This document shows positions 1 to 27,822 of a stretch of DNA of 27,822 nucleotides, in pieces. The notes under the pieces were generated by a model. It ran no database searches and had not been told where the DNA came from. It saw only the letters and a program-made list of their open reading frames with translations. Source of the DNA: Acidobacteriota bacterium (GTDB lineage Bacteria > Acidobacteriota > Terriglobia > Acidiferrales > UBA7541); contig PMOP01000461.1 in assembly GCA_003161495.1 (NCBI GenBank), forward strand, positions 1 through 27,822. The letters run 5' to 3'. Each line of letters begins with the position of its first letter. Position 1 is the first letter of the stretch. A program made the translations under genes and the position numbers.

Positions 1-179
1 GAAATCGAAAAATCTCAAAACGGGACCTTACCGTAGTCCTATCAGACAGTTACACAGAAACGCCTGGACGTTCTTGGGACAGTATTGATTTAAGATTTCA
101 ATTTAAGATTTGAGATTTGTAAGGTGTACCTGGTGAGATGTGATTTACGAGATGTAGGTTGATGGAAACGGAGAGTGAG

Positions 180-209
180 ATTTCAAATTTGAAATTTCAA
201 ATTTGAAAT
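180..209. repeat. AT-rich 30-bp perfect palindrome in the spacer after the microcompartment operon
   Basis: The 30 bases read the same on both strands and consist of about two copies of a 14-bp unit (AATTTCAAATTTGA). Looser relatives of the same words (ATTTAAGATTTGAGATTTG-like) lie just before it at about 89-118. It sits roughly 57 bp downstream of the last shell gene on the minus strand, where a terminator or extragenic repeat would be expected, but no clear T-tract follows on either strand. I see no gene in 1-266. Confidence 0.6.
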
Positions 210-266
210 TCAAACCGAAACTGGGAGCGACGTCCACGATGATATTTTTAATTCGACATTTGGAGG

Positions 267-536
267 TTAGGAAGGAATATTCACGGAATCGACGATGCCG
301 ACGATGGTGGCTTCCGTGGGCAAATTGGCGGGTTGGAAGGGGAAGCTGGCTTCCTTGCCGCGGCACCAGTAAATGGTTTCGCCGGAGCCGGCGCCGACGG
401 CGTCAAGGGCGATGACAGGGCGGCCCTTATCGCGACCCTTGCGATCGAGCGGCTGGACGATCAGGAGTTTCTGCCCGACGAGCGCGGGATCTTTCATGGT
501 GCAGACTACGTTGCCGATAATGCGTCCGAGGTGCAT
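267..536 (-). CDS. Microcompartment vertex protein, EutN/CcmL family (BMC-P), copy 1
   Basis: An 89-residue protein of the EutN/CcmL/PduN pentamer family, which caps the vertices of bacterial microcompartment shells. The N-terminus (LGRIIGNVVCTMKD), the central LIVQPLD...VIALDAVGAG segment and the C-terminal TIVGIVDSVNI strand are typical of the fold, and the length is normal for the family. Its ATG follows the stop of the second vertex gene with a single base between them, so the two are probably translationally coupled. It is the last gene of the operon seen here. A Cys-bearing insertion (IYWCRGKEASFPF) near residue 60 is specific to this copy. Family assignment is secure; which shell type it belongs to is inferred from the neighbouring aldolase. 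Confidence 0.9.
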   Translation of the reverse strand: MHLGRIIGNVVCTMKDPALVGQKLLIVQPLDRKGRDKGRPVIALDAVGAGSGETIYWCRGKEASFPFQPANLPTEATIVGIVDSVNIPS

Positions 537-537
537 G

Positions 538-861
538 TTATTTTTTCCTCGCGGCGGCGAGTTCCGCTTCGTGCAGCGCGTCGAGCATCACTTCATCGAC
601 GATGCCGATGATCGCGGCATCCACGGGGCGGTCCTTGCATTCGGAGGCGTTGCGCGCGGAGCTTCCGGTGACGACCAGCACAGTTTCGCGAAAGCCGGAG
701 TCCACAGTGTCAACCGCGATCAGGTAGCCGGATTCATCGTCGCCCTGCGGGGAAATGGGTTTCACGATGAGAAGCTTCTTGCCTTCCAGGCGCGCATCCT
801 TGCGCGTCGAAACTACCGTGCCGACTATGCGAGCGAGAATCATGGGGCCAGCAGTATCCAT
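538..861 (-). CDS. Microcompartment vertex protein, EutN/CcmL family (BMC-P), copy 2
   Basis: A 107-residue EutN/CcmL-type pentameric shell protein, paralogous to the copy directly downstream. Family features are ILARIVGTVVSTRKD at the N-terminus, LLIVKPIS, LIAVDTVDSGFRETVLVVTGSSAR in the middle and AAIIGIVDEV near the end. It is longer than its partner because of a charged, helical C-terminal tail (about residues 92-107, Ala/Glu/Lys rich). The ATG at 861 is used here; an internal ATG at 843 (MILARIVG) would match the usual family start better and neither has a strong ribosome binding site. Two different pentamers in one operon is common in microcompartment loci of the fucose/rhamnose type. 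It is separated from the upstream hexamer gene by about 150 bp that contains a stable hairpin. Confidence 0.9.
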   Translation of the reverse strand: MDTAGPMILARIVGTVVSTRKDARLEGKKLLIVKPISPQGDDESGYLIAVDTVDSGFRETVLVVTGSSARNASECKDRPVDAAIIGIVDEVMLDALHEAELAAARKK

Positions 862-961
862 CCAAATCTAAACTTCCGCAAAACAATTCGGAAGAAATAG
901 TAGTGACCGCAAAGTGAAACGCAGGAAACGGTCGCAGACACGATCCGGCAGGGCGCAACTT

Positions 962-980
962 CGCGCCGCCATGCGGCGCG
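962..980 (-). promoter_or_regulatory. Intercistronic GC hairpin between the hexamer and pentamer shell genes
   Basis: Eight paired bases (CGCGCCGC / GCGGCGCG) around a 3-base loop lie between the BMC-H stop and the second BMC-P start. No T-tract follows on the minus strand, so it is not a standard terminator. It could slow or partly stop transcription or protect the upstream message, giving more hexamer than pentamer; that role is inference. Confidence 0.45.
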
Positions 981-1013
981 CAGCGAGAACGCTCACGGCC
1001 CGCCTTAGCGTGC

Positions 1014-1310
1014 CTAGCTTCCGGCGGCGACGGCCGTCTTCCCGATGGGAAGCACGTCCTCGAGCGACTGGTGCGGCCGCGGAATGACGTGAACGGCCAC
1101 CAGTTCACCAACGCGCCGCGCAGCTGCGGCGCCGGCATCCGTCGCGGCCTTCACCGCGGCAACGTCGCCGCGAACCATGGCCGTCACGTAGCCCGAACCA
1201 ATTTTTTCCCAGCCGACGAGCGTGACCTTGGCCGCCTTGACCATCGCGTCCGAGGCCTCAATCATCGCAATCAGGCCGCGGGTCTCGATCATGCCGAGTG
1301 CTTCGCCCAT
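1014..1310 (-). CDS. Microcompartment shell hexamer, BMC-H (PduA/EutM/CcmK-like)
   Basis: A 98-residue single-BMC-domain protein that forms the hexameric facets of a microcompartment shell. The sequence opens with [29 protein letters not shown], a near-textbook BMC start, continues with [22 protein letters not shown] (KIGSG is the usual pore-lining segment) and ends with [16 protein letters not shown]. Length matches PduA/EutM. A good ribosome binding site (GGAGG, about 8 bases before the ATG) fixes the start. It lies between the aldolase (93 bp upstream) and the vertex genes. Only one hexamer and no tandem-domain (BMC-T) shell gene is visible, so the shell is simple or is completed by genes elsewhere. 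In this protein class the pore sequence controls metabolite passage; selectivity cannot be read from sequence alone. Confidence 0.95.
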
Positions 1311-1403
1311 GCTTTTTTCCTCCGTGACCGGCCGTAAAAAAATCCGTCCGGCGCGAATGCTGAAAAATCCTATGGCCTGAAATTCAATCGCCGCTTCGAG
1401 TTC

Positions 1404-2222
1404 TTACCGCAGCGCGCGGTCCTTGCGCACGGCTTCTTCGATCATTGCTTCGAGCTCTTCCCGCGTCACCGAAATGCGTTCCGGCCTGCATTCCGCATTG
1501 CCCGCGTTGTCGCTCGTGATGGGACATCCGGGAATCACAGTCGACGCGGTCGAAGTGCCGTAGCGCGCGCGGGCGACGAGCAATTTTTCCACATCGCGCC
1601 CAGAAAGCAAGACTTGTTTGCCCAGGAGCTCGGTCATGAGCGATACCTGCGCGAAATGCTCGACCGTTTCCATCCGGAAAAAAGCGTTCAGCAGATCGGG
1701 TCCGCAGGTAACAACGCCGTGATTGGCCAATAGAATCGCGTCGTAATGCTGCACCATGGGCTCGAGCGCGTCGGAAAGTTCCTGCGTCCCGGGCGTGCCA
1801 TACTCCGCGACCGGGATGCAGCCAAGCGCAATAATTAATTCGCTGAGCAGCGCCTTATTCAGTGGAATCCCAGCGGCGGCATGCGCCGTCGCGGCCGGCG
1901 GATGCGCGTGGACCACCGCGTAAACATCGGGCCGGCGATTGTAAATTAAAAGATGCATCGCCAGTTCGGAGGAAGCCTCGCGGCGTCCGGCGATTTTCTT
2001 ACCGCGCATGTCGGTGACCACCAGATCGTCCGGGACCATCATGCCTTTGCTCATGCCTGTGGGAGAAGTGAGGACGCGGCGCGAATCGAGGCGAACGGAA
2101 ATATTCCCGTCCGTCGCAACTACAAATGAGCGGGAATGAATCCATCGGCCCACCGTGCAAATGTCGCGGCGGTGTTCGTCCTCGGACTTTATTGCCCCTG
2201 GAGAAATGGAATCGGTATTCAT
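1404..2222 (-). CDS. Class II aldolase (fuculose-phosphate-aldolase-like) with probable microcompartment-targeting tail
   Basis: A 272-residue class II (zinc) aldolase/adducin-family protein; relatives cleave fuculose-1-phosphate or rhamnulose-1-phosphate to DHAP and lactaldehyde. Visible motifs are TDGNISVR (residues 38-45), the phosphate-binding TSPTGMSKG (52-60), the likely catalytic Glu86 (SSELAMH), zinc ligands His105 and His107 (VVHAHPPA) and His168 (LLANHGV). After the catalytic domain a Gly/Ser/Thr/Pro linker (about 223-249) leads to a short amphipathic helix (about 250-270, SVTREELEAMIEEAVRKD), the usual form of an encapsulation peptide. It is the first gene of the shell operon, preceded by a promoter with a tandem repeat. 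No strong ribosome binding site precedes the ATG. The exact sugar-phosphate substrate is inferred from similar aldolase-containing microcompartments, not shown. Confidence 0.88.
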   Translation of the reverse strand: MNTDSISPGAIKSEDEHRRDICTVGRWIHSRSFVVATDGNISVRLDSRRVLTSPTGMSKGMMVPDDLVVTDMRGKKIAGRREASSELAMHLLIYNRRPDVYAVVHAHPPAATAHAAAGIPLNKALLSELIIALGCIPVAEYGTPGTQELSDALEPMVQHYDAILLANHGVVTCGPDLLNAFFRMETVEHFAQVSLMTELLGKQVLLSGRDVEKLLVARARYGTSTASTVIPGCPITSDNAGNAECRPERISVTREELEAMIEEAVRKDRALR

Positions 2223-2247
2223 CGGTTAACGGCGGCTGTTTTCAACC

Positions 2248-2278
2248 TTTCTATTTTCGCAACTCTATTTTCGCAACT
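2248..2278 (-). promoter_or_regulatory. Putative promoter and tandem 14-bp repeat upstream of the microcompartment operon
   Basis: Two perfect, abutting copies of AGTTGCGAAAATAG (minus strand; 2265-2278 and 2251-2264) precede the aldolase. They place TTGCGA (2271-2276) 17 bases before TAGAAA (2248-2253), a plausible -35/-10 pair giving a start of transcription near 2241 and a leader of about 20 bases. Because the repeats overlap both promoter boxes they could be a regulator's binding sites. The promoter call is by eye. Confidence 0.45.
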
Positions 2279-2334
2279 CGCGGGCGGTCCCGGATTTCGC
2301 CAAGCCCATGAAGAGTCGCGATATAGTACATCTG

Positions 2335-3606
<1,272 letters not shown>

Positions 3607-3722
3607 TGGAAATCGCTCCTCTTAAACCAGACGGGTTGCGTTGGCAACCTGCAAGGAAACCCCCCACGCGTTGACGGCTGCCCTGCATCCCAAAAATTTA
3701 GGCTGCAAAGCTTGTCGCCGCC

Positions 3723-3752
3723 AGTATACGAACCAAACCGCGCACGGCGCAA
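3723..3752 (-). promoter_or_regulatory. Putative promoter for glutamate dehydrogenase
   Basis: On the minus strand TTGCGC (3747-3752) lies 18 bases before TATACT (3723-3728). The start of transcription would fall near 3716, about 110 bases before the gdhA ATG. The -10 box is good and the -35 is partial. Confidence 0.4.
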
Positions 3753-3798
3753 GGAAAGGTGTGGGAAGGAATGGAATTTCGCCAGTGAAGGCTGCGAT

Positions 3799-4833
3799 TC
3801 AGAGAACCGCGGCCCGCCGATCGACAAATTCCTCGATCAGGAGTTGGGCGAGCCGCGTTGTGTTATGCCGCACGACGCCGTGCTCCTCGAGCAAGTTGTC
3901 GAGCAAGCAGCGCACACCTAAGCGTTGCAGCTCCTGGATGTCCAGAAGGACGGGCTCCGCGCCACGCCGGCTATACCGCCGCGCCACTTCGGGAGAGATA
4001 AGTTGATTGCTGGCAACAACCCAGTCAAATAATTTGCGCCGCGTGTGGCCGTAAATAACCCGCACGTGATCGCCAAGCGAAAATCCCTGGGTCTCTCCCG
4101 GCTGGGTCATCAGATTGGCCACGTAGATCCGCGTCGCGGAGGATTTTTCTATCGCTTCGGCGACGCCTGCGACCAGGAGGTTCGGAAGGATGCTGGTGTA
4201 CAGAGAACCGGGACCCACCAAAATAATGTCCGCTTTTCGGATCGCCTCCAACACTTCGGGAAGCGGTCGGACATGGCGAGGACGCAAGCTCAAGCGCCGA
4301 ATTTTTTTCCCGCATTTCGCGATGCGCGTTTCGCCCAGGACAATTTTCCCGTCCGTCATCACCGCTTCCAGCGAAACATTCTCCAGCGTGGTTGGAAAAA
4401 TTCGGCCCCGGATCGCCAGAACCTCTCCGCTTACGCGAACGGCCTCGGCAAAATCTCCCGTCACATGGCTGAGGGCCGTGAGGAACAGATTTCCGAAACT
4501 GTGCCCGCGCAAGCCACGGCCTGCATGGAACCGGTATTGAAACAAACGCCCGAGCAGCGCTTCATCCTGCGAGAGCGCGACCATGCAATTCCGAATATCG
4601 CCCGGCGGGAGCACTCGATATTCGCGGCGCAGGCGGCCCGAGCTTCCCCCGTCGTCGGTAACCGTGACGATCGCGGCGAGATCGCTGATCGGATGGCGCT
4701 CCGACTCCTGCCGCCGGCGGGCCACATAATGTTTCAGCCCGCGCAGCAGCGTAGACAACCCGGTGCCGCCGCCGATGGCGACCACACGCATTCCACCGTG
4801 GCCCTCGCTGGGTTGTCGCGTTCTTTTTTTCAT
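3799..4833 (-). CDS. yvcK: YvcK/CofD-like UDP-sugar-binding protein (gluconeogenesis factor)
   Basis: A 344-residue member of the YvcK branch of the CofD-like family. In Bacillus and Mycobacterium relatives this protein binds UDP-GlcNAc and is needed for growth on gluconeogenic carbon sources and for normal cell wall synthesis. Key segments are VVAIGGGTGLSTLLRGLK (GGGTG at 21-25), VTVTDDGGSSGRLRREY (60-66), LPPGDIRNCMVALS (76-83), SFGNLFLTAL and DIILVGPGSLYTSILPNLLV. The ATG at 4833 gives a 14-residue basic lead before the conserved core; an ATG at 4791 would start at MRVVAIGG and no clear ribosome binding site decides between them. It follows the TPR gene by 43 bp on the same strand, so the two are probably cotranscribed. 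Family call is firm; physiological role here is by analogy. Confidence 0.92.
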   Translation of the reverse strand: MKKRTRQPSEGHGGMRVVAIGGGTGLSTLLRGLKHYVARRRQESERHPISDLAAIVTVTDDGGSSGRLRREYRVLPPGDIRNCMVALSQDEALLGRLFQYRFHAGRGLRGHSFGNLFLTALSHVTGDFAEAVRVSGEVLAIRGRIFPTTLENVSLEAVMTDGKIVLGETRIAKCGKKIRRLSLRPRHVRPLPEVLEAIRKADIILVGPGSLYTSILPNLLVAGVAEAIEKSSATRIYVANLMTQPGETQGFSLGDHVRVIYGHTRRKLFDWVVASNQLISPEVARRYSRRGAEPVLLDIQELQRLGVRCLLDNLLEEHGVVRHNTTRLAQLLIEEFVDRRAAVL

Positions 4834-4876
4834 CGGGATCGCATTGCTGTGGAGAGAGATCGCGGCACCGCGGGGT

Positions 4877-5509
4877 TCAGGCGCCGGAGGCTTCGCGCTC
4901 GGGGTAGAGCAATTCGGTAAAGCGGGGATCTTCCTGCAGAAACGCGAAATCCTCGTCGTTGCGGGCGTGGTAACGATTTTCCGGACGCAACTGAATCGCG
5001 ACTTTTAAATTTTCCATCGCCGACTCGGCTTCTCCGGTCAGACAATCCAGAGCGGCCATCGCGTAGAAAACGTAGTCGGCCTTCGGCGCGAGCTTGCGCG
5101 CGCGCAGCAGATGATCGCGCGCTTCGTCCCAGCGGCCCAGATTCATCATGGCTACGCCCGCCTGATAGTGCTCTTCCGGCGTGCGCACGGAAGGGACGGA
5201 CTGCTTGGCCATGCGCTGCTCAACGATGCGCAGATGGACCCGCGCACGGTCCGCCAATTCCTTGCTCGGGCCCACTTCCACCTTCTCGAGCAATTCCTTC
5301 GATTTCACAAATTTTTGCTGGTGAAAATGCTGGACGGCCTGCTCGTACAACTTTAATTGTTGTTCGAATTGGGGATCGACCATCTGGCGTACCGCTTCCG
5401 CATGTGCAGCAGTTTTGCTATCTTCCTTATTTTTCAATACCTTACGGCTTCTGGAGGGAGCACTTGCCCCATGTTTCGCGCGTTTTGCCGTTTTTCCAGT
5501 CCGAGCCAT
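4877..5509 (-). CDS. TPR-repeat protein with basic N-terminus
   Basis: A protein of about 210 residues. The first 35 are strongly basic and low-complexity (ARTGKTAKRAKHG...RSRK), followed by helical repeats: FEQQLKLYEQAVQHFHQQKFVKSKELLEKV, then a clear TPR pair (EEHYQAGVAMMNLGRWDEARDHLLRARKLAP and ADYVFYAMAALDCLTGEAESAMENLKVAIQL, shown in part). The end (NDEDFAFLQEDPRFTELL) matches the common C-terminal cap of bacterial TPR proteins. No signal peptide is seen. The ATG at 5509 is chosen; the reading frame stays open to a TTG at 5545 with no better start signal. It sits directly upstream of yvcK. TPR domains bind other proteins; the partner is unknown. Confidence 0.75.
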   Translation of the reverse strand: MARTGKTAKRAKHGASAPSRSRKVLKNKEDSKTAAHAEAVRQMVDPQFEQQLKLYEQAVQHFHQQKFVKSKELLEKVEVGPSKELADRARVHLRIVEQRMAKQSVPSVRTPEEHYQAGVAMMNLGRWDEARDHLLRARKLAPKADYVFYAMAALDCLTGEAESAMENLKVAIQLRPENRYHARNDEDFAFLQEDPRFTELLYPEREASGA

Positions 5510-5604
5510 TTTCCGGAGTCTAACAGAGGTCAACTGCATCGTCAACGAAACTGCGTGCGACCCGGGAAAATCGCCATTTTTCGCGCTTTCCCCGGGCCCA
5601 CGAA

Positions 5605-6171
5605 TTACTTTTTAGAAGCGGTGCCTTTCGCAGGCGGCATTATGGGAGCCGCACCGCCTGTTGTCGGCTCCGGAACCAGCAGCTTTTTGGCGGAGTCCGG
5701 AAGTTTATCCGCATTGGCCACGAATAGCGCCATTTGCCACGTTTGCGTGTCGTCCAAAATGCCTTTAAATGTGGGCATTCCTGTCAGCCGGATTCCATTC
5801 TTTATCTTCCAGTAGCTCTCCTGCGGAGGGTCGTCCGTCACGCCCTTGCCCTTGAACATCAGCGTCGCGTCGGGGAAAAAATTGCCTGCAATCTCGGGAG
5901 GCGGCTGGTTGGGCAAGCCGTGGCACCCGGCGCAATCGTTCATGTAAATCTTGGCGCCTGCCACATAATTATCTTCGCTGGGCTGGATCGGAGGCGCCGG
6001 AATGTTGGCCTTCTCAATGTGCGCATCGAGCGATCGGTTGGCCATCTTCCGCTCCATCATCATAGGCGGATCAGCAACCGCCGCGGGAGCCATTCCCGAA
6101 ACGAAATAATAATAAATGCCGCCAGCAACTAAAGCGACGCCCACCAACACGCCAATTACGAAACCTTTCAT
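5605..6171 (-). CDS. Membrane-anchored class I cytochrome c, single heme
   Basis: A 188-residue exported monoheme cytochrome c. An N-terminal hydrophobic segment (about residues 4-25, FVIGVLVGVALVAGGIYYYF) lacks an obvious signal peptidase site and probably stays as a membrane anchor. The heme site is CAGCH (Cys80, Cys83, His84) and the likely axial Met is Met132 in LTGMPTFKG. The tail after residue 168 is Pro/Gly/Thr rich. The start at 6171 is fixed by GAGGAG about 10 bases upstream; the reading frame extends to 6219 but those residues look non-coding. The fold resembles cbb3-type or c6-like electron carriers; no oxidase or reductase partner lies next to it. It is divergent from the mglA gene. 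Confidence 0.87.
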   Translation of the reverse strand: MKGFVIGVLVGVALVAGGIYYYFVSGMAPAAVADPPMMMERKMANRSLDAHIEKANIPAPPIQPSEDNYVAGAKIYMNDCAGCHGLPNQPPPEIAGNFFPDATLMFKGKGVTDDPPQESYWKIKNGIRLTGMPTFKGILDDTQTWQMALFVANADKLPDSAKKLLVPEPTTGGAAPIMPPAKGTASKK

Positions 6172-6356
6172 AGGCAGTTTTCTCCTCAAAATGAATTTGC
6201 GGACAAGAGTATAAACCACGCTCTTTCATTTTCCGCAATCAAAACCTTATTTAGTAGGAAACCGAAAACCGTGTCGTTCCGGGACCGCCAAGGTATTCGT
6301 GGCCGGCTACCGGTAACTGTCCAATGACTGGCGAGCAACATACCCTGGTTTGAGGA

Positions 6357-6385
6357 TTGGCCAGCATTCATGCGTGTGCTATAAA
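6357..6385 (+). promoter_or_regulatory. Putative sigma-70-type promoter for mglA
   Basis: TTGGCC (6357-6362) and TATAAA (6380-6385) are spaced by 17 bases. The start of transcription would fall near 6392, leaving about 20 bases before the GTG start. On the opposite strand TATACT at 6208-6213 may be the -10 of the cytochrome gene, with no convincing -35. Confidence 0.5.
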
Positions 6386-6411
6386 AGAAGGCCCGGTAAG
6401 TCGGGACAACT

Positions 6412-6999
6412 GTGCCTTTTATCAATTTTCCTGCTCGCGAAATTAATTGCAAGTTGGTTTACTACGGCCCGGGTCTGGGCGGAAAGACAGCCAACCTGCA
6501 GTGGATCTATGACCACACGGGAACCGCACAAAAGGGCAAGATGATTTCCCTGGCGACGGAAACCGACCGCACGCTATTTTTCGATTTTCTGCCGATCGAT
6601 CTGGGAACCGTGCGCGGATTCAAAACGCGAATCCATCTCTATACTGTTCCCGGCCAGGTGTTCTATGAGGCCAGCCGCAAATTGATTCTGAAAGGCGCCG
6701 ACGGCGTCGTTTTTGTCGCGGATTCGCAGGAAGAGCGGCTGGACGCCAATCTGGAGACGCTTGAAAATCTGCGTGAACACCTCAAGGAACACAAACTCGA
6801 CTTCAATTCGATTCCATACGTTCTGCAGCTCAATAAACGCGATCTCCCCGGTGTTCTTTCTGTCGAAGAACTCGCCAAGCAACTGCAGGTGAAGGGCGAG
6901 CCCATTACCGAAGCCGTGGCCATCACCGGCACCGGCGTGTTTGAGACCCTGCGCGAAGTTGCCAAGCTGGTTCTCGCCGAACTTAAAAAAGGCGCGTAA
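6412..6999 (+). CDS. mglA: MglA-type Ras-like GTPase
   Basis: A 195-residue small GTPase of the MglA family, which controls polarity and motility in Myxococcus and Thermus. It starts with GTG. The P-loop is GPGLGGKT (19-26). The switch II region reads [12 protein letters not shown] (78-89) with Thr in place of the Asp of canonical Ras DxxG, a hallmark of MglA. NKRD (141-144) is the guanine-specificity motif. The typical MglA opening [18 protein letters not shown] is complete, as is the length. The usual partner, the roadblock-domain GAP MglB, is normally adjacent but is absent on both sides here. The next gene downstream is a PilZ protein 250 bp away. Family identity is certain; the cellular process it controls here is not visible. 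Confidence 0.95.
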
Positions 7000-7200
7000 T
7001 TTTTTCTTGCAGAAATACGCCGCATTTTCCGCTGGGATGCAACCCTGAAGAGACTCCAGAACTGACACCCCGCGGACGATTGCGGCGCCCTGGACCGTGC
7101 ATGTTGTCGAGACAACTAGTTCCTGAAGGGACGATACTCTTCAATGCACATGCGACGCATGGTCTTCACCCGATTGGTTTCAGCCGTGTTATAAGAATTC

Positions 7201-7242
7201 GAGGCCTCGCCAACTGCGGTCCACAGGACATCTTGAGGCCTC
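7201..7242 (+). repeat. Two GAGGCCTC palindromes in the leader of the PilZ gene
   Basis: Identical 8-bp palindromes occur at 7201-7208 and 7235-7242. The first lies where transcription would start from a TATAAG -10 at 7190-7195 and the second ends 7 bases before the ATG. They may pair with each other in RNA and hide the weak GAGG ribosome binding site; this is speculative. Confidence 0.3.
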
Positions 7243-7249
7243 CGAATAA

Positions 7250-7609
7250 ATGGAACCCACCTCAAAACGAAGACGAAGCCAGCGACTGTTTCTTCAGGTT
7301 CGCGTAGTCGTGGAAGGGAAACTCGCCAACAAATCTCCCTTCAGCGAAGAGACTCACACGATTGTCTTGAATGCGCACGGCGCGCTCGTGGAAATGGGAC
7401 TTGCGCTGGATCAGGGCCAGGCCGTCAGCCTGTTAAACGTGCGAACGAGCGATAAAGCAGAATGCACGGTCAAACTCGTCACGCCCGCTGAGGCCAAAAA
7501 ATTCAATATCGCCCTGGAGTTCACGAAACCAAATCCCGGTTTCTGGCGCATCAGCTTTCCTCCCGACGATTGGACCAACAAGAGTCCGGACGCAAAAAAG
7601 CGCAACTGA
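7250..7609 (+). CDS. PilZ-domain protein (putative c-di-GMP binding)
   Basis: A 119-residue stand-alone PilZ-like protein. The N-terminus KRRRSQR (6-12) fits the RxxxR half of the c-di-GMP site and VLNAHGALVEMG fits the second half ([D/N]xSxxG), although Ser is replaced by His (NAHGAL), a variant common in acidobacterial members of this family. The strand pattern LFLQVRVVVEG...VSLLNVRT...CTVKLVT...FNIALEFTKP...FWRISFPP matches the PilZ beta barrel. No signal peptide or membrane segment is present. It could act as a c-di-GMP-responsive adaptor, and a diguanylate cyclase is encoded about 5 kb away. Nucleotide binding is uncertain because of the changed motif. Confidence 0.78.
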   Translation: MEPTSKRRRSQRLFLQVRVVVEGKLANKSPFSEETHTIVLNAHGALVEMGLALDQGQAVSLLNVRTSDKAECTVKLVTPAEAKKFNIALEFTKPNPGFWRISFPPDDWTNKSPDAKKRN

Positions 7610-7707
7610 ATTTCCGTGAAAATCCGCGATTTTCTTCTCTTTTTTTTTCAGCTTCGTAAATTCCATTGCATATCGCTTTGAGAATGGATTCTAAGTGGTG
7701 CAGGCAC

Positions 7708-7747
7708 AAAAAAAGGGAGGTGATAACCAGATTGGTTATCACCTCCC
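7708..7747 (-). terminator. Strong intrinsic terminator after the hybrid kinase; stem contains 16S-tail-like sequence
   Basis: A perfect 15-bp stem with a 3-base loop (7715-7747) is followed on the minus strand by seven T residues. It lies 190 bp beyond the stop of the hybrid kinase and would end transcription from that side; on the plus strand no T-tract follows. One arm holds GGAGGTGAT, the perfect Shine-Dalgarno complement, and the other ATCACCTCC, identical to the conserved 3' tail of 16S rRNA. Confidence 0.85.
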
Positions 7748-7851
7748 GGGGTGGGGTGGGGTGTTGCTGAGTAAACTCAATCAATCAAAATCGATATTTG
7801 CCTCTTACGCTTCGTAAAATGCTCCGGTTCAAAAGGCTACAATCAAATGTG
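7708..7851 (-). ncRNA. Candidate C-rich small RNA ending at the terminator
   Basis: The 327-bp gene-free stretch 7610-7936 holds a possible independent minus-strand transcript of about 140 bases. TTGACA (7882-7887) is 18 bases before TATTTC (7858-7863), so transcription could begin near 7851 and stop at the T-tract near 7708. The RNA would contain a small hairpin (TTACG/CGTAA, about 7805-7817), a 12-bp palindrome (TGAGTTTACTCA, 7768-7779), a C-rich stretch CACCCCACCCCACCCC just before the terminator stem, and the stem itself. C-rich loops that pair with ribosome binding sites are known from several bacterial small RNAs. It could equally be the 3' untranslated end of the kinase message. No protein-coding frame is convincing here. 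Confidence 0.35.
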
Positions 7852-7857
7852 AATGAG

Positions 7858-7887
7858 GAAATAGCATACGCCACATATTAGTGTCAA
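7858..7887 (-). promoter_or_regulatory. Putative promoter of the candidate small RNA
   Basis: A perfect TTGACA -35 (7882-7887), 18-base spacer and TATTTC -10 (7858-7863) on the minus strand. It lies in AT-rich DNA between the kinase stop and the terminator. The -10 is only partly matched. Confidence 0.35.
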
Positions 7888-7936
7888 TAACCAAATTTGT
7901 AAAAAAATACGACCCCCGGTGAAAGGAGCAGGCATG

Positions 7937-10318
7937 TCATTCCAGTTTGGCCACCATGGATTTTCCGGCGGCGGCGTCCAGAACTTCGCGGACGCGGCGA
8001 CAAAGGGCCGAAGGGCTATAAGGCTTGCGCAGGACCGCCACGCCGCGCGCCACCAGATCGGCCAGGATGGCCGTCTCATTCGTATAACCTGTTGTAAAGA
8101 GGACAGATGCGTCAGGTTTAAATGACTTGATGGCCGCAAATACCTCCGGGCCGCTGCGCTTGGGCATGATCACGTCCAACAAGACAAGTGAAATGATGTC
8201 GCGATGCGCCAGAAAACTTTCGACTGCTTCCTCTCCATCGTGCGCAAGCAAAACATGATAGCCCTTGGCCTTCAGAACCGATTGGGCCATCTCGCAAATG
8301 CCATCGTGGTCGTCGGCAAGCAGGATCGTTTCGGTTCCCCCGGGGACTGGCAAATCATCGAAGACAGTCTGGCGATTTTCGGTTGCAGTTGTTGTTTCGT
8401 TGACCGGAAGAAAGATTCGGAAAGTGCTGCCCCGGCCGATCTCGCTTTCCACTTGAACTAATCCATTGTGTTGTTTCACGATTCCGTAAACAGTGGCAAG
8501 CCCGAGGCCCGTGCCCTTTCCCAGCCCTTTGGTGGTAAAGAAAGGCTCAAAGATTCTCTCTCGTAGAGCGGCATCCATGCCTGATCCCGTATCGCTCACG
8601 CGGAGTTCGGCAAATCGTCCCGGCTGGAGCGCCGCATTGTGGCGGCAATTCTCCACGGAAAATTCGGCATTGTGGGTTTCGATGGCAATCCGCCCGCCCT
8701 TGGGCATCGCGTCGCGTGAATTAATGCAAAGATTCATGAGCACTTGATCGATTTGCGTGGGGTCGGCCCGCACGGTCCACAAGTCGTCGGTCAAATCCGT
8801 GTGGATCTCGATGTCTTTGCCGATCACTTTGTCGAGCAGATTCATGACTTCGTGGACTGTCTGGTTCAGGCTGAGACTTCGCGGCTCGAGGATTTGCCTG
8901 CGCGCGAACGCCAGCAACTGGTGGATCAGCGCCGTGACACGGTCGCATTGCACATGAATTTTTTTGAAATAATTCTCCAGAATCGCATTGCTGCAAGCGG
9001 CGGCTTGTTCCTCTCCGAGTTCCGCCCAACCGAGTATGGCGCCGACGACGTTGTTAAAATCGTGCGCGATTCCACCGGCCAGCTGGCCGAAGGCCTCGAA
9101 TTTCTGCGCCTGCCGTAACTGCTGTTCCAGAGCCCGCCGCTCGGACATATCCCGCGAAACGGTGGCGACGAAGCGCGGCTCGCCCGTCTCTTGGTCTTTC
9201 ACCTGGAATCCCACAAAATCCATGGGCAGGGTTTGGCCGGTCTGGCGATGGCGGAACCGCAATTCTCCTTCCCAGTGCCCATACGCGTAAAGCGCCGGCA
9301 AAATGGATTCATGCACCAACGGCAGATCGGCGGGAATCACATAATCGAGAGAATGCGTGCCTTCCAGTGACTCTTTTTCCGCGATCCCGAGCATGGCGCG
9401 GCCGGCGGGATTGATGTATTCCACGTTATCCAAAAGATCGGCTACGGCGATGAAGTCGCGGCTGTATTCCACGAGCGTAAAAAATTTCTGCTTTTCTTCC
9501 TCGGCTTTTTTTCGTTCGGTTATGTCCTGTGCCACGACCAGGGCAGCGGAATGCCCTGAGTATTCCATCTTGTGCAGGAACAACTCCACGTCCATCACGG
9601 ACTTGTCTTTACGCAGGTGGCGCCACTGGCCGGGGAGTTGCTCCCGCGGATTGGCGGCCTGAAAAGCCGCCAGCAATTTCGGAACTTCTTCGCCCGGATG
9701 CAGGTCGCTCGCCCTCATTTGCAGAAATTCCAGACGTTCATACCCGTAGTGGCGGAGCGCCGCATCGTTCACTTGCAGGAATTGCAGCGTCTCATTTTCA
9801 ATAACCCACATGGGCAGCGGGTTATGAGCAAAGAGAAAAAGAGAATTGGCTTCACTCTGCCGGAGCGCCTGCATCATAAAGTTGCGGGCGTCGCGAAGGG
9901 CCTTTTCCTCCAGAGCTCGCGACACAACATCGGGGAGGCGGGCCAGGTGTTCCTTCAAGACAAAATCCGTGATCCCTTGCTTGATGCAATCGACGGCCAC
10001 TTCCTCGCCGAGCGTTCCGGTAACCAAGATAAATGGAACATCGTGTCCCGACTGGCGCATCGCGGAAAAGGCGTCCATGCCGGTCCAGCCCGGGAGCCGG
10101 TAATCGGCCAGCACAATGTCGAACGGGAAACGCACGAGGAGCTCCGTAAACTCCGCGCGGGTGGTGACGATTTGCGGCTTGCAGTGAAATCCAGCGCTTC
10201 CCAGCTGGTGGAGATTCAGTTCGGCATCGGCCGCGCAATTTTCAATCAGCAGGGCGCGCAACGGCGCCGCCATGTTCCACACGGGCGGCGCCGGCGGATT
10301 TGTCACCGTTTGGCTCAT
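7937..10318 (-). CDS. Hybrid sensor histidine kinase, REC-PAS-PAS-HisKA-HATPase-REC
   Basis: A 793-residue cytoplasmic hybrid kinase without membrane segments. Order of domains: receiver 1 (about 20-140, phospho-acceptor Asp72 in LADYRLPG), PAS 1 (about 150-270, ending DITERKKAEE), PAS 2 with PAC (about 280-395, ending SRDMSERRALE), HisKA with phospho-His419 (QLAGGIAHDFNNVVG), HATPase (QVLMNLCINSRDAM, VSDTGSGM, FEPFFTTKGLGKGTGLGLATVYGI) and receiver 2 (about 662-785, LADDHD, Asp715 in LLDVIMPK, Lys765 in LRKPY). An N-terminal receiver lets it take input from another kinase, and the C-terminal receiver passes phosphate on. The ATG at 10318 is preceded by GGTGA; the frame opens at a TTG two codons earlier. 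It lies 112 bp after the ETR1-like kinase gene on the same strand. The sensed signal is unknown. Confidence 0.93.
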   Translation of the reverse strand: MSQTVTNPPAPPVWNMAAPLRALLIENCAADAELNLHQLGSAGFHCKPQIVTTRAEFTELLVRFPFDIVLADYRLPGWTGMDAFSAMRQSGHDVPFILVTGTLGEEVAVDCIKQGITDFVLKEHLARLPDVVSRALEEKALRDARNFMMQALRQSEANSLFLFAHNPLPMWVIENETLQFLQVNDAALRHYGYERLEFLQMRASDLHPGEEVPKLLAAFQAANPREQLPGQWRHLRKDKSVMDVELFLHKMEYSGHSAALVVAQDITERKKAEEEKQKFFTLVEYSRDFIAVADLLDNVEYINPAGRAMLGIAEKESLEGTHSLDYVIPADLPLVHESILPALYAYGHWEGELRFRHRQTGQTLPMDFVGFQVKDQETGEPRFVATVSRDMSERRALEQQLRQAQKFEAFGQLAGGIAHDFNNVVGAILGWAELGEEQAAACSNAILENYFKKIHVQCDRVTALIHQLLAFARRQILEPRSLSLNQTVHEVMNLLDKVIGKDIEIHTDLTDDLWTVRADPTQIDQVLMNLCINSRDAMPKGGRIAIETHNAEFSVENCRHNAALQPGRFAELRVSDTGSGMDAALRERIFEPFFTTKGLGKGTGLGLATVYGIVKQHNGLVQVESEIGRGSTFRIFLPVNETTTATENRQTVFDDLPVPGGTETILLADDHDGICEMAQSVLKAKGYHVLLAHDGEEAVESFLAHRDIISLVLLDVIMPKRSGPEVFAAIKSFKPDASVLFTTGYTNETAILADLVARGVAVLRKPYSPSALCRRVREVLDAAAGKSMVAKLE

Positions 10319-10430
10319 CCGCAATTCACCGCGTGTGGGAAACTATTTTGCGGCGAAAGCGCGTGGCGCATCGTCATTTTTGCCTCGGAATCGCCTTGCC
10401 CGCCGATTAGGATTTCGTTTTTCCCGGCAC

Positions 10431-12119
10431 TCACTCTTCACCCCTGAGGGACGCGAAGGAAGCCGGCGATACTGGAACCTGCTGCCTCACACAAAAGAAA
10501 AAGGTGGCGCCATTTCGTGGAGTGGACTCAGCGCGGATGCCGCCTCCGTGTTTTTGCAGGATGCGGTAAACAATCGCCAGCCCGATTCCCGTGCCCTCGA
10601 ATTCCTCATCGCCGTGCAGCCGCTGGAACACCTGAAAAAGTTTATCGGCGTACTTCATGTCAAATCCAACTCCGTTATCGCGCACGAAAATCACCGGCGC
10701 GCCCTCGATAAGATCCTCACCTATCTCGATGACGGGCTTTTCACTCCGGCCCGTGAATTTCACCGCATTGGAAAGCAAATTGGAAAATACTTGCCGCAGC
10801 AGCCCGCGGTCGCATTCCACCGGGGAAAGATGGCTCACGCGCCAGTCCACCGCGCGCCCGCGCGTTTCCGCTTCCAGATTCTGAATCGTCTCGGATACCA
10901 GTTCGTTCAGGTCCGTGGCCGTCATTTTCAGGGAGCCGCGCCCGACGCGCGCTAAATTCAACAAATCATCCACCAGCCGGCTCATGTGCATGGAGGCGGC
11001 GCGCACGCGATCCAGATGCTGCTTCGCGCCGGGTGGAAGTTGCGGGCCGAAGTCTTCGACGAGGATCCGCGAAAATCCATCCATGTGGCGAAGCGGCGCG
11101 CGCAGATCGTGCGAAACCGAATACGTGAACGATTCCAGATCGCGATTGGCCGTCTCCAGTTGCGCCGTGCGTTCTTTCACGCGATATTCCAGCTCCGCAT
11201 TCAACTTGTAGATTTCGCTCTCGGCGCGCTTTCGTTCCGAAATATCCACGATGCTTCCGCGTACCAGATGCCGTCCCGAAGACGGCAAGGGAACGAGTGA
11301 AATTTCGCAGGGAATTTCCACTCCCTTGGAATTCCGGTGAATCCATTCAAACCGCGGCGTTTCGTGGCGAAGCGCCTTCTCAAGTTCCACGCCCGCTGCT
11401 ACAGAAGAAGGCTGCCCATTCGGCTGGAACGGCGGACTAACTTCCACAGGCCCGACACCCAGCAACTCCTCCCGGCTCATGCCGAAGAGTCGCTCCGCGT
11501 TTTCATTTGCGTCAGCGAAGCGCCCCACATCGAGATCCAGCACGACGATCGCCTCAGGGGCATGCTCGACCAGCGTGCGATAGCGCTGCTCACTTTCCCG
11601 GAGCGAATGATTGGTCGCCTCCAACGCGGCCGTGCGTTCGGCAACGCGCTGCTCGAGGTCTTCGCTGACGCGTCGCAAACCGGATTCCGCCTGCAGTCGT
11701 TGCTCGACTTCCCCCGCGAGTATCCGGTTGATCGCGATGAGCCATTGAGTCCCAGGTAACGCCAGGGCGCGCGGAACGACGCGGATCAACAAAATGGCGG
11801 TGGCCACGGAAATGCCTGCCGTCACAGCTTTCAGCGCTCCCGCGAGCCAATAGGAAGGAAACCAGATGGTCCAGATTTCCATCAGGTGCGTGACGCCGCA
11901 GGCCACAATAAATGCCCCGAAGCATAGAAACATCCAGCTAAAAGGAATGTCCCGCCTCTTGCGCGCGAAATGCAGCAGCGTAATGGGAATTGACAGGTAG
12001 GAAAGCGCAATCAGAGAATCCGATACGACGTGCAACCAGATCAGTCCGGGAGTCCATAAGTAACAATTTCCGTGCGGCATAAAGCCGCCCGGGAAGATCA
12101 AGTGATTCAGGAACTGCAT
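10431..12119 (-). CDS. Sensor histidine kinase with ETR1-like ethylene/copper-binding membrane domain, PAS, HisKA, HATPase
   Basis: A 562-residue membrane kinase. Residues 1-120 form three hydrophobic helices that closely match the N-terminus of the plant ethylene receptor ETR1 (VSDSLIALSYLSIP, FGAFIVACGVTHL, LKAVTAGISVATAI). The ETR1 ethylene-site residues Asp25, Tyr32, Ile35, Pro36, Ile62, Cys65 and His69 correspond to Asp34, Tyr41, Ile44, Pro45, Ile71, Cys74 and His78, all at a constant offset of nine. Then come a coiled coil (about 135-175), a PAS domain (about 175-297), a second coiled coil, HisKA with His337 (SVSHDLRAPL) and an HATPase domain (FSNLLSNAVKF, RDNGVGFDMKYA, EGTGIGLAIV). There is no GAF domain and no receiver. 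The ATG at 12119 is chosen because the ETR1-like part begins there and GGGGGA precedes it; the frame extends to 12218. Ethylene or copper binding is predicted, not shown. Confidence 0.9.
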   Translation of the reverse strand: MQFLNHLIFPGGFMPHGNCYLWTPGLIWLHVVSDSLIALSYLSIPITLLHFARKRRDIPFSWMFLCFGAFIVACGVTHLMEIWTIWFPSYWLAGALKAVTAGISVATAILLIRVVPRALALPGTQWLIAINRILAGEVEQRLQAESGLRRVSEDLEQRVAERTAALEATNHSLRESEQRYRTLVEHAPEAIVVLDLDVGRFADANENAERLFGMSREELLGVGPVEVSPPFQPNGQPSSVAAGVELEKALRHETPRFEWIHRNSKGVEIPCEISLVPLPSSGRHLVRGSIVDISERKRAESEIYKLNAELEYRVKERTAQLETANRDLESFTYSVSHDLRAPLRHMDGFSRILVEDFGPQLPPGAKQHLDRVRAASMHMSRLVDDLLNLARVGRGSLKMTATDLNELVSETIQNLEAETRGRAVDWRVSHLSPVECDRGLLRQVFSNLLSNAVKFTGRSEKPVIEIGEDLIEGAPVIFVRDNGVGFDMKYADKLFQVFQRLHGDEEFEGTGIGLAIVYRILQKHGGGIRAESTPRNGATFFFCVRQQVPVSPASFASLRGEE

Positions 12120-12161
12120 GTTTCCCCCGCGTTGCTGGACTGCCTGGTGAAGTGAGGAAAT

Positions 12162-12181
12162 ATGCGCGAATAAACGCGCAT
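12162..12181 (-). promoter_or_regulatory. Hairpin in the spacer between the cyclase and the ETR1-like kinase
   Basis: A perfect 7-bp stem (ATGCGCG/CGCGCAT) with a 6-base AT loop lies 43 bases before the kinase ATG. No T-tract follows. It may stabilise or punctuate a shared message from the diguanylate cyclase gene; function is not established. Confidence 0.3.
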
Positions 12182-12264
12182 CCCCGCGAATAACACTCCA
12201 CAGATGCTTTATCGGCACTTTGCGGGATTGGCTTCAGCGAGAAAAATGGAGGTTCTGCAGCGGG

Positions 12265-13203
12265 TCAAGAGGAACTGGCGGCCGTCGATTGCTTCAGAGC
12301 GGGCGAATCGGTACGGCGCAATTGTTTATTTCTCTTTTCCTCGTACATATATCCATCCGCGATCCGCAGCAAATGATCGAGTGACGGTTGATGAACCACG
12401 GGCACGTCGGCAATCCCGACACTCAGGGAAAGCCGGAAATTCCACGAAGACAGCGCATTGATGAAATCCGTCCGCTGCTGCAGGCGCTTGCGGACTTGCT
12501 GGGCGGAGTCCTGCCCCGCATCGGTCATCAGAATGCAGAATTCATCGCCGCCCAGTCGCGCGAGAATGTCCGACTGCCGAAAGCAGGCGCGCAAAACATT
12601 TGCGGTCACCACCAATGCGCGGTTGCCTTCCAGGTGGCCGTAAGAATCGTTAATAAGTTTCAGATCGTCCAAATCCAGGTAGATGAGCAACGCCGCGCCT
12701 TTGCGTTGGATCATTCGCAGATGCTGCTCGGCCAGGGCCAGAAAACCGCGACGGTTGTATAGCCCCGTGAGGTCGTCCATCAGCGAAAGATTTTGCAGGT
12801 TCTTCTGCAGCCGGTGCCGTTCGATCGAATAACGCAGCGCTCGCACCAGCGCGCAGCGGTCCAAGTGCTGCTTATCCAGAAAATCCTGCACTCCTTGCCG
12901 CAGCGCATCCACGGCTAGCAATTCGTCTGCAGACTCCGCCAGAACGACGACGGGCGTATCCGGCGCCGCGGCACGCGCGGCTTGCACGTAGGCCCGGCCC
13001 TGATGCTGCTTGGAAGATTCCAGGTGAATGACCAAAATATCCGCTGGATCGCTGGAGAGGCGCTCTGCGGCAAGGTCGAGGTCTGCGACATGTCCAATAT
13101 GAAACTGACCGGAATCTTCCGTATCCAACAGCCCGCGAAGCCCGCAAGCATCTTTTGCTTCGCCCACCAATAGAATACGGATTGGCCCCCCATTGATCGA
13201 CAC
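12265..13203 (-). CDS. Diguanylate cyclase with degenerate receiver domain
   Basis: A 312-residue protein: a receiver-like domain (about 7-125) followed by a GGDEF domain (about 135-295), which makes c-di-GMP from two GTP. The GGDEF signature is intact (218-222) and an RxxD inhibitory site (Arg209-Asp212) stands exactly five residues before it, so product inhibition is expected. The receiver is degenerate: the phospho-Asp position reads VIHL with His60 where Asp is expected, and the acidic pair is replaced by GEA, so ordinary phosphorylation is unlikely; Lys111 is kept. The start is GTG, with GAGG seven bases upstream. It is first of three signalling genes on this strand. Whether the dead receiver still mediates dimerisation is unknown. 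Confidence 0.92.
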   Translation of the reverse strand: MSINGGPIRILLVGEAKDACGLRGLLDTEDSGQFHIGHVADLDLAAERLSSDPADILVIHLESSKQHQGRAYVQAARAAAPDTPVVVLAESADELLAVDALRQGVQDFLDKQHLDRCALVRALRYSIERHRLQKNLQNLSLMDDLTGLYNRRGFLALAEQHLRMIQRKGAALLIYLDLDDLKLINDSYGHLEGNRALVVTANVLRACFRQSDILARLGGDEFCILMTDAGQDSAQQVRKRLQQRTDFINALSSWNFRLSLSVGIADVPVVHQPSLDHLLRIADGYMYEEKRNKQLRRTDSPALKQSTAASSS

Positions 13204-13350
13204 CGTGCAGCCTCATGATTCCCATTTTGTGTTCGCCCATTCCGAGTTCCGAAGATAGAAGGCAAAGCACGACATAAACCCACGCAAGGCGCAGGAATGC
13301 CGAACAGCTGGCGAACATGGGAATTCACTTTCTGGAAGGGGGTGCAACCA

Positions 13351-13378
13351 GTCTTATCTACTGCGGGAAAGTTGTCAA
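13351..13378 (-). promoter_or_regulatory. Putative promoter for the diguanylate cyclase
   Basis: A perfect TTGACA (13373-13378) is followed after 16 bases by TAAGAC (13351-13356) on the minus strand. Transcription would start near 13344, giving a leader of about 140 bases. The -10 is weak. The rest of 13204-13442 shows no gene. Confidence 0.4.
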
Positions 13379-13442
13379 GACACGTAACGCGAGGTGATCT
13401 TCGGAAGGTAACCCCCAGCGGAATCCACCACGACAGCGAAAT

Positions 13443-13883
13443 TTACTCGGCGAAAAAAGATGCCGGGTCTGCAAGGAAAGGACTGACCACGAGGATGCCG
13501 TCCAGTTCCTGATTGGTTTGCAGGTCTTCGGTCAACAGATACCGGCAACCGATGGATTTCGCAGCGGCTAAAATAAGCGCATCCCAGAAGGACAGTTGGT
13601 AGCGGTCCTGCAGCTTCCAGCCTCGCTCCAAAATCGTGGCATCCACTGCCACCGGCCGCCAGGCCAGCAGATCTTTCACTTCGGCTCGCGCCTCGTCGCG
13701 ACTCTCCGGCCATTTCTGCGAGGCCTTGACATAAAACTCCTGCAGCACCTGAAAGCTGATTCGACCGAGACGGTTCTTCCAAAGGTGATCTCGCCATGCC
13801 CCGGCCGCGCGCTGCTTCTTTAAGTCCGCCGGGTCGAGCGCGTAAAGGAAGACATTGGTGTCAACGAAGACCGGCGCGGTCAT
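13443..13883 (-). CDS. vapC: PIN-domain toxin, VapC-like ribonuclease
   Basis: A 146-residue PIN-domain protein, the Mg-dependent ribonuclease component of a VapBC-type toxin-antitoxin pair. Acidic active-site candidates are Asp8 (PVFVDTNVFLYALD), Glu49 (QVLQEFYV), Asp101 (LSFWDALILAAA) and Asp120 (LLTEDLQ). Length and order fit the family. The ATG at 13883 is chosen because the PIN fold begins right there; the frame stays open upstream inside the antitoxin gene. It overlaps the end of the antitoxin gene by 23 bp, a typical coupled arrangement. All active-site acids are present, so the toxin looks functional. The RNA target is unknown. Confidence 0.9.
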   Translation of the reverse strand: MTAPVFVDTNVFLYALDPADLKKQRAAGAWRDHLWKNRLGRISFQVLQEFYVKASQKWPESRDEARAEVKDLLAWRPVAVDATILERGWKLQDRYQLSFWDALILAAAKSIGCRYLLTEDLQTNQELDGILVVSPFLADPASFFAE

Positions 13884-14109
13884 GGGCCTCCTCGCGCGAT
13901 AGGTATCGCCCGGGCCTCTTGCGGAAGCCTTTGCGCGCCAGAGCGCGGCGCATGGCACGATCATAACCGTCGTTCTGAAGCATGCGCTCTTTCAGAATGA
14001 TTCCCAGCAGTCGCGAAACGCTGGTCTCCTTACGAGCCGCCTCGATGCGAGCCCATCGGGCTACTGGCTCCTCAAGCGTGACGGTGACATTGCGCAGTTT
14101 TCTTTTCAT
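13861..14109 (-). CDS. vapB: Ribbon-helix-helix antitoxin, VapB-like
   Basis: An 82-residue protein with an N-terminal ribbon-helix-helix DNA-binding motif (RNVTVTLEEPVARWARIEAARKE in overlap with SVSRLLGIILKERM) and a basic C-terminal half likely to wrap the toxin. It precedes and overlaps the PIN toxin gene. The ATG at 14109 is placed six bases after a perfect TATATT -10 box, which suggests translation from an almost leaderless message; no ribosome binding site exists. Two inverted repeats of the form ACACGAA...GTGT overlap the promoter and are the probable operator for autorepression by the antitoxin or toxin-antitoxin complex. Family call (CopG/RHH) is secure, while the VapB name reflects the PIN partner. 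Confidence 0.85.
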   Translation of the reverse strand: MKRKLRNVTVTLEEPVARWARIEAARKETSVSRLLGIILKERMLQNDGYDRAMRRALARKGFRKRPGRYLSREEAHDRAGLR

Positions 14110-14110
14110 A

Positions 14111-14144
14111 ACACGAATATAGTGTAACACGAACTTCGTGTCAA
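14111..14144 (-). promoter_or_regulatory. Promoter with two overlapping operator repeats for the PIN toxin-antitoxin module
   Basis: On the minus strand TTGACA (14139-14144), a 17-base spacer and TATATT (14116-14121) form a near-consensus promoter. Two 15-bp inverted repeats, a perfect one at 14127-14141 (ACACGAACTTCGTGT) and an imperfect one at 14111-14125, are spaced 16 bp centre to centre and cover the spacer and -10 box. The predicted start of transcription falls at or next to the A of the antitoxin ATG. Confidence 0.8.
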
Positions 14145-14266
14145 ACGGCAGCTTTCGGCAGAAACCATTCGTCCGAAATTGTCCTTGCCGCTTGCCAAAA
14201 ATCAGCTGCATCTAGCTCCTTTTTTTTAAAAACTCCCGGCCCGTGCTGGCGCCGGCCGCCTTTCGC

Positions 14267-14306
14267 TTGACGATGGGCAAATATCCTTTATGATTAAGCT
14301 TAATCA
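14267..14306 (+). promoter_or_regulatory. Promoter and 16-bp palindromic operator for the Phd/RelE-like module
   Basis: TTGACG (14267-14272) and TATGAT (14289-14294) are 16 bases apart. A perfect 16-bp palindrome TGATTAAGCTTAATCA (14291-14306) overlaps the -10 and the likely start of transcription, the usual place for an antitoxin operator. AGGAG at 14329-14333 then serves the antitoxin start. Confidence 0.6.
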
Positions 14307-14338
14307 ATGTTGCTCAACTTTGCTTGATAGGAGACATT

Positions 14339-14638
14339 TTGTCCGCAAACCACAGGGTTGTTGTTTATCGCATTCCGATCACGCGCGCCCGAATTAATCT
14401 CGGGCAGGTCGTCCGGCGCGCCCATATCAACAAGGAATATTTCATTTTGGAAAAGGACGGCATACCCGTAGCGGCCATTATGAATGTGGAGGAATTGGAA
14501 GACTATCTGGAGCTCAAGGATCCCGCTCTTAAGAAGCACATCCAGAAGAGCAACCAGGAGTACCAGCGCGGGAAAGCAAGGGGGGCAGGCAAATTTTTGA
14601 AAGAACTTCGATCGAATTCAGCGAAGCCCGGAAAGTAG
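14339..14638 (+). CDS. Phd/YefM-type antitoxin
   Basis: A 99-residue antitoxin. The N-terminal part (VVVYRIPITRARINLGQVVRRAHINKEYFILEKDGIPVAAIMNVEELEDYLEL, seen in overlapping pieces) matches the Phd/YefM DNA-binding fold, including the ITRAR...LG and ILEKDGIPVAAIM segments. The C-terminal third is basic and probably disordered (KSNQEYQRGKARGAGKF), as expected for the toxin-binding tail. The start is TTG at 14339, fixed by AGGAG five bases upstream; the frame also has a TTG at 14324 without a ribosome site. A RelE-like toxin gene follows after nine bases. Confidence 0.82.
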   Translation: MSANHRVVVYRIPITRARINLGQVVRRAHINKEYFILEKDGIPVAAIMNVEELEDYLELKDPALKKHIQKSNQEYQRGKARGAGKFLKELRSNSAKPGK

Positions 14639-14647
14639 GCACCCGGG

Positions 14648-14938
14648 ATGCCCGAGTCGTTCACAGTACTGACAACTCCGGCGTTTGAAAGGGATTTTCG
14701 AAAAGTCGCCAAAGGGAATCCGAAGCTTATAGACGCTCTAGACGAATTGATCGCCGCCCTTCGGGAAGATCCCTACAACTACAGTGGGCAACATAAGATC
14801 AAGAAGCTTGCGGGTGTGAATGCGGGAGAGGGCCAGTGGAGGATTCGCTGGCGCGACTACCGCCTGCGCTATGACATCATGAACAAGGATGTCGTCTTGC
14901 ATGCATTTCGCCACCGCAAAGACGCTTATAAAGCGTGA
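14648..14938 (+). CDS. RelE/ParE-superfamily toxin
   Basis: A 96-residue RelE-like protein (PESFTVLTTPAFERDFRKV...LIDALDELIAALREDP...HKIKKLAGVNAGEGQWRIRWRDYRLRYDI...VVLHAFRHRKDAY, shown in pieces). The pattern of KKL, GxxRIRxxDYRLRY and a final HRKDAY is typical of RelE/YoeB mRNA interferases that cut messages in the ribosome. The basic residues and terminal Tyr expected for activity are present. The gene starts nine bases after the antitoxin stop with only a weak ribosome site, so translation is probably coupled. ParE-like action on gyrase cannot be excluded but the end fits RelE better. Confidence 0.87.
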   Translation: MPESFTVLTTPAFERDFRKVAKGNPKLIDALDELIAALREDPYNYSGQHKIKKLAGVNAGEGQWRIRWRDYRLRYDIMNKDVVLHAFRHRKDAYKA

Positions 14939-15056
14939 TCCTTGCGGACCTTGGATCGATATCGTCCGATGGAATCTCAACCTGCATGCTTCACAAGAAA
15001 CGCATTGAGTACTTCACCCGAAAATCAATTTAACAAAGGTGTAGGCTGGCCGGCGA

Positions 15057-17600
15057 TTACTTCGCTTGATTGCGCGACTGGCTGAGCAAATTCACAAACA
15101 GGCGGAAGGCCCCGGCGTTTCCTTCGGGCAACTGGCGCGAGAAGGAGAGGCCCGTGTAGATGTATGTGCCTTTCCCGGTGCGCGTCCAGACCAGGCTGCC
15201 GAGCAGATCTTTTTCGCCGGGATCGTGCATCGCGAGGACCGCCTGATATTTGGCATCCCACTTCTCCAGAAAATAGAGGCCGCGCTCCTGCACCCAGCCG
15301 TCGAAATCATGGGCTGCGATTTTATTCGGGAAATTCAGAAGCGGGCTCGCGGGATCGGTGAAATTCACCGCGGAATTTTCGTCGGTGACGCGCGGACCCG
15401 GGCCCATTGTCGCCGGAAATGGGGCGAGCTTGAGCGCGTCCCAAATCGCGGGGCGCTGATCCAGCACGATCAGCGTGCCGCCACCCGCGGCGTAATCGAG
15501 CAGGCGCGAATTGGAGGCGACCACGTCGGAACGCAGTTCATAGGCGCGCATGCCGGCCACGATGGCGTCGAACTGGCTGAGATCGCCGAAGGCCAGGGCG
15601 TTCGCGTCGAGATTCTCGACGTCGACGCCGAGGCGCCGCAACGAATCCGGAATGGCCGCGTCATTGTCGGCGGAAATGTAGCCCACGCGCAAATGTTCCG
15701 GCACGGTGATGGAAAACACATGCACGGGCACAGTGGCGGGCGCGCTCCAAAGATAGGTGGGCAGCGAAGGCAGCGGCTCCAGCGAAGTTTCAAATGTTTC
15801 CTGCCCGCGTTTCGCAAAGGCCTTCAGGACGTAATTTCCCGCCGCGATTTTCGTGGGAGGAGTGACCGCGATATGCACCAGGCGATCGCCCGCGCCTGAA
15901 AATTCCACGGATTCGAGCGCAGGGGCTTTCCAGCCGGCCGGCACTTCCACTCCCACGCTAACCTTTGATGGGGTTTGCGCAAAGGAGTGCACGCGCGCAA
16001 AGACATCGAATTGTTTTGGCTGGCGCGACTCAACCACCACGTATTGCTCAGGCTCGGGTGTGAGTCCAACGGGTGGAACGATGCGCAGCGGGTAACTCAA
16101 TACGCTGACCGTGGATGCGTGCAGGCTTTCTACCGGCGTGGTGAAATCGAATGCATAGCCCTCGGCTTCGACATGCGTTCGCGCGAGAACCAGCGGCGGC
16201 GGAAACGGCCGCAGAAAATCGCTCGGCGCGTGCGGCGTTTGCGCTCCCGTGGGAACAGCGACGCTGAAATTCGTCGAGCCGTCCTTTTCCTCCTGCTTCG
16301 TGATGCTCCACCCTGACGGCAGCGCAAGGTCCAGCTTGGAAAATGTGGCCGGGATATCCTTGCGGTACGCTATTTCGGCGCGCACGCCGAATCCTTCGCC
16401 GGCGACAAGTTCACTGCGGTCGGCATTGGATACAATTTTGATGGCCGCGGCATCGGCGAACGCATGATTGATTCGTTCGCGCACTTGCTCGAGTTCCCAC
16501 AATCCGCTTGCCGCAGACGGTTCCTGCGAGCGCTTCACTTGCTCTTCGAGCGCCGCAATCTGTTTGCCGGCTTCGGCGATCGAGCGCACGGCGCCGGGCC
16601 AGTCCAGTTTTTCCGCGGCCATGCGAGCTTGATCAAGATCGTGGTCAGCTGCAGCAAGCGCATCCTGAGACGGCACCGGAAGCACGCGGGCAAGCGACGT
16701 GATCGGTTGCGCAAAATCGGACGGCGAAGGTTGTCCTCCCGTCGCGAACTTCAAGCCGTACGGGCGCCGAAGGAACGGCGAATTGAGGAACGGCGTCACG
16801 CCTTGCGAGCGGTGATGCAGATAGCCCTGGAGGGCAATGTCTCGATAACTGAGCCCCCAAATCGGAGAAATTTCATCAGCGGGCACCACCCACGAACCGG
16901 TGTAATCCACCTTCTCATCCTGCGCGGTCGCGCGCACCGGATCGAGAATCATTTCAGCGCGCCATGGCTTCAGCCCCTCGGCAATTTGTTCGGGATATTT
17001 CGTCGGATCGGCCGCGGCCTCGACGGCTTTCGGCGTTTGATAGCCCGAATCCTGATGATTGCCGTGGCCCGTTTTCATGCCGCCCCAGCCGTTGATTACA
17101 ATTTGCGGGCGCAGCATACGAATCGCGCGCACCATGTCTTCCAGCTCCACCCCATTCCATTTTTCGAGTGTCTCTTCGAGCGTTTTTGAAAATCCGAAAT
17201 CGACGACGCGCGTGAAATAAAGGTGCGGCCCTTCGACGTTCATCGCCGCCGAAAGCTCGGCGCTGCGCAAGATGCCGAGTTGCGCGCCCTGCTCCGGGCC
17301 GATGGCGTTCTGGCCGCCCTCGCCGCGATTCAGCGTCAAAAGCGTCGTGTCCGTGCCCAGCGCGTGCGGCAGATACGTGAGCAGCGTGGAGGCTTCGTCA
17401 TCGGGATGGGCCACGGTGAAGAGGACGCGCGTCACGACGCGTGCTTTTTGGATCGATTCGAGCGTGTCCGCAACGCTTTGGCCGCGGCCGGGAGCGGGAG
17501 GTTCCTGCTGCGCGCTCACGCGACTCAAAACGAGCGTCAGCGCGCTGATCGCAACCAGAAGCGAAAGCACTCCGAATTTTTGCCGGCGTTTGCGTTTCAT
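15057..17600 (-). CDS. Large exported PIG-L/LmbE-family deacetylase with extra C-terminal domains
   Basis: An 847-residue exported protein. A signal peptide (about 1-31, basic start then VLSLLVAISALTLVLSRVSAQ) precedes a PIG-L/LmbE domain (about 55-330) with AHPDDE (64-69) and GHGNHQDSG (His182), the zinc-binding signature of GlcNAc-type N-deacetylases; RGEGGQN is also present. Next come beta-rich repeats (about 400-650) and a Rossmann-like ThuA/GATase-type domain near 655-830 (GYISADND, FDAIVAGMRAYELR, GGGTLIVLDQ). Family members without extensions are about 250 residues. The ATG at 17600 overlaps the permease stop by four bases (ATGA), so translation is probably coupled; the frame extends upstream into the permease. 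The substrate is unknown, but an extracytoplasmic amino-sugar conjugate is plausible. Confidence 0.85.
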   Translation of the reverse strand: MKRKRRQKFGVLSLLVAISALTLVLSRVSAQQEPPAPGRGQSVADTLESIQKARVVTRVLFTVAHPDDEASTLLTYLPHALGTDTTLLTLNRGEGGQNAIGPEQGAQLGILRSAELSAAMNVEGPHLYFTRVVDFGFSKTLEETLEKWNGVELEDMVRAIRMLRPQIVINGWGGMKTGHGNHQDSGYQTPKAVEAAADPTKYPEQIAEGLKPWRAEMILDPVRATAQDEKVDYTGSWVVPADEISPIWGLSYRDIALQGYLHHRSQGVTPFLNSPFLRRPYGLKFATGGQPSPSDFAQPITSLARVLPVPSQDALAAADHDLDQARMAAEKLDWPGAVRSIAEAGKQIAALEEQVKRSQEPSAASGLWELEQVRERINHAFADAAAIKIVSNADRSELVAGEGFGVRAEIAYRKDIPATFSKLDLALPSGWSITKQEEKDGSTNFSVAVPTGAQTPHAPSDFLRPFPPPLVLARTHVEAEGYAFDFTTPVESLHASTVSVLSYPLRIVPPVGLTPEPEQYVVVESRQPKQFDVFARVHSFAQTPSKVSVGVEVPAGWKAPALESVEFSGAGDRLVHIAVTPPTKIAAGNYVLKAFAKRGQETFETSLEPLPSLPTYLWSAPATVPVHVFSITVPEHLRVGYISADNDAAIPDSLRRLGVDVENLDANALAFGDLSQFDAIVAGMRAYELRSDVVASNSRLLDYAAGGGTLIVLDQRPAIWDALKLAPFPATMGPGPRVTDENSAVNFTDPASPLLNFPNKIAAHDFDGWVQERGLYFLEKWDAKYQAVLAMHDPGEKDLLGSLVWTRTGKGTYIYTGLSFSRQLPEGNAGAFRLFVNLLSQSRNQAK

Positions 17601-18970
17601 TGTTGCGCCTCTGTGGCCGCGACAACGGCGAATGGCCAGATGCGGCGATAGCGCGCCTGAATCATATAAGTAACGATGCCCAAAGCGATCACGCCAAGCC
17701 CTCCAAGCGCGAATTTCCATCCCGTGGAATAAAATAACGCGACCCAGCCCAAAATCGCCAGCAGGGCCGGCCAAGGATAGAGCCACATCTTAAAGGGAAG
17801 CCGCTCCGGAGGCCAGCGCCGCCGCAGGATCATCACGCCCACGCCCTGGCTGATGAACTGCACGATCAGACGCACGGCGATGATCGCCTTGATCACACTG
17901 GATAATCGGAAGAGCACGCTGAACGCGAGCGACGCGGCGCCCAGAAACAATAGCGACACGTGCGGAAAATGTTTTTTGGGATGCACGCGCGCGAAGACCG
18001 GGAAAAAATTCCCGTCCTCGGCCGCGGCAAATGGCACGCGCGAATAGCTGAGCAGCGTGGTGAAGAGCGAAGCAAACGCGATCCACAAAATCATGATCGT
18101 GGCGAACGTGGCGGCGCGCGGGCCATACAGCCTCTCGACGAACGTGCTCACGATGTATTGCGAATTCTGCGCCTCGCGCCACGGCACGACGCCCAGAATG
18201 CTCGTCTGCATCGCGAGGTACAACACGGCGATTCCCGCGATCGAAATTAAAATCGCGCGCGGAATGTTGCGCTCAGGTTCGCGAATCTCCGCGCCCAGAT
18301 TGCAGATGTGGTAATAGCCGAGGTAGGTATAAACCGTGTTGACCGACGCCGAGCCGAGCCCCGCGAAAAACAGCCACGACCAATTCCATGCTCCCGGCGG
18401 AAAATCAAACGCCATGCGCGCCGAAAAATGAGTCACTCCTCCCCAAATCAGCCACGCCATCGTGCCCACGACGCCGATCCACAGAAATTTTGAGATCGTC
18501 CCCACCGCCGAAATCCTGCGGTACAAAAGCCCGATTAAAAGCAGAACCAGACCCGCCGAAATCAATTTCTGCTCATACGTTCCGAGTGGAATAAGATAGG
18601 TGAGATACTGCGAAAATCCAATCGCGCCCGATGCCACTACCAGCGGCGCCTGAATGAGCGTCTGCCAGATATAAAGAAACGACATCAGCCGCCCGCCGCG
18701 CCCCGGCCCATAAATTTCCCGCAGAAACGCATACGTCCCGCCGGCCCGAGGCATAGCCGCACCAAGTTCCGCCCAAACAAGTCCATCGAGCAAGGAAAGC
18801 ACGGCACCCGCGACCCATGCCAGCAGACATTGCGGTCCTCCCATCGCCTGAATGACGAGCGGAATCACGATGAACGGCCCAATCCCGACCATCGCGTTCA
18901 TGTTCAGCGCGACAGCCTCGCTCAGGCCGAGCCCTCGTTCGAGTTGTTCCTCCGGTAAAGGTGTGGACAT
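17597..18970 (-). CDS. APC-superfamily amino acid permease
   Basis: A 457-residue polytopic membrane protein with about 12 hydrophobic helices. The opening LGLSEAVALNMNAMVGIGPFIVIPLV contains the unwound GIGPFI motif of helix 1 in APC transporters, and AELGAAMPRAGGTYAFLREIYG is the conserved helix 2/loop signature. AEIREPERNIPRAI is the typical cytoplasmic loop. It probably imports an amino acid or amine by proton or sodium symport, or exchanges it; the substrate cannot be deduced. Its last codons overlap the start of the PIG-L protein gene, so the pair forms an operon and may handle related compounds. A terminator ends just upstream of its leader. Start chosen at ATG 18970. Confidence 0.9.
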   Translation of the reverse strand: MSTPLPEEQLERGLGLSEAVALNMNAMVGIGPFIVIPLVIQAMGGPQCLLAWVAGAVLSLLDGLVWAELGAAMPRAGGTYAFLREIYGPGRGGRLMSFLYIWQTLIQAPLVVASGAIGFSQYLTYLIPLGTYEQKLISAGLVLLLIGLLYRRISAVGTISKFLWIGVVGTMAWLIWGGVTHFSARMAFDFPPGAWNWSWLFFAGLGSASVNTVYTYLGYYHICNLGAEIREPERNIPRAILISIAGIAVLYLAMQTSILGVVPWREAQNSQYIVSTFVERLYGPRAATFATIMILWIAFASLFTTLLSYSRVPFAAAEDGNFFPVFARVHPKKHFPHVSLLFLGAASLAFSVLFRLSSVIKAIIAVRLIVQFISQGVGVMILRRRWPPERLPFKMWLYPWPALLAILGWVALFYSTGWKFALGGLGVIALGIVTYMIQARYRRIWPFAVVAATEAQQ

Positions 18971-19065
18971 GTTCGGCGCGAAGCGCGCAAAGCATATCAG
19001 ATGCTGGGAAGGGGCTAAAGCTTCGAGGCAAACCGGGAGTGGTGAGAATTCTGATCCGCAAGTGC

Positions 19066-19134
19066 AATAAAAAGGGCGCCCCTTTATTCAGGCGTTGGGG
19101 GATGGCACCAACACCTGCAAAAAGGAGCGCCCTT
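19066..19134 (-). terminator. Long-stem intrinsic terminator after the exported Asp/Arg-rich protein
   Basis: On the minus strand a long interrupted hairpin forms: AAGGGCGC, CCTTT, CAGG and GTTGG on one side pair with CCAAC, CCTG, AAAGG and GCGCCCTT on the other, with a 9-base loop and single mismatches. It is followed by TTTTTATT. It lies 24 bp beyond the stop at 19158 and separates that gene from the permease. Confidence 0.8.
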
Positions 19135-19157
19135 GAATGACGCGCGGGTCCCGTCAG

Positions 19158-19778
19158 TTAGTTATGATCGTTGTACCAATCGTGATAGTGATGTCCTTCA
19201 CGGTCGGTGCCGCGGTCAGCTACGCCCATTTCGAGAGGCTGCTGCAGGCGGAACGTCAAAACGGAATCGCGAGGAATCCGAACGACGTGCCCGCGGGCTT
19301 CCCCGCCCTGAATCGCGCCGACAATGGAACCGACCAGGCTGTCGTCCTGCCGTGCCTCCTGGCGATTGGGTTCCACCTTTACTGCGTATCGTTCGCCATT
19401 CACTGTCACCGATTCGATGTCGATAATCAGATCATTGTCGTGGGAGACTCGCACCATCAGTTCCACGCGCGAACCTCTGGGAATTGCGAGACGGCCATCG
19501 TTTCCGCGCACGTCCTGATCTACCGTTCCGCTGTAAACTTGATTGTCTCTGTGGTCCGTATCGATGGTGTCATTGCTGCGCACGGCAATCGTTGTTCCGG
19601 GATCAAGCCGCGTGACTCGATCTCGGTCCCGATCCCTGTCATGATCGTCTCTGTCTTGGGCAGAAACGCCTGGCAGGATGCTCAGAGCCACTAGAAGCGC
19701 CATGGCTCCAAAAAATCCAGCCAAGGGTCGGGCAGCAGTAATAGACTTCTCGTTCCACTTCGTCCGAATAATTTTCAT
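19158..19778 (-). CDS. Exported protein of unknown function with Asp/Arg-rich linker
   Basis: A 206-residue exported protein. A signal peptide (about 1-36, basic start, GFFGAMALLVALSILPGVSA then QD) is followed by an Asp/Arg/His repeat (DRDDHDRDRDRDR). The core has LDPGTTIAVRSNDTI, YSGTVDQDV, LAIPRGSRVELMVRVS, LIIDIESVTVNGERYAVKVE and a final IPRDSVLTFRLQQPL. I recognise the pattern PGT-x-I-x-VR ... IPRGS ... VLTFRL from exported acidobacterial hypothetical proteins but know no function. A short Gly/Ile segment (LVGSIVGAIQGG) could be a reduced glycine zipper. The C-terminus is His/Asp rich and might bind metal. The ATG at 19778 is used, with GGAGGAGG about ten bases upstream; a TTG at 19787 is possible. 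Confidence 0.72.
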   Translation of the reverse strand: MKIIRTKWNEKSITAARPLAGFFGAMALLVALSILPGVSAQDRDDHDRDRDRDRVTRLDPGTTIAVRSNDTIDTDHRDNQVYSGTVDQDVRGNDGRLAIPRGSRVELMVRVSHDNDLIIDIESVTVNGERYAVKVEPNRQEARQDDSLVGSIVGAIQGGEARGHVVRIPRDSVLTFRLQQPLEMGVADRGTDREGHHYHDWYNDHN

Positions 19779-20024
19779 TGTCCTCAATCCTCCTCCGATA
19801 GGGACCTGGGCCTGCCCCGACTATACTTTCCACATTACGGTTGAAGATTGGGTTTCATCAATCAGAGGAAGACTGTATTCGCAGGGGTGAATTTCGTGGC
19901 AGGCTCAGCCTCCGATCTGCGAAAACAGAGACACAATAATATTTCGCGGGCGCCGGGGGCGCCTGCATTCGCGGACTATTTCGCTTATTTAGCCGCTAAT
20001 GAAATCAAGGCAACGGGGAAGTGC

Positions 20025-20261
20025 TTAAATTTTCCCGTCGGGCAACTTGTCGGACGCGGAAGCCGCGGCGCTCTTTGCCTTCTTCGGCGCTTTTTTGCCG
20101 CGATACGCTGGTCCCCAATCCACACCATGCCGCGTGGAATCATGCGTTCCAGTATCCAATCCGCCTTGATTCAAATCCTGCTGTTCGATGTTCTCGGATT
20201 CCTGCCGTCCTTCGTCCCGGTCTTCTTCCCTGCCGGATGGGTTTATTTTCTCGTCAGCCAT
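20025..20261 (-). CDS. Small hydrophilic protein of unknown function
   Basis: A 78-residue, very hydrophilic protein. The first half is acidic and Gln/Asn rich (EEDRDEGRQESENIEQQ), the middle reads GGLDTGTHDSTRHGVDWGP, and the end is a Lys/Ala tail (RGKKAPKKAKSAAASAS). It has no signal peptide, Cys or membrane segment and is probably disordered. The start at 20261 is strongly supported by GGAGG eight bases upstream, even though the frame stays open to 20369. It is divergent from the membrane protein gene at 20425. A GC hairpin (GGCGCC/GGCGCC, 19949-19963) lies downstream without a clear T-tract. I do not recognise a family. Confidence 0.6.
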   Translation of the reverse strand: MADEKINPSGREEDRDEGRQESENIEQQDLNQGGLDTGTHDSTRHGVDWGPAYRGKKAPKKAKSAAASASDKLPDGKI

Positions 20262-20424
20262 GATGTCGGCCTCCTTCAGTCTTTGATGCCCGTAATCAAT
20301 TTTAGGTGCCACGATAAATAAGGTCGATAAGGTAAAACAGGTAGCAAACAGAATAATCACGGCCGGCAAACGCAGAGATTAATTGCGCTTATTTCGCGCA
20401 GAAAAGGCAAAATGATGCAAAATC

Positions 20425-21366
20425 GTGGCGGAGCAAATCGCCTGGATGCTGAAGCTTGGAATTATCCTGACTGCAGCAACCATCACGGTGCTCATCGTGG
20501 AATTTTTCCGCGCGCGCCGCAGGCCCTTTCCCGCCCACGGCTGGCTCGGCCTCTTCGCGCTGCTTGGCGCGGAGTACTTGATGTTTCACGGCATCGAGCC
20601 GGCGGCGACGTATTTCAGCCCGGTGGCCTGGACCTCGTACATCCTGATCGCCGATGCCGCAATCTTTGCGATCTCCGGCCATTCACGGTTGCGCGAGGAG
20701 CCGCTCGGGTTGATGAAGATGGCGGCGCTTTCCATTCCGCTGTGGCTGATTTTTGAGGCGTACAATTTGCGGCTCGCGAACTGGGCGTACGTCGGCCTGC
20801 CGCAGGGGCGCGTCGAAAGATGGTTCGGCTACGGTTGGGCGTTCGCGACGATCACGCCGGGAATTTTCATGACCGCCGCGCTCATCGATTCCTTCGGCTG
20901 GTTCAAAGAGGATTCGCGCCCGCTGCGTTTCAGCCGCGCGATGGAAACAACGTTCGTCGCGCTCGGCGCGGCAATGCTCGTCGTGCCGCTTGTGGCCCCC
21001 AGGCGCGTCGCCGCGTATCTTTTCGCATTCGTCTGGCTCGGTTTTTTATTTCTTCTCGAGCCGATCAACCGCCGCCTTCACTTGCCCTCCTTCGAGAGAG
21101 ATCTCGCGCGGGGAAGTCGCACGCGGCTCTACTCGTTCCTCGCGGCGGGCTGGGTGTGCGGCTGGCTTTGGGAATTCTGGAATTACTGGGCTCGTACTGG
21201 ATGGGTGTATACGTTCCCAATCGGCCAGCACTGGAAGATTTTTCAGATGCCCGCGCCGGGTTATCTGGCTTTCCCGGTGTATGCGCTAGAATGTTTCGCG
21301 ATGTACGTGTACGGCGCGTGGCTCCTCAGCCCCAAATACGTCGCCGAGAAAAAATATTCGGAATAG
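20425..21366 (+). CDS. Polytopic membrane protein with an internal duplication, function unknown
   Basis: A 313-residue protein with about eight hydrophobic helices and no known family that I can name. Two segments resemble each other: residues 110-126 (FEAYNLRLANWAYVGLP) and 249-265 (WEFWNYWARTGWVYTFP), both ending a helix with Glu, Asn, Trp-x-Tyr and Pro in register, so the protein probably arose by duplication of a four-helix unit. Positions rich in Trp/Tyr/Glu/Asn near the membrane surface suggest a binding or catalytic site made from both halves. The start is GTG at 20425 without a strong ribosome binding site. The next gene, an exported TPR protein, begins four bases after the stop. Confidence 0.72.
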   Translation: MAEQIAWMLKLGIILTAATITVLIVEFFRARRRPFPAHGWLGLFALLGAEYLMFHGIEPAATYFSPVAWTSYILIADAAIFAISGHSRLREEPLGLMKMAALSIPLWLIFEAYNLRLANWAYVGLPQGRVERWFGYGWAFATITPGIFMTAALIDSFGWFKEDSRPLRFSRAMETTFVALGAAMLVVPLVAPRRVAAYLFAFVWLGFLFLLEPINRRLHLPSFERDLARGSRTRLYSFLAAGWVCGWLWEFWNYWARTGWVYTFPIGQHWKIFQMPAPGYLAFPVYALECFAMYVYGAWLLSPKYVAEKKYSE

Positions 21367-21370
21367 CCGC

Positions 21371-22339
21371 ATGCGCATTTCAAACCGATACTTCCGCGTA
21401 TTGTTCTTACTGGCCCTTGCGGCATGCGCATATTTTTGCCCTCTGCAAGCGTGCGCCTCTGAACTCGATATTCCTCCGGATGCGACCAAGGCCATCAACT
21501 TGATGTACTTGGGCAAGCCCGAGGAAGCCGTCGCGCTCGCTCACAAGCTCGAAGCCGCGCGGCCCGAACATCCGCTCGGATATCTCATCGAAGCCGACGT
21601 GCTTTGGTGGAATATTTATTGCAAATGGTCCGAGCGAAAATACAACACGATTGACGCCTGGAGCCACACGCGCCCCGCGGACGCCGATGACGATGCGGAC
21701 CTTGCGCTCTCCGACAAAGTGGCGCGCCTCGCCGAAGCCGGCATCGCCAGGCAGGACACGGCCGAAATGGAATTGTACGCGGGACTGGGCTATGCATCGC
21801 GCGCGCGGCTGCTGGGCCTGCGTTTTGAGAAAATGCCGGTGGCGCATGCGGGCGTCGAGGCGCGCAAACACCTGCTGCGCTGCCTCGAACTCGATCCCGA
21901 AATGGCGGACGCCTACCTGGGCCTCGGGCTCTACAACTATTACGTCGACACGCTTTCCGCTATGGCCAAAATTCTGCGTTTTTTTATGGGCATTCCGGGC
22001 GGAGACAAGCACGTGGGTTTGCGTCAACTCGAGATTGCTTCTACCAAAGGAGAACTGACCGAGCTCGAAGCGCGCTTCAACATGGCCAAGAGCCTCCGCA
22101 ACTACGATTTCGATTACGCGCGCGCTGAAAAGGCCGCGGCACCATTGATTGCCGAATATCCGGCGAATTGCATATTCTTGCTGCTCACGGGAGACATCGA
22201 GCAAAAACTCGGCCACACCGAAGAGGCTGCCGCGAAGTTTCGCACCGTGGCCGCGGCTCAATGGGAAGAGCCTGTATGCGCGGAGCGCGCCCGCAAGCTC
22301 GCCAACGAAGCACTCGCTTCGATAAGCGTGAACCAATGA
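21371..22339 (+). CDS. Exported TPR-like protein
   Basis: A 322-residue protein with an N-terminal signal peptide (about 1-29, FRVLFLLALAACAYFCPLQACAS); the AAC and QAC sites raise the chance of lipidation but neither is a full lipobox. The mature part is helical and TPR-like: KAINLMYLGKPEEAVALAHKLEAARPEHPLGY, then a long insertion rich in Asp and Trp (WWNIYCKWSERKYN), a repeat around HLLRCLELDPEMADAYLGLGLYNYYVD, and a final repeat near LLTGDIEQKLGHTEEAAAKFRTV (pieces). It starts four bases after the membrane protein stop, so the two are almost certainly one operon and may form a complex at the membrane surface. Function is unknown. Confidence 0.8.
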   Translation: MRISNRYFRVLFLLALAACAYFCPLQACASELDIPPDATKAINLMYLGKPEEAVALAHKLEAARPEHPLGYLIEADVLWWNIYCKWSERKYNTIDAWSHTRPADADDDADLALSDKVARLAEAGIARQDTAEMELYAGLGYASRARLLGLRFEKMPVAHAGVEARKHLLRCLELDPEMADAYLGLGLYNYYVDTLSAMAKILRFFMGIPGGDKHVGLRQLEIASTKGELTELEARFNMAKSLRNYDFDYARAEKAAAPLIAEYPANCIFLLLTGDIEQKLGHTEEAAAKFRTVAAAQWEEPVCAERARKLANEALASISVNQ

Positions 22340-22522
22340 GAATTTGTTACCGTGAGCGTAATGTGCTTCGCTGTCGGGGGATCTTATGCTAGAGGAACGT
22401 TCTTAGAGGACAACATCTTGAATCACGTTGTGGACCAAGTGAGACCGTACTTCAGCCAATGACAGCCCAGTTTGCGCGTCTTCAGCTCCAGACTTCCGAA
22501 AGGAAAAGGATGGAGGGTCAAA

Positions 22523-22882
22523 ATGTTTCCTATCGCTACTGGAGTTATAGTGTTTTTTTGGGTGGCGGCAGTATTAGCAGGAATGGTTACAGGGCTGATT
22601 TCTGGCTCACTACTTGCGCGGGTTTTGAAGATTAACCTAAAGGGCATCTGGAAAGATGCACTGCTCGGCGGGATCGGTGTTTTTGTGGGTTACCTTCTCA
22701 CAATTAGTATGCCTTGGCCGGAAAACACTATCACTACAGATCAGAGCCGAACCACAATGCATCAGTTCCAGCATCCTTTCTTTGTTGGCTACGCGTTTGC
22801 TGCGGCATTTCCTGCGCTGCACCAACTCTACCGGCTGAGACAGTTTAGAAAAAGTCGTCCGCCAGCCACCGAGTGGAACTGA
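22523..22882 (+). CDS. Small membrane protein of unknown function
   Basis: A 119-residue protein with three likely membrane helices (about 5-35, 45-64 and 84-100) and a basic C-terminal tail (YRLRQFRKSRPP). The start at 22523 is supported by GGAGG six bases before the ATG; the frame extends to 22472 without support. The sequence is visibly less GC-rich than its neighbours, which may indicate later acquisition. A weak -10-like TATGCT lies about 130 bases upstream. The 183-bp spacer 22340-22522 shows nothing else. I do not recognise a family. Confidence 0.6.
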   Translation: MFPIATGVIVFFWVAAVLAGMVTGLISGSLLARVLKINLKGIWKDALLGGIGVFVGYLLTISMPWPENTITTDQSRTTMHQFQHPFFVGYAFAAAFPALHQLYRLRQFRKSRPPATEWN

Positions 22883-22916
22883 CAACCGAGTTTTCGCATG
22901 GGTCCACCCGAATTGA

Positions 22917-23288
22917 TTATTTCGCGCTCTTCTTATGATCCAACTTTAAGGTGAGGACGAATTCCTTGCGTGTGTCGAAGTTCGATATCGACCGCGTCCC
23001 CGACGTCCAGCCTTCGCGTTCAGCGTGAATTTCGTAGTCCACGTTAAGATCCAGCCCGCTGAAACGAAATGTCCCGTCACTGTCGGAGAGATGCGTAATG
23101 ATGTCCTGCGTGCGCAGATTTTTCAGATAGACCACAGCGGTTTCCACAGGGGCCTCTTCCTTGTCCACGACCGTGCCGCGAACCGTCCGCAGCTCGTTTT
23201 CCTTGCCCTTGGGTTTTTCCTGCGCGAACAGCACGGTAGCCGCCAAAACGGCGACCGTGACCAGTACAAGCGTTCTGCGCAGGTTCAT
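22917..23288 (-). CDS. Exported CarboxypepD_reg-like domain protein
   Basis: A 123-residue exported protein: signal peptide (about 1-22, LVLVTVAVLAATVLFAQ) and one carboxypeptidase-regulatory-like beta-sandwich domain. The domain signature is clear: VRGTVVDKEEAPVETAVVYLKN, then LSDSDGTFRFSGLDLNVDYEIHAEREGW, then LTLKLD. Such domains are non-enzymatic modules often found at the cell surface or at the start of TonB-dependent receptors; here the domain is alone. Its ATG overlaps the stop of the upstream gene by four bases (ATGA), so the two exported proteins are probably made together. Function beyond an extracytoplasmic binding or structural role is unknown. Confidence 0.82.
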   Translation of the reverse strand: MNLRRTLVLVTVAVLAATVLFAQEKPKGKENELRTVRGTVVDKEEAPVETAVVYLKNLRTQDIITHLSDSDGTFRFSGLDLNVDYEIHAEREGWTSGTRSISNFDTRKEFVLTLKLDHKKSAK

Positions 23289-23701
23289 GGTTTTCCTCCG
23301 GCTTCCGTCTCCGTTTTTGGCCCCGTGTGGGACGCCTTCTGGGGCTGCATCCGGATCGTCAGGTCCGCTTGATTGTCTTGTTGCGCGTCAATCTTGCGTG
23401 TTTCCGTTTTGAAGCCGCGCGCTTCGATCACGAGTTCGTACTCCGCGCCGGGTGGAACGCGGAAGGCCACCTCGCCCTGATGGTCGGACATTCCTTCCCA
23501 CTGAAATTTCTTTTGATCCGATCGGCGGACGCGTGCCCGGGCGCCCGGAAATGCGAAACCCTGTTCATTAAACACGGTAGTGAAAATGACAAAAACGCGG
23601 GGGCGCAGACCGCTTGCATCCTGGGCCCTGGCGGCCGGCTCAAAACTGCGTGCCGCGCCCGCGAGACAGACCAATCCAACGAAAGCAATCGTCAAGCGCA
23701 C
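23285..23701 (-). CDS. Exported CarboxypepD_reg-like domain protein, second copy
   Basis: A protein of about 138 residues. A signal peptide (LTIAFVGLVCLAGAARSFEPAARAQ) is followed by a beta-sandwich of the carboxypeptidase-regulatory type: FVIFTTVFNEQGFAFPGARARVR, then SDHQGEVAFRVPPGAEYELVIEARGF, then QADLTIRMQ. The GTG at 23701 (or TTG at 23695) is chosen because the signal peptide starts there. The open frame runs to 23965, but that upstream part is the shadow of the acidic LysW-like gene and reads as Lys/Arg junk. No good ribosome binding site is seen, so it may depend on translation of the upstream gene 55 bp away. The downstream neighbour has the same domain, so they may work as a pair. 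Confidence 0.75.
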   Translation of the reverse strand: MRLTIAFVGLVCLAGAARSFEPAARAQDASGLRPRVFVIFTTVFNEQGFAFPGARARVRRSDQKKFQWEGMSDHQGEVAFRVPPGAEYELVIEARGFKTETRKIDAQQDNQADLTIRMQPQKASHTGPKTETEAGGKP

Positions 23702-23756
23702 GGAAGTAAGGCGTCCAAAAGGAGAGAGGCGATGCCGGAAGAACGCGAAGAGCGGT

Positions 23757-23996
23757 TCAAACTTCTTCTTCTTCGTCTTCTTCCTCTTCGTCATCGTCCT
23801 CAAGATCATCCCCATCCTCAGACTCTTCCTCTTCTTCCTCTTCGTCCTCGTCATCGGTGATGGCATTGACCTTGACGGGATGAATCTGCACGACTTCCAT
23901 TTCGGTTTCGCACTCGAGGCAGGCCAGGATTTCGCCTTCCTCGACTTCGTCTTCGTCAACGTCAATTTCAGTTGCGCATTTAGGACACCGGACCAC
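23757..23996 (-). CDS. LysW-like zinc-ribbon protein with a long acidic tail
   Basis: A 79-residue protein. Residues 1-45 match LysW, the amino-group carrier protein of the Thermus-type lysine/arginine pathway: CPKC (Cys4, Cys7), EEGEILACLEC (Cys26, Cys29) and EMEVVQIHPVKV. LysW normally ends soon after in EDWGE, whose terminal Glu carries the substrate; here residues 48-78 are almost pure Asp/Glu and the last residue is Val, so the canonical carrier function is doubtful. The start is GTG at 23996 with a perfect AGGAGG eight bases upstream. No lysine pathway genes are nearby; instead two exported CarboxypepD_reg proteins follow. It could be an acidic adaptor, chaperone-like or nucleic-acid-mimic protein. 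Zinc binding is very likely. Confidence 0.82.
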   Translation of the reverse strand: MVRCPKCATEIDVDEDEVEEGEILACLECETEMEVVQIHPVKVNAITDDEDEEEEEEESEDGDDLEDDDEEEEDEEEEV

Positions 23997-24126
23997 GGCG
24001 GAAACCTCCTTGGGGATCGGGTGCGGGGCCGCCTCCGGCGGAAAGCCCGCGGAAATTAGGACACACTTGCTGCCGAGGTATTATATAACGCGAAGCGCCC
24101 CCATAGGGAAGCGGCCAAAAACTACG

Positions 24127-24618
24127 ATGACCCCCAGACGAGAATATCCCGACCAGCCCATGATTGGCGTTGGCGGAGTAGTGATTGACAACGAGCGCGC
24201 TCTTCTCATCCGGCGCGCCAGCCCGCCGCTCAAAGGCGAATGGTCCATTCCCGGCGGCCTGCTGGAAGTAGGTGAGACGCTGGAGCAGGGCGTCGTGCGG
24301 GAGTTGGCCGAGGAAACCAGCCTCGAAGTGCGCGTCGTCGAACTCATCGAGGTGTTCGAGAGAATTTTTCCCGCGCCTGCCAACGCGGACGGCACGCCCG
24401 GCGACGTGCGCCGCCCGCAGTATCACTTCGTCATTCTCGATTATCTTTGCGAAATCCGCGGAGGAACGCTTTCCGCGGGAAGCGACGCCCTGGAATTTGC
24501 CTGGGCGCGCGAAGAAGAATTGGCAAACTTCGGCTTAACGGCTGCAGTCACACGGGTCTTGAAAAGAGCGTTTGCCAGGACACGCGAGCGAGCCTCGTCA
24601 GGAGAACCGCTTTTGTAG
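24127..24618 (+). CDS. Nudix hydrolase
   Basis: A 163-residue Nudix protein, cleaving a nucleoside diphosphate linked to another moiety. The Nudix box lies at GGLLEVGETLEQGVVREL followed by AEETSL: G-x5-E-x7-REL-x-EE is complete, while the Gly normally before the last hydrophobic residue is Ser, which should not affect the metal-binding Glu residues. The start at ATG 24127 places the fold (PMIGVGGVVIDNERALLIRR) right after a short lead; the frame extends upstream to 24010 but the codons there overlap the neighbouring leader. It is divergent from the LysW-like gene. Sequence resembles ADP-ribose pyrophosphatase/NUDT-like family members, but the substrate is not assignable. Confidence 0.9.
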   Translation: MTPRREYPDQPMIGVGGVVIDNERALLIRRASPPLKGEWSIPGGLLEVGETLEQGVVRELAEETSLEVRVVELIEVFERIFPAPANADGTPGDVRRPQYHFVILDYLCEIRGGTLSAGSDALEFAWAREEELANFGLTAAVTRVLKRAFARTRERASSGEPLL

Positions 24619-24619
24619 C

Positions 24620-24637
24620 GCCCGCCTTAAGGCGGGC
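24620..24637 (+). terminator. 18-bp GC palindrome after the Nudix gene, terminator- or REP-like
   Basis: GCCCGCCTTAAGGCGGGC is a perfect palindrome beginning two bases after the Nudix stop and followed by ATCTCTTT, a weak T-rich run. It also resembles the short extragenic palindromes (TAGCGC-type) seen many times in acidobacterial genomes. It lies between convergent genes and could end transcription from either side. Confidence 0.5.
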
Positions 24638-24686
24638 ATCTCTTTCCCGCAAGAAATGTCGTTCAGAAAATAGGCAATACAAAAGC

Positions 24687-25376
24687 CTAAGAAGATTTTC
24701 GATCCGCGCGGCTCCAGCCGTAACGCCCTAGCAACAGCACAAACTTGCAATTGAACAACGCACGGGATTTCAGCTCGCCGTTTTCCAATCTCGCCTGCAT
24801 CAGTTCCTGGTTGTCGCGATCACCCACCGGAATCACCAGGCGTCCGCTTTCTCTCAGTTGGCTGGCAAATATTCGCGGAATTTCCGGAGCCCCCGCGGTG
24901 ACGAGAATTGCGTCATAAGGCGCGGCGTCGAGGAAGCCAGCGGAGCCGTCCCCGTTGTGAACGTGGACGTTCGCATAGCCCAGATTCGTCACCCGTTCCT
25001 GCGCGGCAAGCGCCAGCGACGTGTGGTTTTCCACGGTGATGACCTGGCTCGCCAGGAGCGAAAGCACCGCCGCTTGATAGCCCGAGCCCGTGCCGATTTC
25101 CAGCACGCGCTCGCTGCCCGTAAGTTCGAGCGCTTCCGTCATGGCCGCGACCATGTACGGCTGCGAGATCGTTTGGCCCTCGCCGATCGGCAACGGCTTG
25201 TCGGCATAAGCTTCGTTCCGGAATTTCAGGGGGACAAATTCATGGCGAGGAACAGCGGCCATCGCTTCCAGAACGCGCACGGAAGAAACGCCGCGCTTGC
25301 GGATTTGCGTGTCGATCATCGCGCGGCGTTCCGCGACCGTTGCATCGATGGGGAGTCCCGAGTTACGCATGAACAA
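24687..25376 (-). CDS. pcm: Protein-L-isoaspartate O-methyltransferase
   Basis: A 229-residue SAM-dependent methyltransferase that repairs isoaspartyl residues in damaged proteins. Family signatures are DTQIRKRGVSSVRVLEAMAAVPRHEFVP, PIGEGQTISQPYMVAAMTEAL and motif I VLEIGTGSGYQAAVLS (about 91-106), followed by GYANVHVHNGDG and a late LVIPVGDRDNQEL (all as pieces). Length is normal. The TTG at 25376 has GGGGAG at ideal spacing, while the ATG two codons later (25370) has none; both give a similar protein. A TATAAT sits right before the start but no matching -35 was found. It follows citrate synthase by 40 bp on the same strand and is probably cotranscribed. Confidence 0.93.
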   Translation of the reverse strand: MFMRNSGLPIDATVAERRAMIDTQIRKRGVSSVRVLEAMAAVPRHEFVPLKFRNEAYADKPLPIGEGQTISQPYMVAAMTEALELTGSERVLEIGTGSGYQAAVLSLLASQVITVENHTSLALAAQERVTNLGYANVHVHNGDGSAGFLDAAPYDAILVTAGAPEIPRIFASQLRESGRLVIPVGDRDNQELMQARLENGELKSRALFNCKFVLLLGRYGWSRADRKSS

Positions 25377-25416
25377 TTATAAACTCCCCGGCGAACGCGG
25401 CGCCATTCGCGCGAAA

Positions 25417-26757
25417 TCAGCTTCTCTGATCGAGCGGCGCGTACGGCCGCAGGTCGTAGCCCAGGTAAACCTGGCGCGGTCGCGCAATTTTCTGCTCAGG
25501 ATCGAGCAGCATCTCTTCCCACTGCGCGATCCAGCCGCTGGTGCGTGGAATCGCGAATAGCACAGGAAACATGGTCACCGGAAAGCCCATGGACTGGTAA
25601 ATCAGCCCGGTATAAAAATCCACGTTGGGATAAAGTTTTCTGGAAACGAAATAATCGTCTTCCAGGGCGATGCGCTCGCATTCCAGCGCGATATTCAAGA
25701 GCGGATTGCGCCCCATGATTTCAAAAACGCCGTCGGCCACGTGCTTGATGATGCGCGCGCGCGGATCGTAATTTTTGTAGACGCGATGGCCGAAGCCCAT
25801 GAGCTTCGTTTCGCCGGCCTTCACGCGCTTGATGAACGCGGGCACGTTGGCGAGCGAGCCGATTTCCAGCAACATGCGCAGAACTTCCTCATTCGCGCCG
25901 CCATGCAGCGGGCCGTACAGCGCCGCGGTGGCCGCCGCCGTCGCCGAAAATGGATCGACGTGCGAGCTGCCTACGCAGCGCATGGCGTTCGCCGAACAAT
26001 TCTGCTCGTGGTCCGCGTGCAGAATAAACAGCACGTCCAGCGCATGCTCCAGCGTCGGGTTCGGCCGGTATTTCAGCTCGGACGTCTTGAACAGCATATT
26101 CAGAAAATTCCCGGCGTAGCTCAGCTCGTTGTCCGGATAGGCGAACGGCATCCCCAGGCTGTGCCGGTAGGAAAACGCGGCCAGCGTGGGCATCTTCCCG
26201 ATCAAGCGATACGTCTGCTTGCGGCGCGAGTCCTTGTTAAAAATGTCTTTGGCCTCGGGATAAAATGTGGAAAGCGCCGCGATGGCCGAGATCATCATGC
26301 CCATCGGGTGCGCGTCGTAGTGAAACCCGTCCAGGAATTTTTTCACTGACTCATGAATAAAGGTGTGATGCGTGATGTGGTAGGTCCACTCTTCGAGCTG
26401 CGAGCGGTTGGGCAACTCGCCGTGCAAAATCAAATAGGCCGTTTCGAGATACGTGCTCTTCTCGGCCAGCTCCTCGATCGAATAGCCGCGGTATCGCAGG
26501 ATGCCTTTATCGCCGTCGATGAACGTGATCTTGCTCTGGCACAGGGCCGTATTGTTAAAGGCCGGGTCGTAGCTCATCATCCCGAATTCGTCGGGCTTCA
26601 CCTTGATCTGGCGCAGATCGGTGGCGTGAATCGTGTCGTTCTTGATGGGAATTTCGTAGGCCTTCCCTGTGCGGTTATCGGTAATGGATAAAGTGTCCCG
26701 GCTCATGCGGGTGGTCCCTTCGGCTGCAACCTGCGTTTCAGGCGTAGTTGGATTCAT
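25417..26757 (-). CDS. gltA: Citrate synthase
   Basis: A 446-residue type II-like bacterial citrate synthase, condensing oxaloacetate and acetyl-CoA in the TCA cycle. The N-terminal small beta domain (LSITDNRTGKAYEIPI, IHATDLRQIKV) is the part present in the GltA-type enzymes of Gram-negatives. Catalytic regions are LHADHEQNCSANAMR, GPLHGGANEEVLRML and GFGHRVYKNYDPRA. DVDFYTGLIYQ-like PNVDFYTG and the C-terminal RPRQVYLGYDLR also fit. The ATG at 26757 is preferred; a GTG four codons upstream (26769) is possible. A leader of about 137 bases with a three-stem structure precedes it. The enzyme may be NADH-regulated as in related GltA proteins, but this is not visible. Confidence 0.95.
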   Translation of the reverse strand: MNPTTPETQVAAEGTTRMSRDTLSITDNRTGKAYEIPIKNDTIHATDLRQIKVKPDEFGMMSYDPAFNNTALCQSKITFIDGDKGILRYRGYSIEELAEKSTYLETAYLILHGELPNRSQLEEWTYHITHHTFIHESVKKFLDGFHYDAHPMGMMISAIAALSTFYPEAKDIFNKDSRRKQTYRLIGKMPTLAAFSYRHSLGMPFAYPDNELSYAGNFLNMLFKTSELKYRPNPTLEHALDVLFILHADHEQNCSANAMRCVGSSHVDPFSATAAATAALYGPLHGGANEEVLRMLLEIGSLANVPAFIKRVKAGETKLMGFGHRVYKNYDPRARIIKHVADGVFEIMGRNPLLNIALECERIALEDDYFVSRKLYPNVDFYTGLIYQSMGFPVTMFPVLFAIPRTSGWIAQWEEMLLDPEQKIARPRQVYLGYDLRPYAPLDQRS

Positions 26758-26829
26758 ATTGGTTCTCACTCTTTCAAAAAACGGGCACGTAGGAATTTAC
26801 ACCAAGTTTGGATTTTGCGGGAGTGGTAT

Positions 26830-26882
26830 CGCACCGGTTCCCCCAGTATGGGAAGATGCTCCGGGAGCTGACCGGGTTGCGC
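26830..26882 (-). promoter_or_regulatory. Predicted three-way-junction RNA in the citrate synthase leader
   Basis: On the minus strand the outer stem pairs 26871-26875 with 26834-26838 (CCGGT/ACCGG) and 26878-26881 with 26830-26833 (CGCA/TGCG), with a two-base bulge. Inside it are two small hairpins: GCTC-CCG-GAGC (26858-26868) and CCCA-TAC-TGGG (26842-26852). The element starts about 12 bases after the predicted transcription start and ends about 73 bases before the ATG. Drawn by eye; no known riboswitch class recognised. Confidence 0.35.
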
Positions 26883-26900
26883 CCTTTTAGCGACTGTTGC

Positions 26901-26929
26901 ATCTAAAGTAATGTTAAAAGCGATAACAA
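26901..26929 (-). promoter_or_regulatory. Putative promoter for citrate synthase
   Basis: On the minus strand TTGTTA (26924-26929) and TTAGAT (26901-26906) are 17 bases apart, giving a start near 26894. Both boxes match consensus at four or so positions. The divergent pirin gene begins at 26967. Confidence 0.45.
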
Positions 26930-26966
26930 GGCCTCTGCATACTGAAAAAGTCCAGGAGAAATCACC

Positions 26967-27698
26967 ATGATCCAAACCATTCGCTCAAAAGATCGCTATC
27001 AATCTGAAACCGATTGGCTTAGTACCAAGTGGCATTTCTCGTTTGCCGATTACCACGACCCCGATAACATGAATTTCGGGCCCTTGCGCGTCTTTAACGA
27101 CGACACGGTTGCGCCCGCCGGAGGTTTCCCCCTGCATGCCCACCGCGAAATGGAAATCGTCACCTATGTGATCGACGGCGCGCTGGAACACAAAGACAAC
27201 ATGGGCAATACCGGCGTCATTCGCCCCGGCGAAATCCAGCGCATGAGCGCGGGAACCGGCATCCATCACTCCGAATATAACCCATCGGAAAAAGACCCCG
27301 TCCACTTGATCCAGCTTTGGATCATGCCGGCAGTCCAAAACCTGCGGCCGTCATGGGAGCAAAAAAGTTTCTCTTTGTCCGGCCGCAAAGGTAAGTTGCT
27401 GCCGATTGCCGTGCCCGCCGACAAGAATGGGAACGCCACTACCTCGACGGCCGTACAGATTCACCAGGACGCGACCATCTACACGTCTCTGCTCGCGCCC
27501 GGCCAATCGGCCACGCACAAACTCGGAGCGGGACGCCGCGCCTACATTTTCGTGATTAACGGAAACCTGAAACTCAACGGCGAAACACTCGCCGCGGGAG
27601 ACCAGGCCCGTGTCTCCAGCGAGCGCGATTTGCAACTTTCCGCCACGCCGGGTTCAGGCGCGACACCGGCGGATTTCCTGCTTCTCGATCTTCCGTAA
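26967..27698 (+). CDS. Pirin-family bicupin (YhhW/quercetinase-like)
   Basis: A 243-residue pirin-family protein with two cupin domains. The N-terminal cupin holds PLHAHREMEIVTYV (His57, His59) and GTGIHHSEYN (His101, Glu103), the four metal ligands at the same positions as in E. coli YhhW, which has quercetin 2,3-dioxygenase activity in vitro. The second cupin (about 160-240, GQSATHKLGAGRRAYIFVINGNLKLNG) lacks metal ligands, as usual. AGGAG eight bases before the ATG fixes the start. It is divergent from citrate synthase and stands alone. Its natural role is unclear; relatives respond to oxidative stress or act as regulators. Intact ligands suggest a metal-binding, potentially catalytic protein. 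Confidence 0.92.
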   Translation: MIQTIRSKDRYQSETDWLSTKWHFSFADYHDPDNMNFGPLRVFNDDTVAPAGGFPLHAHREMEIVTYVIDGALEHKDNMGNTGVIRPGEIQRMSAGTGIHHSEYNPSEKDPVHLIQLWIMPAVQNLRPSWEQKSFSLSGRKGKLLPIAVPADKNGNATTSTAVQIHQDATIYTSLLAPGQSATHKLGAGRRAYIFVINGNLKLNGETLAAGDQARVSSERDLQLSATPGSGATPADFLLLDLP

Positions 27699-27822
27699 GT
27701 TGGAAACTAAAAACGGCCAGCGGAAAACGGGTCTAACGATTGAGACGAGATCGTGGTTGGTTTTTAGTGGCACAGGCTTCAGACCTTGCGGAAAAACTCA
27801 AATTTTTGTCATTCCGAGGCGC
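27699..27822. other. Non-coding tail of the window
   Basis: No gene is visible. The stretch holds fragments such as GTGGCACAGGCTTCAGACC and TTTTTGTCATTCCGAGGCGC that look like the beginnings of dispersed extragenic repeats common in acidobacterial chromosomes. No clear hairpin terminator for the pirin gene was found. Confidence 0.3.

Follow-up and report, generated by a model that had tools for sequence, protein, structure and literature searches.

The window analysed here, a stretch of 27,822 nucleotides (C321:1-27822) from a 3.9-Mb Terriglobia MAG in 544 contigs that is 72.6% complete, carries on its minus strand a histidine kinase with an N-terminal ethylene-binding domain (EBD), a hybrid histidine kinase, a short gene remnant between the two, and a GGDEF protein upstream of the receptor kinase (Table 1). 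As listed, the full open reading frame of the receptor kinase is 10431..12218, and the ATG at 12119 lies inside it; the product from this ATG begins MQFLNHLIFPGG. The reading frame of the related locus L027 itself starts at the equivalent ATG and that of a second relative, L026, extends further upstream, so 12119 is the better start, short of proof, and an earlier note on this DNA had placed the gene reasonably at 10431..12119. Two further minus-strand genes lie upstream of the GGDEF gene: one for a PIN-domain protein (13443-13964; Pfam PIN, 9.7e-16) and one for a 909-residue PIG-L deacetylase-like protein with a NEW3 domain (15057-17786), which adjoins an amino acid permease.

Table 1 Features of the receptor locus, in window positions.
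Feature	Position	Strand	Details
Hybrid kinase, REC-PAS-PAS-HisKA-HATPase-REC	7937..10318	minus	ATG at 10318; ORF listed from TTG at 10324; Pfam
Response regulator remnant, 39 codons + stop	10315..10434	minus	GTGA overlap with kinase stop; ATGA overlap with next gene
Ethylene-receptor-like histidine kinase, 562 aa	10431..12119	minus	ATG start; ORF open to GTG at 12218
HisKA, aa 329-394, and HATPase_c, aa 437-545	10485..11135	minus	Pfam; phospho-acceptor H337; N451, D481, G511
PAS domain, aa about 184-298	11226..11570	minus	Pfam PAS_4, 1.4e-12
ETR1_N ethylene-binding domain, aa 26-121	11757..12044	minus	Pfam PF25487; D34, Y41, I44, P45, I71, C74, H78, K97
Receiver-like + GGDEF diguanylate cyclase	12265..13203	minus	Pfam; GGDEF and RxxD intact; acceptor Asp replaced by His

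The kinase has the domain order EBD-PAS-HisKA-HATPase, and its histidine kinase core motifs are all intact. Pfam ETR1_N matches its N-terminus over profile positions 2-97 of 97 (E 2.6e-41; 140 bits, where the cut-off is 27), and a genome-wide profile search returned the same domain at E 2.6e-42. The 14 control genomes contain no ETR1_N match, which argues that the match is not due to chance. Assignment of this stretch to an unrelated membrane domain, the result that the earlier note had named as fatal to its reading, is ruled out, as ETR1_N is the sole Pfam match there at E ≤0.01. The description of the protein as a bacterial histidine kinase with an intact ETR1-type domain thus stands.

The Arabidopsis ETR1 stretch used for alignment itself scores ETR1_N at 6.8e-34. 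In the MAFFT alignment, residues D25, Y32, I35, P36, I62, C65, and H69 of ETR1 correspond to D34, Y41, I44, P45, I71, C74, and H78 of the kinase, identical at 7/7 positions and at the constant offset of nine that had been read from the sequence, and the CGxTH copper site proposed there takes the form CGVTH. The helix-3 lysine K91 of ETR1 is matched by K97, and ETR1 A31 is replaced by Ser, a residue also present at this position in AzoEtr1 of Azospirillum brasilense Sp7, a shown binder. Over the EBD, the kinase is identical to ETR1 at 37/92 positions, to AzoEtr1 at 47/92, and to its closest relatives, L026 and L027, at 80/92 and 81/92, respectively; it differs from ETR1 in carrying a PAS domain in place of a GAF domain. 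Seven ETR1 residues are described as required for ethylene binding, and the positions of D25, C65, H69, and K91 in the aligned ETR1 stretch agree with the same source (PLoS Genet 2025, PMC11819568). Mean hydropathy of 1.37-1.55 over residues 24-52, 60-86, and 91-113 is as expected of three N-terminal transmembrane helices. An AlphaFold model of the EBD alone has three long helices (24-54 with a one-residue break, 60-86, and 88-120) at a moderate mean pLDDT of 70.5, bearing out the three helices noted earlier at that confidence; the full-length model is poor, particularly in its membrane part (mean pLDDT 57.9), and both models were built on alignments of five rows.

A tree of EBD sequences (107 rows, 93 columns, Slr1212 not among the rows), in which many forks are unresolved and bootstrap values unsettled, places the window kinase, L026, and L027 in one group (support 100/96), itself inside a group of 58 rows (100/96) that includes AzoEtr1, two cyanobacterial plasmid proteins, and one Eleftheria protein. 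ETR1 itself has a long branch and an unreliable position; of the alignment and tree that the earlier note had proposed as a check, the alignment with ETR1 agrees at all seven residues and the tree joins the kinase to AzoEtr1. The AzoEtr1 locus (L106) comes from an unannotated Sp7 plasmid record, and we identified it by its length of 525 residues and by D35, C75, H79, and K98, in agreement with PMC11819568. It shares with the 562-residue window kinase the EBD-PAS-HisKA-HATPase order, the seven residues, and the helix-3 lysine. By sequence, therefore, the kinase is a putative bacterial ethylene receptor of the AzoEtr1 type. AzoEtr1 binds labelled ethylene, and its phosphate is proposed to pass to the single-domain regulator AzoRRetr1, whose gene overlaps the kinase stop codon (PMC11819568).

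The kinase appears to be under purifying selection, with dN/dS of 0.115 against L026 and 0.128 against L027, ratios that are rough because dS is about 1. Of its three parts, the EBD has the lowest non-synonymous divergence (pN of 0.078 and 0.076 against L026 and L027, respectively), compared with 0.110 and 0.115 for the linker and PAS domain and 0.116 and 0.134 for the kinase core.

Gene order in L026 and L027 is receiver-GGDEF protein, EBD kinase, a 158-residue single-domain response regulator, and hybrid kinase. The regulator of these relatives is a receiver domain of the usual type (Pfam Response_reg, 1.4e-17) and, as in Azospirillum, its gene overlaps the kinase stop codon; the AzoEtr1-type arrangement of kinase and directly following regulator is thus present in L026 and L027 but not in the window, where the stretch from the kinase stop codon to the start of the hybrid kinase contains a single reading frame, of 39 codons (10434..10315). 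The first 84 nucleotides of this frame match the 5' end of the regulator gene at 40/84 positions for L026 and 38/84 for L027, a level reached by 0 and 1 of 20,000 base shuffles, respectively. The frame is shorter than the regulator gene of the relatives by exactly 357 nucleotides, a multiple of three, and retains the GTGA and ATGA overlaps at its two ends; we therefore attribute the loss of the regulator to a net in-frame deletion. The acidic receiver residues are absent from what is left, and the response regulator gene has been reduced to a stub in this lineage. The earlier note, which had correctly named the cyclase and the hybrid kinase as companion genes, overlooked this reduced regulator between the two kinases.

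Relocation of the regulator within the genome is unsupported. Elsewhere in the window's own genome the search gave no close copy, the best match being 52% identical and lying behind its own kinase fragment, although at 72.6% completeness a relocated gene could be missed. A search of five other genomes of the genus at 1e-20 returned four places in two genomes: matches of 100% and 92% are the regulators beside the receptor, and those of 51% and 36% are paralogues, so that, within the five genomes, orthologues at this level (92-100%) are confined to the receptor loci of two.

The hybrid kinase adjoins the receptor in all three loci of the genus that have one, and its orthologues occupy the same place in L026 and L027 (71-72% identity over 787-789 residues). 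In its N-terminal receiver the acceptor Asp is conserved, as are the Thr and Lys, and the usual acidic pair is reduced to a single acidic residue (Glu-Asn). Neither the receptor kinase nor the hybrid kinase contains internal stops, and dN/dS for the two, measured against both relatives at a dS close to 1 or higher, ranges from 0.115 to 0.157.

ETR1_N was counted in overlapping draws of genomes, each including that of the window: it is present in 22 of 89 family genomes, in 79 of 399 of the class Terriglobia (the window's genome and others of 90% completeness or more), and in 24 of 395 drawn evenly across the phylum, 23 of them over the cut-off. Three of the five other genus genomes have no ETR1_N match. 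Neighbourhoods were surveyed at 103 Terriglobia EBD loci, comprising the window, L026, L027, 20 further family loci, and 80 of 81 other places in the class; the survey covers 24 of 25 family rows (23 loci) and omits the G053 locus and one weak G210 locus (E 5.8e-9). The EBD is joined to a kinase in 57 of these loci, to a kinase with a fused receiver in 23, to a fused GGDEF domain in 13 (L127, L172, L176, L180, L193, L197, L198, L202, L205-L207, L209, L210), and to no or a partial output in 10. All seven binding residues are kept in 26/57, 14/23, 0/13, and 6/10 of these, respectively; the difference between the kinase types (40/80) and the GGDEF fusions (0/13) has a Fisher p of 0.0004, ignoring shared ancestry. 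Some EBD proteins are long (for example L139, of 1771 residues, and L141), and a purpose-built profile places as many as about ten PAS repeats ahead of the kinase. The EBD gene of L128 (G060) looks broken, with two overlapping matches in different frames, one of which has an internal stop.

A single-domain regulator directly follows the kinase in 25 of the 57 kinase loci, with a REC-kinase gene next in 13 of these 25. It is absent at more than half of the 57, including the window, and at 11 of the 26 with all seven residues; because neighbours were annotated with small purpose-built profile models instead of Pfam, other regulator types may be missed in these counts. A comparison set of 70 related-kinase loci lacking an EBD comprised the 80 best of 277 places after removal of L026 and L027, two others with an EBD, and six with fewer than 1500 bases downstream; the regulator is present in 38 of the 70 and a further REC-kinase gene in 25. 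We thus rejected the idea of an ethylene-specific gene module: the order kinase, regulator, REC-kinase occurs in 25/70 loci without an EBD versus 13/57 EBD kinases, in sets that are unmatched, the former spanning many phyla. As this order is found around other sensors too, it appears to be a general habit of the kinase group, onto which the EBD has been placed; the window shares the order with these modules and differs in its EBD sensor and in the loss of the middle gene.

Positions 25 and 91 (ETR1 numbering) change together across 108 EBD sequences, with Asp/Lys in 75 and Asn/Asn in 15. Among 57 representatives of less than 60% identity, Lys91 occurs in 40/49 with Asp25 versus 1/8 of the others, the single exception being a fragment with a gap at position 25 that entered the Fisher count as 'not D'. 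This covariation fits the D25-K91 contact predicted for ETR1 by modelling (PMC11819568). Fourteen short ETR1_N kinases of 367-439 residues (L178, L181, L184-L192, L194-L196), which belong to one class-level family, f11, and form a clade with support of 100/100, have Asn at both positions. In these kinases Pro36 is replaced by Cys (13) or Ser (1), with Cys65 and His69 conserved; they possibly have a changed metal site or another ligand.

Considering these observations together, we think it likely that the kinase is a membrane sensor of the bacterial ethylene-receptor kind that signals to the adjacent hybrid kinase. Its three N-terminal helices, as a dimer, would build a Cu(I) site out of C74 and H78, with D34 and K97 setting its position. 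Ethylene would bind there, as the identity of the binding residues to those of ETR1 suggests, and binding would change, and probably lower, autophosphorylation of H337, by analogy with the lowered autophosphorylation proposed for SynEtr1 (Slr1212 of Synechocystis) and AzoEtr1 (PMC11819568). In the relatives, the phosphate acceptor would be the single-domain regulator of the next gene downstream, in line with the proposal for AzoEtr1; in the window lineage, phosphate would most likely pass to the N-terminal receiver of the hybrid kinase and then through the hybrid kinase's own relay. The regulator stub, the gene order, and the loss of other candidates make this receiver, whose phosphotransfer residues are present as described above, the most plausible remaining target, and the transfer itself is what we infer from them. 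A stricter version, in which the in-frame deletion of the regulator and the loss of the cyclase Asp rewired the receptor so that its signal runs straight into the hybrid kinase receiver, is tentative and somewhat doubtful; the available passages of PMC11819568 and PMC7700396 describe no such receptor-to-hybrid-kinase relay for SynEtr1 or AzoEtr1.

The proposed receptor resembles SynEtr1, as far as the descriptions in PMC11819568 and PMC7700396 go, in having an EBD on a histidine kinase with two-component signalling. SynEtr1 doubles as a light receptor and has Slr1213 as its regulator, whereas the window kinase has a PAS domain as its soluble sensor and no intact adjacent regulator gene of this type; unlike the AzoEtr1/AzoRRetr1 pair, it has a regulator remnant and lies between receiver-GGDEF and REC-PAS-PAS-HK-REC genes. 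Plant receptors act mainly without kinase activity (PMC11819568); the window kinase looks active and would be expected to carry out phosphotransfer.

The ligand could be a different one. The EBD may hold copper yet sense copper itself, oxygen, CO, NO, or another small alkene, or may serve as a membrane anchor while the PAS domain does the sensing. Such readings draw on the presence of that PAS domain, on the many changed ETR1_N sites in the class (half of the kinase types lack the full set of seven), by which the fold can diverge in function, and on the fact that binding among bacteria is shown, in the available passages of PMC11819568 and PMC7700396, for SynEtr1 and AzoEtr1 alone. We consider them unlikely for a kinase that keeps the seven residues and K97, groups with AzoEtr1, and changes least in its EBD at non-synonymous sites. 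Of the two ligands offered by the earlier note, ethylene is accordingly suggested as the better reading by the domain family, the 7/7 identity, and the similarity to AzoEtr1, and copper sensing as such has no separate support. Nothing else examined in the genome points to ethylene: no ACC deaminase scored over the cut-off in the three genomes searched (the window's own and two relatives), one relative having a weak match of 25.6 bits versus 392, but sensing does not require this enzyme.

Two further readings concern the output. That the receptor drives c-di-GMP production through the adjacent cyclase, one of the two outputs the earlier note had favoured, would agree with the same-strand position of this gene directly upstream in all three genus loci with a receptor and with its intact GGDEF and RxxD sites. 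Its receiver-like domain, however, scores 26.3 bits, below the Pfam cut-off of 30.2 (L026, at 33.3, is just above), has His at an acceptor position that remains Asp in L026 and L027, and lacks the usual acidic pair, as it does in both relatives; it does not look like a phosphorylatable receiver in the window, and phosphorylation-driven output is poorly supported. A same-strand GGDEF gene directly upstream of the EBD gene occurs in 3/103 Terriglobia loci, namely the window, L026, and L027, and in 0/100 of the others, and none of the fused EBD-GGDEF proteins keeps all seven residues. This reading is therefore very improbable, and the other output, a phosphorelay, remains plausible given the intact-looking kinase motifs and hybrid kinase receivers. 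(GGDEF genes are placed otherwise at L115, two genes upstream, and at L204, on the other strand.) Loss of a partner gene could also mean a decaying pathway, with the receptor an orphan kinase without a working output now that its regulator is gone, and the lost cyclase Asp and the three genus genomes without ETR1_N are in keeping with this. Decay is nonetheless distinctly unlikely: both kinases are free of internal stops with low, if rough, dN/dS, and both gene overlaps at the remnant are preserved in frame.

Bacterial ethylene receptors are already known: EBDs with many outputs have been described in proteobacteria and cyanobacteria (PMC7700396) and putative receptors in other bacterial phyla (PMC11819568). 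No paper on an acidobacterial ethylene receptor was found in the open-licence literature. What is unusual here is the partner gene cut to a stub. The kind of receptor is now counted in soil Acidobacteriota, with the domain in about a fifth of the Terriglobia genomes drawn, and intact binding sites accompany kinase outputs rather than fused cyclases. The window kinase would allow ethylene sensing to be tested beyond plant-associated Proteobacteria and cyanobacteria, and a lineage that has lost the partner gene is a natural experiment on where the signal of such receptors goes.
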